56,282 bases of DNA from Nitrospirota bacterium (GTDB lineage Bacteria; Nitrospirota; UBA9217), in NCBI GenBank assembly GCA_029858565.1, contig JAOUEV010000015.1, forward strand, positions 1-56,282, read 5' to 3'. A program made the position numbers and the translations under genes. The notes below the pieces were generated by a model that saw nothing but the letters and a program-made list of their open reading frames with translations, did no database searches and was not told the DNA's origin. Below are positions 1 to 56,282 of this stretch, one piece after another (within the stretch, counting starts at the first letter, position 1; every line of letters begins with the position of its first letter).

Positions 1-1272
1 TCCCGCCGCGACCAGCGCTCCCTTGCCGATCGTGACCGGCGCCACGAGCTGAGCATCGCTCCCCACGAAAACGCCGTCTTCAATGACGGTCTGGTGCTTT
101 TGGTAACCGTCATAATTACAGGTAATGACCCCGGCTCCGATGTTCACATCCCTGCCCACGGTCGCATCACCGATGTAGGATAGATGGTTCGCCTTGCTTC
201 GCTCACCGATCACCGATTTCTTGATCTCCACGAAATTGCCGACCTTCGCGCCCTCGCCGAGGACCGTCCCCGGCCGCAGATGGGCAAAGGGGCCGACCGA
301 CGATTCCCGGCTGACCGTGCTTTGTTCGATAACGCAATGGTCCTTGATCACGACACGGTCGCCCAGCGTGCTGTTGACGATGCGGCTGCCGGGCAGGAGC
401 GTGCACCCCTCGCCGATGACCGTGTTCCCTTCAAGACGCACACCAGCGTAAAGCAGGGTATCTTTGCCGATCACGACGCCATCGCCGATGAATACCGTTT
501 CGGGATCGGTCATGGTCACGCCGCGCAGCATCCAATCCCGGTTCCTCTGATCACGCACAATACGCTCCGCCCGGCACAGATCGAACCGAGAATTGATCCC
601 CATGACCTCATCGGCATCCTGACAGACCACCGCGGTCACTACCCGCCGTTTCTTGCGTGCCAGTCCGATCACGTCGGGCAGATAATACTCTCCCTGGGCG
701 TTCTTGTTGTCAATGCTGTGGAGCGCCGATAGAAGGAAGGTTTTGTCGAAACAGTAGATACCCGTGTTCACTTCACGGATCTTCTTCTGTGCCGAGGAAG
801 CGTCCTTTTCCTCCACAATCTTCATCACGCCCGATTTGCCCCGAACGATCCTTCCATAGCCGGTCGGATCCCCCACCTTCGCGGTGAGAAGCGTGACCGC
901 GGACCGGGCAGTACGGTGCTTTTCGATGACCGCTGCAAGGGTTTCCTTTTTGAGGAGCGGCGTGTCCCCGCACAGGACCAGGATCGGTCCGGTCGCACGC
1001 TCTATCACTTTCGCAGCCTGCCGCACCGCATGCCCCGTTCCCAGCTGCTGTTCCTGTATCACGATCTCCGGCTGATAGTCCTCGATGGACCGGCGGATCT
1101 CATCCGCCTGATACCCGAGCACCGTCGCAATCGTTTCCGGCTGGATTCCGGACACCGTGTCCAGCACATGACGGATCATCGGTTTTCCGGCGAGATCATG
1201 GAGCACCTTCGGCAGGCTGGACCGCATGCGCGTACCCAGTCCCGCAGCCAGAATGACGACGGTCGGCCTCAT
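1..1272 (-). CDS. glmU: Bifunctional UDP-GlcNAc pyrophosphorylase / GlcN-1-P acetyltransferase GlmU (3' end cut off)
   Basis: Makes UDP-N-acetylglucosamine for peptidoglycan and LPS in the cytoplasm: the C-terminal domain acetylates glucosamine-1-phosphate and the N-terminal domain uridylates the product. Reading the minus strand from the ATG at 1272 gives the nucleotidyltransferase signature AAGLGTRMRSSLPK at about residues 8-21, then LGTGHA, GDTPLL and GYGRIVR, and after about residue 250 hexapeptide repeats of a left-handed beta helix (for example HLRPGTVLGEGAKVGNF and NLSYIGDATVG-like turns). The reading frame stays open to base 1, so roughly the last 30 of about 455 residues lie outside the window. 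The ATG overlaps the TGA of the upstream DUF502 gene (ATGA), which fixes the start and implies translational coupling. Confidence 0.95.
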   Translation of the reverse strand, partial: MRPTVVILAAGLGTRMRSSLPKVLHDLAGKPMIRHVLDTVSGIQPETIATVLGYQADEIRRSIEDYQPEIVIQEQQLGTGHAVRQAAKVIERATGPILVLCGDTPLLKKETLAAVIEKHRTARSAVTLLTAKVGDPTGYGRIVRGKSGVMKIVEEKDASSAQKKIREVNTGIYCFDKTFLLSALHSIDNKNAQGEYYLPDVIGLARKKRRVVTAVVCQDADEVMGINSRFDLCRAERIVRDQRNRDWMLRGVTMTDPETVFIGDGVVIGKDTLLYAGVRLEGNTVIGEGCTLLPGSRIVNSTLGDRVVIKDHCVIEQSTVSRESSVGPFAHLRPGTVLGEGAKVGNFVEIKKSVIGERSKANHLSYIGDATVGRDVNIGAGVITCNYDGYQKHQTVIEDGVFVGSDAQLVAPVTIGKGALVAAG

Positions 1273-1892
1273 GGGGCGCCCCTCTGTACGAGGCGCAAGG
1301 CTTCCCGGTCGCTCAGGGATACAAGCCCGAGGGAAATGATGAACTTCATCCCCTGCTCGACCGTCATGTCAAGATGACGAACCTCCTGAGCGGGCAGGAG
1401 GAGAAGAAAACCGGCCGTGGGATTCGGCGTGGTCGGCACGAAGACCGTTTCATGCGCGCCGTCAAGTCCCATCTGACTTCCGTTCAGTGATCCGGTTACG
1501 AATCCGATGCTCCAGCAGCCCTTCCGGGGATACTCCACAAGTGCGACGCCGCTGAAGTTATGCTTCACCGAAAAGGTCTCCATCACCTGTTTGACCGTAG
1601 AGTATACGCCCCGCACCAGCGGCAGACGGTGCATCAGGCGGTCCCAGGAGCGCAGCAGACGGTTGCCCAGATAGTTTGCCGAGATAACACCTATCAGGAG
1701 AATGAGCAGGAAGAGCGTGATGATGCCGAGGCCGGGGAAATCGTAGACAAAGACCTTTCTGAGCTGCTGCGGGAGAATACTGTCTATCCAGTTGAAGATC
1801 CCCTTCAGCACAAAGATGGTCGCGCTGACCGGGACCACCACAAGCAGGCCGGTGATGAAGTATTTTTGCAGAGAATTCTTCAGATTTTTCAC
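1269..1892 (-). CDS. DUF502 family membrane protein
   Basis: A 207-residue inner-membrane protein of the DUF502 family; its biochemical role is unknown. It has two strong hydrophobic segments (about residues 12-33, FITGLLVVVPVSATIFVL, and 53-75, LGIITLFLLILLIGVI), then the family-typical RLPLVRGVYSTVKQVMETF motif and a soluble domain with GSIGFVTG-like and FVPTTPNPTAGFLL motifs. The start is a GTG at 1892; an in-frame TAA lies just upstream, so no longer version is possible. A good promoter sits so close that the mRNA would be almost leaderless. It overlaps glmU by 4 bp. Family assignment is firm; function is not known. Confidence 0.85.
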   Translation of the reverse strand: MKNLKNSLQKYFITGLLVVVPVSATIFVLKGIFNWIDSILPQQLRKVFVYDFPGLGIITLFLLILLIGVISANYLGNRLLRSWDRLMHRLPLVRGVYSTVKQVMETFSVKHNFSGVALVEYPRKGCWSIGFVTGSLNGSQMGLDGAHETVFVPTTPNPTAGFLLLLPAQEVRHLDMTVEQGMKFIISLGLVSLSDREALRLVQRGAP

Positions 1893-1898
1893 GCTGTA

Positions 1899-1927
1899 AT
1901 ATTACTGATTTTACCGGGGGGTTGCAA
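1899..1927 (-). promoter_or_regulatory. Sigma-70 type promoter of the DUF502-glmU unit
   Basis: On the minus strand TTGCAA (1927-1922) is followed after exactly 17 nt by TAATAT (1904-1899). The predicted start of transcription falls at or within a base or two of the GTG start at 1892, so the transcript would have essentially no leader. Confidence 0.5.
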
Positions 1928-1972
1928 GTTTTTTTTCAAAGAACCCGTGAAAAATCGATGAGATGCGGGCTT

Positions 1973-2428
1973 TCACCAGCTGTTGTAGGGAGTGCCGTCC
2001 GCGGCGACCAGGGGACTCGCGCTGTGAACGTCAAAAACACCGCCGTCCTCGGAATCCAGGTTTACCGTGATCCAGTCCGGTGCGCCGGTAAAGGGGTCCT
2101 TGGGCAGTGCGCGCAGATAGCTTTTGGATTTCTCAGTGCTGTTCACCAGGTCCGCCAGCATCGAAGGATACTTGCCGTGATCAGCGTAGTATTGGTCCAG
2201 CGCTTCACGGATCTGGAACAGGTCCTCTTTGAGCACCGCTTCCCGGGCGCGGACGATCGAGCTTTTGAGACTCGGCTGGGCGATCGCGAGCAGGATCCCC
2301 ATGATGGACAGCACGATCATCAGCTCAAGCAACGTGAAGCCCTTTGAATCTGAAACTCGGAATGGGGCATTTGGTCTTGCCGCTGCAAAGTCCACTGGCC
2401 GTCCGGATCTGTTCATATGTTCGCTCAT
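1973..2428 (-). CDS. Type II secretion / type IV pilin-like pseudopilin
   Basis: A prepilin of about 152 residues. After a polar leader of roughly 29 residues it has the prepilin peptidase site KG/FTLLELMIVLSIMGIL (cleavage after Gly, Glu at +5), the hydrophobic N-terminal helix, and a soluble domain with the GspG-like stretch KYPSMLADL and RALPKDPFTG that is typical of calcium-binding major pseudopilins. The start at 2428 is chosen because it lies just after the upstream gene's stop (2454); a longer in-frame extension would overlap that gene. It is the last gene of the secretion operon and probably forms the pseudopilus or a minor pilin. The function is inferred from family and context. Confidence 0.85.
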   Translation of the reverse strand: MSEHMNRSGRPVDFAAARPNAPFRVSDSKGFTLLELMIVLSIMGILLAIAQPSLKSSIVRAREAVLKEDLFQIREALDQYYADHGKYPSMLADLVNSTEKSKSYLRALPKDPFTGAPDWITVNLDSEDGGVFDVHSASPLVAADGTPYNSW

Positions 2429-2453
2429 AGTGAGATCGCCGTTCGCAGACACC

Positions 2454-2969
2454 CTACCAGGCGCTGTATTTTGTGTCGTCCAGCGCGGTCGCATCGCTCT
2501 TCGAATACACGTCATAGACGTTCTCGCCGCCCCACTGGGTCGAATCGGGCTGGTCGCTCGTGGAACGCATTCCCCAGTTGTTCATGTTTTCCGATGACTC
2601 CGTGGGGACCAGAGGATCGCGAGGGATCCTGCGGAGATACTTCCTCGTCTTGTCACCCGTGCCCGTGAGTTTGAGCGGCTCGGTCAACTGCTCAAGGGAT
2701 TCGGGATAATTGTCCTTCGTGCAATTGTCCGAAGCCAGTCGTTTCGCGACACAGTCCCGGTTGAACGCGTCAATGGCATTGCGAAGCGTACGCAAACCGC
2801 TCCGGAGTTCGGCTTCCCGCATGCGCTGCATGGTCATGCGGGACAGTGGCATGACTGCGCCCGCGAGAATACCGACAATGGCGATGACCACAAGAAGCTC
2901 GATCAGGGTCAGCCCCCGGCTGTCACCCCTTCTGCCGGCTCCGGGATGCGGCGGTACGATCGTTCGCAT
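2454..2969 (-). CDS. Type II secretion / type IV pilin-like pseudopilin
   Basis: A 171-residue prepilin with the cleavage site RG/LTLIELLVVIAIVGIL preceded by an 18-residue basic leader, followed by the hydrophobic helix. The soluble domain contains YPESLEQL, YLRRIPRDPLV and a C-terminal KYSAW, closely parallel to the neighbouring pseudopilin (YNSW end), so the two look like GspG-type paralogues. Two cysteines (in the segment around DCVAKRLASDNC) could form a disulfide in the periplasm. It begins immediately after the secretin stop and is almost certainly co-transcribed with it. Confidence 0.85.
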   Translation of the reverse strand: MRTIVPPHPGAGRRGDSRGLTLIELLVVIAIVGILAGAVMPLSRMTMQRMREAELRSGLRTLRNAIDAFNRDCVAKRLASDNCTKDNYPESLEQLTEPLKLTGTGDKTRKYLRRIPRDPLVPTESSENMNNWGMRSTSDQPDSTQWGGENVYDVYSKSDATALDDTKYSAW

Positions 2970-5294
2970 TTATTTAATGGTGACCCGGCCGTCCCGGGTG
3001 TCCGCTTTCAGCTGCTCGCGATTGACGTTCGTCAATTTGATCGCCCGGACGCCGATGTCCGCGGCGCCGCCGGACTTGGCCTGGAACACCAGCGTGCCCA
3101 GTATGCCCTCGCCGCTCCTGCCGCCCACGTCACCGATCCTGGTGAGATAGACGTCGACCGTCCCGGCTTTCGCGTTGTTCGAGAACAGGAACGACGTCTG
3201 CTGTCCGTCGCCCTTCAGGAACGGGCCTTCCGTGGCGATCTTCAGGTCGATGATGCGGGGATCATAGCCCACGGTCACGATCGCGCCGTACAGATCCACC
3301 GCCTTCGCCGCAACAATGTCAAGGCGCACTTCCTGCCCGATGGCAGCCTGGGCCTCGGCCGGTCTGAACTCGATGTTCATGGTGCCGGTCCCGGCGGCTT
3401 CCGGCGCTGCCGGCCGGGTTGACGTCGGTGCAGATGACGGGGCACCCTCCCGCCCGGCCATCGAGTCAAGAACTGCCGCTTTGTCCGCGACCTTGTCCGT
3501 TTGCCGGGAACTCTTTGCGGCCGAGGTCACGAACAGCGGACGCACATCGTACGATTCCTCGGTGCCGGACCAGAAGGACTGGATATCCTTGTCCGGAAGT
3601 TCCATGGGCCGCACGATGTTCGGCGTAATGCTCATGAGGATGTCGGTCTTGATCGTGCCATCGTCAGACGAAGAGAACAGCTTGCCGAGGATCGGTATGT
3701 CGCCGAGCAACGGGATCTTGTTCCGCGTCTTGCGCTCCTCGTCCTTGATCAGGCCGCCGATGATCACGGTCTCGCCGTCGCGAAGATTGATCGACGTGTC
3801 GGTGTTCCGCGTGCCGAACTTATACTGCTTCTGATTATTGCCAAAATCCAACGCATCGCCCAGCGTGCTGATCTCCAGGTTCATCTTCATCGTCACCGTA
3901 TTGTTCAGGTGGATATTCGGTTCGATCGTGAGCTTGATACCCACGTCCTTGTACTCGAACGTCGAGGTCGTTGCCTGGACGGCCGTAGACTGAACCGTCG
4001 AGGTCTGGATCGGGATCCGGTCGCCGATATGGAACTTGGCCTGTTTGTTGTTCAGCACACGGACCCGGGGATTCGCCAGCGTTTGCGCGTCCGAATCGGT
4101 CTTGATCAGGTTCAGCACAATACCGGGAAGGCCTAGGATGATATTATCGCGTGACACGTTGGATAATTCGCTCATCTTGAGCTGTCCCTGGGTTAAAGTG
4201 TTGTCCGCGCTTTTCACATTTGCGGTAGCTGACAAACCGTTGGTGAAATTCCAGCCGTACTTCAGGGCATTGGAGCGCGAGATCTCGAGGATCTCGACGT
4301 CCAGAATGACCTCCGCCTCTTTCAGGTCATTGGCCGCGATCACCTTTTCGACAAGCTTGATCTTTTCCGGGGAATCACGCACGGTCAATGCGTTCAGCAC
4401 CTCGTTCACGTACACTTTCTTTGTGTCAAGCATGGACCGGAGCAGGTTCACTATATCCTTTGCCTTCGCGTTGTTGAGGTAGAAAGTTTTCATGACAAGG
4501 TCCTGATACTGGTCCATCTTTTGTTTTGTCTTCGGGATGATGATGATCGTATCCGCGCTGATCTTCTTCATGAACAGTTTGTTGGTGGACAGCAGGAGGT
4601 TCAGCGCGTACTGGAACGAGACGTCCTTCACAAAGACCGTCACCGGCTGGGCCCGGACCTCCTCGTCGAACATGATATTGATGCCTGATAGCTTGGCAAG
4701 CAGCTCGAAAACTTCTTTTATATTGGTGTTCTTGAAATTCAGGGTGATAGGCTTGTCCGATGCGAGCGTCAGCGCCTCATCGGGCTCCACTTCGCTTTTT
4801 CGCTTCTGCAGTTTGTCGAGCGCGTCTACGTATTTCACATTCTCGGGATCGAGCTCCACCGCCCGGTTCAGTTCGTTCGACGCCTCGCTCAGGCGGTTCA
4901 GCTCCATGAAGGTCAGGTAGGCGCGGTAGTGCTCCTCCGCCTGCTTCATGTTCAGCACTGACTTGAGGGCGCTCTGGATCGCCGCGTTGGTCGGGTTCAG
5001 GTACAGGGCCTGCTGGAGCTCCACGATCGCCTGGTCCAGTTTGCGCTCTTTCAGAAAATTCCTGGCCTGCTTGTAATGCTGGTTCGCCGCGGTCTCCTCG
5101 GCGCGCAGCAGAGCCGACCGGTATTCTATGTCCTCGGGACTCCGCTTGTTCGCGTCCCGATATTCCTTGACCGCCAGGTCCCATTCACCTCGCTGCGCGT
5201 ATCGCTCGCCCCGCTGGAACGCCCGGGAACCCGCACACCCGGCAAGCGCTGTTACCACCAGCACCGCCAAGACCGCTATCGAGACCTTTTTCAT
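2970..5294 (-). CDS. TPR-containing lipoprotein secretin with C-terminal cohesin-like domain (GspD/PilQ family)
   Basis: Predicted outer-membrane secretin channel for the pilus/secretion system, about 774 residues. The start at 5294 follows a strong SD (GGGAGGGTGGG) and gives a lipoprotein signal ending in LAGC. In order: TPR-like repeats (about 30-160), an STN/N0 domain with FKNTNIKEVFELLAKLSGI (about 185-235), an N1-type domain, the secretin beta-barrel core with VNEVLNALTVRDSPEKI before it and GETVIIGGLIKDEERKT and IPLLGDIPILGKLF inside (about 330-570), a Ser/Pro/Ala-rich linker, and a cohesin-like domain (about 640-770, with GAIVTVGYDPRIIDL and GILGTLVFQAK). The TPR region may do the work of a separate pilotin. 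The domain order is clearly visible; the substrate is unknown. Confidence 0.9.
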   Translation of the reverse strand: MKKVSIAVLAVLVVTALAGCAGSRAFQRGERYAQRGEWDLAVKEYRDANKRSPEDIEYRSALLRAEETAANQHYKQARNFLKERKLDQAIVELQQALYLNPTNAAIQSALKSVLNMKQAEEHYRAYLTFMELNRLSEASNELNRAVELDPENVKYVDALDKLQKRKSEVEPDEALTLASDKPITLNFKNTNIKEVFELLAKLSGINIMFDEEVRAQPVTVFVKDVSFQYALNLLLSTNKLFMKKISADTIIIIPKTKQKMDQYQDLVMKTFYLNNAKAKDIVNLLRSMLDTKKVYVNEVLNALTVRDSPEKIKLVEKVIAANDLKEAEVILDVEILEISRSNALKYGWNFTNGLSATANVKSADNTLTQGQLKMSELSNVSRDNIILGLPGIVLNLIKTDSDAQTLANPRVRVLNNKQAKFHIGDRIPIQTSTVQSTAVQATTSTFEYKDVGIKLTIEPNIHLNNTVTMKMNLEISTLGDALDFGNNQKQYKFGTRNTDTSINLRDGETVIIGGLIKDEERKTRNKIPLLGDIPILGKLFSSSDDGTIKTDILMSITPNIVRPMELPDKDIQSFWSGTEESYDVRPLFVTSAAKSSRQTDKVADKAAVLDSMAGREGAPSSAPTSTRPAAPEAAGTGTMNIEFRPAEAQAAIGQEVRLDIVAAKAVDLYGAIVTVGYDPRIIDLKIATEGPFLKGDGQQTSFLFSNNAKAGTVDVYLTRIGDVGGRSGEGILGTLVFQAKSGGAADIGVRAIKLTNVNREQLKADTRDGRVTIK

Positions 5295-5413
5295 CCCACC
5301 CTCCCTTGTTTCGCACCGGCCCGAGGACCGGATTCCCTTGTCCATCTTCCGCTGTCTGTTCCGTGGCGACGTCCTGAAGCCTGCTGATAGCAGGCCTCCA
5401 CCTACCCCGGCCG

Positions 5414-6025
5414 TCAACGCCCTTTGCTGTCTCCGCTTCCTGTCAGCTCAACACGGACCTCCACTTTCGTGACCGCGTCCTGGAGCACGACATAATCCCT
5501 GCCCACATCCTTGATGCGGTAGGTCTCGAGAAGATTATCTCCGCTCTTCGCAATGAACAATTCGCCGTCCTTGGACAGGAACAGGGAACTTCCCTTGTCC
5601 GTGACGACTACCCCCAGGAACCTGAATGACAGAAGGTCAATGCGCGCCTTTTCCCGGGCGATCTCCTCGGGCGTCTTTTCCAGCACCGTGGGCGTCACCG
5701 CCGTCTGCACTGTCACGACGGGCTTCGTCACAAGCACCGGTTTCGGACGCCGGTCGTCTCCGGAAGCCCGGGCATGAAACAGGTCCCGCTCCACTCCCGG
5801 ATACTTCTCAACGCTGCGGGCAAGGAACCGTGACAGCGGGTCCCGCGCGAGACCGGCCGGGGACACTCCTTCCCTGACCGGCGCGGAGACCTTCGTGCCC
5901 CGCGGGTAGAGCAGCGGCTGGGTCCGGGGCATCTCAGGCGTCATCAACCGGTAAGCCCACAGGGCCGCCATGACCGTCATCAGGACTGCGAGCAACCGTT
6001 TCTTTCGGTCCTTTTTTACCACCAT
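5414..6025 (-). CDS. PilP/GspC-like periplasmic linker protein
   Basis: A 203-residue protein with a short basic N-terminus, one membrane segment (about residues 10-27, LLAVLMTVMAALWAYRLM), a Pro-rich linker, and a small C-terminal beta domain (about 125-195, with FRFLGVVVTDKGSSLFLS and LLETYRIKDVG) that resembles the PilP/GspC homology region. By position, directly before the secretin and after the PilO-like gene, it should connect the inner-membrane platform to the secretin. Sequence similarity alone is weak; the gene order M-N-O-P-Q carries most of the weight. Confidence 0.7.
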   Translation of the reverse strand: MVVKKDRKKRLLAVLMTVMAALWAYRLMTPEMPRTQPLLYPRGTKVSAPVREGVSPAGLARDPLSRFLARSVEKYPGVERDLFHARASGDDRRPKPVLVTKPVVTVQTAVTPTVLEKTPEEIAREKARIDLLSFRFLGVVVTDKGSSLFLSKDGELFIAKSGDNLLETYRIKDVGRDYVVLQDAVTKVEVRVELTGSGDSKGR

Positions 6026-6067
6026 GATGTGCCTTATTCCGTCCCTGTCCAGTATGCCGTCGATGCG

Positions 6068-6628
6068 CTACTCGCCCTTGATATAGGTCAGAAGCTTCAT
6101 CTCGAGCTTCACCGCGTTCTTGTCGGCCTTCAGATCGAGCCCCTGGACACCGACGAACCGGTCGGTGGTCTCGATATCGTAGATGAAGCGCTTGATATCG
6201 GGATAGGCCCCGGTGACCGGCACCGTGAACGTCAGCAGGGCCACTCCGGCGCGTCCTGCTGTGGGTATGTCCGAGTTGATCGCGCCCACCGTCAGGTTCC
6301 TGCGGCGTGCGGTCTGCACGATCTCCTTGATCAGAAGCGGGACATCCTTCTGCGACGGGATACCCGTCGCGATCCCGGCAATGGCCTTTTTCTGCTTCTG
6401 GAACAGCAGGGCATCGGCGTTCTGCCGTTTGAGCTCTCCCTGCGCTGTCTGCGCCTTTTCGAGCCGTGCGGCAGCCGGACGCACAACGAACGCAAGGAGC
6501 AGAAGGTTCAACGCGAGCACAGCGGCGCACAGGGCCGCAACAGGCCAGAGCTTTCGCCTAGCGCCCGGTCCGAGAAAGCTCCTGATGCCGTCCGCCTGCA
6601 GGAGCGTTGTGATAGATGACCGCCACAT
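6068..6628 (-). CDS. PilO/GspM-like inner-membrane assembly protein
   Basis: A 186-residue bitopic protein: N-terminal membrane segment at about residues 30-52 (LWPVAALCAAVLALNLLLLA), a coiled-coil stretch (about 53-85), then a ferredoxin-like periplasmic domain with LLIKEIVQTARRRNLTVG and the PilO-typical TFTVPVTGAYPDIKRFIYDI. It would pair with the PilN-like protein in the inner membrane. It overlaps the preceding gene by 71 bp, so the two are probably translationally coupled; a shorter start for this gene is also possible. Confidence 0.75.
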   Translation of the reverse strand: MWRSSITTLLQADGIRSFLGPGARRKLWPVAALCAAVLALNLLLLAFVVRPAAARLEKAQTAQGELKRQNADALLFQKQKKAIAGIATGIPSQKDVPLLIKEIVQTARRRNLTVGAINSDIPTAGRAGVALLTFTVPVTGAYPDIKRFIYDIETTDRFVGVQGLDLKADKNAVKLEMKLLTYIKGE

Positions 6629-7133
6629 GAAATTCTATGATCCCCTTGTCCAAGGATTGACGTTTGAGCTGCGGGCTTCGGAAAAAAACCGATTTTTCCA
6701 GTCCGATCATGAGACCGCTCAAGGCCTCGGGAGATCCTGCCTTGCCCTCGAGGTCAACGAGATGGTCCTTTGCATTGAATGACAGTCCGCTCAGAGCGAC
6801 ACCGGAAGGAAAGGCCTGTTCAAGGGCCGACAGGAGCTTTACCCAGGAAAAGTCACGGGCATCAAGAAGAGCGTTCATGGCCCCCAGGTTCTGCGTCAGA
6901 CGTTGCCGCTCTTCCAGCGCAGGCTTGTTCTTCGCCATGGATTCAGCAAGCGCTGCAAGCCCCTTTTCCGCAGCCAGGTACTGCGCGCGGTACGCCCGCG
7001 CCTGCAGGACCAATGCTCCCGCGATGATCGTGAGCACCACGGATATAACCGCAAGCGCGGCGAACGACCTGGCCAGGAGGCGATGGTCCGTGGAGGCAAA
7101 ATCGATGGTGATAGAACGCGGTGCCTCCTTCAT
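6558..7133 (-). CDS. PilN/GspL-like inner-membrane assembly protein
   Basis: A 191-residue protein with the PilN layout: a short cytoplasmic N-terminus with ITIDFASTDHRLLA, one membrane helix (about residues 23-47, LAVISVVLTIIAGALVL), a coiled coil, and a periplasmic domain with SWVKLLSALEQAFPSGVAL and VDLEGKAGSPEALSGLM. The last 23 or so residues beyond the domain end overlap the start of the PilO-like gene. It starts 4 bp inside the end of the PilM-like gene (overlapping ATGA). Assignment rests on domain layout plus gene order. Confidence 0.75.
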   Translation of the reverse strand: MKEAPRSITIDFASTDHRLLARSFAALAVISVVLTIIAGALVLQARAYRAQYLAAEKGLAALAESMAKNKPALEERQRLTQNLGAMNALLDARDFSWVKLLSALEQAFPSGVALSGLSFNAKDHLVDLEGKAGSPEALSGLMIGLEKSVFFRSPQLKRQSLDKGIIEFHVAVIYHNAPAGGRHQELSRTGR

Positions 7134-8035
7134 GCAATGCCTCCGCCGAAGACCGGGGCCAGGGGACCATCGGCCGCGCCAAGCGACGCAAAAACCGATG
7201 AGGGATCAAGCGCCTCGACCTCGACAGGCGCGGTTCCCCGCAAGGATGCGGAAAGCTCGCCGGTCAGCACCGGGTCCCCGGAAACGTACAAACGGCCGAT
7301 CTGCGACTGCTGCTGCCGGTCCCGATGGGTATAGAAATGGAGCGAATCGTCGATCTCCCGGGTCATGCGGCCCACCAAGGCTCCCGGCTGGCCGGATTTG
7401 ATCTCCCGGAACCGGTAGAAACGCGGCACGTCCCCTTCCATGATGATCGTAGTGTAGGAATCCGGGGAGATCCAGGCAAGTGCATAGTTCCCGCCGCTGT
7501 GGCTGGAAAGGACCGGAGCATAGAAGTTCACCGCGTGAAAGGAGGACAGGCCCAGCGACCAGACATCGTAGCCCAGAGAGAACAGCATCTCCTCCACCTG
7601 GGAGATCAAAGCGCGCTGGGCAACAGAGGCAAGCACAATGGAACCGCGCTCGGGCCGCTCCTGCACCTGATAGCGAAGTACCGTATCGGCAAGATCAAAG
7701 GCCGCGCTCTTTTCAAGCCTCCAGCGGATCAGCTTTTCCCGGTCCCGGGCGTTCGCCGGCAGTTCATCGAACTCCAGGGTCTGCACGCGGAACATTCCGT
7801 CGGGAAGACTGATCGCTATCCTGCGGGTCTTGAAAGCCGCGAACTCCACAAGTCCTTCGCGCAGGGCAATCGCAAGCCCGTCCCTGTCCAGTATGGCCTG
7901 GGGACCAAAGGTTTCCGAAAGCGTCCCTGCAGGGAGTTCCCGGGTCCTTGCCAGCGGTACCGACAACGTTCCTCTGCGGGACGAGACAATTCCAAAGCGA
8001 ATGACCCTTGCGGTTATCTCGATCCCGATGTTCAT
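7130..8035 (-). CDS. PilM-like actin-fold assembly ATPase
   Basis: A protein of about 301 residues resembling PilM and the cytoplasmic domain of GspL/MshI: an actin-like fold that sits on the inside of the inner membrane and binds the PilN N-terminus. It begins MNIGIEITARVIRFGIV, has the family-typical FKTRRIAISLPDGMFRVQ and REKLIRWRLEKSAAFDL, and ends with a Gly-rich tail. The start at 8035 is preferred over in-frame ATGs at 8056, 8065 and 8092 because the promoter elements lie across those codons and the homologous region begins here. First gene of a seven-gene operon running to 1973. Confidence 0.8.
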   Translation of the reverse strand: MNIGIEITARVIRFGIVSSRRGTLSVPLARTRELPAGTLSETFGPQAILDRDGLAIALREGLVEFAAFKTRRIAISLPDGMFRVQTLEFDELPANARDREKLIRWRLEKSAAFDLADTVLRYQVQERPERGSIVLASVAQRALISQVEEMLFSLGYDVWSLGLSSFHAVNFYAPVLSSHSGGNYALAWISPDSYTTIIMEGDVPRFYRFREIKSGQPGALVGRMTREIDDSLHFYTHRDRQQQSQIGRLYVSGDPVLTGELSASLRGTAPVEVEALDPSSVFASLGAADGPLAPVFGGGIA

Positions 8036-8063
8036 CGGAGCTAAATTTCTCAGCATTGTCAGC

Positions 8064-8092
8064 ATATTAGCAATGTTGACACGGGATGTCAA
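8064..8092 (-). promoter_or_regulatory. Sigma-70 promoter of the pilus/secretion operon with overlapping inverted repeat
   Basis: Minus strand: perfect -35 TTGACA (8092-8087), 17-nt spacer, -10 TAATAT (8069-8064). The -35 box is one arm of a perfect inverted repeat, TTGACA-CGGGA-TGTCAA on the plus strand (8076-8092), so a repressor bound there would cover the -35 box. Transcription would start near 8057, leaving a leader of about 20 nt before the ATG at 8035. Confidence 0.7.
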
Positions 8093-8115
8093 TTAATTAA
8101 TGTACAAGGTTTATA

Positions 8116-8145
8116 TTGAACTGTACTGAGGAAAAATGCTATAGT
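8116..8145 (+). promoter_or_regulatory. Sigma-70 promoter of der
   Basis: TTGAAC (8116-8121), 18-nt spacer, TATAGT (8140-8145), about 35 nt before the der start codon. Divergent from the pilus operon promoter. Confidence 0.55.
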
Positions 8146-8186
8146 GACGACGTTTTCTTCAGCAGAAATGAGGCCTCAGGAACAGA

Positions 8187-9605
8187 ATGATGCAAAAACC
8201 AGTCATAGCCATTGTCGGACGGCCCAATGTGGGAAAGTCCACCCTTTTCAACCGGATCGTCGGCAGGTATCTTGCCATCGTCGAGGACATGCCCGGCGTC
8301 ACCAGGGACCGGAATTACGCTGACTGCCAGTGGGAGGGAAAGCAGTTCCTCTTGGTGGACACCGGTGGATTCGAGCCCGAGACCGTAGATCCAATGTACC
8401 TGAAGATGCGCGAACAGACCACCCTTGCTGTCGAGGAAGCGGATTACATCATTTTTCTCATGGACGGACAGGACGGGCTGCTGCCGGCAGACCTCGAGGT
8501 TGCCCAGCGCCTGCGGGCATCGGGTAAGACCGTGTTCTATGCCGTGAACAAGGTCGATGGTGAACGCCACGAAGAGATGCTCACCGATTTTTTCCGTCTC
8601 GGCGTTGAACGGTTCCATTCTCTTTCCGCGAAACACGGCAGCGGTTTTTCGGACCTTCTGGACGAGGTCGCGGCCCTGCTGCCGGAACCGCCTGCCGAAT
8701 CCGCGGGAACGGCTGCTGAAGGAGCGCCCGAGCGGTCCGTGCCGCGCATCGCGATCATCGGCAGGCCCAACGTGGGAAAATCATCCTTTGTAAATTCCCT
8801 GCTCGGCGAAGACCGCATGATCGTGAGCCCGGTCTCCGGGACCACCCGCGATGCCATAGATAGTTTGTACACCTATTACGGGAAACAATACCTTCTCGTG
8901 GATACCGCGGGCATCAGGAGCCGCGGCAGGATCAGCCAGGGCGTGGAAAAGTACAGCGTCATGCGCGCCATGAAGAGCGTGGGACGGTGCGATGTGGCGC
9001 TCGTGCTGCTCGACGCGTCCGAAGGGATCACGGAGCAGGACGAGCGTATCGTGGGCCTTGCCCATGAAGAGGGCAAGGGCATTATCATCATACTGAACAA
9101 GTGGGACCTGGTCGAGGACAAGGAACAGGCCTACAAGAAGTTCATGGACGACGTGCGATTGCGGCTCAAGTTCGCTGACTATGCGCCGGTTCTGACCATC
9201 TCCGCGGTCACGCGCCAGCGTGTCACCAAGGTCTTTGATGAGATCGACCGTATTGTCGAGAGCCGCAACAGACATATTCCCACCGCCGAGCTGAACCGGC
9301 TGTTCGAACGCATCACGGCCCATCACGAGCCGCCCATCTACCGCGGCAAGCGGGTGAAATACTATTACGTCACCCAGGCAGGGGTCCGGCCGCCGACCTT
9401 CGCTCTTTTCGTGAACTATCCTGCGGGAGTCCACTTCTCCTACACGCGGTACATCGAGAACCACCTGCGCGAAGCTTTCGACTTTTACGGCACCCCGCTC
9501 CGCATCCGTGCCCGGCAGCGCAGGGCGGAGCAAACAGCGGAAGAGCGCACCGAGGGAGCAAAGAAGAAGAAACGCACACCTTCGGGCCGGAAAAAGACCC
9601 GCTGA
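8187..9605 (+). CDS. der: Ribosome-associated GTPase Der (EngA)
   Basis: Essential double-GTPase needed for maturation of the 50S ribosomal subunit. Two Era-like G domains are seen in tandem: the first with GRPNVGKST (about residues 11-19), DTGG and NKVD; the second with GRPNVGKSS (about 193-201), DTAG and NKWD; then a C-terminal KH-like domain with KRVKYYYVTQAGVRPPTF and a basic tail ending in GRKKTR. Length of 472 fits the family. The start at 8187 has a second ATG as its next codon. It is monocistronic here, divergent from the pilus operon. Confidence 0.97.
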   Translation: MMQKPVIAIVGRPNVGKSTLFNRIVGRYLAIVEDMPGVTRDRNYADCQWEGKQFLLVDTGGFEPETVDPMYLKMREQTTLAVEEADYIIFLMDGQDGLLPADLEVAQRLRASGKTVFYAVNKVDGERHEEMLTDFFRLGVERFHSLSAKHGSGFSDLLDEVAALLPEPPAESAGTAAEGAPERSVPRIAIIGRPNVGKSSFVNSLLGEDRMIVSPVSGTTRDAIDSLYTYYGKQYLLVDTAGIRSRGRISQGVEKYSVMRAMKSVGRCDVALVLLDASEGITEQDERIVGLAHEEGKGIIIILNKWDLVEDKEQAYKKFMDDVRLRLKFADYAPVLTISAVTRQRVTKVFDEIDRIVESRNRHIPTAELNRLFERITAHHEPPIYRGKRVKYYYVTQAGVRPPTFALFVNYPAGVHFSYTRYIENHLREAFDFYGTPLRIRARQRRAEQTAEERTEGAKKKKRTPSGRKKTR

Positions 9606-9712
9606 TCACCCTGCTTCTGCGCCGCCGCCTCAACAAGATAACATAAGCGCGGCTGGGCAGTTCAGAACGACGAAGCCGTCCCGACCTGCCCGCCGCGCTT
9701 GGATGTTCCCTG

Positions 9713-9918
9713 CTATTCCTTCGGTTTCGTCCAGACCAGATAGGGACAGAGCTTGCACATGTTGAATCCCGGATAGGTCTCTCCGGTCCGCGGGTACGAT
9801 GCTCCCCCGGCCCCGTCTTCCCCACCGTACAACTACAGATGCACATGTGCGTGATGTTCGGTATTTTCGCCAGGAACAGGGTGCCTACGCCGTGACACGC
9901 TGAACTGTTCATGGTCAT
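9713..9918 (-). pseudogene. Small Cys-rich protein gene with a -1 frameshift
   Basis: This 470-bp interval between der and the NtrC-type regulator has no intact gene, but on the minus strand two frames join into a coherent protein of about 68 residues. From ATG 9918 frame one gives SACHGVGTLFLAKIPNITH then MCICSC; a -1 shift near 9829-9831 then gives YGGEDGAGG, YPRTGETYPGFN, CKLCPYLVWTKPKE and a TAG at 9713-9715. Cysteines are grouped as CxCxC and CxxC, suggesting metal binding. Either one base was lost (decay or assembly error) or translation shifts frame. I do not recognise the family. The rest of the interval shows nothing. Confidence 0.4.
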
Positions 9919-10076
9919 CTCAAATGAAGAACATCCAATATCCAATCATTTCCAGTGGCTTATCAGGATTTCCCCAGCGAACAAAAACAATATACCGATT
10001 GGCTTTCGAAGGCCCGGAGCGATGATGCGTCCCCCGAACTATGGCGATCTCTTGCTAATGAGGGACTGCACCGACG

Positions 10077-11426
10077 CTACCGTTCCCGGGGAATGCCCCA
10101 CTTCTTTCGTTTTTCCCACAGGGACTTGCGCGTAATGCCGAGTTTCTCTGCCAACTGTTGTTCATTGAACTGTTTCTGGTAACGAACGATGAACGCTTTG
10201 GTATAATCCTCGATCGTGAGCTTTTGATCGAACACTTCCTCCTGAAAGGAACCGTCGCCCTTGATCCCCTCGGGAAGGCACTCCGGGGTAATGAGATCGT
10301 TGTCGGCGATGATGATCGCGCGCTCAATGACGTTCTGCAGTTCCCGTACGTTCCCGGGCCAGGGATACCGCGTCAGCATCTCCAGGGCCTGTGCGGAAAC
10401 CTCCTTCACCGGTTTGTTGAGGTCGTGGCCGTAGCGTTCCAGATAATGCTTGACCAGCGATCGTATGTCGTCCACCCGTTCACGCAGCGGCGGGATCTGG
10501 AGCGATATGACGTTGATCCGGTAATAGAGGTCCTCGCGGAACGCGCTCTCCCGCACTGCGGCGCGCAGGTCGCGGTTCGTGGCAGTGATGAACCGGATGT
10601 CAACCTTGGTCCCCTTCGTGCTCCCGACCGGCCGGATCACCTGGTCCTCGATCACGCGAAGCAGTTTGGCCTGCAGGGGAAGGCTCATGTCGCCGATCTC
10701 ATCGAGAAAGACCGTGCCTCCGTCCGCCTCCTCGAGCAGGCCCTTCTTGTTGGCGACCGCGCCGGTGAAAGCGCCGCGCAGATGCCCGAAGAGCTCGGTC
10801 TCGAGCAGGTTCTCGGGGATCGCCGAGCAGTTGATCGGCACAAAGGGCATATCGCGGCGGCCGCTGTTGTGATGGATCACCCGCGCGAACAGCTCCTTGC
10901 CCGTGCCGGTCTCTCCCAGGAGGAGCACGTTGCTCCGCGCGTCGGTCACCTTCCGCACTTCCGCGAGTATGGACAGGATCGCCGGGCTCTCGCCGATGAT
11001 GCTGCTGAAATCATGCTCCTTCGCGATCTCCCGCTTAAGCAGGACGTTCTCCGTCTGAAGGCTCTTCTGTTTCAGCGCGTTCCTGACGACCTGCTTGATC
11101 TCCTCGTGGATGATCGGCTTCATGATATAGTCGTACGCGCCCGCGCGGAGCGCCTTGACCGACGTGTCCAGTGACGCGTAGGCAGTGACGACGATGAACA
11201 ACTGGTCGGGGATCTGCTCGCGCACCTTGGTCAGCATCTCGATGCCGTCCATGCCCGGCAGGATGATATCGGATATAATGACGTCGTAGGAACCCGCTTC
11301 CAGGAGCGCAAGCCCCTTCTCGGCCGAATCAACGGCTTCCACCGAGTAGCCTTCCTTGGTGAATATCCGCTTGATGGAATCGCGCAGTGTTTCCTCGTCC
11401 TCAACGATCAGAATGCTCTTTGACAT
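10077..11426 (-). CDS. NtrC-family sigma-54-dependent response regulator (CbrB-like)
   Basis: A 449-residue transcription activator. Receiver domain at residues 1-120 with phospho-acceptor Asp near 53 (ISDIILPGMDG) and the conserved Lys in YIMKP; AAA+ domain from about 135 with Walker A GETGTGKE, the sigma-54 contact loop GAFTGA, Walker B-like GGTVFLDEIGDM and RYPWPGNVRELQN; a Fis-type helix-turn-helix at the C-terminus (EQQLAEKLGITRKSLWEKR). It follows its partner kinase with only 2 bp between them. The pairing with an SSS-domain kinase and a small membrane peptide points to CbrB-like control of carbon or nutrient use; the actual targets are not visible. Confidence 0.92.
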   Translation of the reverse strand: MSKSILIVEDEETLRDSIKRIFTKEGYSVEAVDSAEKGLALLEAGSYDVIISDIILPGMDGIEMLTKVREQIPDQLFIVVTAYASLDTSVKALRAGAYDYIMKPIIHEEIKQVVRNALKQKSLQTENVLLKREIAKEHDFSSIIGESPAILSILAEVRKVTDARSNVLLLGETGTGKELFARVIHHNSGRRDMPFVPINCSAIPENLLETELFGHLRGAFTGAVANKKGLLEEADGGTVFLDEIGDMSLPLQAKLLRVIEDQVIRPVGSTKGTKVDIRFITATNRDLRAAVRESAFREDLYYRINVISLQIPPLRERVDDIRSLVKHYLERYGHDLNKPVKEVSAQALEMLTRYPWPGNVRELQNVIERAIIIADNDLITPECLPEGIKGDGSFQEEVFDQKLTIEDYTKAFIVRYQKQFNEQQLAEKLGITRKSLWEKRKKWGIPRER

Positions 11427-11428
11427 GC

Positions 11429-14371
11429 CTACTCCTCAACAGGTAGAGTGATGATGAATGTCGTGCCCTTGCTCTTCTCGGACAGGACCTCAATGGTCCC
11501 GCCGTGGTCCTTGACGATGCTGTAACAGATGCTCAGGCCCAGCCCGGTGCCGCCCCGCGGACCCTTGGTCGTGAAAAAAGGATCGAAGATCTTGTCCCTG
11601 ACCGACCCGTCGATCCCCGCGCCGCTGTCGGCAAAGACCATGCGAACATGTCCATTCGCTTCGGCGATCGAGATGTCCAGCTTCCCGCCGGACGGCATTG
11701 CATCACGGGCGTTGAGCAGAAGGTTCAGGAAGACCTGCTGCATCTGATCGGGATCGATCTTGACCGGTCGCGTATTTTTCACCTCGGTACCCACAACGAT
11801 CTTCTTGAAGTTCTTGTCGAACCGCACCAGATCGATGGTATTCTGCAGGATGTCCTGCAGGCTCGTGGGAACGCGCTGGCGGGGATAGAGCCGCGCGAAG
11901 TCGCCCAGGTTCCGGACAATGCGGGCGATCCTGTTCACATGCTGATTGATCGTTGCGAGAGAACCCTTCAGGAATTCCGATCCGTCCTCGGTCATCAGTT
12001 CCTGCACCAGCGAAGAGATGGAGGCCAGGGGGTTCCCGATCTCATGGGACACGCCCGCGGCAAGCCTGCCCACGCTCGCGTGCTTGGTGGCTCGGAACAG
12101 CTCTTCCTCGATCTTTTTCTTCTCGGTGATATCCTCGAGAACGATCACGTACCCCTTCTGCGCGCCGGTCAGCCGGCTGACCAGGCCCTTGAGGATGATC
12201 TGCGGATCAAAGTTCCGTCTGCAGGTGAGTTCTCCCTCCTTGATCGCCGGGTCGAACAATTGCGGCTCCAGGCACTGAAGCAGCCTTTGCGCGGGCTTGC
12301 CCAGTGCGTCGGACTTCTCAACGCCGGTGATCATCTCCATGGAGGTGTTCCAGTAGGTCACCCGGTGCGCCTCGTCAAGCGTTGCCACGCCGAGCGGAAG
12401 ACTTTCGATGATGCTCTCGCTGAACTCCTTGAGACCAGCGAGCTGGCGGTTCGCCTCGGCCAGTTCCTGTCGCGACAGGCGCAGGCTGCGGGACATCTGC
12501 CGGATGGAATCGGAGATCCGGTGCGACTCGTCTCCGGCAGGGACCGTCTGTTCCTGGAATACCAGCGTACTGATGGAAGGTCCCAACGCCCCGGAGAGGA
12601 TCCGCTCCGCCTCTTCCCGCAGTTTCAGCAGCCATTCTCCGGACAGGGTCTCCCGCGCAAGACCGTTCCTGCGCAGGAATCCGTTGATCGCGTCCTTCGC
12701 CTCGGACGGTCCCAGATACTGCACCAGGATGTCCTCGAGCTCGCCAAGCGTGGTCGGTCGGTGGCTCGACGGGAAATGACGCGGCGAGAAGGACTCGACG
12801 AAGATCATCGCCTGGCGGGTCTCCTCGTCGGACTGCCGGGTAAAGAGCGACACGGAAACGAAGAAGAACAGGTTCAGCAGCATTCCCCAGAAAAGCGAAT
12901 GGGTCCATCGGTCAAGTCCCGTGAGACCGAACAGCGCCGTCGGGTTCAGGAGCGTGGAGTTAAAGAGCGAGCCCAGCGGTCCGCCGGGCTCGATGATGCC
13001 GGCGCGCATGAAGGCGGGTATGAGCAGCGTGTAGATCCAGACCGAAAAACCCGCGACAATGCCTGCTATCGCGCCTTTTCCGTTTGCCCCTTTCCAGTAC
13101 AGGCCGATGAGGATCGATGGAGCGAAGATCGTCACCGCCTCAAAGGACTTGAGGCCGATATCCACGAGGCTGTAGAACTCGCCCACGTACACGGCGAATA
13201 TATATCCGAGGAACACCAGCCCGACAATGACTATCCGCTTGATGTTCAGGATCACCGTGTGCAGGTTCCGGATGCTGATGCCGAAGAGCGTGGGAAGCAC
13301 AAAGCTGTTCATCACCATGGTCGAGAGCGCCAGGGACTCCACGATGACCATGGCGGTCGCGGCCGAGAATCCGCCGATGAACACGATGACCGCCAGCAGC
13401 GGGTTCCCGTGGGTGAGCGGGATGCTCAGGACAAAGTAGTCAGCGCTGTCCGGAGAACCTCCAAGCATCAGTCCGCCGTAGGCGATCGGCAGCACGAAGA
13501 TGTTTATCAGGAAAAGGTAGAGCGGAAACAGCCAGACGGCTTTGCGAATATGATCGGGCGAGTAGTTCTCCACTACGGCAACATGGAACTGCCGGGGCAG
13601 GAACAGGATCGCCATCATGGACAGGAAGGTGAGCGACGTCCACTCGAGATAGCTCTCGCCCGAGCCTTCGCCAACGGTCATAAGAAAGGAGTAGGAGCTT
13701 TCGCGCATTTTGTGCCAGATGTCGCTGAACCCGTCGAAGAGGCCATAGGTGACGAAGAAGCCCACGAGAAGGAACGCGACCAACTTGATCGCGGACTCGA
13801 AAGCCACGGCAAAGACCAGCCCGCCGTGGCGTTCGGAAGCATCGAGCCTCCTGGCTCCGAAAATGACCGCGAACACGCCCAGGAGCAGCGATATCGCCCA
13901 GCCCGCGAAGTGGCTCCCCTCGGGACGGCCGGAGAGAAGCGAGAAGGTGGTCATGATGGCCTTGAGCTGCAGACCCAGATAGGGCGTGATACCCACCACG
14001 GCGACCAGGGTCACGAGAACCGATAGCGCCAGGGACTTTCCGTACCGCGCGGCAATGAAGTCCGATATGGTGGTTATGCGGTTCTCCTTGGAGAGGTAGA
14101 CGATCTTCCGGAGGACCATCCACATGAGCGCTGCCATGAGCGTGGGACCGATATAGGTCGTCAGGAAAGTAAGACCGGAATTGGCAGCCCTTCCCACGCT
14201 GCCATAAAAGGTCCAGGACGTACAGTAGACAGCAAGGGAAAGCGAGTAAACATAGGGATTGGATGTGAGGCTCCTGCCCCGCTGCTCCATGCGGTCGGCC
14301 ACATAGGCCACGCAGAACAGCAGCAGCAGGTACCCGAGGATGATGGTGAGAAGAAGCCAGGGCGAGAACAC
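11429..14371 (-). CDS. Transporter-fused sensor histidine kinase (SSS + PAS + HisKA/HATPase, CbrA-like)
   Basis: A 980-residue membrane kinase. Residues 1 to about 500 are a sodium:solute symporter domain with 12-13 membrane segments (SLAVYCTSWTFYGSVG, ENRITTISDFIAARYG, DASERHGGLVFAVAFESAIK); then a helical linker, a PAS domain (about 655-760, LGVATLDEAHRVTYWNTSM), HisKA with GVSHEIGNPLASISS (phospho-His) and a HATPase with NLLLNARDAM and FDPFFTTKGPRGGTGLGL. Starts at a GTG directly after the TGA of the small upstream gene. The symporter part may sense or move a solute. Partner of the regulator that follows 2 bp later. Confidence 0.92.
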   Translation of the reverse strand: MFSPWLLLTIILGYLLLLFCVAYVADRMEQRGRSLTSNPYVYSLSLAVYCTSWTFYGSVGRAANSGLTFLTTYIGPTLMAALMWMVLRKIVYLSKENRITTISDFIAARYGKSLALSVLVTLVAVVGITPYLGLQLKAIMTTFSLLSGRPEGSHFAGWAISLLLGVFAVIFGARRLDASERHGGLVFAVAFESAIKLVAFLLVGFFVTYGLFDGFSDIWHKMRESSYSFLMTVGEGSGESYLEWTSLTFLSMMAILFLPRQFHVAVVENYSPDHIRKAVWLFPLYLFLINIFVLPIAYGGLMLGGSPDSADYFVLSIPLTHGNPLLAVIVFIGGFSAATAMVIVESLALSTMVMNSFVLPTLFGISIRNLHTVILNIKRIVIVGLVFLGYIFAVYVGEFYSLVDIGLKSFEAVTIFAPSILIGLYWKGANGKGAIAGIVAGFSVWIYTLLIPAFMRAGIIEPGGPLGSLFNSTLLNPTALFGLTGLDRWTHSLFWGMLLNLFFFVSVSLFTRQSDEETRQAMIFVESFSPRHFPSSHRPTTLGELEDILVQYLGPSEAKDAINGFLRRNGLARETLSGEWLLKLREEAERILSGALGPSISTLVFQEQTVPAGDESHRISDSIRQMSRSLRLSRQELAEANRQLAGLKEFSESIIESLPLGVATLDEAHRVTYWNTSMEMITGVEKSDALGKPAQRLLQCLEPQLFDPAIKEGELTCRRNFDPQIILKGLVSRLTGAQKGYVIVLEDITEKKKIEEELFRATKHASVGRLAAGVSHEIGNPLASISSLVQELMTEDGSEFLKGSLATINQHVNRIARIVRNLGDFARLYPRQRVPTSLQDILQNTIDLVRFDKNFKKIVVGTEVKNTRPVKIDPDQMQQVFLNLLLNARDAMPSGGKLDISIAEANGHVRMVFADSGAGIDGSVRDKIFDPFFTTKGPRGGTGLGLSICYSIVKDHGGTIEVLSEKSKGTTFIITLPVEE

Positions 14372-14548
14372 TCAGTTCCCTCCGCCTTCGCGGTCGCCGA
14401 ACACCGTCGCTGCAAGGATCATGGCAATGAACAGTATCCAGACCACGAAAAGATAGGTTGTGAGGCTTTCGTGAAAGATATTGATGAACGGCCAGCTGAA
14501 CAGGAGAAGGCCCAGGAAAAAAAGAAATATGGAAATATCTTTTTTCAT
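14372..14548 (-). CDS. Small membrane protein upstream of the SSS-kinase (CbrX-like)
   Basis: A 58-residue open frame from ATG 14548 to the TGA at 14374-14372, which is followed at once by the GTG of the kinase. It has two hydrophobic segments (IFLFFLGLLLFSWPFINIF, about residues 6-25, and YLFVVWILFIAMILAATVF, about 32-50) and a short charged end. Its position and coupling match CbrX, the small membrane protein encoded just before CbrA in pseudomonads, and the small subunits that accompany some symporters. Sequence homology to CbrX cannot be shown by eye; the role is inferred from context. Confidence 0.65.
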   Translation of the reverse strand: MKKDISIFLFFLGLLLFSWPFINIFHESLTTYLFVVWILFIAMILAATVFGDREGGGN

Positions 14549-14864
14549 GATCTCTTTATGGTTTCGTAACCTTTCTGCACAAAAAGAACAAATGAGACCT
14601 TTCTACACGCTCAATAAATCATTAGATATCACAAGGTTATCACACTCACCATTGTAATTTTTTCATGTTACCACAAACTGTAACTTTTATCCACGCTGTT
14701 TTTTCAGCTTCCATGACTCAAAGAATTGCATATCAAGTGTTCCTTTTCCACACAGCACGATGCGACATCTTTGTAATGATGGTGGTATGATGTATGATTG
14801 ATTTTGCCGTCTGACTTTGCTACCCTGTCATGTGCACGATCGAACCGGCAAGGAGGATCGCTTG
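14549..14864. other. Divergent intergenic region, 316 bp
   Basis: AT-richer than its surroundings, with no gene recognised. It contains several GTTA/TGTAA-type words (14637-14690: GTTATCACACT, ATTGTAATTT, GTTACCACA, CTGTAACTTT) that could be regulator sites, and an extended -10 (TGGTATGAT near 14783-14791) that could serve the DJ-1 gene. No convincing promoter was found for the kinase operon. Confidence 0.35.
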
Positions 14865-15392
14865 ATGAATAGATTGACCGGGAAAAAGGTCCTGATGGTC
14901 ATTGCCAAATCCAAGTTCCGCGACGAGGAATACCTGGAGCCGCGAAAGGCACTGGAGAGCGAAGGTGCTGCGATCACCGTTGCCTCATCCAGCCTGGAGG
15001 TCGCAGAGGGAATGCTGGGCCTGAAAGTAAAACCCGACAGGCTGATCACCGGTGTGAAGGAAGAGGACTTTGACGGAGTGGTCTTCGTGGGCGGAGGCGG
15101 GTCAAAGGAGTATTTCGACAGCCCGGTCGCGCACGACCTGGCAAGGAATTTCTACGATCACGACAAACTTACCTCGGCTATCTGCATTGCTCCTGCAGTG
15201 CTCGCCAACGCCGGACTGTTGAAGGGGAAAAAAGCTACTTCCTTCCCCTCCTCCGAGGCAACGCTCAAATCACGGGGAGCCGTGATCACCGGAGAGGACG
15301 TCTCAATGGACGGAAAGATCGTGACCGCGGTGGGTCCCGAAGCGGCGAAGAAGTTCGGTCAAAAGCTGGTCGATGTACTTAGCGGGAAGTAG
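14865..15392 (+). CDS. DJ-1/PfpI family protein
   Basis: A 175-residue class I glutamine amidotransferase-like protein. It starts at the ATG at 14865, which has a strong SD (AGGAGG, 8 nt upstream); an earlier in-frame start lacks one. Visible: VLMVIAKSKFRDEEYLEPRKAL (beta strand and helix with the conserved Glu), FDGVVFVGGGGSKEYF, and the nucleophile elbow AICIAPAVLANAG with the conserved Cys. Members act as deglycases, chaperones or stress proteins; which applies here cannot be told. It stands alone, before the dksA-like gene. Confidence 0.88.
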   Translation: MNRLTGKKVLMVIAKSKFRDEEYLEPRKALESEGAAITVASSSLEVAEGMLGLKVKPDRLITGVKEEDFDGVVFVGGGGSKEYFDSPVAHDLARNFYDHDKLTSAICIAPAVLANAGLLKGKKATSFPSSEATLKSRGAVITGEDVSMDGKIVTAVGPEAAKKFGQKLVDVLSGK

Positions 15393-15494
15393 ATGCGGTG
15401 AACCTGTCCTACGTGACCCCGCTCGCACTTTGATACCTGAGCGATCGGATGCTTACTATTTTTCAATTTATTACCTGAGAGGCACTGCGAACGA

Positions 15495-15842
15495 ATGGAC
15501 GACACAGAGATCGAGCAGTACCGGGCCAAACTGGTCATACAAAAAGCGGAGTTGGAGGCTCTTGAAGCTTCTGCCGAAGGAACAACCGGCCAGATGGACC
15601 TGGAAAACGCTATCGGCGGCCGTTCTTCCGTGCGCGAAGCCATGCAGGCGCACCTTGCTGCCAATGAGGCATCCAGGCGCCGCCAACGCCGGATCCAGAA
15701 GATCGGAGGTGCCTTACGTCGCATCGAATCAGGCGCATATGGTAATTGTTTTATATGCGGCGCGGCGCTTGAGGCGGACCGGCTCGACCAGGATCAGACG
15801 ATCACGCGCTGCGTGAACTGCATAGAGGATCTGAGCGAGTAA
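15495..15842 (+). CDS. DksA/TraR family zinc-finger transcription factor
   Basis: A 115-residue protein with an N-terminal coiled coil (about residues 1-75) and a C4 zinc finger, CFICGAALEADRLDQDQ then RCVNCIED (about 85-110). DksA binds the RNA polymerase secondary channel and works with ppGpp. The finger is preceded by the family-typical RIESGAYGNC. It lies about 100 bp after the DJ-1 gene. The coiled-coil tip residues needed for DksA activity are not obvious, so this may be a DksA-like paralogue and not the housekeeping copy. Confidence 0.88.
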   Translation: MDDTEIEQYRAKLVIQKAELEALEASAEGTTGQMDLENAIGGRSSVREAMQAHLAANEASRRRQRRIQKIGGALRRIESGAYGNCFICGAALEADRLDQDQTITRCVNCIEDLSE

Positions 15843-15905
15843 ACTATGCGTTCCCGGGCGCAGGCGCACCGGGGTAACGAAACTCCCTGCGAAAGGAATG
15901 CCAGC

Positions 15906-16820
15906 ATGCGATCGAACTTTGTGATTTCCCTCCTGTCGTTGTTCCTTGCCATCATCCCATCCCTTTCCTCTGCCACCCCGGACTATGCCAAGCAAACCGG
16001 GTTCGAATGCGGAACATGCCATGTCGATGCCATCGGCGGAGGAAAGCTTACAACGGCTGGTGAGCAGTTTATCAGCGACCTTAAAGCCAAAGGACAGTAT
16101 CGCCAACTGTCCATGACCCAGCACATGGTGAGGCTCGTTGTTGGATACCTCCACATGCTGGCCGCGGTTGTCTGGTTCGGCACGATCCTGTATGTCCACC
16201 TTCTGCTGAAGCCGGCCTACGCCTCGAAGGGCCTCCCCAGGGGCGAACTCCGTCTCGGTATGCTGTCCATGGTCGTGATCGCCGCGACCGGCACGCTGCT
16301 CACCATCGCGCGCATGCCGAACCTCGACGCCTTCATTTCCACCCGTTTCGGAGTCCTCCTCTCCATCAAGATCGTATTATTCCTCGTGATGGTCACAAGC
16401 GCTGTTATTACCATCACCTACATCGGCCCGCGGCTCCGGAAGAAGCTGAAAAGCCCGGTCGCGGCCCTGATCTCCCGCGATATCACCGCAGAACAGCTGT
16501 CACACTTCGATGGCAAGGACGGCCATCCCGCCTACATCGCCTACAAGGGCATGGTCTACGACATAACGAACAGCCGCCTCTGGAAGAACGGGGCGCATAT
16601 GGTAAAGCACCATGCGGGAACTGACCTGACCGAGGCGCTCGGCCAGGCGCCGCACAAGGAGGACAAGGTGCTCGCCATGCCGCAGGTCGGCATGCTGGTC
16701 GCTGCGGACCGGAAGCCGGAGCGACCATTCCATGAGCGGCTCTTCTATTTCTTCGCTTACATGAACCTAGCGCTGGTATTCGTGATCATCTTTGTCATAT
16801 CCCTGTGGAGGTGGTGGTAG
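15906..16820 (+). CDS. Membrane protein with heme c motif, CopD/DUF4149-like core and cytochrome b5 domain
   Basis: About 304 residues, starting at the ATG at 15906 after a GAAAGGA SD. A signal peptide (cleavage after SSA) is followed by a periplasmic CGTCH heme c site, three membrane helices resembling the CopD/DUF4149 core (YLHMLAAVVWFGTILYVHLLL, LGMLSMVVIAATGTLLTIA, LLSIKIVLFLVMVTSAVI), a cytochrome b5-like domain (about 190-265, GHPAYIAYKGMVYDITNS, then GAHMVKHHAG with candidate axial His) and a last membrane helix. Probably a membrane electron carrier. The combination is unusual; no partner oxidase is encoded nearby. Confidence 0.75.
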   Translation: MRSNFVISLLSLFLAIIPSLSSATPDYAKQTGFECGTCHVDAIGGGKLTTAGEQFISDLKAKGQYRQLSMTQHMVRLVVGYLHMLAAVVWFGTILYVHLLLKPAYASKGLPRGELRLGMLSMVVIAATGTLLTIARMPNLDAFISTRFGVLLSIKIVLFLVMVTSAVITITYIGPRLRKKLKSPVAALISRDITAEQLSHFDGKDGHPAYIAYKGMVYDITNSRLWKNGAHMVKHHAGTDLTEALGQAPHKEDKVLAMPQVGMLVAADRKPERPFHERLFYFFAYMNLALVFVIIFVISLWRWW

Positions 16821-16833
16821 AAGGAAAAAACCC

Positions 16834-16862
16834 TTGCCTTTTCAGCTGTCTTCTGATATAAA
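16834..16862 (+). promoter_or_regulatory. Sigma-70 promoter of the rpsF operon
   Basis: TTGCCT (16834-16839), 17-nt spacer, TATAAA (16857-16862). The leader of about 105 nt before rpsF is GC-rich and can fold (CCCCG/CGGGG around 16936-16950), which could be an autoregulatory site for the S6:S18 complex; this part is only a suggestion. Confidence 0.55.
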
Positions 16863-16976
16863 TAGCATTCCTAAAAACGAGTAAGGTCGATTCCCCGGGC
16901 ATGATGTTCCGGCCCGCAGGGATTACTCCTTGCTCCCCGCCAGGACGGGGGGCTATAACCCATAGGGAGGTTGCAG

Positions 16977-17357
16977 ATGCAGATTTACGAGTCCATTTTC
17001 ATCATCAACCCCAATCTTTCCGACGAGGAAACGAACAACGTCATCAAGAAGATGCAGGACGTGGTCGCCAAGCAGGGCGGCGAGATGACCAAGTTCGAGG
17101 ACTGGGGCAAGAAGAAACTCGCCTACGAAGTGAAGAAGCAGAAGCGCGGCCATTACGTGTTCTTCCAGTTCAAAGGAACACCGGCCGCGATCGCGGAGCT
17201 CGAGCGTACCTTCAAGCTCACGGACGCGGTCATCAAGTTCCTGTCCGTAAAGCTCGAAAAAGAACTGCGCGTCAAGGCGCCGCCGAAGCCGAAGAAGGAA
17301 AAACCGGCCGCGGCAGCACCGTCGACAAGGCCGATGAGCGACCAGCGCCGTTCGTAA
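16977..17357 (+). CDS. rpsF: 30S ribosomal protein bS6
   Basis: A 126-residue S6 protein: MQIYESIFIINPNLSDEE at the start, EDWGKKKLAYEVKKQKRGHY (the family hallmark) in the middle, and an Ala/Pro/Lys-rich tail. The ATG at 16977 has GGGAGG 6 nt upstream; a TTG two codons earlier does not. First gene of the rpsF-ssb-rpsR cluster; S6 binds S18 and 16S rRNA. Confidence 0.97.
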   Translation: MQIYESIFIINPNLSDEETNNVIKKMQDVVAKQGGEMTKFEDWGKKKLAYEVKKQKRGHYVFFQFKGTPAAIAELERTFKLTDAVIKFLSVKLEKELRVKAPPKPKKEKPAAAAPSTRPMSDQRRS

Positions 17358-17399
17358 TCCCCGCGCGTTCCTGCGCGGCAATCACCAGGAAGGAGCGGC

Positions 17400-17813
17400 A
17401 TGATCAGCTTCAATAAAGTCATCCTCCTCGGCAACCTCACCCGTGACCCCGAGGTCCGGTACCTGCCCAGCGGCACCGCCGTGGCGAGCTTCGCCATCGC
17501 CGTGAACCGCCGGTACAAGCAGGGAGACGAGACCAAGGACGAGGTGAGCTACATCGACATTGTCGTGTTCGGCAAGACCGCGGAGAACTGCGGCCAGTAC
17601 CTGAACAAGGGCGATGCCATCCTGGTGGACGGCCGGCTGCAGCAGCGCCGGTGGGACGACAAGGAGTCCGGTCAAAAGCGCAGCAAGGTGGAAGTGGTTG
17701 CGCAGACCGTCAATTTCATGCCGAAACGTTCCGGCCAGACGCCCCGCGGGGGCGACAGCCAGTCGGAACCCATGCCCGAGCCGCCGGTGGACGAAGGGGA
17801 TATTCCCTTTTGA
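17400..17813 (+). CDS. ssb: Single-stranded DNA-binding protein
   Basis: A 137-residue SSB with an OB fold at residues 1-105 (NKVILLGNLTRDPEVRYLPSG, YIDIVVFGKTAENCGQYL, GDAILVDGRLQQRRWDD) and the conserved acidic tail ending DEGDIPF, which recruits replication and repair proteins. It lies between rpsF and rpsR as in many bacteria; an AGGAAGGAG SD precedes the ATG at 17400. Confidence 0.97.
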   Translation: MISFNKVILLGNLTRDPEVRYLPSGTAVASFAIAVNRRYKQGDETKDEVSYIDIVVFGKTAENCGQYLNKGDAILVDGRLQQRRWDDKESGQKRSKVEVVAQTVNFMPKRSGQTPRGGDSQSEPMPEPPVDEGDIPF

Positions 17814-17866
17814 CGTGATCCATCAGCCCGCGGCCCGGCACCAGAACAATTAAGGAGCCAACAATC

Positions 17867-18205
17867 ATGGCAGAAACAACTGAAAGCAGGCCGGCATCAT
17901 CCCCCCGGCCGGAAGGCAGGCCCTCGGGGCCCCGTCCTCCTCATCGTGAGGGCGGCAGACCCGGCGGCGACCGCAAGCGCCGGTTCCAGGTCCGGAAAAA
18001 GGTTTGCCGGTTCTGCGTCGACAAGTCGCCGTTCATCGACTACAAGGACCTCAAGACCCTGAAGTTCTTCATCACCGAGCGGGGCAAGATCCTCCCCCGC
18101 CGCATTTCCGGCAATTGCGCCCGTCATCAGCGCGAGATCACCGTGGCGATCCAGCGCAGCAGGAACATCGCGCTGCTGCCGTTCTCCGGCGACAAGAGCA
18201 ACTAG
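17867..18205 (+). CDS. rpsR: 30S ribosomal protein bS18
   Basis: A 112-residue S18 with an N-terminal extension of about 40 residues rich in Arg, Pro and Gly, then the conserved core: [46 protein letters not shown]. The CxxC pair is kept. The extension is longer than in E. coli. It partners S6 in the platform of the 30S subunit. The SD (AAGGAG) lies 10 nt before the ATG. Confidence 0.96.
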
Positions 18206-18244
18206 ACCCGGAGCATCATCACACCTTCAAGGGAAACCCGTCGT

Positions 18245-18340
18245 ATTGCGGATTTCGGATTGCGGATTTCGGATTTAACATCTTCGGACTTTTCCAAAGC
18301 TGTTATTCCGCAATCAACAATCTACGATCCGCAACCGATT
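18245..18340. repeat. GCGGATTTCGG intergenic repeat element
   Basis: A 14-bp unit, ATTGCGGATTTCGG, occurs twice in perfect tandem (18245-18258, 18259-18272). Inverted relatives (ATTCCGCAAT, GATCCGCAACC) follow up to about 18340, so the whole can fold back. A similar element is at 54313-54410, and relatives (TGCGGAGTGCGGA) sit inside hypF. It looks like a dispersed low-complexity repeat. Confidence 0.6.
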
Positions 18341-18374
18341 GGGTTTCCTTTTTTTTGATAGAAGCGGAGATACC

Positions 18375-19310
18375 ATGAACGTTCGACCGACCATCATTGC
18401 CGCGCTCCAGGCGGCGGGACTGTCCCTTGCCGGTTTTCTTATTCCCGTTCTTGGGCAGATAGCAGTTCTGTTCGTTCCTGTCCCGCTGATCACGGCCACG
18501 GTCCTCCATGGACGCAGGGCAGGCGTATCCGCTATGGTCATAGCCGCGGCACTGGTGGCAGTGATCGTTTCCCTCCATGCCGCTGTTGTCCTTTTCGTGC
18601 TCGCCCTCGGCTGCATGGCCCTTGCCATCGCAGGCGGGATGCTCAGGAACCTGCGCCACGAGACCATCGTGCTCCTGGGCGGACTGGTACCGCTTGTGCT
18701 CCTTGTGATCGTTCTGGCACCGGTGTTCATGGAAGCGGGAAAACCACCTGTTGCGGTCGCAGAGGAGTATCTCCGGACAAGCCTGGCGGAATCCCGCGAA
18801 CTGTACACCAAGATGGGGCTCACCGAGATCGTGCAGTCCCTTGATTCCTTTGGCGAGAACGTCATCTTTTACGCCGCGCGGCTCATCCCCGGGATCATCA
18901 TCACCACCACCCTGATGCAGGCCCTGTTCTGCTACGGCATCGCACGTGCGATCGTACTCCGAAGGCGTCCGGACCTGCCCCTTGCAGCCCGGCCTCCGCT
19001 GGCCTTGTGGCACCTTCCTGACCAGTGGGTATGGGGCCTGATCATCACCCTGCTCTTAGTGGCACTTCCCGATCCCGCGGCACGATTCACCGGACTGAAC
19101 CTGCTCTGCCTCTGCCTTCTCGCGTACACGGTCCAGGGCACCGCGCTGGTGGACCATTTCCTGCGCAAGGTCCGGATCCCGACGCTCATGCGGAGCGTTC
19201 TGCACGCCATCATCCTGACACTCCCCTCGGTCGTAGCAGTCATCGCGCTCGGGGTCGTGGACATATGGGCTGATTTCCGCAAAGTCAGAACGCCTTTGGT
19301 AAAAAGTTGA
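18375..19310 (+). CDS. DUF2232 family membrane protein
   Basis: A 311-residue integral membrane protein with about eight hydrophobic segments. It fits DUF2232 (YybS-like), often found next to rpsR/rplI; here it follows rpsR after a repeat element, while rplI and dnaB, often next in this cluster, are absent. The start at 18375 is preceded by GGAG 6 nt upstream; the sequence before it in frame is repeat-derived. Function unknown; may be a membrane transporter component. Confidence 0.75.
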   Translation: MNVRPTIIAALQAAGLSLAGFLIPVLGQIAVLFVPVPLITATVLHGRRAGVSAMVIAAALVAVIVSLHAAVVLFVLALGCMALAIAGGMLRNLRHETIVLLGGLVPLVLLVIVLAPVFMEAGKPPVAVAEEYLRTSLAESRELYTKMGLTEIVQSLDSFGENVIFYAARLIPGIIITTTLMQALFCYGIARAIVLRRRPDLPLAARPPLALWHLPDQWVWGLIITLLLVALPDPAARFTGLNLLCLCLLAYTVQGTALVDHFLRKVRIPTLMRSVLHAIILTLPSVVAVIALGVVDIWADFRKVRTPLVKS

Positions 19311-19466
19311 AAACCACCGCATAAGGTCCTTTTCGCGCCTTCACTCCTGGCCATGCGTTTTGTGTCATATATCTTCTCCGCGTGCTTTAATTCTCTGCGC
19401 GAAGCAGACCCTTGTCATTGTTGTTTCCCCACATTCTTTCTTTTTCCTTTTGCCCCGTCCGAATTC

Positions 19467-19475
19467 TGGTATAAT
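19467..19475 (+). promoter_or_regulatory. Extended -10 promoter of the DUF507-GGDEF unit
   Basis: TGGTATAAT, an extended -10 with a perfect TATAAT at 19470-19475, 24 nt before the first DUF507 start. The -35 region is poor. Confidence 0.5.
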
Positions 19476-19498
19476 GCACCGCAAGGCGGGGGCACTCC

Positions 19499-19780
19499 AT
19501 GCGACTGACAAAAGACATGATCCAGCATATTTCCGAGGCCATTGCGACGAACCTTGTTTCCAAGCATGTCGCGACAATGAACACCGCCCGTCCGGAGCTC
19601 GTCGCCAGGATCGCCGAGACCATCACGGCAGATCTCCTGGCAGAGGACAAGCTGAACAAGGAAGTGGAAAAGTTGCTCTCCGCCCATGAAGCGGAGATAT
19701 CCAGGGGCGGCATGGACTATCGCAAGGTCTTTGAACTGACCAAGCAGAAGCTCGCAAAGGAACGGGGTATCGTACTATGA
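19499..19780 (+). CDS. DUF507 family protein (first copy)
   Basis: A 93-residue protein of the DUF507 family: starts MRLTKDMIQHISEAIATNL and is mostly helical, with an acidic middle (ADLLAEDKLNKEVEKLL) and ends QKLAKERGIVL. No enzyme motif and no membrane segment. It overlaps the second DUF507 gene by 4 bp. DUF507 genes come in such pairs; their role is unknown. Confidence 0.85.
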   Translation: MRLTKDMIQHISEAIATNLVSKHVATMNTARPELVARIAETITADLLAEDKLNKEVEKLLSAHEAEISRGGMDYRKVFELTKQKLAKERGIVL

Positions 19781-20055
19781 GGCTTTCTGAAGACCGGATA
19801 TCCCATATCTCCCACCTGGTCCAGGACGCGATCATCAAGACCAAGCTCATCACCTCCACCCACGGCGATGACAAGGTGCTGCGGGAGATCAAGCACACCA
19901 TCACCGATGAGCTCAAGTTCGACGACGAGGTGGACACCCTGGTCCGCCGCACGATCCAGTCCCTTTCCCGCCGGGTCCCGGAAGGCAGTCCTGAATGGGA
20001 AGTGCTGTACCGGAAATACCGGGAGGAAGAGCTCCGGAGGAAGAACAAGCTTTGA
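19777..20055 (+). CDS. DUF507 family protein (second copy)
   Basis: A 92-residue paralogue of the preceding gene: MRLSEDRISHISHLVQDAI, a helical body with DELKFDDEVDTLVRRTIQSL, and a C-terminus typical of the second member (GSPEWEVLYRKYREEELRR). It overlaps the GGDEF gene start (TTGA), so all three genes are translationally coupled. The two proteins probably form a hetero-oligomer; this is inference. Confidence 0.85.
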   Translation: MRLSEDRISHISHLVQDAIIKTKLITSTHGDDKVLREIKHTITDELKFDDEVDTLVRRTIQSLSRRVPEGSPEWEVLYRKYREEELRRKNKL

Positions 20056-22223
20056 GCACGGTCACGGTTACCGGTCTCATTGTGTACTGCGCTGTTGCGG
20101 GCGCTGGACTTTTCATTAACCGGGGCCTGTCCCAGCCCCTCTTTGTCTATCTCTGGCTGGCCGGCTACCTCTACCTTCTGTTCCGCGTTGCCTACGATGC
20201 CTATATTTCCCGGGAGAACTTCCGCCCCTTTCCCCTGATCGTCCTCGGCATCATCCTGCTCAATTTCCTTGTCCAGATCAGCGGGGGCCTTGGTTCCTAC
20301 CTGTGGCCGTTCTATTTCCTTTATGCCGTGGTCATAGCCGCGTTCTCGCCGCCCCGACGGACCTATGGCATGATCGCGGTCATGATCGCAATCGAATCGG
20401 CCAATCTGCTCCAGACCCTGTCCCGTGCCGATCTATCCGCCCGCTGGCACGTCTACGCCGGTTTCGGCCTGACGCTTGCCGGAGTCTCTGCAGTTGCTTC
20501 CCATATCATGCAGCGGTCCCGCCAGGAAGTCGTACAGGTCCGCGACGCCCATGACCGGATGCTGGCGCAAGCTGAATCGCTCGATCCCCTCACCCAGCCG
20601 GCACGTCTCGAATCCCTTGCGCCGGAAAACCGGACGGCATCCCATCTGCGGACCGTTCGTTTGCGGCAGAACGACTTCAACAGTCTTATCGACATGATCT
20701 TCGGGTTCGTTCCCGCGCACACCTACGCACTTTTCCTGCGGGAGCCCCGCGAAGGAGATTCTTTCGCGCTGCAGGCGATCCGGTCCGAGAGCGGCAGCGC
20801 TGTCCTTCCGGTCGGGACGGTCCTGGACCCGCAAAAGAGAGGCCTCATCGATGTCTGCGCCGAGCAGCGTCAGCCGCAATACCTCTCCGATCTCGCCGCC
20901 ATGAGCATGCCCCTGCATACCCTGGGCTACTACCGGGAGGATCTCCGTGAGTTCGCGGTTCGATCGTACCTTGTGCTTCCTATCGTAAAGGACGGACGGA
21001 CCATCGCGGTGCTTGCCGTGGACAGCCGGGAGCCCGGCGCCTTTTCCCTGGAGACCCAGGACATGCTGGAAAAGTTCGCCCCTTTTTTCCTCCAGATCAT
21101 CGACAACATCGACATGTCCCTCCTGCTCAAGACCCGTGCGGACCATTTCGGCGTCCTGCATGTAATGAGCACGGAACTGAGCAAAAGCCTTTGGTTCGGC
21201 GACACAATGCGTGCGATCATCCCGCAGCTTCGCGGCATCGTGCCCTTCGATCTCTGCGCCTGCGTGCTGGCAGGAGAGCAGGATGGCGGACAGACGCTCA
21301 CGCTGGCCGCCCTGTCGGGATACGACGCAACGCTCCTGGGATCATCATTCCCGCTGAGCGACAGCACGGTCGTCGGCAGCATGTGGAAGCACTGGCAGAG
21401 CCAGAACGACCAGAAGAACCTTGCCTACTATTCCGCGGACCTCGGGGACCGGGGACGCGAAATATCCTTGTTCCCCTTCAAGGAGCTTCAAAAACCGATC
21501 CGGTCGCTCTACGGACGCCTCCTTGTCGCCAAGGACCCTCTGCGGGCGGAATCCTACATCCTCCGGGGCGCCGTATTCCTTGCGTCGTTCCGCCCGAACG
21601 CGTTCACCGAGTACCACCGTGAAATCCTGCTGGACACGCTGATGAACCAGGTCTCCCAGGTTGCGCACAACTCCCTGCTCTATCAACAGATCGAGAACAT
21701 GGCCCGCACCGACGGATTGACCGGTCTGCTGAACCACCGGACCTTCATGGAGAAGCTGCAGGAAAAGAAACGCGAAATGGAACGGCGGCCCCACCCCTTC
21801 TCGATCCTGCTGATGGACATCGACAAGTTCAAGAACGTCAACGACACCTATGGGCACCCCGTAGGCGATCTGGCCATCAAGGCCGTGGCACGGGTGCTTC
21901 GCGAGACGGTCAGGACCACGGACTTCGTTGCCCGGTACGGCGGCGAGGAGTTCGCCGTCGGCATGATCGAGACCGACATCAAGGGCGCAGAATTGATGGC
22001 CGAGCGGGTGCGCAAGATCATGGAGCAGACCGTTGCAGCGCGCATCCCAGGAGGAGAGCTCAAGGTCACGCTCAGCATCGGCGTAGCTTCATTCCCCGAG
22101 GACACGAAGAACACAGCAGACCTGGTGTCCATGGCCGATGAAGCGCTCTATCACGCGAAACGCTCCGGCCGGAATCGTGTCTGTCTCCATCGCGACGCAG
22201 CGAAAACGCCTTCCAATTCCTGA
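20052..22223 (+). CDS. Membrane-bound GAF-GGDEF diguanylate cyclase
   Basis: About 723 residues. A TTG at 20052, overlapping the DUF507 stop and preceded by GGAGGAAG, is the likely start; an ATG at 19995 would lie deep inside DUF507. The N-terminus has about six membrane helices (to about residue 155), then two GAF-like regions (about 200-350 and 380-540), and a GGDEF domain from about 555 (DGLTGLLNHRTF, LLMDIDKFKNVNDTYGH) with an intact active-site loop RYGGEEF, so it should make cyclic di-GMP. No clear RxxD inhibitory site was seen before the GGEEF. Coupled to the two DUF507 genes. Confidence 0.88.
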   Translation: MSTVTVTGLIVYCAVAGAGLFINRGLSQPLFVYLWLAGYLYLLFRVAYDAYISRENFRPFPLIVLGIILLNFLVQISGGLGSYLWPFYFLYAVVIAAFSPPRRTYGMIAVMIAIESANLLQTLSRADLSARWHVYAGFGLTLAGVSAVASHIMQRSRQEVVQVRDAHDRMLAQAESLDPLTQPARLESLAPENRTASHLRTVRLRQNDFNSLIDMIFGFVPAHTYALFLREPREGDSFALQAIRSESGSAVLPVGTVLDPQKRGLIDVCAEQRQPQYLSDLAAMSMPLHTLGYYREDLREFAVRSYLVLPIVKDGRTIAVLAVDSREPGAFSLETQDMLEKFAPFFLQIIDNIDMSLLLKTRADHFGVLHVMSTELSKSLWFGDTMRAIIPQLRGIVPFDLCACVLAGEQDGGQTLTLAALSGYDATLLGSSFPLSDSTVVGSMWKHWQSQNDQKNLAYYSADLGDRGREISLFPFKELQKPIRSLYGRLLVAKDPLRAESYILRGAVFLASFRPNAFTEYHREILLDTLMNQVSQVAHNSLLYQQIENMARTDGLTGLLNHRTFMEKLQEKKREMERRPHPFSILLMDIDKFKNVNDTYGHPVGDLAIKAVARVLRETVRTTDFVARYGGEEFAVGMIETDIKGAELMAERVRKIMEQTVAARIPGGELKVTLSIGVASFPEDTKNTADLVSMADEALYHAKRSGRNRVCLHRDAAKTPSNS

Positions 22224-22337
22224 TCTCAAGGGCAATAAAGCGATATGCCCGTCGGACCAACCGGAGAAGAGCACTTTTCAATGACCTGCTTTTCTCCGCG
22301 CCTCGGCGGCAAATAGCCAAGAGTCTGCCATTGACGC

Positions 22338-22423
22338 TCCCTGCAGCAAGCTGCAGGGAATCTAGATCCTCAAGGTGGGCTCATTATCCTATTCGCTCGC
22401 TAACCCCGCAGCAAGCTACGGGG
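22338..22423. repeat. Pair of CCCxGCAGC-AA-GC palindromes
   Basis: Two related hairpins: TCCCTGCAGC-AA-GCTGCAGGGA (22338-22359, perfect) and CCCCGCAGC-AA-GCTACGGGG (22404-22423, one mismatch), followed by similar words (GGAATCT, GGAATGCGCTCGC). They look like copies of a dispersed palindromic repeat. They fill the 250 bp before the sigma-factor gene; no gene was seen here. Confidence 0.6.
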
Positions 22424-22474
22424 AATGCGCTCGCTGCTGGATTCAACCTTTATCGCCCCTCCGGGTCTCATCCA

Positions 22475-23047
22475 ATGAAGAACGGCACCCTTATGGAAGA
22501 GGACATCAACCTGCTAGACCGGTTCGCCGCCGGCGACCGTGAGGCGTTCAACGACCTCGTCCGGAAGTATCAGAAACCGTTATATTCCCTGCTGTTCCGG
22601 ATGGTCAGCGACCACGATGACGCCGCGGACCTTCTCCAGAAGACCCTGGTGAAGGCATTCACGGGCGCGGGGGGATTCGAGCGCCGTTCGAGCTTCAAGA
22701 CCTGGCTTTATCAGATCGCCATCAACCTGGCAAAGAACCTGTATCGCGACCGCGCGCGGCTGGCCCAGGTGCCGATCGATGATGTGGTGATCAGCCGGGA
22801 CCCCGGGACCGTGGACGCGCTCATCAGAAAGCAGGCCCGGCAGCGGCTGCACCAGGCAATGGTGGACCTGCCGGAAAAACAGCGGCTCACGGTTATGCTT
22901 CGGGTTCAGCAGCAGAAGTCCTTTGCAGAGATCTCGGCAATCCTGGGCTGTTCGCTGGGGACCGCAAAAGCCAATTATCACCACGGGGTCCGGAAATTGA
23001 AGGTCTCGCTGGCGGACGCTGTCGCGGTTCCTGAAAAAGAGGAGTGA
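22475..23047 (+). CDS. ECF-type RNA polymerase sigma factor
   Basis: About 190 residues with region 2 (DREAFNDLVRKYQKPLYSLLF, then DDAADLLQKTLVKAF) and region 4 (LPEKQRLTVMLRVQQQKSFAE, then LGCSLGTAKANYHHGVRKLK), separated by a short linker, as in group 4 sigma factors. Starts considered: 22475 and 22493 (ATG GAA GAG GAC); neither has a clear SD. The frame upstream of 22475 is repeat-derived and is left out. It is followed 4 bp later by its presumed anti-sigma factor. Confidence 0.9.
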   Translation: MKNGTLMEEDINLLDRFAAGDREAFNDLVRKYQKPLYSLLFRMVSDHDDAADLLQKTLVKAFTGAGGFERRSSFKTWLYQIAINLAKNLYRDRARLAQVPIDDVVISRDPGTVDALIRKQARQRLHQAMVDLPEKQRLTVMLRVQQQKSFAEISAILGCSLGTAKANYHHGVRKLKVSLADAVAVPEKEE

Positions 23048-23051
23048 TCCC

Positions 23052-23672
23052 ATGACCTGCACAAATACCCACCTACGGGAAATGCTGCCGTCCTTCCTTG
23101 AAGGATCTCTTGACGCAGAAGGGATGGCGCTGGTCCGCGGTCATATCGCCCGTTGCAGCGAATGTTCCGATGAGCTGGAACTGCTCGGGATGATGTCGGA
23201 TGAGCAGGTCCCGGACCCGGGTGAGGCCTTCTGGGCAGCCCTCCCCGACCGGGTCTACCGTGAAACACAGCGCACCCTCGCGGAGAAGCGGACCCGCAGC
23301 GGCTGGCTGCGGGAATGGTGGTCCGGTATGCCGGTCCGCGGAGCGATCGCTTTTGCCATGATCGTGCTCGTTTCCCTGGTCCTGCTGCGACCGGCGCACC
23401 GGATTCAGCCGGAGACAACCGGGAGAATCGGCGATACCACGCTCGAGGATCTCTACGACGGGCCTGCGGCTGTCGCGGACCTGGGACCATCGGATATCAC
23501 CCTGCTCAACGACTGGCTTGAACGGGAGATCACGGTGCTCCGACAGGATCTCGGCCGCACGGCGATCAGCGCCAACGGTTTCGGCCGAACCCTGGATGAG
23601 GACCTGTCGACAATGGACCGCGAGGAGCTTGACGACCTCGTCGCCGAGCTCTCCCGAAAACAGGAGGTATGA
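23052..23672 (+). CDS. Anti-sigma factor with zinc-finger (zf-HC2) domain
   Basis: A 206-residue bitopic protein: an N-terminal zinc-binding anti-sigma domain with HIARCSEC (HxxxCxxC) at about residues 34-41, one membrane segment (about 97-115, AIAFAMIVLVSLVLL), and a periplasmic part of about 90 residues. It would hold the sigma factor at the inner membrane. Its stop overlaps the next gene's region, with AGGAGG just before. Role inferred from domain and position. Confidence 0.85.
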   Translation: MTCTNTHLREMLPSFLEGSLDAEGMALVRGHIARCSECSDELELLGMMSDEQVPDPGEAFWAALPDRVYRETQRTLAEKRTRSGWLREWWSGMPVRGAIAFAMIVLVSLVLLRPAHRIQPETTGRIGDTTLEDLYDGPAAVADLGPSDITLLNDWLEREITVLRQDLGRTAISANGFGRTLDEDLSTMDREELDDLVAELSRKQEV

Positions 23673-23674
23673 CC

Positions 23675-24292
23675 ATGAAAAGAAGCACGCAACGGATTCT
23701 CGCGCTCACGGCGGTACTGGCCCTTTCGGCTTCGGCCGTGATGGCGGAGCAGCGCCCGCCCGCGGGCCCGCCGCCGTCCGTGGAAGAGGACCCGGGTCCG
23801 GATTCCGGGCCAGGCGCCCGACAGCGCGAGGAGGCCCGGAAGAAGATCGAGGTGATCAGGATCGCCCGGCTGACCGAGGCGCTCAAACTTGACGAGAAGA
23901 CCGCATCCCGCTTCATCCCGGCGATCACGGCACTGGACCTGAAGCGGCGGTCATCCATGATGGACCATCGCCTGCTCATAATGGAACTGCGGAAACAGCT
24001 CAGGACATCGCCGGTGGACACGGCCAAGCTCAAGGAAACCATCGACCGCTACACCAGCAGCCAGCGGGACATGATGAAGCTCCGCGACAAGGAGCTTGAT
24101 ACGGCCCGGGAGCACCTCACCACGGAGCAGCTTGCCCGCTACTTGCTGTTCCAGCAGGACTTCATGCGCGAGGTCCGGGAGATCATCTCAGGAACGCGCG
24201 GCCACGGTATGGGGATGGGCATAGGCCCTGGTCGCGGTCAGGGCCGCGGTCCAGGCATGAACCGGCAATCGCCCGCCGCGCCCGCAGATTGA
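23675..24292 (+). CDS. Periplasmic Spy/CnrX-like sensor (heavy-metal resistance family)
   Basis: About 205 residues with a clear Sec signal peptide (LALTAVLALSASAVMA/E). The mature protein has a Pro-rich start, then long helices with the ALKLDEKTASRFIPAITALD and LTTEQLARYLLFQQDFMREV patterns of the CpxP/Spy/CnrX all-helical group, and a C-terminus rich in Gly, Met and Arg (GHGMGMGIGPGRGQGRGPGM) that could bind copper or other metals. The ATG at 23675 has AGGAGG at proper spacing; an ATG two codons earlier is too close to it. Probably the signal sensor of the sigma/anti-sigma pair. Confidence 0.75.
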   Translation: MKRSTQRILALTAVLALSASAVMAEQRPPAGPPPSVEEDPGPDSGPGARQREEARKKIEVIRIARLTEALKLDEKTASRFIPAITALDLKRRSSMMDHRLLIMELRKQLRTSPVDTAKLKETIDRYTSSQRDMMKLRDKELDTAREHLTTEQLARYLLFQQDFMREVREIISGTRGHGMGMGIGPGRGQGRGPGMNRQSPAAPAD

Positions 24293-24318
24293 CTGTGAAC
24301 GCGAAAAAGTGCTACCCC

Positions 24319-24353
24319 GAAGCCGGGCCAGGCCTCCTGTCCCGGCTTCTTTG
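24319..24353 (+). terminator. Rho-independent terminator of the sigma operon
   Basis: Perfect 9-bp stem GAAGCCGGG (24319-24327) / CCCGGCTTC (24341-24349), 13-nt loop, then TTTGT. It lies 27 bp after the stop codon of the sensor gene. Confidence 0.75.
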
Positions 24354-24424
24354 TCCCCGGTCCCGACATCTGCAGACCTTCAATTCCAGACACTCTCCGC
24401 ACCGGCCGGCCGTCCTCTCGGTTA

Positions 24425-24454
24425 TTGACTTCATTACCGGGAAATCCGTATAAT
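24425..24454 (+). promoter_or_regulatory. Sigma-70 promoter of the YkgJ-like gene
   Basis: TTGACT (24425-24430), 18-nt spacer, perfect TATAAT (24449-24454); about 42 nt before the ATG at 24497. Confidence 0.7.
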
Positions 24455-24496
24455 CCTTCACCGTTCATCACGACAGGAAGAGGACAGCACGGACGC

Positions 24497-25111
24497 ATGA
24501 AAAAGATCATAAGGAACTACTCACGGTTTCTCAAGCTCACATCGGACCAATACGCATCGGCATCGCAGAAGAACAAGGTAAAATGCAAACGGGGCTGCTA
24601 TGAATGCTGCACGGTGGGCTTTTTCGACATCACGCTGCTCGACGCCCTCCACCTCAGGGAAAGCCTGAAACAGGTGCCGCCGCACATCCGGAAGAGGGTT
24701 CTGGACAAGGCGAACGAACAGCTTGACCTGCTGGAAAAAAAGGGCGCCTTCTCACGGGAAGATCCCCTTCTCAAGTCCCTCAAGGCGATCGATTCCATCT
24801 CCCGCCGCTCGGCCAAGATGAGCTGCCCCGCGCTGAACGAGACCGGCGGATGCCTTATCTACGAGCATCGCCCCCATATCTGCAGGATCTTCGGCCCCAC
24901 GATCCGCGGCAAGCGACGGGCAGTGCATCTTGAAGGATGCGGGTATTTCACCCGGGACATTCCCGAAGCAGACTTCCCGATCCTGAGCAACTATAAGGAT
25001 GAGGAGGTCCTTCTCAAGGCCATGTTCACCAAGGCCGGAAAGAAGCGCAAGCGGGAGGTGGACACCATCATCCCGGCCGCTTTGACGCTCGACCTGAAGA
25101 AGTGGCTGTAG
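24497..25111 (+). CDS. YkgJ-like Cys cluster protein
   Basis: A 204-residue cytoplasmic protein of the CxxCxxCC family (YkgJ/FliB-like), thought to bind an iron-sulfur cluster or zinc. Visible: CKRGCYECC at about residues 29-37, then CPALNETGGCLIYEHRPHIC (about 113-132) and GCGYF. The start at 24497 gives MKKIIRNYSRFLKLTSDQ. Basic C-terminus. It is followed 8 bp later by the Nudix gene. No specific substrate can be given. Confidence 0.8.
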   Translation: MKKIIRNYSRFLKLTSDQYASASQKNKVKCKRGCYECCTVGFFDITLLDALHLRESLKQVPPHIRKRVLDKANEQLDLLEKKGAFSREDPLLKSLKAIDSISRRSAKMSCPALNETGGCLIYEHRPHICRIFGPTIRGKRRAVHLEGCGYFTRDIPEADFPILSNYKDEEVLLKAMFTKAGKKRKREVDTIIPAALTLDLKKWL

Positions 25112-25119
25112 TTCACCCC

Positions 25120-25668
25120 ATGGAGATCGTCGATAAAATCGTCCGCTGGCAAGGCACGTTCATGCGTGCCGTCGAGATACACTACCGGGACGCTCATGGA
25201 GCGATGCGGACCTGGGAGGCGGTCGAGCGGGTCGGCATCGGCGGCATTGTCGTCATGGTCGCCGTGACTCCGGACGGCTCGGTGCTCCTGGAAAAACAGT
25301 TCCGGCCTCCACTCGGCCGGGATGTCATAGAACTGCCCGCCGGACTCGTGGATCCCGGCGAGACCATGGAAGCCGCGGCACTTCGGGAATTGATCGAGGA
25401 AACAGGATGGTCGGCGCGTGAGATACGGTTCCTGGCCGAGGGTCCGGTCTCATCGGGCGCATCGGCCGAGGTCCTGCGCTCCTATCTCTGCACCGGCCTC
25501 GAACAGATCGGAAAACAGGGCGGTGACGATAACGAGATCATCGAGGTCATCCAGCAGCCGCTGCAATCGGTCCATGACTATCTCATGAGCGAGCAGCGGT
25601 CCGGGACACTCGTCGATCTCAAGGTATACGGACTCCTGGAGCTTGCTCGAAAGATCCTTGCCCGGTGA
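25120..25668 (+). CDS. Nudix hydrolase (ADP-ribose pyrophosphatase type)
   Basis: A 182-residue enzyme with a complete Nudix box, GLVDPGETMEAAALRELIEE followed by TGW (about residues 79-101), and an upstream MVAVTPDGSVLLEKQFRPPLG typical of ADP-ribose pyrophosphatases; the EVIEVIQ-like region after the box also fits. It likely cleaves ADP-ribose or similar NDP-sugars. The ATG at 25120 fits the family N-terminus. It lies in the same transcript as the YkgJ-like gene and just before glycogen phosphorylase. Confidence 0.9.
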   Translation: MEIVDKIVRWQGTFMRAVEIHYRDAHGAMRTWEAVERVGIGGIVVMVAVTPDGSVLLEKQFRPPLGRDVIELPAGLVDPGETMEAAALRELIEETGWSAREIRFLAEGPVSSGASAEVLRSYLCTGLEQIGKQGGDDNEIIEVIQQPLQSVHDYLMSEQRSGTLVDLKVYGLLELARKILAR

Positions 25669-25743
25669 CCCGAACATGCCCGGACCGAAGGTCCGCCCGG
25701 GTCATCCCGGTCACCATGGTCCTCTTCCCCACACCTGCCTGTG

Positions 25744-25772
25744 TTGAAAAAACGGGCCGCATCTGCTATTCT
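25744..25772 (+). promoter_or_regulatory. Sigma-70 promoter of the glycogen phosphorylase gene
   Basis: TTGAAA (25744-25749), 17-nt spacer, TATTCT (25767-25772), 35 nt before the ATG at 25808. Confidence 0.6.
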
Positions 25773-25807
25773 TTTACGAGATAATTGCTTCAGAATCGGG
25801 GTCTTGC

Positions 25808-27526
25808 ATGAACAACGGTCTTCAGGATTTTATCACGGAACCCATGATCGCCTATTTCTCCATGGAGATCGGGGTAAAGAACGATATTCCCACCTATAGC
25901 GGCGGCCTGGGCATTCTGGCGGGCGACACTATCAAATCAGCGGCTGATCTCAAGCTCCCCATGGTCGCAGTGACCCTGATCAGCCGCAAAGGCTACTTTA
26001 CCCAGGAGATCGATGAACGGGGATGGCAGCGGGAAAAGCCCGTTGCCTGGGACCCGTCACAACACATGCAACTGCTGCCCACCCGGGTCAAGGTCCAGAT
26101 CGAGGGCCGTGACGTCCAGGTCCAGGCGTGGGTCTATCTGGTGAAAAGTCCCACCGGCGGCAGGATCCCCATCCTGTTCCTGGACACCGATCTCGCGGAG
26201 AACACGTCCGCCGACCGGGGGATCACCGACCATCTCTACGGCGGTGACAGCGCCTACCGGATCAAGCAGGAGGTCGTTCTCGGCATGGGCGGCGTCCGCA
26301 TGCTCCATGCGCTGGATTTTCACATCAAGAAGTATCATATGAACGAAGGCCACGCGAGCTTCCTTTCCCTGGAACTGCTGCTTCACTTCAAACGGGACAT
26401 CGAAAGCGTCTGGGACGAACGATCCATCTGGGACATTGCCCGGGTCCGGGATCTCTGCGTATTCACGACACACACGCCGGTCGAGGCGGGCCATGACAAA
26501 TTCCCCTACCCGCTGGTCAAGCAGGTCCTCGGGGAGATCATCCCTTTTGATGTCCTCAAGGACCTTGCAGGCAAGGACAGCCTGAACATGACGCTCCTTG
26601 CTCTCAATCTGAGCAAATATATAAACGGCGTCGCGAAGAAACACGGCGAGGTCTCCCAGCACATGTTCCCGGGGTACCACATCAACGCCATTACGAACGG
26701 CGTCCACACCTTCACCTGGACCTGTCCCGAGATCGCCGCATTGTTCAACAAATACATCCCGGGATGGGCCAACGAACCAGAGCTTTTTGTCCGGTCCGGC
26801 AATATCCCGGAGCTGGAGCTCTGGGAAGCGCACCGGGAGGCCAAGCGCAAGCTGCTCGATTACGTGAAGGAGACCACCGGGGTGTCGCTGGACCTGAATG
26901 TGCTCACGATCGGATTCGCGCGCCGCGCAACAGCGTACAAACGGCCGCATCTGCTGTTCCATGATCTGGACCGGCTCCGCGCCATAGCCCGGACAGGAAA
27001 GGTCCAGGTCATATACGCGGGCAAGGCTCACCCGCATGACGACAACGGGAAAAAGCTGATCCAGGGCATCTATGGCTATGGCGAGAAGCTGAGCGATACG
27101 CTGCCCATCGTGTTCCTTCCCGGGTATAACATGGACACGGCACTCAAGCTGGTTTCCGGCGTCGACGTGTGGCTCAACACTCCCCTCCGGCCGCTGGAAG
27201 CGTCGGGCACGAGCGGCATGAAGGCAGCGCATAACGGAGTGGTCAATTTCAGCGTCCTGGACGGATGGTGGATCGAGGGCCACATCGAGGGGTTCACCGG
27301 CTGGTCCATCGGCTGCCAGTCATCGGCCAAGGACCTGTCGGTCACCGATGCCGAGGACGCGGCGGATCTCTATGACAAACTGCAGAATACCATAATCCCC
27401 AAGTACTACAGCGCGGACAAGTCCCCCTGGACCCGCATGATGAAGAACGCGATCAGCAAGAACGCCTATTACTTTAACAGCCATCGCATGATGAGACGCT
27501 ACGTTACCGAAGCGTACATCCGATAA
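25808..27526 (+). CDS. glgP: Alpha-glucan (glycogen) phosphorylase, short GT35 type
   Basis: A 572-residue GT35 enzyme that releases glucose-1-phosphate from glycogen or maltodextrin. The N-terminus MIAYFSMEIGVKNDIPTYSG and GGLGILAGD match the short bacterial/archaeal form (the E. coli enzyme is over 800 residues). Other visible motifs: YHMNEGHASF, FTTHTPVEAGHDKF, NGVHTFTW, IYAGKAHPHD, and the PLP region LEASGTSGMKAAHNG with the pyridoxal-binding Lys in SGMKA. The C-terminus appears complete. It is followed by an HD-GYP regulator after 60 bp. Confidence 0.95.
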   Translation: MNNGLQDFITEPMIAYFSMEIGVKNDIPTYSGGLGILAGDTIKSAADLKLPMVAVTLISRKGYFTQEIDERGWQREKPVAWDPSQHMQLLPTRVKVQIEGRDVQVQAWVYLVKSPTGGRIPILFLDTDLAENTSADRGITDHLYGGDSAYRIKQEVVLGMGGVRMLHALDFHIKKYHMNEGHASFLSLELLLHFKRDIESVWDERSIWDIARVRDLCVFTTHTPVEAGHDKFPYPLVKQVLGEIIPFDVLKDLAGKDSLNMTLLALNLSKYINGVAKKHGEVSQHMFPGYHINAITNGVHTFTWTCPEIAALFNKYIPGWANEPELFVRSGNIPELELWEAHREAKRKLLDYVKETTGVSLDLNVLTIGFARRATAYKRPHLLFHDLDRLRAIARTGKVQVIYAGKAHPHDDNGKKLIQGIYGYGEKLSDTLPIVFLPGYNMDTALKLVSGVDVWLNTPLRPLEASGTSGMKAAHNGVVNFSVLDGWWIEGHIEGFTGWSIGCQSSAKDLSVTDAEDAADLYDKLQNTIIPKYYSADKSPWTRMMKNAISKNAYYFNSHRMMRRYVTEAYIR

Positions 27527-27586
27527 CGCTCTCAGGCCACAAGCTGTTAGCTCGGCCGGCCGTAACAACGGGAAAGGCGCTACTGT

Positions 27587-28657
27587 ATGGACAACCCTCG
27601 CAATGCCATTCTGGTAGTTGATGACGATCCCTACGTGCTCGAATCCATTTCGACGCTCCTCCGTGCGTTCGGGTTCAACGTCATCACGAGCAGCAATGCC
27701 AATGACGCCATGCAGAGCATTCAGCGGGAGAAGGTCGACGTGGTACTGACGGACATAAAGATGCCGGGCATCACCGGTGTCGAGCTTCTCGGCATGGCGC
27801 ATCGCTATGATCCTCAGGTCCCGGTGATACTCATGACCGCCTACGCGGAGCTTGATGTGGCCGTCGACGCCATTAAAAAAGGCGCGTTCGATTTCATCAC
27901 CAAACCCTACAACGCCGATTATCTTGTCCATACCATCGAGAAGGCGGTGAAATACGCCGACCTGATCCAGATGGAACGGGACTATAAGAAGGACCTCGAA
28001 GACACGGTCCGCAAGAGAACCCAGGAACTGTCCGACGCCCTGGTCATGGTAAAGAATATGAGCAAGGAGCTCATCAGCCGGCTCACCGTCGTAGCTGAAT
28101 ATCGTGATATGACGACCGGCGAGCACATCTCACGCATCGGCCTTTACTCCAACAAGATTGCCGAGGAGCTCTCCATGCCGTCGGATTTCATTGAGACCCT
28201 CACGTTCGCGAGCTCGATGCACGATCTGGGCAAGATCGGGATTCCTGACCATATCCTGCTGAAACCGGGCCCGCTGACGTCCGAAGAGTACGAGATCATG
28301 AAGACCCATACGACCATGGGTGACAAGATCCTTTCCGGTTCCGGCTATCCTACGATCCAGCTCGCAGCCTCGGTCGCCCTGAACCACCACGAACGCTACG
28401 ATGGCGGAGGATATCCCCGCGGCATCTCGGGAACCCAGATCCCGATCGAGGGAAGGATCGTCATGCTCGCCGACCAGTATGATGCCTTGCGCAGCCCTCG
28501 TCCGTATAAGGACGGCTATTCGCATAAAGAGACGTTCGACATCATCACCAAGGGCGACAGCCGTACCATGCCAAGCCATTTCGATCCTGATATCCTGGAA
28601 GCGTTCCGTCATATTGCCCCCCTGTTCGAGGAGATATACGAACAGCATCGGGGTTAG
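27587..28657 (+). CDS. Response regulator with HD-GYP cyclic di-GMP phosphodiesterase domain
   Basis: A 356-residue protein: receiver domain (residues 1-125) with acidic pocket VVDDDPY, phospho-acceptor in VLTDIKMPG and Lys in ITKPY; a coiled-coil linker (about 125-160); and an HD-GYP domain with the HD pair ([13 protein letters not shown]) and [14 protein letters not shown], where GYP is intact. The HE residues (TGEHISRIG) are also present. It should degrade cyclic di-GMP under control of a kinase that is not encoded next to it. The GGDEF protein at 20-22 kb is a possible counterpart. Confidence 0.93.
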
Positions 28658-28701
28658 CCGGCAGACTGACGAAAGACACCCAAAAAGGTGAACATCCACT
28701 C

Positions 28702-29898
28702 ATGAACATCCCCTACGTCGCGATCAGAAACCTCCAGAGAAAGCTGACCAGGACCTGGCTGCTGCTGGCAATTGTCGCCATAGTTTCCTGCACGCTCTTT
28801 GCGTCGACACTTTTTCTGCGCAGCATTGCCACTGCCCTCCGGATAGGGACCTCCCGGCTCGGCGCGGACATCCTCGTAGTGCCGGAAAACGCAGAAACAA
28901 AAGCCCGGACCGCGCTCCTCTCGGGAGAACCAACCCACTTTCTCATGGCCAAGGACATGCTGGGCCGGGTCCGTGCTGTCGACGGTGTCAAGGCGGCCAC
29001 GCCCCAGCTTTTTATCAAACCGACCAGCTTCACCTGTTGTTACAATGTCGACGTCTTTCTCATTGCCTACGATCCAGCCACCGACTTTACCGTTAAACCC
29101 TGGCTCGAGCAGAATCTGAAACGCGTACCGGGCGATACAGAGATCATCACCGGCAGGGAAGTGCCGGTCGTGGAAGGCGATGCGATCCCCTTCTTTGGGA
29201 CCAACTTCTCCGTGGTCGGCACCATGGAGCCCACGGGAATGGATTTTTTCGATCGATCCGTATTCATGAGCATGGAATCGGCCTATCGCATGGCTGAGAA
29301 CTCGATCGCCCTTTCGCCGCAGCCCATCACGATCGGCCGTGACAAAATATCGACCGTCCTCGTACAGGTGCAGGACAACCTGTCGCCTGACCGGGTAGCG
29401 ATCCGCATAGAACACGACATTCCCGGCGTGAAAGCCATCAGCTCCGACACCGTTATCAGCACGGTACGAAAACAACTGTCAGGCCTTATCCATATCGTCT
29501 TCATCATCAGCATCGTGCTCTGGATCATCGTGCTCCTGATCATGGCCTTTGCCTTCACCATGATCGTGAACGAACGGAGAAGAGAGCTCGGCTTGCTTCG
29601 CGCCATGGGCGCGACCAGAACGCATGTTTTCGCGTTGATCTTGATGGAAGCCGCGACCCTTTCCGCCGCAGGCGGGGCGATCGGCATGTCCCTCGGTTTC
29701 ATGCTCCTGCTGACCTTCAAGAACCTGCTCCTGCACTATCTCAAGCTTCCGTACTTGTTTCCTTCGCTGCCGGACCTGATTATGCTGATCGCTGTCGCGC
29801 TCGTTGTGGCGGTCCTTACAGGGATCATCGCCGCTTTCCTGCCGGCGCGGTCCCTGTCCCGAAAAGAGCCTTATGAAGCGATACGGAGCTCAGAATAA
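28702..29898 (+). CDS. ABC transporter permease (MacB/FtsX family)
   Basis: A 398-residue permease: first helix at about 17-40, a large periplasmic MacB-core-like domain (about 45-250, with GADILVVPENAETKART and IITGREVPVVEGD), then three helices (about 263-290, 310-345, 355-385) in the FtsX pattern, with the typical VNERRRELGLLRAMGATR motif and a basic end ARSLSRKEPYEAIR. Its ATPase is the gene at 30829. It starts a module with NosL- and DUF4418-type proteins, probably one operon. Confidence 0.85.
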   Translation: MNIPYVAIRNLQRKLTRTWLLLAIVAIVSCTLFASTLFLRSIATALRIGTSRLGADILVVPENAETKARTALLSGEPTHFLMAKDMLGRVRAVDGVKAATPQLFIKPTSFTCCYNVDVFLIAYDPATDFTVKPWLEQNLKRVPGDTEIITGREVPVVEGDAIPFFGTNFSVVGTMEPTGMDFFDRSVFMSMESAYRMAENSIALSPQPITIGRDKISTVLVQVQDNLSPDRVAIRIEHDIPGVKAISSDTVISTVRKQLSGLIHIVFIISIVLWIIVLLIMAFAFTMIVNERRRELGLLRAMGATRTHVFALILMEAATLSAAGGAIGMSLGFMLLLTFKNLLLHYLKLPYLFPSLPDLIMLIAVALVVAVLTGIIAAFLPARSLSRKEPYEAIRSSE

Positions 29899-29921
29899 CC
29901 AAAGCTACTGCATCTTTTTGA

Positions 29922-29951
29922 TTGACCGCCCGATAGGTTGCGGCCTATGAC
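29922..29951 (+). promoter_or_regulatory. Possible promoter before the NosL-like gene
   Basis: TTGACC (29922-29927), 18-nt spacer, TATGAC (29946-29951). The spacer contains an imperfect dyad, ATAGG-TTGCGG-CCTAT (29933-29948), which would suit a dyad-binding regulator. Weak evidence. Confidence 0.3.
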
Positions 29952-30023
29952 CAGGCCCCTGGATCGGTTAGCAACTGGTGAGCGCTGTTTACGACGCGCG
30001 CCTTTACGACAAGGAGAGAATAC

Positions 30024-30431
30024 ATGGTCCGACAGCCAATGAGCATTCCGTTTCTTGCGGTATTCCTGCTTTTTTGGGCTTCCTTTGCCGCCGCGGCTGA
30101 CAAACCCCGCTGTGTTGAGTGCGGTATGATGGTAGATGAAGCATCGCGGTTCAGTGCCCGCATTGTCGAGGGCGCTTCGACGCTTCACTTTTGCGACATT
30201 GGGGATCTTTTGACCTATCTCAAGGATAAGAAGCGTACCGCCTCAGGAGCACAGGTAAAGGATTACGTCACCGGGGACTGGATCGAAGCTTCATCGGCCT
30301 ATTACGTTGTCGCTCCCAAACGTTTTTCCACTCCCATGGGATGGGATATCGGCGCATTCCGAGACCAGGATAAAGCGCTTGCATTTGGTACGCCCTTGGA
30401 TTTTGACGGCATGAAGGCGGCCCTGAAATGA
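30024..30431 (+). CDS. NosL-family periplasmic protein
   Basis: A 135-residue exported protein. A signal peptide (about residues 1-24) is followed by PRCVECGMMVDEASRFSA, the Cys-x-x-Cys-Gly-Met-Met pattern of NosL proteins, which bind Cu(I); then FCDIGDLLTYL with the paired Cys, and ASSAYYVVAPKRFSTPMGWD. NosL helps copper delivery to nitrous oxide reductase, but no nosZ is near. A strong SD (AAGGAGAG) precedes ATG 30024. It overlaps the DUF4418 gene by 4 bp. Copper binding is likely; the receiver is unknown. Confidence 0.85.
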   Translation: MVRQPMSIPFLAVFLLFWASFAAAADKPRCVECGMMVDEASRFSARIVEGASTLHFCDIGDLLTYLKDKKRTASGAQVKDYVTGDWIEASSAYYVVAPKRFSTPMGWDIGAFRDQDKALAFGTPLDFDGMKAALK

Positions 30432-30832
30432 AGCGCGCTGCGGGCATACTCGCGGTCATCGGGGGGATTCTGCTGATCCTGGCGCCCAGGTTCATCCTTC
30501 CGGTATGTGAATATTCCGGGTACCAGCCCATGCACTGTTCCGACACCGCCCGGGCGGAATTGTACGCCGGGATAGCGATTATCTGCGCCGGGACAGCGGT
30601 CCTGGCGCTTCACCGCCATTCCCTGGTCGTCATGGCATTGCTGGCGGTCATCGGAGTATCATCTGCGGCATTAGCACTACCCCAGATATATGGATATTGC
30701 AAAAGTCCCAAAATGCCGTGCAACTACGGGACCGTCCCTGCCATCAGGTTGACTGCGGTCATAATTGCGGCCTTTGCGATAATTGCATTGCTAAGTTACG
30801 TGAAACAACTGCTGCGCAAGGAAAAAGCATGA
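30428..30832 (+). CDS. DUF4418 family membrane protein
   Basis: A 134-residue membrane protein with four hydrophobic segments. Cysteines occur as CEYSGYQPMHCSDTARAE and CKSPKMPCNYG facing outside, a DUF4418 feature. Start at 30428 overlaps the NosL gene (ATGA), and its stop overlaps the ATPase start (ATGA), so all three are coupled. It may form part of the transporter or present a metal or lipid substrate. No known function. Confidence 0.75.
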   Translation: MKRAAGILAVIGGILLILAPRFILPVCEYSGYQPMHCSDTARAELYAGIAIICAGTAVLALHRHSLVVMALLAVIGVSSAALALPQIYGYCKSPKMPCNYGTVPAIRLTAVIIAAFAIIALLSYVKQLLRKEKA

Positions 30833-31491
30833 TAGATATCAAAGACGTTACGAAGACCTACCACGGCACCGGCCAGCCTGTCACGGCCGTCCGGAACGCT
30901 CGATTTTCCCTTTCTTCGGGCGAGTTCGCATCCATTGTCGGCCACTCGGGAAGCGGCAAGAGCACCCTGATCAGCATGATAGGCGGCATCCTCAGACCGG
31001 ATTCCGGTACGGTCACCGTGGACGGAGAGAACATCTGGACCTATCCCGATGACCGGCTGGCAAACCTCCGAAATTCCCGATTCGCTTTTGTGTATCAGTT
31101 CGCGAGCCTCATTCCCACGCTCACCATCGAGGAGAATGTCCTTCTTCCCACGATTTTCGGCGGCACAGCAGTGCTCGCTGACGCTGAGCGGCTTCTTGAG
31201 ATGGTCGGATTGAAGGATAAGATCAAACGTTACCCATCGGAGCTGAGCGGTGGCGAGCAGCAGCGTGTCGCCATTGCTCGGGCGTTCATCAATGACCCGG
31301 CTATCGTCCTTGCCGACGAACCGACCGGAGACCTGGATGAGGAGACCGAAGCCGATATCATAAGGTTCTTCGAGCGTTTTAACAGCGACAAGCGCACGAC
31401 GATCATCATGGTCACCCACAACAGCGACCTGGCTGCGCGGGCATCGCGCAGATTCAGGATGAAGGCCGGCATCATCGAGGAGCGTAGCTGA
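30829..31491 (+). CDS. ABC transporter ATP-binding protein (MacB/LolD type)
   Basis: A 220-residue ATPase: Walker A GHSGSGKSTL (about residues 39-48), Q-loop YQFASLIPTLTIEENV, signature LSGGEQQRVAIARAF, Walker B IVLADEPTGDLD, and H-loop MVTHNSD. This is the LolD/MacB subgroup that powers FtsX-like permeases, here the gene at 28702. The start at 30829 overlaps the DUF4418 stop; a longer frame upstream is only a shadow of DUF4418. Confidence 0.93.
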   Translation: MIDIKDVTKTYHGTGQPVTAVRNARFSLSSGEFASIVGHSGSGKSTLISMIGGILRPDSGTVTVDGENIWTYPDDRLANLRNSRFAFVYQFASLIPTLTIEENVLLPTIFGGTAVLADAERLLEMVGLKDKIKRYPSELSGGEQQRVAIARAFINDPAIVLADEPTGDLDEETEADIIRFFERFNSDKRTTIIMVTHNSDLAARASRRFRMKAGIIEERS

Positions 31492-31493
31492 TC

Positions 31494-32111
31494 GTGGCCT
31501 GTCTATCCTGCGGGACCGGCTACGGATACTGGCTCCCTATCGCTCCGGTCCTTATTCTTGCCTGTTTTACGTTTTCCTGCGCTTCAGCACCTCGGACGCA
31601 GCTTCCGCCTTACCCTGCTGTACAGAAGAAAAAGCCTGATGTCCGCGTGCAGGATCTCGAAAAACGTATCCATCGCATCATCAACGCAGAACGGTCAAAA
31701 CAAGGGCTCAACGAGCTTTCCTGGAACAACAACCTGGCAGGGATAGCCCGAGCGCATAGCCGCGACATGGGGAAAAGGAACTATTTCAGCCACAATTCTC
31801 CTGAGGGGCGCGATTTCTTTCACCGTTATCAGCAAGCGGGCTACTCCTGCGCCATTCGCGTCAACAAGGTGATCCACCAGGGCGCGGAGAATATCGCCCT
31901 GAACAACCTGTATGATTCGGTGACCACGGTAAACGGCAGGGCTTTCTACGACTGGAACTCCGGGGAACATATCGCGGAAACAACGGTCCGGGGCTGGATG
32001 CACAGCCCCGGACATAAAAAGAATATCCTGACGCCTCACTGGAAAAGCGAAGGTATTGGCATCTTCATCTCTCCTGATGACAAGATCTATATAACCCAGA
32101 ACTTCTGCTAG
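31494..32111 (+). CDS. CAP/SCP-domain lipoprotein
   Basis: About 205 residues, starting at a GTG at 31494 two bases after the ATPase stop. A hydrophobic signal (about 12-28) ends in a lipobox-like TFSCAS, suggesting a lipoprotein. The CAP domain follows with INAERSKQGLNELSWNN, LAGIARAHSRDM (His), NYFSHNSPEGRDFF, AENIAL, and TVRGWMHSPGHKKNIL (second His), all typical. CAP proteins are often secreted or surface-exposed; their role varies. Last gene of the ABC module. Confidence 0.85.
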   Translation: MACLSCGTGYGYWLPIAPVLILACFTFSCASAPRTQLPPYPAVQKKKPDVRVQDLEKRIHRIINAERSKQGLNELSWNNNLAGIARAHSRDMGKRNYFSHNSPEGRDFFHRYQQAGYSCAIRVNKVIHQGAENIALNNLYDSVTTVNGRAFYDWNSGEHIAETTVRGWMHSPGHKKNILTPHWKSEGIGIFISPDDKIYITQNFC

Positions 32112-32129
32112 GTCATCCGGGTATGGTCC

Positions 32130-32597
32130 TCATCGCACTGTGGCGTTCAGAACATACTCTTCGCCGGAAATATAGTTTTCCAGCTGATGGATCGTTGCTT
32201 CCTGGTCCTTTATGATAGTTGCAACCACGTCGCCGATGCTCACAACACCGGCCACGGTCCCTCCATCCAGAACCGGCAGGTGTCGCACATGGTGGGCCGT
32301 CATCAGGACCATGCATTCATTCATTGTCATCTGCGGCCGGGCGCAGATAGGAGGACTGCTCATCAGGTCCTCCACTGTCGTGGACTTGGATGATTTCCCC
32401 TTGAGGATGACCTTTCTGGCGTAATCCCTTTCCGAAAATACGCCGACCAGCCTTCCCTCGTCAACGACCATCAGGGCACCGACATTCTTCTGCGCCATGA
32501 GCTCAAGCGCGTCATATGCCATGGCCTTTGGGCCGATTCCAAGATACCCCTGCCCTTTTTTTCTCAGCACGTCGCTCACCCGGATAGAATCATACAT
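32130..32597 (-). CDS. Tandem CBS-domain protein
   Basis: A 155-residue protein made of two CBS motifs (about residues 5-60 and 75-135): VGALMVVDEGRLVGVFSERDYARKV and VRHLPVLDGGTVAGVVSIGD-type stretches. Such stand-alone CBS pairs bind adenine nucleotides and report energy state. AAAGGAGG lies 8 nt before the ATG at 32597. It is the only gene behind the structured leader at 32646-32752, so its expression is likely controlled by that RNA. Confidence 0.88.
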   Translation of the reverse strand: MYDSIRVSDVLRKKGQGYLGIGPKAMAYDALELMAQKNVGALMVVDEGRLVGVFSERDYARKVILKGKSSKSTTVEDLMSSPPICARPQMTMNECMVLMTAHHVRHLPVLDGGTVAGVVSIGDVVATIIKDQEATIHQLENYISGEEYVLNATVR

Positions 32598-32645
32598 AGC
32601 CGTACCTCCTTTCACGTAAACAGTGACGAATGGACGTTAGAAGCA

Positions 32646-32752
32646 AAAAACCGGGCATGCCAAAGGTCCTTCCTTCGGCAGCCCGGTTGTCTTATGCAAG
32701 ATCCGCTGGCTTTCCACGCACCTTCTTGCGAAGGGCTTGGCTTTATCGGGAA
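32646..32752 (-). ncRNA. GEMM-like (cyclic di-GMP-I class) riboswitch with terminator, upstream of the CBS gene
   Basis: Minus-strand leader. GCCAAGCC is followed by a hairpin CCUUC-GCAA-GAAGG with a GNRA tetraloop, then GGAAAGCC and AGCGGAUC, a second variable hairpin, and ACCGGGCUGCCGAAGG. This is the arrangement of GEMM riboswitches (tetraloop hairpin, AAAGCC, GGGUUGCCGA-type 3' strand). The 3' strand AACCGGGC can alternatively pair with GCCCGGUU followed by UUUU (about 32646-32690), an intrinsic terminator. The usual GACGCAAAGCC segment deviates (GUGCGUGGAAAGCC), so the ligand may not be the standard one. Confidence 0.55.
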
Positions 32753-32778
32753 TATTTAGTACTTATTTCTATGATCTA

Positions 32779-32807
32779 TTGATAACATCCCTGCGCAAGC
32801 CTGTCAA
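32779..32807 (-). promoter_or_regulatory. Sigma-70 promoter of the riboswitch-CBS unit
   Basis: Minus strand TTGACA (32807-32802), 17-nt spacer, TATCAA (32784-32779). Transcription would start near 32772, about 20 nt before the aptamer. Confidence 0.6.
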
Positions 32808-32895
32808 TTTGCTTTTATAACCATCAACTCTTGTTCATTCACTTGTTGAGAATATCGTAACAGAAAGTAACCTCACAACTGAACCATACTTACCG

Positions 32896-33942
32896 CTATT
32901 GATACCACTTGAGTAGAAAGAACTCACCAATATACATCAGTAGGAGCACGAACCATCCTGCAAGTATGACGAATTCGATCGTTGCGCGGTAGGATACGCT
33001 GAAGTTCTCCGCTGCCATGGCGTACACATCCTCCAAGGTCTGCAGTTTTTCCTTTATGTCCTTGTTCCAATCATCTATATGGAACTTTCTGGTGATCAGT
33101 GAATACAGTCTTGCCGAGTACCAGTTGCCGATCAGCCTGATATTGTGGTCCACAGCCTCGGATTCAAGAATTGACTGGGTCCGGATCTCCACGATCTCCT
33201 TGAGCACTCTTCGCACGTCCCGGGATCTGAAGAAAGGCAGTTTTTTCGGCGATCGAAGGAGTGTGAGCGTCTTCTCCAGCCGTTTATCCAGTCCGTCTGC
33301 CAGGATCCTTGATTTCAGCAGCTGCACATTGGCTATCTCAAAGAGTTCGATATCGCTCTGAAAGTCACCTGCAGCATCGAAGATGAACGCCCCGTCCCAG
33401 TCAACGATCGTGATATCGTCCTTGCCATACTTGAGCGATGACGACAAGGTTAGCCGAACTTCTTCTTCATCCAGCAGACCATCCTCGTTCTTTAAAAAGG
33501 CAGCGATGGTATCTCCATGCAGGGATAAATAGACCTCCGGATCACCGCTGTAACCAGCTATGCAGTAAACGCTGTACTCTTCATCGAAATCCTTGCCGCA
33601 GGAGTATTCTGAAAGGATCTTTCTGCATTCGCTCAACAGGTGCCGCTTGAACGTCAGCGTCAGACTGCCGAGCACATTCTCCAGCTCAGTTGATGCCTCG
33701 ACAACAACCATATTGGGAGAATAAGCCTTTACAAGGAACCGGATATCGTTCCCATTGCTCCTGCGATGTTCTACCTTGATGATCCTCTGCTTCGGGATGA
33801 CGTCAGGATAGCTTGGAGCGCTTTTCATCGTGCGAACTTCGACTATATCGGTAGACTCGAGATCCAGGCATGTCTGGCCGATGATGAATACCACGAGCGT
33901 TCCGGGAACAGGGCCGGCTGAAAGAGTAGTCGATTCGGTCAT
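32896..33942 (-). CDS. Hypothetical membrane-anchored protein, possibly RMD1/DUF155-like
   Basis: A 348-residue protein of mixed alpha/beta character, without a signal peptide. The second half is helical (IELFEIANVQLLKSRILADG, EIRTQSILESEAVDHNIR) and ends in one strong membrane segment (about 322-345, FVILAGWFVLLLMYIGEFFLL). This layout, including TIVDWDGAFIFDA and the tail-anchor, resembles RMD1/DUF155 proteins, but the match by eye is weak. It ends before the riboswitch promoter and starts 4 bp after the stop of the next gene upstream, suggesting one operon with 33946-34482. Confidence 0.6.
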   Translation of the reverse strand: MTESTTLSAGPVPGTLVVFIIGQTCLDLESTDIVEVRTMKSAPSYPDVIPKQRIIKVEHRRSNGNDIRFLVKAYSPNMVVVEASTELENVLGSLTLTFKRHLLSECRKILSEYSCGKDFDEEYSVYCIAGYSGDPEVYLSLHGDTIAAFLKNEDGLLDEEEVRLTLSSSLKYGKDDITIVDWDGAFIFDAAGDFQSDIELFEIANVQLLKSRILADGLDKRLEKTLTLLRSPKKLPFFRSRDVRRVLKEIVEIRTQSILESEAVDHNIRLIGNWYSARLYSLITRKFHIDDWNKDIKEKLQTLEDVYAMAAENFSVSYRATIEFVILAGWFVLLLMYIGEFFLLKWYQ

Positions 33943-33945
33943 GGA

Positions 33946-34482
33946 TTAGACACCTTCCTCGGGGACCTCGGGAGAATAAGGATAGTGACCCCCTCCCCAC
34001 GCCTTGATACTGAATATGAATAGCGACACGATGCCCCAGATCAGCCCGACAACGACACCTGCATCAATGATACCACGCCAGGGCTGCGCTATGAAACTTA
34101 CCAGAACGACCAGCACGATGATCCCCAGCGTAAGAGAGATGGAAGCCGTCATCCGGCGCTTTGTTGCGTGAAAGTAGCCCATGCAAAAGAACGGTGCGAG
34201 GAGTATATTTCTCATACTGGGATGGTGGCGCAGATACTTCGCCCGGGCCGCTGTTCGGGGAGAGAACGACTGCTGGAAACCCTTATAGCCCTCCATGTAG
34301 GCCATACCGAGCACGATTATGACCAGTGAGACCCAGTGCTCCCACGTAAAAGGATGGGAAAAAGCGTCTATCGCTTTTGACCAGAGGCGGATCGCAGCGC
34401 TCAAGAGCAGCATAAGAACGCCTGCGACACCCCAGATCATGCCGGCGGAGCCAAGCATTGTTGATCTATCCTGAGTTGTCAT
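33946..34482 (-). CDS. Hypothetical multi-spanning membrane protein
   Basis: About 178 residues with about five hydrophobic segments (GMIWGVAGVLMLLLSAAIRLW, WVSLVIIVLGMAYMEGY, MRNILLAPFFCMGYFHA, LTLGIIVLVVLVSFI, VVVGLIWGIVSLFIFSI). The motif AYMEGYKGFQQSFSPR lies in a cytoplasmic loop. I do not recognise the family. The start at 34482 is preferred to a longer frame from 34521, though its SD is weak. It lies between the nupC-like gene and the RMD1-like gene on the same strand. Confidence 0.65.
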   Translation of the reverse strand: MTTQDRSTMLGSAGMIWGVAGVLMLLLSAAIRLWSKAIDAFSHPFTWEHWVSLVIIVLGMAYMEGYKGFQQSFSPRTAARAKYLRHHPSMRNILLAPFFCMGYFHATKRRMTASISLTLGIIVLVVLVSFIAQPWRGIIDAGVVVGLIWGIVSLFIFSIKAWGGGHYPYSPEVPEEGV

Positions 34483-34530
34483 ACTTCTTTCATCGCCTTT
34501 CCCGGCAGAGGTAACCTGCACTGAATTTGA

Positions 34531-35835
34531 TCATTTTCCCAATAGAATAGAGCCGCCGGTGTAGAAGGTTCCCGCGACCGCAGCGATCATGAGGCATGCC
34601 AGCGTGGCCGCGGCAAAGGCCCGGAAACCGATCTTTGCGAGATCCTTTGTTCTCGACGGCGCCAGCGCCGCGGTCCCTCCCACAAAGATCGCCACGGACG
34701 GAACATGGGCGAACCCGCAGAGCGCGTAGGTCGCGATCACCGCGGACCGGGGATCAGTGATGGAATGGGCCGCCAGGGCGGCCGCCAGGTCCTGATACGC
34801 CTTTACTTCGGTTACTATTGCTCGCTCACCGATCAGCCGGGCAACAGCAGCCGCGTCAGCCGGAGGAACGCCGATCACGAGGGTAAAGGGATAGAAAAGA
34901 TATCCCAGGAGACCTTTCAAGGACCAGTCCACGCTCCAGCCCACGGCCTGGTTCAGCCAGCCACCCGCCCCGGTCATAAGGAGATCGAGCAGTGCGACCA
35001 GACCGATCAGGGCCAATAGCAGCGTCACGATGCCGATCACCAGCTTGAAACCCGCGTCAGCGCCGTTGATGACCGCCTCCATAAGCGTTGATTCTCTATC
35101 ATAGTGGGGATGCACGTCAACACCCAGGGTTTTTGGCTTTTCTGCCTCAGGGACAAGCAGTTTGGACATTACAATTGCAGCAGGCGCACCCAGGATCGAG
35201 GCTGACACCAGATGTCCGGCAATGGTCGGGAATTCTCGCTGCAGGATGAAGACATAGAGCGCCATGACGCTTGATGCAATGGTCGCCATGCCGCCGGTCA
35301 GGATCGTGCACAGTTCCGATTTTGTCATCTTCTCCAGGAACGGCCGGATGACCGTGGCGGACTCCACGCCCACGAAGATATTCGCTGCTGTTGAGAGCGA
35401 CTCTGCGCCGCTGATGCGCATGAGTTTAGTGAAGGTTTTGGAAAAGATCCTGATGAGCCAGGGCATGATACCGACGTAATAGAGAACACCCATGAGGCTG
35501 GCGAAGAATATGACCGTGGGCAATGCCTGGAACGCGAGGTTGAATCCCAGTGATTCCTCCCCCATTTCGTTCCGCTCGCCCGGCGCAAGTGCGAGCCTCC
35601 CGAATACGAATTTTGTTCCCGCTGTCGCACTGTCCAGAACCTTCACCACCGCGTCGTTGATCACCATGAAGGTTTTAGAACCAGCCGGGATCACGAAAAT
35701 GAACAGTGCAAAGAGCAATTGCAAACCCACTCCCCATCCGACGACCCGCCAGTTAACTACCTTCCGGTTCGTTGAGAGCGACCAGGCTACGGCCATGAGG
35801 ATGAAAATGCCGAGGAAACTGATAAGGTTGTACAT
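34531..35835 (-). CDS. Concentrative nucleoside transporter (NupC/CNT family)
   Basis: About 434 residues with many membrane helices, the CNT layout: N-terminal helices (YNLISFLGIFILMAVAW), then GFNLAFQALPTVIFFASLM, ISGAESLSTAANIFVGVESA, GGMATIASSVMALYVFIL, and YALCGFAHVPSVAIFVGG near the end, all typical of sodium- or proton-driven nucleoside uptake. ATG 35835 lies 11 nt after GGAGG; an ATG at 35844 is only 2 nt from it and is less likely. The leader is strongly structured. Substrate preference cannot be read from the sequence. Confidence 0.9.
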   Translation of the reverse strand: MYNLISFLGIFILMAVAWSLSTNRKVVNWRVVGWGVGLQLLFALFIFVIPAGSKTFMVINDAVVKVLDSATAGTKFVFGRLALAPGERNEMGEESLGFNLAFQALPTVIFFASLMGVLYYVGIMPWLIRIFSKTFTKLMRISGAESLSTAANIFVGVESATVIRPFLEKMTKSELCTILTGGMATIASSVMALYVFILQREFPTIAGHLVSASILGAPAAIVMSKLLVPEAEKPKTLGVDVHPHYDRESTLMEAVINGADAGFKLVIGIVTLLLALIGLVALLDLLMTGAGGWLNQAVGWSVDWSLKGLLGYLFYPFTLVIGVPPADAAAVARLIGERAIVTEVKAYQDLAAALAAHSITDPRSAVIATYALCGFAHVPSVAIFVGGTAALAPSRTKDLAKIGFRAFAAATLACLMIAAVAGTFYTGGSILLGK

Positions 35836-35867
35836 CAACTGCATTACCTCCGAAGCAGCATATTAGT

Positions 35868-35949
35868 GATGAGATTTCTCATCATCTTCCGACCACTCCG
35901 CTGCGATACCCTTCACCTCGTCGATCAAACGAGGGATGTCGCGGAGTGG
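35868..35949 (-). promoter_or_regulatory. Structured 5' leader of the nucleoside transporter gene
   Basis: On the minus strand CCACTCCGC (35949-35941) pairs with GCGGAGTGG (35901-35893), enclosing a second stem CCTCGT/ACGAGG. Nearer the gene is a perfect hairpin GATGAGA-AA-TCTCATC (35883-35868), 16 bases before the GGAGG SD. This could be a translational or transcriptional control element, though it matches no riboswitch class known to me. Confidence 0.4.
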
Positions 35950-35999
35950 CTCAATAGTTCCCTGTGCGAATATTGTTATACTCATTTCTTTGCTGTCAG

Positions 36000-36089
36000 G
36001 TCGGGTAGAGCGCAGCGAAACCCGACATCTTCGGTTCCCTGCACTTCAGCAAATAAGCGTCGGGTTTCACAATAAACGTTCTACCCGAC
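36000..36089. repeat. 90-bp MITE-like inverted repeat
   Basis: GTCGGGTAGA-GCGCAGC-GAAACCCGAC (36000-36026) faces GTCGGGTTTC-11 nt-TCTACCCGAC (36059-36089); the outer arms GTCGGGTAGA/TCTACCCGAC and inner arms GAAACCCGAC/GTCGGGTTTC are both perfect. No gene inside. It resembles dispersed palindromic elements that carry GTCGGGTAGAGC ends. The rest of 35950-36349 holds no recognisable gene. Confidence 0.65.
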
Positions 36090-36349
36090 ATCCCCTGCTC
36101 CATTTTTTGCAGGTCAGATCGTCACCCACAAGATACACATAATTCCTAATACTGATCAATCATCGAATACACCTACAAGTGTTCACTCAACGAGGAGTCA
36201 TCAGTACAACAATTACAGATGCAAACATAAACACGCGGGTCAGGCGTCATATTTTGCTGTATCTCTGCGAAACTGTTATTTGGGTCGCACTATTTATAAT
36301 TCAAAGATTCTAACATAAGACAGGTTGCTTCTCAGAGTTCGAATTTCGC

Positions 36350-37357
36350 CTATTCTTTATAACAATTCTCATATCGCCACTGATCATTGGTACACTTATC
36401 CAAGTGTAATTCAAGTCGGTTTCCTATTTTGTTCCATGCATCAACGATGGACCTGTAATTTCTATCGAAATTCCAAACCCAGTAACCGAATTTGTAGGCT
36501 TCTATGGAGGGTGCATTTACAAAAAAAGGTGCAGTTATTGTAATGAAAGCCTCGCCTCTTGCATCTGTTAATGTCCCGCACGGCTTTGAATGCGACTTGC
36601 GGCAACCAGTAGAATCAATTATTGCACCTTTTATTGGCTTTCCATTTTTCGAATCACTTACCTTACACTTAATTTTTGTACTAATTATAATTTTCTTCTC
36701 GGCCTCTGCAAGAGGGCGCTCCCAATCAACAGCAGCTCTAATTTTTTTCCCAGACCTCCACGTATAAGTTTCGATAAGACCTAGTTGGTGAGAATGAGTG
36801 TATAGCAGATCGAGAGGAAACGTTCCATCCCACTTATAGTATTTACCCCCGCTAACCACATTTGTATTGGATTGTCGATCTGGCGTCAGCTTGCTATAAG
36901 GTGGATTGAATTTATCCAAGCGAATCGTAGTGCCCTGAACCAACATCGGCCCATATTCTTCCCTTCTTTCGCCGCTCGGAAATAGAGTGTCATTAATCCA
37001 CACCTCGTAGCCCTTTCGGTAAATTACAACATTGGGTGAATCTACGAGACAATTCATCGGGCCTGCAATAGCAAAATTGCCATTCTTATCGGATAATGTT
37101 TCGGTTGCTTTGTGTACCGACGAAGAAGAGTGTCCCACGCTAACCGATATATTCCACTCGGCAAATATGACAGCTCCCTCTATTGGCTTGCCAGTCTCAG
37201 CATCGACGATCTTGCCCGAAACTCTCGCAGCATACATATGCCCCAGAAGTATGAACACTATTAGCGCGACAAGAATTGACAATAATGGCCGTCGCGACAT
37301 GAAATTTCCAATTGTCTGATAAATAGAACGAAAGATTGTTAAGTTAGTCTGCGTCAT
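36350..37357 (-). CDS. Membrane-anchored protein with two carboxypeptidase-regulatory-like domains
   Basis: A 335-residue protein with one membrane segment (about 25-42, LLSILVALIVFILLGHMY) and then an extracytoplasmic part. Two copies of a beta-sandwich start pattern are seen: VSGKIVDAETGKPIEGAVI (about 46-64) and KVSDSKNGKPIKGAIIDS (about 233-250), each followed by a DKNGNFAI or DARGEAFI strand, as in CarboxypepD_reg/CNA-B-like modules. Base composition is clearly AT-richer than the flanks, suggesting transfer. No function can be given. Confidence 0.7.
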   Translation of the reverse strand: MTQTNLTIFRSIYQTIGNFMSRRPLLSILVALIVFILLGHMYAARVSGKIVDAETGKPIEGAVIFAEWNISVSVGHSSSSVHKATETLSDKNGNFAIAGPMNCLVDSPNVVIYRKGYEVWINDTLFPSGERREEYGPMLVQGTTIRLDKFNPPYSKLTPDRQSNTNVVSGGKYYKWDGTFPLDLLYTHSHQLGLIETYTWRSGKKIRAAVDWERPLAEAEKKIIISTKIKCKVSDSKNGKPIKGAIIDSTGCRKSHSKPCGTLTDARGEAFITITAPFFVNAPSIEAYKFGYWVWNFDRNYRSIVDAWNKIGNRLELHLDKCTNDQWRYENCYKE

Positions 37358-37363
37358 ATAGGA

Positions 37364-37547
37364 TTAGGATCCATTACCAAACTTATCGGGACACACTGGG
37401 ATTTTGATGCGTTTGATATTTTTCTTCTCGAATTGCGAAATGTAATCTGCATACACTATCTCGTCCATTTGTCGTGTATTTCAGGAAGAACCAACCAAAT
37501 AACGGATCACCTACTATTCTGTAATTGCAGCAATACGAAACTATCAT
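37364..37547 (-). pseudogene. Possible remnant of a small gene with frameshift
   Basis: The 270 bp between two hypothetical genes hold two short frames that may belong together: ATG 37547 gives CCNYRIVGDPLFGWFFLKY, and another frame from ATG 37468 gives MDEIVYADYISQFEKKNIKR then IKIPVCPDKFGNGS and a stop at 37364-37366. Joining them needs one frame change near 37470. I see no known family; the rest of 37358-37626 shows nothing. Confidence 0.25.
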
Positions 37548-37626
37548 TAAATACTGATTGAAACATACAGTTTGATGACATGGAATAGGAGCGACCCTCT
37601 AAATTCAAATGGCATGAGCTTTAATG

Positions 37627-38100
37627 TTAACTATAGAATGCTTTCTTTGTTGATTTCCGAGTCAGTATCAATATTAATAAACCACTAACGATACCGTAAA
37701 TGTACGAGTACCACATACTAATAGGAAAAACAGCAATCGCCCCTGCGGGGATGTGTGGACTTAGATTATTCCCCGCCATGTAAACGGCAAATGCATAATT
37801 CACCGCTCCGATAAGCTTTATGACTAAGGTAATCGAACAGACTGTTATTGCCAGCCTCCAACCCCACCTTCTCATTTTGATTATGCCAATGCCTGCTGAA
37901 AGAATAGCAAGTGGAAGGATAATAAGAAAAAACAGAAATGCAATATTGAATATTAAATAACCAAGAAGCGAGGGATATGCATTTAGACGAAATAATAAGA
38001 ACAATGACAACCAGATGCCCTTCGCTTCCGAGATTAGCTGAAGCAATCCTACAACAATAAATAGAAAACCCATAAGCTTAATCATTTTATTTTTTCTCAT
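37627..38100 (-). CDS. Hypothetical four-helix membrane protein
   Basis: A 157-residue membrane protein with four hydrophobic segments (MGFLFIVVGLLQLI, FNIAFLFFLIILPLAILSAG, ITVCSITLVIKLIGAVNYAF, YSYIYGIVSGLLILILT). AT-rich like its neighbours. An attC-like inverted repeat lies directly upstream, between it and the CreD-like gene. No family is recognised. Confidence 0.6.
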   Translation of the reverse strand: MRKNKMIKLMGFLFIVVGLLQLISEAKGIWLSLFLLFRLNAYPSLLGYLIFNIAFLFFLIILPLAILSAGIGIIKMRRWGWRLAITVCSITLVIKLIGAVNYAFAVYMAGNNLSPHIPAGAIAVFPISMWYSYIYGIVSGLLILILTRKSTKKAFYS

Positions 38101-38144
38101 ATGAATAACGGCGATCGAACATCAAAGACTATTAGCCATTAAAT

Positions 38145-38201
38145 AGACAACCCGCGCCTCACGCGCCGCCTTCTGGCGCGTCGCTGTGGATGCGCTTGTT
38201 A
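38145..38201 (-). repeat. attC-like imperfect inverted repeat after the creD-like gene
   Basis: Minus strand from the stop codon of the CreD-like gene: TAACAAGCGCATCCAC, then a perfect inner stem ACGCGCC-agaaggc-GGCGCGT, then GAGGCGCGGGTTGTC. AAC/GTT, GCGC/GCGC and CAC/GTG pair with mismatches between, as in integron attC sites. The R' core GTT is followed by GTC and not RRY, so it may be a degenerate site or merely a terminator-like repeat. Confidence 0.3.
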
Positions 38202-39545
38202 GTTCTCATTCTCTGGTTGCTCCGTTTCCACCTCATACCAGTTGATCTTTCGCGTCATATACATCACTACGGCAAGGATGATCAAGAGCCCGATACTACC
38301 CATGATGAGCGCGTAATCTTCGAGCTGGAGAACTATAAACAGGTAGGAATACAAAATTGTCAGAATCCCAAAGATCGTATAGGCAAACCTTGAATTAGAT
38401 ACTATGGCCTTCGCGTACCCAGAGATCATGAAGGTAACAGCTACGGCAGACAGGACGTAGGCAAAATTAAAATGCATATACTCGGATAATGACAATACTA
38501 GTGTGTAAAATATCAGGATTGCCATTCCAATGAGAATGTACTGTATTGGATGAACTCTCCGTTTGTTGATTATTTCAGAAAAGAAGAAAGCTGCAAACGT
38601 GAAAACGAGGAACATTATCGAGTATTTTGCTAGTCTTGTCGATTTCTGGTAAATATCTGCCGTTAGGATCAACTGTACGCCGTATGCCGACGGTGTGACC
38701 TTGTATTGAGCGCCTTCCCAGAATTGCGGGTAGTTCCTGTTCAGATGCAGTATCTTCCAGTTTGCGGAGAACCCGTCTTTTTTCACCTCGCGAGTAGTCG
38801 GCAGGAAGGCGCCATTAAAGCTTGGCGAAGGCCAGCTCGAATTGATCCTGACGGTATTGGATTCGCCAACAGGTATAAAGCTTATTTGCTCGCTGCCATT
38901 CAGGTTAAGAGCAAATGTGAATTTATTGGGTTCGTTCTGCGTTAGTGGTCGGATCAGTGTTCCAACACCGGCTTCTGCAAGATCAGTGGTCTTGAGCCCT
39001 GGGCTTGCACTATAGGCCGCACCATTAAAGTTGATGACGATCTTGTCCTGTATCCCACGCATATCGGTAATACCGAGCGACAGATAAGCCTTGTCCCAAA
39101 GGATGTTCGTTTGATCGATGTTCAACTGGCTCTTAGGCGGTAGCTTGAAGTTTCCGCTGAATTGGAGCTTGATATTATAGAGAACCGCCTCAAAGAGGCT
39201 TCTATAACGAACTTCGGGTTTTATCTCGCCGGTGACATCCAATAATTCAGGCATGATGTGCAGGTAATTCAAATTGAATTGCGTTTTCCCTTTGTCGTCC
39301 TTAAAAAATGTCTTAAAGGGAACCGTAATGAACGGGCCGGTTATCGTTTGATTGTTACCCCATTTTTCACTTATTTCATTCACCACGGAATCGCGTCGAG
39401 ACTGTCTTTCGTGTATCAGATTCTGTATCATTCCGGCCGGGATTAGCAGCAGCAAGATCAAAATGCCGATAGAAGCTATCTTCAACGTAATGGATCTCTT
39501 AATATAATTCGATGTTTTCTTGACAGCTTCTTGATTGTTTATCAT
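38199..39545 (-). CDS. CreD-like inner-membrane protein
   Basis: About 448 residues of the CreD family: one N-terminal helix (ASIGILILLLLIPAGMIQ), the conserved ERQSRRDSVVNEISEKWG and GPFITVPF, a large periplasmic domain, then about five C-terminal helices. GSEQISFIPVGESN, SSWPSPSFNGAFLP and YGVQLILTADIYQKSTRLAKY are further family features. CreD is linked in enterobacteria to envelope functions and beta-lactam or colicin response; here no CreBC pair is nearby. The ATG at 39545 follows GAGAGGAG. AT-rich. Confidence 0.85.
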   Translation of the reverse strand: MINNQEAVKKTSNYIKRSITLKIASIGILILLLLIPAGMIQNLIHERQSRRDSVVNEISEKWGNNQTITGPFITVPFKTFFKDDKGKTQFNLNYLHIMPELLDVTGEIKPEVRYRSLFEAVLYNIKLQFSGNFKLPPKSQLNIDQTNILWDKAYLSLGITDMRGIQDKIVINFNGAAYSASPGLKTTDLAEAGVGTLIRPLTQNEPNKFTFALNLNGSEQISFIPVGESNTVRINSSWPSPSFNGAFLPTTREVKKDGFSANWKILHLNRNYPQFWEGAQYKVTPSAYGVQLILTADIYQKSTRLAKYSIMFLVFTFAAFFFSEIINKRRVHPIQYILIGMAILIFYTLVLSLSEYMHFNFAYVLSAVAVTFMISGYAKAIVSNSRFAYTIFGILTILYSYLFIVLQLEDYALIMGSIGLLIILAVVMYMTRKINWYEVETEQPENEN

Positions 39546-39725
39546 TTGTCTCCTCTCAACCAGCGTTATCAATCCGTAGTCCGTATTGCTAAGTACGAAC
39601 TTCTGTTCTTAGCGATTTTAGCAAGAATAGTGCCTACGATTCTTTTGACCATGCCAATTTTAACAAAATTAGCCTTTGTAACCTACAATCCGTAATACCG
39701 TTCTTGGAATCTCAACTACAGGAAG

Positions 39726-39941
39726 TTATCTTCCGCCGACATTACCTATTTCAGGATGACGCAGCTCCTCGGCTGTCATATCGAATTTCACCGCGCCCTT
39801 TTGTTGTTTGATTTTCTCGATCTTCTTCTGCTTAAGATAGTGCGTGATAGCCCCACGCAGGGCTGATGACTTGGTTTTCCGGCAACTTTCCGCCATCAGA
39901 TCTTGAAGCATCTTCTTCTCAATTATTATAGTTGTTCGCAT
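39726..39941 (-). CDS. VapB-like (DUF2191) antitoxin, apparently without toxin
   Basis: A 71-residue protein starting MRTTIIIEKKMLQDLMAESC, the N-terminal DNA-binding strand-helix-helix of VapB-type antitoxins, then GAITHYLKQKKIEKIKQQ and a C-terminal tail of the toxin-neutralising kind. The ATG at 39941 follows AGGAG. The longer frame upstream has no typical features. A VapC gene would be expected directly after it, but none is present, so it may be an orphan. Confidence 0.65.
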   Translation of the reverse strand: MRTTIIIEKKMLQDLMAESCRKTKSSALRGAITHYLKQKKIEKIKQQKGAVKFDMTAEELRHPEIGNVGGR

Positions 39942-40111
39942 GACACCGTTCTCCTGACAGAAGATACCATAACAATGCGCAAAAATAAACCTCCCCGCAG
40001 CAATCTGAGGGGTATCTTTAGTTACCTCTCTTTGAACGTTACCTATTAATGCTTTCAAGCTATATATGAAAGCAAACCCGCTAACATACCAGCCAGCAAT
40101 AACTTGTCAGG

Positions 40112-41356
40112 TTACTGCTGTATTCGCCCTTCTTTGGTCCTGAGATCCAGGATAGGAAGGACAGCACCCGTTGACAAATCCGGTTTCCCTTTATTGACGA
40201 TGATATCACCACGGTTTACGCGGATAGTGACCTTTTTCAGTTTCTCACGCGGCAGCTCTATCCTCGCAACTCCTTCAATATCAGGGAACCAGCCTCGCTG
40301 GATAACACGGAATTGGAGCGTCGGAGCAGGCTGCTCCCAGTAGTCCCAGAGAGCGTTCACCCTATTGGACGGCAGGCCGAAACCATGTATGTATCCTGAA
40401 CAACGTATTTCGTCTGTCTTTTCATCGGTCAATACCAGTTCCACATCCACCCGGTCCACACGTATGTCAATGTTCTCCGGCCTGACGCGATAATTGTCCA
40501 GGTACGTTCTATGCGACAGGTCGATGAAATGGGGACTGGCCACGATCCCGGCGATAACGATCCCGGTCCCGAGCAAGGCGGCCCCGGAGATCGCCGCGAT
40601 CCTGTACCTGCGGTCCTTCTCAATGAGCGGATAGAGTGTGGCTACGGAATCTTCCCGCGCAGGTATCCGGAGCACGTAATAGTAGAGCACATGAGCAATG
40701 CCGAGCGCTATCAGGCCGGACCAGAGGTTGTCGGACAGAAAATGGCCTCCGGCGGCAAGGCATCCGAATCCCAGAAGCGTGCCGAGCGTGAGTCCGGTGA
40801 TGAGCGATAGTACGGCGATCTTCGGGTATCGTCTTCTCCAGAGCCACCACCCTGCCCCGTACAGATAGCCCACTGAACAATGACCGCAGGGGAATGATTT
40901 ACCGTGCGCATCAGCCGGCGCCAGCGGCTGCGTGTACTGATGTTTTCCGCCGAATTCGACGATCTGGCGAGGCCGGGCCCGGCCCCAGTGGTCCTTCAAT
41001 ATGCCGTTCACGATCAACCCGGGTCCGAGCGCAACGCACAGGAGGATGAACAGGCCATGGATCCGGAACTTCCGCGCATCTTTCCGAATTAATCCCGCAA
41101 TAAGCGCCGCAGTGCCCGCGATTGCGAGCGAGCCGGTGACCCAGGGCGCTGAGTTGTAAAAAAGGAGCCAGACAGGCTGGCTTGCCACAGGCCAGGGGTT
41201 TTTCTCCCCGGGATGGAAGAACCAGCGGGCGGAGGTTATGTCCAGATCAGTGATCGCAAATGCGAGGATCGTGACGATGATCAGAACGAGTAAAACGATG
41301 GCTTCAGGAAACCAGTAGCGGCGATACGCGGCGATCGGAGCGGCGGATAAGGGCAT
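40112..41356 (-). CDS. PAP2-superfamily membrane phosphatase-like protein with C-terminal extension
   Basis: A 414-residue protein with six membrane helices in the first 280 residues, then an unassigned periplasmic domain of about 130 residues. PAP2 signature 1 is KDHWGRARP (about 121-129), signature 2 is SFPCGHCS (PSGH in most enzymes), and signature 3 is GCLAAGGHFLSD, where Cys stands at the place of the usual Arg six residues before the His. Loss of that phosphate-binding Arg raises doubt about activity. It could act on lipid phosphates. It lies 44 bp after hypE and may be co-transcribed. Confidence 0.75.
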   Translation of the reverse strand: MPLSAAPIAAYRRYWFPEAIVLLVLIIVTILAFAITDLDITSARWFFHPGEKNPWPVASQPVWLLFYNSAPWVTGSLAIAGTAALIAGLIRKDARKFRIHGLFILLCVALGPGLIVNGILKDHWGRARPRQIVEFGGKHQYTQPLAPADAHGKSFPCGHCSVGYLYGAGWWLWRRRYPKIAVLSLITGLTLGTLLGFGCLAAGGHFLSDNLWSGLIALGIAHVLYYYVLRIPAREDSVATLYPLIEKDRRYRIAAISGAALLGTGIVIAGIVASPHFIDLSHRTYLDNYRVRPENIDIRVDRVDVELVLTDEKTDEIRCSGYIHGFGLPSNRVNALWDYWEQPAPTLQFRVIQRGWFPDIEGVARIELPREKLKKVTIRVNRGDIIVNKGKPDLSTGAVLPILDLRTKEGRIQQ

Positions 41357-41400
41357 GGCGCGGTTCCTTGTACAGGAGGATGAGTCGACCGTTCGAACGT

Positions 41401-42396
41401 TCAGCAGATCCGCGGCAGCATTTCTCCTGGAAGCATATCCACGATGCGGCTGCCGCCGACAGCGGTTTCGAGCAATACCATGCCGTTCGGACTTGCCTGC
41501 ACCTCTCCGATCAGATGCGCATTTCTTCCAAAAGGATGTGACTTCATTGCTTCAAGCACGTCACCAGCCTTGTCAGCTTCCACAATCGCAATCAAGATGC
41601 CTTCATTTGCCACATACAGAGGATCGAGCCCCAGAAGGTCGCAGGCGCCTTTCACCGGGGGAGGGATCGGGAGGTCCTGCTCGCGGATCTTGATGCACAT
41701 CCCGGACTCCAGAGCCGCCTCCTTCAGGGTCGTGGCCATGCCCCCGCGGGTCGGATCGCGCATGAAATGGATGTCCGGGGCCGTATTCAGCATTGCCTTG
41801 ACCAAGCCGTTCAACGGCCGGGAGTCGGTCTTTACCGGCGGATCAAAGGAAAGGCCGTTCCGCTCAGCAAGGATCGCAATGCCGTGGTTCCCGATCTCGC
41901 CGCTCACGATCACCCTGTCCCCCGCCTTGATCCTCGATGCCGCGATATCCACCCCGTCCCTGAGCGCGCCGACGCCCGAGGTATTGATGAATATCCCGTC
42001 CGCCTTGCCCTTGTTCACCACCTTGGTATCGCCGGCCACGATGCGCACACCGGCCTGGCGGGCGGCTTCAGCCATTGATGCAACGATCGTCTTGAGGTCC
42101 GCGAAAGGAAAGCCCTCTTCTATAATGAATCCCACGGACAGATAGAGCGGCTCGGCTCCTGCAACTGCAAGGTCGTTCACGGTCCCGCATACCGCAAGGT
42201 CCCCGATATTGCCGCCCGGGAAAAAGAGCGGCGTTACCACATAGGAATCGGTGGTATAGGCAAGCCGTCCCGTTGGAACGCTCACAATGGCCGAGTCGCC
42301 GGAGCCCTTGATCCCAAAGGCAGGGCTGAAGTGCTCGCGTATCAACGCGTGCATCAGCTTGCCGCCGCTGCCGTGGCCTAAGAGAATTTTATCCAT
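41401..42396 (-). CDS. hypE: Hydrogenase maturation protein HypE
   Basis: A 331-residue enzyme that dehydrates the carbamoyl group received from HypF to a cyano ligand for the hydrogenase iron. It starts ILLGHGSGGKLMHALI and has GDSAIVSVPTGRLAYTTDSY, MRDPTRGGMATTLKEA and the C-terminal PRIC ending with the Cys that carries the thiocyanate. It belongs to the PurM/SelD fold, but the GHGSGG start and C-terminal Cys mark it as HypE and not SelD. Last hyp gene of the operon. Confidence 0.96.
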   Translation of the reverse strand: MDKILLGHGSGGKLMHALIREHFSPAFGIKGSGDSAIVSVPTGRLAYTTDSYVVTPLFFPGGNIGDLAVCGTVNDLAVAGAEPLYLSVGFIIEEGFPFADLKTIVASMAEAARQAGVRIVAGDTKVVNKGKADGIFINTSGVGALRDGVDIAASRIKAGDRVIVSGEIGNHGIAILAERNGLSFDPPVKTDSRPLNGLVKAMLNTAPDIHFMRDPTRGGMATTLKEAALESGMCIKIREQDLPIPPPVKGACDLLGLDPLYVANEGILIAIVEADKAGDVLEAMKSHPFGRNAHLIGEVQASPNGMVLLETAVGGSRIVDMLPGEMLPRIC

Positions 42397-42413
42397 GAAA
42401 AAGTCTCATACTT

Positions 42414-43469
42414 TTATTGTCCGTACTTGAAGTACGCCGCGCAGCTTCCCTCAGTGCTGACCATGCAGGGCCCCACCGGATTATCCGGAGTGCATCCGGT
42501 CCCAAAAAGAGCGCATTCCGTAGGGATCTTGACACCCCGCAGGATGTCTCCGCAGGAGCAGAGCTCCGGCTCAGGCACGCCGGTGGTCTCAGGATGGAAC
42601 CGCGCGTCCGCGTCCACGGAACTGTATTTCTCTCGCAGCTTCAAGCCCGTACCCGGCAGAACCCCGATCCCCCGCCAGTATGCGTCCTCAGGTTCGAATA
42701 TCTCATTCAGCAAGGCAACAGCTTTGGGATTTCCGTCCTCTTTCACTACCGAGGGGTACCCATTCTCCACCTTGGCTTCTTTTCGCGCGATCTGGCGCAG
42801 GATCATCAGAATGCCGAGAAGGATCTCCGGTGCTTCGAATCCCGTCACCGCGCAGGGTTTCTGATAATCCGAAGCAACGAACTCATAAGGCCGGGTTCCG
42901 ATGATCGTGCTCACATGTCCGGGAAGGATGAATCCGTCGACTCTCACGTCCGCAGAATCGAGCAGCGCCTTGAGAGCGAGCGGAACGGTCTTGTGCGATG
43001 AGAAGACCGAGAAGTTCTTCACCTTTTTCCGAACAGCATCAAATGCCGTGGCCGCGATCAGCGGCGAGGTGGTCTCGAAACCGGTGCCGAAGAATACGAC
43101 TTCCTTCTGCGGATCGCTCTGCGCCAGCTTGAGCGCGTCCATGGGTGAATACATGACGCGCACATCCGCGCCCTCGGACCGCGCTTCAAGCAAGGACTGC
43201 CTGCCTCCCGGCACCCGCATCATGTCCCCGAAGGTTATCAGCGCCGTGTTGGGGCGTTTCGCGATCGATATAGCTGCGTCTACATCAGCGATGGAAGTTA
43301 CGCAAACCGGGCACCCCGGTCCGCTCAGGAGCGAGATGGACGAAGGAAGCAGGCTCCGGATGCCGTGACGGAAGATGGCGACTGTATGCGTCCCGCAGAC
43401 CTCCATGAGCTTGATGGGCCTGTTGATGCTGCCCATGAGTGATTGTATCTCGTCGATCATTTGATTCAT
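42414..43469 (-). CDS. hypD: Hydrogenase maturation protein HypD
   Basis: A 351-residue iron-sulfur protein that forms with HypC the scaffold on which Fe(CN)2CO is built. Seen: KLMEVCGTHTVAIFRHGI with the catalytic Cys, SGPGCPVCVTS, FGTGFETTSP, LPGHVSTIIG, and the cluster ligands CSCGDILRG, ECALFGTGCTP, GPCMVSTEGSCAAY. The ATG at 43469 fits the family start; upstream in frame is a repeat-derived stretch, left out. It follows hypF by 38 bp; that gap holds a short palindrome (TTCCCC-AA-GGGGA, 43486-43497 or so) of the type found in hypF. Confidence 0.96.
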   Translation of the reverse strand: MNQMIDEIQSLMGSINRPIKLMEVCGTHTVAIFRHGIRSLLPSSISLLSGPGCPVCVTSIADVDAAISIAKRPNTALITFGDMMRVPGGRQSLLEARSEGADVRVMYSPMDALKLAQSDPQKEVVFFGTGFETTSPLIAATAFDAVRKKVKNFSVFSSHKTVPLALKALLDSADVRVDGFILPGHVSTIIGTRPYEFVASDYQKPCAVTGFEAPEILLGILMILRQIARKEAKVENGYPSVVKEDGNPKAVALLNEIFEPEDAYWRGIGVLPGTGLKLREKYSSVDADARFHPETTGVPEPELCSCGDILRGVKIPTECALFGTGCTPDNPVGPCMVSTEGSCAAYFKYGQ

Positions 43470-43507
43470 GAATATCTTTCTTTCCTCTCCCCTTGGGGAA
43501 GAGGATG

Positions 43508-45919
43508 TTATTGCCCGTATTTTTTCAATCTTTCCCGCACAAGATATGCCTGTCCGAGTGATATGCATGCATCATTCGGCGGCATCGCCCGGTTCAGGTA
43601 AACATTCATTCCTTCCGCAACCAGCGATTCCTGAGATCTTGCCGCAAGATATCTATTCTGGAATGTCCCGCCGGAAAGAGCAGCATCCTTGATACCTGTC
43701 TTCTGTTGAAGTCTCTTGACCATGGACGTTATCGCGAAAAGGATCGTATTATGAAATCTCGCAGCAATGAGAGAACGATCGATTCCCCCGTTCAGATCAT
43801 TAATGATCATCTTGATCGTTGCTCCGAAGTCCACGATAGTATACGTATTTTCCTCTCTGAAAACAACCGGGTACTGTTCGTCAATCCCCTCTCGCACGAG
43901 CGATTCAAGGGCAATGGCAGCCTCGCCCTCGAAGGTGTTCCTGTCGCAAATACCGATCAACGCTGCTACCGCATCGAACAGCCTGCCTGCGCCGGACGAA
44001 AGCGGGGACACTTCCCTGATCCCGGTTATCTTAAGCACCTGGTCGATCGATTCTTTGCCGTATCGCGCAAAGAACCCGATCTTGTCGAATACAGCGGAAG
44101 AATCCGCTCCAACAGCCGCCGACACAAGGCTTACAGCGGTCCTCCAGGGCTCCCGTATAGCAGCTTCCCCGCCGGGCAGCGGGATATACTTGAAATGGCC
44201 GACCCTCTCAAAATCATCTATTCCCGCGATCAGGAATTCCCCGCCCCAGAGGTTCCCGTCCGTCCCATACCCGGTCCCGTCAAAGGCCACACCGATGACC
44301 GGGCCATTGAGCCCATGCTCAGCCATGACCGAGCCGATGTGCGCGTAATGATGTTGTATGGCGTACGACGTTATTTCATTTCGCACTCCGCACTCCGCTC
44401 TCCGCACTTGTCCCATTGCCCATTGAGTTGACAAATAGCCGGGATGGAGATCATGCACAAGAGCAACCGGTTTGACCCGATAGACCTGCTTAAGGTTATT
44501 CAGCGCCTCCTCATAGAACAGCAGGGTTTCGTAGTTCTCCATATCACCGATATGCTGGCTCGGGATAGCATATGCGCCCTTCGTAAGCGTGAAGGTGTTC
44601 TTCAGGTCCGCTCCGCAGCCCATTACCTCCGGCCCGTCGTCAGACAGACAGATCGGTTCCGGTGCATAGCCCCGGGAACGACGAAGGAACATGATTTCGG
44701 TATTCCGCGTTCCGTGTTCAGTAATTAAAATATTCCGCACTCCGCATTCCGCACTCCGCACTCGCATTACCGTATCGTCCACCCGCATAAAGATATCCCG
44801 GTTATGCAAGAGGAAGGCATCAACAATACCTGACAGCTTTTGAATCGCTTCTTCATTGTCCCGCACGATGGGTTCTTCCGACAGATTGCCGCTGGTCATT
44901 ACCAGCGCCCGGAGCTCCGCCATTTCAGATGTGTTTTGCCGATGGAATAACAGATAATGCATCGGCGTGTAGGGCAGCATGCAACCAATAGAGTTGTTCT
45001 TTGGAGATACCGCTTCGGATAAAGGAGCCGAGGGTCCCTGCTTTTTCCTGAGAAGCACGATCGGCCTTGCATGTGATTCCAGCTGATGCTGTTCCTGATC
45101 GTTCACTTCACAGAAACTCCGAATTTCATCGATTGACGGCGCCATGACCGCGAAAGGCTTGTTGCTCCTACGTTTCCGATCGCGCAACCGTCTTACAGCT
45201 TCGTCATTCGCTGCATCACAGGCGATATGAAATCCGCCAAGCCCTTTTATCGCAACGATGCCGCCGTCGCGTAAATGCTCAACACAAGCCTTGAGCGCGT
45301 CCCCCCTCACCTTAGTCCCCTCCTCCATGGGGAGAGGGCCGGGGTGAGAGGCGAATCGGAACTCAACCTGCGGCCCACACACAAGACATGCATTCGGCTG
45401 TGCGTGAAATCTCCGGTCCAGGGGATCGCGGTATTCCTTTTCGCAGGCCGGACACATGGCAAAGGGCGCCATAGTCGTGTTCGGCCGGTCGTAGGGCACG
45501 CGCAGGGTGATCGAGTACCGAGGGCCGCAGTTCGTGCAATTGATGAACGGATACAGATGCCTGCGGTCCTGGGGGCTCATAAGCTCGCGCAAACAGTCTG
45601 GACAGATCGACACATCAGGAGAAAGGAGAGTAAAGGCCTTTTCGGTATTTATACTGGGAAGGATCTTGAAGAACGCAGAGCCGTCAGCAGGCAGGTATGC
45701 TACATGCACCGTCGAGATACGCGAGAGCGGCGGCGCTTCCTTCGGGAGACGGTCCAGAAACTCAGCTAGTCTCCCCCCTTCCGCCTCTATCAATACACCA
45801 TTCGCCGTATTGGTGACATGTCCCCCGATGCCCAGTGCAGTGGCAAGCGAGTAAACATAGGGCCGGAAACCGACGCCCTGGACAACGCCGGTTATTGTGA
45901 TCTGAGCCCGTTCAGCCAT
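43508..45919 (-). CDS. hypF: Carbamoyltransferase HypF with three repeat-derived insertions
   Basis: About 803 residues; makes the carbamoyl group for the cyano ligands from carbamoyl phosphate. An acylphosphatase domain (ITGVVQGVGFRPYVYSLA), two zinc fingers (CPDCLRELM/CTNCG and CPACEKEY/CLVCG), a YrdC domain (GIVAIKGLGGFHIACDA), and a Kae1-like domain (VHDLHPGYLSTQWA, HHYAHIGSVMAEHG, GVAFDGTGYGTDG) are all present. Extra residues occur at three loops and are coded by repeats: HPGPLPMEEGTKVRG, RSAECGVRN...EHGTRNTE and RRAECGVRNE. All keep the frame, so the protein may still work. The ATG at 45919 overlaps the hypB end. Confidence 0.95.
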   Translation of the reverse strand: MAERAQITITGVVQGVGFRPYVYSLATALGIGGHVTNTANGVLIEAEGGRLAEFLDRLPKEAPPLSRISTVHVAYLPADGSAFFKILPSINTEKAFTLLSPDVSICPDCLRELMSPQDRRHLYPFINCTNCGPRYSITLRVPYDRPNTTMAPFAMCPACEKEYRDPLDRRFHAQPNACLVCGPQVEFRFASHPGPLPMEEGTKVRGDALKACVEHLRDGGIVAIKGLGGFHIACDAANDEAVRRLRDRKRRSNKPFAVMAPSIDEIRSFCEVNDQEQHQLESHARPIVLLRKKQGPSAPLSEAVSPKNNSIGCMLPYTPMHYLLFHRQNTSEMAELRALVMTSGNLSEEPIVRDNEEAIQKLSGIVDAFLLHNRDIFMRVDDTVMRVRSAECGVRNILITEHGTRNTEIMFLRRSRGYAPEPICLSDDGPEVMGCGADLKNTFTLTKGAYAIPSQHIGDMENYETLLFYEEALNNLKQVYRVKPVALVHDLHPGYLSTQWAMGQVRRAECGVRNEITSYAIQHHYAHIGSVMAEHGLNGPVIGVAFDGTGYGTDGNLWGGEFLIAGIDDFERVGHFKYIPLPGGEAAIREPWRTAVSLVSAAVGADSSAVFDKIGFFARYGKESIDQVLKITGIREVSPLSSGAGRLFDAVAALIGICDRNTFEGEAAIALESLVREGIDEQYPVVFREENTYTIVDFGATIKMIINDLNGGIDRSLIAARFHNTILFAITSMVKRLQQKTGIKDAALSGGTFQNRYLAARSQESLVAEGMNVYLNRAMPPNDACISLGQAYLVRERLKKYGQ
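44378..44410. repeat. TGCGGAG repeat insertion in hypF (third insert)
   Basis: Plus-strand words CGCACTCCG, CACTCCG, CTCTCCG in tandem; codes RRAECGVRNE in hypF, at a loop before the HHYAH motif. Confidence 0.6.
44698..44766. repeat. TGCGGAG/GAACACGGAA repeat insertion in hypF (second insert)
   Basis: Two low-complexity blocks: CCGCACTCCGCATTCCGCAC, and before it ATTCCGCGTTCCGTGTTCA. It codes RSAECGVRN, ILITEHGTRNTE in hypF between the conserved RVDDTVMR and FLRRSRGYAPEP. Confidence 0.65.
45301..45354. repeat. CCCTCACC...GGTGAGAGG palindromic repeat insertion in hypF (first insert)
   Basis: CCCCTCACC pairs with GGGTGAGAGG across an inner palindrome CTCC-TCCAT-GGGGAG. Such palindromes are usually intergenic; this one is read in frame as HPGPLPMEEGTKVRG in the linker between the zinc fingers and YrdC domain. 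Confidence 0.6.
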
Positions 45920-46542
45920 TGAGCCCACGCGTCGATGCCCTGGCCGGTGGCGCAGGACACCTCGAATACCTGGAGCTTCGGATTAAGAGCACGGGAATCG
46001 TTCCTGATCTTGTTCATGTCCACGTTCATCATGTGCGGCAGCAGATCGATCTTGTTCAGGACCAGTGCCGATGATTCCTGGAACATGAGTGGGTATTTAA
46101 GGGGTTTGTCATGCCCCTCTGCAATGGAAAGGACCATCATCTTAATGTCCTCGCCCACCTTGAACTCCGCCGGGCAGACAAGGTTCCCCACGTTCTCGAT
46201 GATGACCATATCCAGGTCCTTCAGGGGCAGATCGTCGAGAACCGAATTGATCATGTTCGCGTCCAGGTGGCAGGCGCCGCCCGTATTGATCTGCACCACG
46301 GGAATATCAAGAGCGCCGATGCGTTCTGCGTCGTCGGATCCCACGATGTCCCCTTCGATGACGCCTATTTTGAGATGCGGTTTCAGCTCCTTGATGGTCT
46401 TTTCCAGGAGCGTGGTCTTCCCCGCTCCCGGAGCGCCCATGAGGTTCGCGACGAATACCCCGGCTTCCTTGAATTTCTTTCTGTTTTCCTCTGCGATCCG
46501 GTCATTCGCTTCGAGGATCCGTGAGACCACTTTGACCTTCAT
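45892..46542 (-). CDS. hypB: Hydrogenase nickel incorporation GTPase HypB
   Basis: A 216-residue GTPase that, with HypA, loads nickel into the large subunit. P-loop GAPGAGKTTLLEKT (about 35-48), then IEGDIVGSDDAERI, NTGGACHLDA with the metal-binding Cys/His, IIENVGNLVCPAEF and NKIDLLPH. No His-rich nickel-storage stretch or N-terminal CCxC site is present, so it is a short HypB. The ATG at 46542 is taken in place of a TTG at 46548; it follows the hypCA stop within 2 bp. Confidence 0.96.
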   Translation of the reverse strand: MKVKVVSRILEANDRIAEENRKKFKEAGVFVANLMGAPGAGKTTLLEKTIKELKPHLKIGVIEGDIVGSDDAERIGALDIPVVQINTGGACHLDANMINSVLDDLPLKDLDMVIIENVGNLVCPAEFKVGEDIKMMVLSIAEGHDKPLKYPLMFQESSALVLNKIDLLPHMMNVDMNKIRNDSRALNPKLQVFEVSCATGQGIDAWAQWLNGLRSQ

Positions 46543-46544
46543 AT

Positions 46545-46892
46545 TCAATGCACTTCCATGTCAACGATCTCCATCTCCCTGCCCCGGGTGATCTCGAAGT
46601 CCGCGGAATTGCAATGGGGACAGGAAAAAACATACTGTACATCCGGAACGTCGAATTCCCTGCTGCAGGCCTTGCAGGTCCCGCCGATCGGTACGATCTC
46701 GATGGTCATCTTGGCGTTCTTTGCTTTGGTAGGTTCCTTGAGCGCATCAAAGGCGAACTGGAGCGACTCCGGCATGACGCCGGTAGCTTTTCCCAGCCTT
46801 ACCGTCAGGCCGTCCACCTCGGAGCAGCCTTTTTCCACGCACTGTTCCTCAATGATCTCAAGGATACTGTGGGCGATCGATGATTCGTGCAT
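46545..46892 (-). CDS. hypA: HypA from a possible internal start within the fusion
   Basis: Starting at the internal ATG 46892 gives MHESSIAHSILEII to EIVDMEVH, 115 residues, the normal HypA length. HypA uses its N-terminal Met and His2 to bind nickel, which needs a free amino end. An SD-like AGGTGAG (46902-46896) sits at a usable distance. Two products from one frame are thus possible; this needs proof. Confidence 0.55.
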   Translation of the reverse strand: MHESSIAHSILEIIEEQCVEKGCSEVDGLTVRLGKATGVMPESLQFAFDALKEPTKAKNAKMTIEIVPIGGTCKACSREFDVPDVQYVFSCPHCNSADFEITRGREMEIVDMEVH

Positions 46893-47084
46893 GATCTCAC
46901 CTGTCTGAAATGCCTCGGCCTTGATGGTCTGGATGGCGAAACCGGCATGGACGAGCACAAAATCGCCGATCTTCGGCGTCTCGGGAAGAAGCATGATGCT
47001 GACTTCCTTCCGGGCCCCGTACACATCGATCATGGCCAGGTCATTGTCAATGGATATCACTTTTGAGGGGACCGCAAGGCACAT
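46545..47084 (-). CDS. HypC-HypA fusion (maturation chaperone plus nickel carrier)
   Basis: One open frame of 179 residues codes both proteins. The ATG at 47084 begins MCLAVPSKVISIDN, so Cys2, needed by HypC, becomes N-terminal. HypC runs for about 64 residues (GDFVLVHAGFAIQTIKAEAF) and lacks its usual C-terminal helix and stop. It reads into MHESSIAHSILEII at residue 65 (46892), a complete 115-residue HypA with zinc ligands CKAC and CPHC. AGGTGAG lies 4-5 nt before that internal ATG, so free HypA with its nickel-binding MH start may also be made. It overlaps the protease gene by 28 bp. Confidence 0.88.
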   Translation of the reverse strand: MCLAVPSKVISIDNDLAMIDVYGARKEVSIMLLPETPKIGDFVLVHAGFAIQTIKAEAFQTGEIMHESSIAHSILEIIEEQCVEKGCSEVDGLTVRLGKATGVMPESLQFAFDALKEPTKAKNAKMTIEIVPIGGTCKACSREFDVPDVQYVFSCPHCNSADFEITRGREMEIVDMEVH

Positions 47085-47554
47085 GGTATCTTCCACTCAT
47101 TCAGCTTTTCGGCAATACGCTCGATAAGCGATTCTTTCTTATCCCATATCTCCCTGGTCATGTCAAGGCCGAGCTCCAGGCTCTTGGGCTGGATCCCGAT
47201 GATGCATATTTCCTTCGGGTAGTTGCCTGACAGTTTGACAATGGAAAGTACGTCCATCAGTCCAAGATGATGCATTGATGCCTTCGTGGCCAGCTTGACA
47301 GGAATGGCTTCGTTCTCGAGGGTATCGATATATCCCGGCTCCTGATCGAAGTTCACCGCATCCACCATCAGGACCTTTTCCCTGCCCTCGATGAACGGAA
47401 GCAGGTCAAGACCTGCTGCACCGCCGTCGATGATCTCGACATAATCCGGAACTTCGTAACGCTTATCGAACTCATTTACCGTATGAACTCCCACGCCCTC
47501 GTCGGTCATCAGGATGTTCCCCAAGCCGAGGATCGTGATGGTCGGTTCCTGCAT
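47057..47554 (-). CDS. Hydrogenase maturation endopeptidase (HyaD/HybD family)
   Basis: A 165-residue nickel-dependent protease that cuts the C-terminal tail of the large subunit after metal insertion. Start ITILGLGNILMTDEGVGVH with the metal-binding Glu, IIDGGAAGLDLLPFIEG with Asp, ASMHHLGLMDVL with His, and GIQPKSLELG are typical. The ATG at 47554 follows CGGAGG; the longer frame starts inside the terminator hairpin. It lies after hybC and overlaps the hypCA gene. Confidence 0.93.
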   Translation of the reverse strand: MQEPTITILGLGNILMTDEGVGVHTVNEFDKRYEVPDYVEIIDGGAAGLDLLPFIEGREKVLMVDAVNFDQEPGYIDTLENEAIPVKLATKASMHHLGLMDVLSIVKLSGNYPKEICIIGIQPKSLELGLDMTREIWDKKESLIERIAEKLNEWKIPCALRSPQK

Positions 47555-47578
47555 CAAAGTGCCTACCTCCGATAAATA

Positions 47579-47621
47579 AAAAAGCCCTCCGCCTCCGGAA
47601 GAAGGGGGCATGAGGGCTTTT
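47579..47621 (-). terminator. Hairpin terminator between the large subunit and protease genes
   Basis: Minus strand AAAAGCCCTC / GAGGGCTTTTTT with an inner GC-rich loop, 22 nt after the hybC stop. It likely attenuates transcription into the maturation genes, lowering them relative to the structural genes. The U-tract on both strands means it could work both ways. Confidence 0.7.
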
Positions 47622-47642
47622 CAGATTGTTACTGCAAGATCG

Positions 47643-49343
47643 CTAGAGGGCCTTCACCTTCACGATCTCCCCGCCCTTGGCATCGACCATGTGAATGGCG
47701 CAGGCCAGGCAGGGATCGAACGAATGGACCGTCCTGAGGACCTCCAGCGGTTTCTCCGGATCAGCAAGCGGCGTTCCCACAAGTGATGCTTCATAAGGTC
47801 CGGGCGCATCGCTCGCGTTACGCGGAGCTGCGTTCCATGTTGACGGAACAACGCACTGGTAATTCTTGATCTTTCCGCTGTCTATGACCGCCCAGTGCGA
47901 CAGGATGCCGCGCGGCGCTTCATGGAAGCCCACTCCCCGTATCTCACCGCTCGGGAAGTTAGGTGCGTTGAAGGTCTTCACATCGCCCTTTCCGATATTC
48001 GCGATCAGCGCATTCCACTGGTTCGTGCATTCATCGAGCAGCACTGCGCAGCGCACGGCACGGGCACCGATGCGGCCGATGGTGGAGTGCAGCGCAGCAG
48101 GACCGACCTTGGTCTTGGCGACCGCGCTGATCGTGTTCAGCATTTCGGTAACATACTTCTTGGTTCCGGCATGACCTGCAGCATACATGCACAGTACATT
48201 TGCCAGCGGTCCGACCTGCGCGGGCTTGCCGTTGAAAGTAGGCGCCTTGACCCAGGAATACTTCCCGTCGTACTGCATGCCCGTATGGTTCGGGTCCGTG
48301 GATTCTTCCCAGGGATGCTTGTTCCAGTCGCCTTTATACCAGGAATGCTTGATGCTTTCCTTGACGCCATTCTTGAAGTATTCGTCGTTAAAGCTCTTGA
48401 TGGGCTTGAAGGTGCCGAGGTCGCCGTTCTCGATATATCCGCCCGGAAGCGCAAAGGCGGTCCCCTTCGTGTCCATGGGCATATCAGGCGCGGAAAGATA
48501 GTTTGTGACGCCTTTGCCGTAGCCGGTCCATTCGGCATACAGTGCCGCCACAGCTGCGACATCGACCAGCATGGCATTCCTCACAAAGCCCTGCACCTCG
48601 TCGATGAGCGTTTTGATGTAGTACAGCCGCTCCATATTCAGCGCGGACTGGTTGTCCGGATTGATCGGGTTTGCCACGCCGCCAACAGCCAGGTTCTGGA
48701 TGTTCGGCGTCTTGGAACCGAGGATCGAAACGACCATGTTGATCCTTCGCTGGAAATGGAGCGCCTGGAGGTAGTGAGCCGAGGCAAGGAGGTTCACTTC
48801 CGGCGGCAGCTTCATTGCCTTATGGCCCCAGTAGCCGTTCGCGTAAATACCAAGCTGGCCGCTGGATACGAAGGTCTTGAGACGGTCCTGGACCTCTTTC
48901 ATGTGCTTGGCGCTGTTCTGGTCCCAGTTCGAAAGGCTCTCACCAAGCTGGGACGCTTTCTTGGGATCGGCCTTGAGAGCCGAGACAATATCTACCCAGT
49001 CAAGCGCGGCCAGGTGGTAAAAATGCACGATATGGTCATGAACGCCATGGGCGGCCATGATCAGGTTCCTGATGAACTGCGCGTTCAGCGGTATGTCGAG
49101 CTGCAGGGCGTTCTCTACCGACCTCACCGAGGTCAGTGCGTGTACGGACGTTCAAACCCCGCAGATGCGTTGGGTGAAGAGCCAGACCTCCCGGGCATCC
49201 CTGCCTTTCACGATATTCTCGATCCCGCGCCACATCTGGCCAGACGACCACGCCTTGGTCACCTTGCCGCCATCGGTCTCGCACTCGATGCGGAGATGGC
49301 CTTCGATCCTGGTGATAGGATCAATGACGATTCGTTTCGACAT
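47643..49343 (-). CDS. hybC: [NiFe] hydrogenase large subunit with predicted selenocysteine (in-frame UGA, codon 64)
   Basis: Catalytic subunit of a periplasmic Hyb-type group 1 hydrogenase; 566 residues if the TGA at 49154-49152 is read as selenocysteine. The ATG at 49343 follows GGAAGGAG and starts [20 protein letters not shown]. The N-terminal metal motif reads [19 protein letters not shown], so Sec64 replaces the second Cys of CxxC, which in known enzymes bridges Ni and Fe. The C-terminal motif DPCLACAIH (Cys545, Cys548) is normal, with a 15-residue tail for the protease. Both sides of the TGA match the family in one frame, with no other defect. Alternatives are a nonsense mutation or a base error (TGC/TGT to TGA). 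Confidence 0.9.
49117..49137 (-). promoter_or_regulatory. Putative bacterial SECIS hairpin for Sec64 of the large subunit
   Basis: Fourteen nt after the UGA the mRNA folds as ACUGACCUC-GGU-GAGGUCGGU: nine pairs including one U-G, with a three-base loop that starts with G. Bacterial SECIS elements lie within the coding region just after the UGA and have a G in the first loop positions, and the loop here begins 24 nt after the UGA, within the normal range. Confidence 0.7.
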
Positions 49344-49367
49344 GGGTTTCTGTCTCCTTCCGAAAAG

Positions 49368-50549
49368 TTATGCGTGCTCCGCCTTCGGCAGCACGGGGAA
49401 TTTCTTTACAATGTACAGGTACGCCATGATCTCGAAGGAGATCATGCCCAGGGTGATCACGGTCTCGGAGAACGACGGAAAGTAGCTCCAGTTTGCCCCC
49501 GGATTAAATCCTACCAGGAAGGTATTGAACCGGTAGACCGTCCCTGCCATGAGCATGAAGAATGCCGAAAGGAACAGCGGCTTGGGCTTTGTCCGGTTCG
49601 CCACGGGCGCGGCGTAGACCAGTGCGGCCACGTACAGGGCATTCTCGACCCAGAACATCAGGCTTTGGATATTGATCTGGAACGCGACCCCGACCGCACC
49701 CCTGACAACCAGGTCAATGATCCGGATGGCCAGATAAACGCCGATAAGACCGGGCATGACGCCTGATATTTTTGTCAGTAACGGCATCTCGATTGGCCGT
49801 TTGAATCCTACTGCCGCGTAGATCCCCTCAAAGATCACAATTGCATATCCCATGGTAATGGCCGAGATCAGGAACAGAAGCGGCAGCAACCCGGTCTGCC
49901 AGAGCGGCGAAAGCTTCTTACCGGCGATCAGCATGAGCGATCCCAGCGATGACTGGTGCATGGTCGGCAGCAGCACGCCCACGGCGATAAAGACGAACAT
50001 GAACTTGTTCAATGTTTTCCGCAGCCCCTCGACGTTCCAGTTCCGGACGAATTCAGGCAGATGCTCTTTGTACTTGCTTACCCCCTCCAGAAAAGCCGGC
50101 ATGAACTCGATCCAGAGCACGCCGATATAGAGCGACACACAGAAAGCGACTTCGAACATGATCGAGTTCGGGTTGGCGTACCACGGTGTAAAAAGCTTGT
50201 AGGCATTCCAGTAACGACCGATATCCACAAAGATCGACGCGCCGGCAAGGGTGTAGCCGAACACGCTGGCCAGGAGCGCCGGACGCACCAGAGCGTGATA
50301 CTCTCCCTTGTTCATCACATAGACCATGAGCGCCAGGGCGTAGCCGCCGCAGGCGATCGCAGTACCCGCCACAACGTCATAGGCGATCCAGATGCCCCAG
50401 GGGTATCCGTCGTTCAGGTTCGATACCGCTCCGATGCCGAAGACATAGCGGATCGCGATCAAGAGCAGAGCAAAACCGAATATCCCCGCCAGCACCTTGA
50501 AGGGCTTGGTAAGGACCTCTCCACCTAATGGTCTGCTTTCCTCTGACAT
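49368..50549 (-). CDS. hybB: Hydrogenase membrane subunit HybB (NrfD-like)
   Basis: A 393-residue integral membrane protein with about ten helices, the NrfD/HybB/PsrC family that passes electrons to or from quinone without heme. Typical stretches: LNDGYPWGIWIAYDVVAG, YALALMVYVMNKGEYHALVRP, ASIFVDIGRYWNAYKLFTP, NSIMFEVAFCVSLYIGVLW, VLLPTMHQSSLGSLMLIA and FNTFLVGFNPG. It lies between HybA and the large subunit, as in E. coli hydrogenase 2. Confidence 0.93.
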   Translation of the reverse strand: MSEESRPLGGEVLTKPFKVLAGIFGFALLLIAIRYVFGIGAVSNLNDGYPWGIWIAYDVVAGTAIACGGYALALMVYVMNKGEYHALVRPALLASVFGYTLAGASIFVDIGRYWNAYKLFTPWYANPNSIMFEVAFCVSLYIGVLWIEFMPAFLEGVSKYKEHLPEFVRNWNVEGLRKTLNKFMFVFIAVGVLLPTMHQSSLGSLMLIAGKKLSPLWQTGLLPLLFLISAITMGYAIVIFEGIYAAVGFKRPIEMPLLTKISGVMPGLIGVYLAIRIIDLVVRGAVGVAFQINIQSLMFWVENALYVAALVYAAPVANRTKPKPLFLSAFFMLMAGTVYRFNTFLVGFNPGANWSYFPSFSETVITLGMISFEIMAYLYIVKKFPVLPKAEHA

Positions 50550-50564
50550 AGTCCTCTCCTTGGG

Positions 50565-51521
50565 TTATTTATGGTCCTTTGTGTTCTTGTGCACTACATA
50601 GAGCAGCCCTCCCAGGAATATGATGGGAGCGACCATTCCCTTGTAAATAGCATGCTGGATGGTCTCCGACCGCTGCGCATCCGAACGTTCCCCGAGCATT
50701 GGCATACCAAGCTTGTCAAAAGGCACACCGGCAAGATACAGTATCTGGGTGCCCCCGCCTTCCTTTTCCCCGTAAACCTGCGGGATATAGGGGGTAACCT
50801 CGCGCTCGGCAACGGCCTTTCCGTTCAATCGTTCAACAGGATAGACCTGCTTTGAACCTGGCTTGTACTGAAGCCTTTTCCTTGCTTCCGCAAGCAGGTC
50901 CTCGACCTTGCCGAACACCGTGGCGCCGGTGGGGCAGAACTCGGCGCATGCCGGGATCTCCCCCTTTTCCAGGCGGTGCGAGCACAGCTGGCACTTTCTG
51001 ATCTGCGGGAAAGTTTTTTCGAACTCGAACTTCGGGATGTTGTAGGGACAGGCGAGTTGACAATACCGGCAGCCGATGCAGGCGCTCTTATTGTAGCTCA
51101 CGACCCCATTCTTCGGATCCTTGGTGAGTGCGCTCACCGGACAGGCGGAAACGCAGGCGGGGTCCACGCAATGCATGCATTGCCGCTTTACATAGGCATG
51201 ACCGTCCTGCTCCCTGTCCTTGATCTCTCCAGTGCCGTTTTTGTACAGCTTGATGATGTTGTAGGTCTTGGAATCCGTGTCGAGCGGATTATCCCACAAG
51301 GGATCTTGTGGAGATGAGGAGCTTTGCGGCATTTCATTGTACTGTTTGCAGGCTGACACGCAGGCCTTGCAGCCGGTGCAGACAGTTGAGTCGTACAGGA
51401 AGCCGAGGGCATCCTTGCTGCGGGTCTTGGGATCACGCGCAAGGGCAGGATGGGCGTTGGATGCCACCAGAAGGCCGCCGGCTGCTGCAACTTTCAGGAA
51501 ATCTCTTCGCTTAATTTCCAT
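50565..51521 (-). CDS. hybA: Hydrogenase iron-sulfur subunit HybA
   Basis: A 318-residue Tat-exported ferredoxin-like protein: IKRRDFLKVAAAGGLLVA signal, then four [4Fe-4S] motifs (CTGCKACVSACKQ; CMHCVDPACVSACPV; CIGCRYCQLACPY; CQLCSHRLE...CAEFCPTGA) and a C-terminal membrane anchor (MVAPIIFLGGLLYVV). It carries electrons between the small subunit and HybB in the periplasm. Linked to the small-subunit gene by 20 bp. Confidence 0.94.
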   Translation of the reverse strand: MEIKRRDFLKVAAAGGLLVASNAHPALARDPKTRSKDALGFLYDSTVCTGCKACVSACKQYNEMPQSSSSPQDPLWDNPLDTDSKTYNIIKLYKNGTGEIKDREQDGHAYVKRQCMHCVDPACVSACPVSALTKDPKNGVVSYNKSACIGCRYCQLACPYNIPKFEFEKTFPQIRKCQLCSHRLEKGEIPACAEFCPTGATVFGKVEDLLAEARKRLQYKPGSKQVYPVERLNGKAVAEREVTPYIPQVYGEKEGGGTQILYLAGVPFDKLGMPMLGERSDAQRSETIQHAIYKGMVAPIIFLGGLLYVVHKNTKDHK

Positions 51522-51541
51522 GGTTCGGTTCTCCCGTGGCC

Positions 51542-52666
51542 TTATTTTTTACCTTTCTCGTCCTCTCCCAGCTTGCCGGCAACCTTGTTCACCGCGGCAA
51601 ATGCGGCTCCCGCAGCTGCCGCTGCAACAACAACACCGGCGATCGTTGCGCCCTTGCCCTGCTGTTCCTGGGTATGCGGATAGGTATCGGGCGGAGTGAC
51701 CATGTGCAGACTTGCCCTGCTGAAGAGCGGCTTGTGAAAACCGATCCCCTTCTCAGTGCATCCGAAACAGGGGTGCCCCGTCCCGACGGGCCAGGTCCCG
51801 GCGCCCGTATCGCCGAAAAGGATCGACGGGCAGTTCGCGTGGGTCTCCGGGCCCTTGCAGCCCAGTTTATACAAGCAATAGCCCTTGCGATGGTTCTCAT
51901 CGCCGAATTCAGTCGCGAATCTTCCCGCATCAAAGTGCGGTCTGCGCTCACAGTTCTCATGAATGAGCCTGCCGTAGGCGAACATCGGCCTGGCTAGTTT
52001 GTCCAGTTCGGGAAGTTTCTTGAAGGTCACATAATAGAGGACCGTGGAAAGGAAATTGTACGGGTTGGGAGGACATCCAGGGATATTTATCACCGGCGTC
52101 TTAATACCTGCGTCTGCCAGCACCTTGTGCACAGGTGTTGCGCCTGTAGGATTAGGATCAGCCGACGGCACGCCGCCCCATGATGAGCAGGACCCGATAG
52201 CGATGATGGCCGCTGCGTCCTTGGCCGTGTCTTTCAGGATGTCGAGGGCGGTCCGTCCCGCGATCATGCAGTAGATCCCGTTGTCCTTGACGGGTATGGC
52301 GCCGTCGACCACGAGGATGAACTTGCCCTTGTTGGCCTTGATCGAGGCGGCCCGCGCTTCTTCGGCCTGATGGCCTGAAGGAGTGCTGAGCGTTTCGTGG
52401 TAATCTAGTGAGATGAGATCAAGGATGAGATGTTCCAGGGTGGGATGGGTGGCCCGTAACAGCGACTCTGTGCAACCGGTGCACTCCTGTGCCGACAACC
52501 AGATGACCGGCGGCCTCTTTGGATTGACAACTGCCTCGGCGATCTGCGCTCCAGCTCCGAGCGGCAGCCCCATGCCTGCGGCCACAATACTGCAGTATTT
52601 CAAAAAATCCCTGCGAGAAACACCGCCCAAATGCTGACTAAGGACCTTGAAATCTTTGTTCTTCAT
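51542..52666 (-). CDS. hybO: [NiFe] hydrogenase small subunit HybO
   Basis: A 374-residue subunit with three iron-sulfur clusters. Tat signal SRRDFLKYCSIVAAGMG; proximal cluster ligands in CTGCTESLLR, GSCSSWGG and PGCPPNP; distal cluster in HENCERR and YCLYKLGCKGP; medial cluster in NCPSILFG and HPCFGCTEKG. The Pro in TWPVGTGHPC suggests a [3Fe-4S] medial cluster, as in standard [NiFe] enzymes and unlike characterised [NiFeSe] ones. C-terminal membrane helix (ATIAGVVVAAAAAGAAFAAV). The Tat signal would carry the large subunit along. Confidence 0.95.
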   Translation of the reverse strand: MKNKDFKVLSQHLGGVSRRDFLKYCSIVAAGMGLPLGAGAQIAEAVVNPKRPPVIWLSAQECTGCTESLLRATHPTLEHLILDLISLDYHETLSTPSGHQAEEARAASIKANKGKFILVVDGAIPVKDNGIYCMIAGRTALDILKDTAKDAAAIIAIGSCSSWGGVPSADPNPTGATPVHKVLADAGIKTPVINIPGCPPNPYNFLSTVLYYVTFKKLPELDKLARPMFAYGRLIHENCERRPHFDAGRFATEFGDENHRKGYCLYKLGCKGPETHANCPSILFGDTGAGTWPVGTGHPCFGCTEKGIGFHKPLFSRASLHMVTPPDTYPHTQEQQGKGATIAGVVVAAAAAGAAFAAVNKVAGKLGEDEKGKK

Positions 52667-52793
52667 GCTTCCCCCTCTGCTGAAAAGGAATAAGAAAGAA
52701 TCTTATGCTCTAGATTTCTGAAATATGTCGGATGTTTACGCAGAAACAGTTAGCGCTATTGTTAACTATATAATTTCTCCTTATGTATTAATA

Positions 52794-52809
52794 AGCATTT
52801 TTCATGCCA
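52794..52809 (-). promoter_or_regulatory. Sigma-54 (-24/-12) promoter of the hydrogenase operon
   Basis: Minus strand TGGCATGAAAAATGCT: GG at 52808-52807 and GC at 52796-52795 with exactly 10 nt between, close to the consensus TGGCACG-N4-TTGCT. The transcript would start near 52783 with a leader of about 117 nt. It implies control by an NtrC-type activator. Confidence 0.65.
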
Positions 52810-52826
52810 CAATATTAATCTCATTA

Positions 52827-52849
52827 TTCAATATATTGCAAATATTGAA
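52827..52849. promoter_or_regulatory. Inverted repeat upstream of the sigma-54 promoter (possible activator site)
   Basis: TTCAATAT-ATTGCAA-ATATTGAA, a perfect 8-bp inverted repeat about 55 bp before the expected transcription start. Further upstream TTGTAAC occurs twice (about 52880-52895), 11 nt apart. Either could be an enhancer site. Confidence 0.45.
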
Positions 52850-52919
52850 CAAGCTTTATGATGGATTTAGCTCAACTTGTTGTAACCATTTGTAACGTTT
52901 ATTAATATATTCCTGTTGT

Positions 52920-53258
52920 CTATTTATTAAACGTCTTGAGCATGTACTTAGCAATTGCCTTGGCATCATGATCTGACAGCGTCTTTTCATCGAATTTCGG
53001 CATACCAGGACCAGGATTCCGCATCAGCTTAATGATATCAGCTTCTGTCTTGATGTTATTGGCCTGGAGGTCCTTTTTATGAAGTGTTTTCTTGGGATTC
53101 ACGATATTCCCGCCGTCCTGATGGCAGACGTCACAATGCTCCTTGAACAGCACTTCTCCTGATTTAGCTGCACCGAAGCTTACCCCCACAGCTCCCGCGA
53201 TAACTCCAAAACCCAGCAATACCATGGCTAGTGACGTGATAGAAGTTCTCATATTCAT
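52920..53258 (-). CDS. Small monoheme c-type cytochrome
   Basis: About 112 residues. A signal peptide (TSITSLAMVLLGFGVIAGAV...FGA) precedes a class I cytochrome c: CDVCH heme site (about residue 42-46), a small helix region, and the methionine ligand in GPGMPKFDEKTLSD, ending IAKYMLKTF. It resembles c553/c6-like periplasmic electron carriers. The ATG at 53258 follows AGAAAGGA at good spacing. Lying 254 bp upstream of hybO on the same strand, it may serve the hydrogenase, but the sigma-54 promoter separates them. Confidence 0.85.
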   Translation of the reverse strand: MNMRTSITSLAMVLLGFGVIAGAVGVSFGAAKSGEVLFKEHCDVCHQDGGNIVNPKKTLHKKDLQANNIKTEADIIKLMRNPGPGMPKFDEKTLSDHDAKAIAKYMLKTFNK

Positions 53259-53439
53259 GCTATTTCGATCCTTTCTGGCCCGTAATCGCACTGCTTTTGG
53301 CTCTTCCTATTATTGACTCCATTTCAGCAATAGATAGATAGTCAGACATCTAGTCGATCAAGAAAACATTGGCATACTTTTTTAGTATAGCTGAAAAAAA
53401 GGAAATTTCAAGGAAGGCTGAACATTATGAATATATTTG

Positions 53440-54300
53440 TCAGTCGAGCTTACCTGAGGCGGAACGAATCACGAAATATCCGGAGAATACGATAAGCAGG
53501 CCACCGGCAAGGATGAGTAACGGCGGTGTTTCTGAAAAGAACACAAAAGCAAGGGGAATCGCTGCAAGTGGCTCGATGTAACCGAGGATCGCGGCGTGCT
53601 GCGCGATCACTTTTCTGAGAGCGCTGTAGTACAGGAGCGGTGCGATCGTGGAATGCAGAAGCCCTCCAACCAGCAATAGACCGATCGCAAGCGGAGTAAG
53701 CAAGTAATTGGAACCCAGGGCAAATGGGGCCGTTGCGATCGTTGTTATCCAGAGAATGAAAATGACCGCCTTATGATGCATCAGCATGCGGCTGAGTTTT
53801 CTTGATAAAAGTATCAAAAAGGCATAGGCGACACCCGATGCGGTCCCTGCAAGGATGCCCGGCATATGCTCGCTGCCGAAGTTGAGCCCTCCGTTCGCAT
53901 AGATGATCAGCGCCATACCCCCTACTGCCAGTGGCAACGACAGGATCGTTGACCGGTGAATCGGTTCATTGATCAGCAAAGGCGCCAGAACCGCCACAAA
54001 GATCGGCGCGGTATAATGGGTGAACACGGCATTAGAAACGGTCGTATGGCCGAGCGCGTAGAAATAGGTGATATTGTTCGCGATAGAGGCCGCTGCCAGG
54101 ACAGCAAAGTAGGGCCAGGTTCCGGCAATCCCTGACAGGGAGAATTCACCGCGGATATTGAGAACCAGAGGCACGGAGACGCCGGCTATGAGTGAAATAT
54201 AGAAAAGAATCACGACCGGCGGAAGTTCCATCCATCGGATCATGACGCCCCATGTGCTCCAAATGAGCATGGAAAGGACTATTTTGAGGTAGGAATTCAT
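53440..54300 (-). CDS. EamA-family (DMT) transporter
   Basis: A 286-residue drug/metabolite transporter with ten helices in two homologous halves. EamA hallmarks: LSMLIWSTWGVMIRW at the start, NITYFYALGHTTVSNAVFTH and TAPIFVAVLAPLLINEPIHR in the first half, and LLYYSALRKVIAQHAAILGY and EPLAAIPLAFVFFSETPP in the second. Substrate is unknown; amino acids or metabolites are usual. It stands between the SahH gene and the cytochrome gene on the same strand. Confidence 0.88.
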   Translation of the reverse strand: MNSYLKIVLSMLIWSTWGVMIRWMELPPVVILFYISLIAGVSVPLVLNIRGEFSLSGIAGTWPYFAVLAAASIANNITYFYALGHTTVSNAVFTHYTAPIFVAVLAPLLINEPIHRSTILSLPLAVGGMALIIYANGGLNFGSEHMPGILAGTASGVAYAFLILLSRKLSRMLMHHKAVIFILWITTIATAPFALGSNYLLTPLAIGLLLVGGLLHSTIAPLLYYSALRKVIAQHAAILGYIEPLAAIPLAFVFFSETPPLLILAGGLLIVFSGYFVIRSASGKLD

Positions 54301-54312
54301 GCCGATTGAGGA

Positions 54313-54409
54313 CCGCGGAATTTGGATTGCGGATTACACCGTAATAATTAAAAACGCGGAAAATGGTCTTATGCAAATCCGCATTTCGCGCTCAGCAATC
54401 CGAAATTGC

Positions 54410-54410
<1 letters not shown>
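54313..54410. repeat. GCGGATT-type intergenic repeat
   Basis: CGGAATTTGGATTGCGGATT on one side and AAATCCGCATTTCGCG, then CAGCAATCCGAAATTGCT on the other form an imperfect inverted repeat, related to the element at 18245-18340. It fills most of the gap before the SahH stop. Confidence 0.45.
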
Positions 54411-55675
<1,265 letters not shown>

Positions 55676-55694
55676 TTAACAACCAATAAAACAA

Positions 55695-55721
55695 GCGGGG
55701 ATGGAAATATTCCACCCCCGC
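55695..55721 (-). terminator. Terminator between the two SahH genes
   Basis: Minus strand GCGGGGGTGGAA-TAT-TTCCATCCCCGC, 12 pairs with one G-U, followed by TTGTTTTATT. It lies 28 nt after the stop of the upstream SahH gene and 29 nt before the start of the downstream one. Confidence 0.75.
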
Positions 55722-55748
55722 CGCAAGATTACGCCTATAGCAGACCGT

Positions 55749-56282
55749 CTAGTAACGGTAGTGCTCGGTCTTGTACGGTCCGTTCACGGGCACGCCTATG
55801 TAGGCCGCCTGCGCCTCGGTAAGCGTTGTCAGCTGCGCGTTCAGCTTCTTCAGCTGCAGGCGCGCCACCTTTTCGTCAAGGTGTTTGGGCAGCGTATACA
55901 CGCCGACGGGATACTTGCTGGAGCCCTTCTGCGCTTCCGACCACAGCTCGATCTGCGCGATGGTCTGGTTGGCAAACGACGAGGACATCACATAGGACGG
56001 ATGGCCGGTGGCGCAACCGAGGTTCACGAGACGGCCCTTGGCAAGCAGGATGATGCGGTTGCCGCTGGGCATGGTCACATGGTCGACCTGCGGCTTGATC
56101 TCCTCCCAGGGATACTTCTCGATCGAGGCGACGTTGATCTCGGAATCAAAGTGGCCGATGTTGCAGACAATGGCCTGGTCCTTCATCTTCACCAGGTGCT
56201 GGTGGTCGATGACATGGTAGTTGCCCGTGGCAGTGACGAAGATATCAGCCTTGTCGCAGGCATAGTCCATGGTTACGACGCG
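55749..56282 (-). CDS. ahcY: S-adenosylhomocysteine hydrolase, long type (5' end outside window)
   Basis: The last 177 residues of a second Sah[76 protein letters not shown], and the C-terminus [10 protein letters not shown] that reaches into the NAD site of the neighbouring subunit. This tail is typical of the common bacterial/eukaryotic form. The frame runs off the window end. Confidence 0.94.

Follow-up and report, generated by a model that had tools for sequence, protein, structure and literature searches.

A single-copy HypC-HypA fusion gene in the hyp operon of a Nitrospirota family, with a candidate internal start for free HypA

The window considered here, which is the whole 56,282-nucleotide stretch of Nitrospirota DNA that was analysed, carries on its minus strand an operon for a [NiFe] hydrogenase and its maturation factors. 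The order of genes is cytochrome c, hybO (small subunit), hybA (ferredoxin), hybB (membrane subunit), large subunit, maturation protease, hypCA, hypB, hypF, hypD, and hypE (Table 1); the names cytochrome c, hybA, and hybB are taken from the translations, without a profile test. The interval originally predicted for hypCA stands, with the strand corrected to minus; the plus strand is non-coding here. The protease gene, located upstream, shares 28 nt with the start of hypCA, and hypB begins 2 nt past the hypCA stop. Positions 44380-44770, within hypF, contain in-frame CGCACTCCGC-type repeat copies (the peptide AECGVRN... occurs twice), giving a HypF of 806 amino acids; similar short repeats sit just after hypCA in genomes G001, G009, and G012.

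Table 1. Features of the hydrogenase and hyp operon in the window.
Feature	Position	Strand	Basis or remark
hypCA fusion gene	46545..47084	-	179 codons plus TGA stop (46545-46547); start ATG 47082-47084
HypC part, residues 1-64	46893..47084	-	Pfam PF01455 at 1-60; AF2 secondary structure
HypA part, residues 65-179	46548..46892	-	Pfam PF01155 at 65-178, full profile; TIGR00100; Foldseek
Internal ATG (Met65), candidate start codon for free HypA (115 aa)	46890..46892	-	ATG-CAY-GAA in 11/11
SD-like AGGTGAG	46896..46902	-	3 nt (ATC) ahead of internal ATG; duplex energies
Maturation protease, HyaD/HybD type	47057..47554	-	TIGR00140 above cut-off; start ATG 47552-47554
hypB, partner GTPase, downstream of hypCA	45892..46542	-	TIGR00073, 269.6 bits; ATG 46540-46542
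hypF, same operon	43508..45928	-	TIGR00143
hypD, partner of HypC	42414..43568	-	TIGR00075; single copy in genome
hypE	41401..42396	-	TIGR02124
Group-1 [NiFe] hydrogenase large subunit, maturation substrate	47643..49343	-	In-frame TGA 49152-49154; L1 motif

The hypCA gene is a single open frame in which HypC passes directly into a complete HypA, and the protein reads MCLAVPSKV...HAGFAIQTIKAEAFQTGEI-MHESSIAHS...REMEIVDMEVH-stop. An alternative in-frame GTG lies at 47096; a start there would bury Cys2 of HypC. That a 64-residue HypC runs without a stop into full-length HypA, as first proposed, is confirmed by profiles from both Pfam and NCBIfam. The HupF_HypC family is matched at 8.7e-22 (score 77.5 against a cut-off of 28.5) and the HypA family, above its cut-off, at 1.3e-30; the fusion protein also scores 65.4 for TIGR00074 hypC (cut-off 48) and 90.5 for TIGR00100 hypA (equivalog cut-off 88.1). 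The HypA half carries the MHE nickel motif and the CKAC/CPHC zinc motif. The AF2 model consists of two folded domains and a short linker (mean pLDDT 87), with a pTM of 0.61 that leaves the relative placement of the two domains uncertain; confidence is lowest around the junction (residues 61-70, mean pLDDT 69). In Foldseek searches the domains match crystal structures of HypA (5yy0, 3a43, and 5aup) and of HypC.

The HypC half keeps the core of the protein (MCLAVPSK..HAGFAI) and has lost its end. Where HypC is a separate protein in the phylum, it is 74-84 residues long and has a C-terminal helix, for example VEQEAAEDALNLIKTMF; in the fusion this canonical helix after the barrel is absent, PF01455 is matched only to position 59 of 65, and the AF2 model retains one short turn at residues 56-61. 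The turn is followed by a linker, TGEI in the window and [TS]G[EK][IVA] across the fusions, and then by HypA. The HypC half is therefore classed as a truncated HypC domain and not as canonical HypC, a loss that the original prediction overlooked. In the E. coli HypCD complex the C-terminal part of HypC closes over the Fe(CN)2CO pocket and opens with ATP (PMC11565642). The fusion gene encodes no route to free HypC, so the fusion would be costly if a short, helixless HypC works poorly. A programmed frameshift yielding free HypC was considered and rejected: stops in the -1 frame near the junction occur at no conserved place, and the slippery heptamers GGGAAAG and GGGAAAA are found only in G010 and G007 (L011 and L012), where they lie 10 nt ahead of the internal ATG in slippery register with no nearby downstream stop in the shifted frame, and are probably there by chance.

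The fusion is a lineage-wide trait. Of 14 genomes sampled from the same Nitrospirota family, 11 carry it with no internal stop; these 11 span six genera, and the ten fusions other than that of the window have 59-83% identity to it. Exactly 64 residues precede MHE in all 11; the junction is free of insertions and deletions although the residues flanking it vary, and the MCLA start with Cys2, MHE, and the two CxxC zinc motifs are kept throughout. Among the named carriers are MAGs of Nitrospirota from DeMMO and from Hainich groundwater. Ten of the 11 genomes with the fusion also have HypD. The three family genomes without the fusion show neither HypC nor HypA; two of these (G003 and G004) also have no HypD, and hence no such maturation pathway, while the third (G008) has HypD on a 5.7-kb contig of a fragmented assembly. 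No full-length in-frame fusion was found in about 285 genomes of other families, out of 296 genomes across the phylum; at that threshold, matches outside the family consist of HypA by itself or, in G083, of two neighbouring genes separated by TAA. Recurrence in relatives, which had been put forward as a check on the prediction, was thus borne out. Two explanations that would have undone it fell away: relatives with separate genes and a near-identical junction (their HypCs have real stops), and a stop lost through a base error. Chance and base error are excluded by the divergence of the ten other fusions combined with their constant 64 residues, and deletion of a stop by sequencing or assembly has negligible probability, as independent assemblies from unrelated sites carry the fusion (L032-L035). 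That the fusion is real is nearly certain.

Elsewhere in the source genome (listed as 100% complete, in 144 contigs) there is no second HypA and no second HypC. The fusion, as the sole HypC and sole HypA of its genome, would have to do both jobs, and since a further hydrogenase-type large subunit is encoded on another contig (C62), it probably serves more than one enzyme.

The large subunit in the window has features of its own. A TGA codon takes the place of the second L1 cysteine (RICGV-TGA-TSVH), TGA occurs at the same L1 place in genomes G001, G002, G006, G009, and G012, and the source genome has a tRNA-Sec above cut-off; the shared TGA and the tRNA make selenocysteine in L1 likely. The known [NiFeSe] enzymes carry selenocysteine in L2, and a literature search found no report of it in L1. 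In other Nitrospirota families, the hydrogenase large subunits at four loci (L046, L047, L048, and L049) read RI-TGA-GV-TGA-TTVH, with TGA for both L1 cysteines and a normal L2 (DPCMAC/DPCMSC), so that two selenocysteines possibly occupy one metal site. Coupling of the fusion to TGA-containing hydrogenases was considered and dropped, since it also occurs alongside all-cysteine large subunits (G007 and G011). The L1 TGA is possibly the more interesting finding of the two.

A tree of 47 HypA sequences places the fused halves together in one clade (support 98/93), which fits a single origin; the HypC tree, too short for a decision, is compatible with the same history. Separate, adjacent genes are found in other families: in f17 (G067 and G098) the TAA of hypC overlaps the ATG of hypA (TAATG), with hypB-hypF following in G067, and in f13 (G100) the two genes are 5 nt apart with hypB-hypF next; loci L027 and L081 show the order hypC-hypA-hypB-hypF. 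An adjacent, separate pair in a hyp operon is the plausible ancestral state. Among the nearest HypA relatives (f5, f33, and f19) no HypC lies within 1.5 kb of HypA, so the adjacent-gene precursor is reconstructed from more distant families.

In Helicobacter pylori HypA, nickel binding needs the Met1 amine and His2, and insertion of a leucine between them leaves about 14% of hydrogenase activity, compared with 12% for a hypA null (PMC5557546); the need for a free N-terminus claimed for HypA is thus real in that species. In the full-length fusion the Met65 amine is a peptide nitrogen, free only in a product started at the internal ATG, and would be blocked for nickel unless HypA is also made alone; a second, 115-residue HypA is for this reason probable.

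Several features of the nucleotide sequence point the same way. The SD-like AGGTGAG ahead of the internal ATG was correctly recognised in the original prediction, with a spacing given as 4-5 nt that is actually 3 nt. ATG-CAY-GAA is invariant, its GAA fixed though GAG is slightly commoner; the conserved glycine of the SD tract is GGT or GGA in all 11 fusions, though GGC is the commonest glycine codon (45%), and the preceding threonine or serine codon ends in A in 9 of 11. In the window, SD pairing is -6.8 kcal/mol at Met65 and -3.3 kcal/mol upstream of HypC's own ATG. Mean anti-SD pairing before Met65 is -6.5 kcal/mol, against -4.95 kcal/mol in synonymous redraws that used the combined codon frequencies of the window and the fusions (p = 0.0455, which is borderline, for six genus representatives; 0.0045 for all 11, which are not independent), with no single genome significant alone. 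In 10 of 11 fusions the RNA around the internal ATG has less structure than the average for the gene. On the other side, the SD is weak in G007 and G010 (-4.0), so that the purine tract is present in most fusions but not all; chance SD pairings stronger than that at Met65 occur inside most of the fusion genes; and because methionine is also kept at other internal sites (REME and DME), conservation of Met65 is not decisive. Taken together, the evidence for the built-in start is moderate, and expression of two products, the fusion and free HypA, has somewhat better than even odds.

The principal alternative is that one 179-residue protein is made and HypA binds nickel at a changed site, through His66 and other ligands. 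Loss of the SD in G007 and G010, retention of MHE as peptide, and the constancy of frame and length are all compatible with this, but in H. pylori a shift of the amine by a single residue takes activity close to null (PMC5557546), and the ATG, the GAA codon and, mostly, the SD have been preserved; the single-product reading is judged unlikely, at perhaps one chance in four. Proteolytic release would instead produce free HypC and free HypA in a 1:1 ratio from a single translation, by a cut before Met65. The low model confidence at the junction and the presence of a protease gene within the operon could be read in its favour; that protease, however, belongs to the family that processes large-subunit C-termini, and no conserved cleavage motif extends past [TS]G[EK] (GEI or GEV follows in most fusions, with GKA in g7), which makes release by cleavage improbable. 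A neutral accident, in which a translationally coupled pair lost its stop and the fusion was tolerated, is no more credible: the TAATG-overlapping pairs of the phylum are only a short step from fusion, but the gene has been kept at such divergence in six genera, at constant length, in single copy, and with no reversion.

No report of a HypC-HypA fusion was found in the open-access literature. Among plasmids of other phyla, 682 records matched, and the two at a coverage of at least 80% are from Methylocystis parvus, in which the genes are separate; a strict peptide scan of genome contigs recovered only 4 of the 10 relatives, so other phyla have been searched in part. The separate pairs of f17 (G067, G083, and G098), f13 (G100), and the M. 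parvus plasmid share the hypC-hypA order and tight spacing or TAATG with the fusion, but have stops between the genes, a free HypA N-terminus, and a HypC that keeps its C-terminal helix (74-79 residues in the pairs from Nitrospirota and roughly 94 in Methylocystis). The fusion shares MCLA with Cys2, HAGFAI, and the fold with HypC/HybG/HupF (PF01455, TIGR00074; PDB 2z1c, 3vyr, and 2ot2), which differ in having a full C-terminal helix where the fusion has one turn and then HypA. With HypA (PF01155, TIGR00100; PDB 3a43, 5aup for HypAB, and 5yxy for HyhL-HypA) it shares MHE, two CxxC motifs, profile, and fold; MHE is internal in the fusion, however, and the Met65 amine lies in a peptide bond. A formal parallel is Salmonella SpaO/SpaO-short, in which an internal start yields a free C-terminal domain (PMC13059759). 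As with spaO, hypCA could encode in-frame products of two lengths; unlike SpaO, its parts are two separate maturation factors, and the short product is predicted.

The favoured account, considered moderately probable as a whole, is of a fusion born by deletion that does two jobs and is probably accompanied by a second HypA product. hypC and hypA would have been neighbours in an ancestral hyp operon, and a deletion in the family ancestor would have taken the end of hypC, including most of the C-terminal helix and the stop, joining truncated hypC in frame to hypA and leaving the hypA start region intact. In E. coli, HypC remains on the precursor until nickel insertion, which fits a HypC-HypA tether. 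HypCD assembles Fe(CN)2CO, HypC passes the cofactor to the apo large subunit, and HypA and HypB insert nickel afterwards (PMC11565642). The HypC half, with Cys2 free at its N-terminus, would carry Fe(CN)2CO with HypD, whose gene is present, to the apo large subunit; the tethered HypA half, predicted to bind nickel and to pair with HypB, encoded by the next gene, would then bring the nickel step to the precursor that has just received iron, and a free 115-residue HypA is probably translated from the internal ATG as well. The original idea that the fusion links the iron-ligand step of HypC and HypD to the nickel step of HypA and HypB is supported. A further reading, in which the nested gene supplies both tether and free HypA and the HypA tether replaces the lid helix of HypC, is held more tentatively, at rather less than even odds.

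The handover from iron to nickel in [NiFe]-hydrogenase assembly is an unsettled question, on which a single-copy HypC-HypA fusion gives direct genetic evidence that both factors act close together on the same precursor; as a natural fusion it is also a ready-made construct for probing the handover. It calls into question the need for a free HypA N-terminus (PMC5557546), as well as for the C-terminal helix of HypC and its ATP-gated lid (PMC11565642); if the tether does replace the lid helix, the lid would not be required in every [NiFe] maturation pathway.
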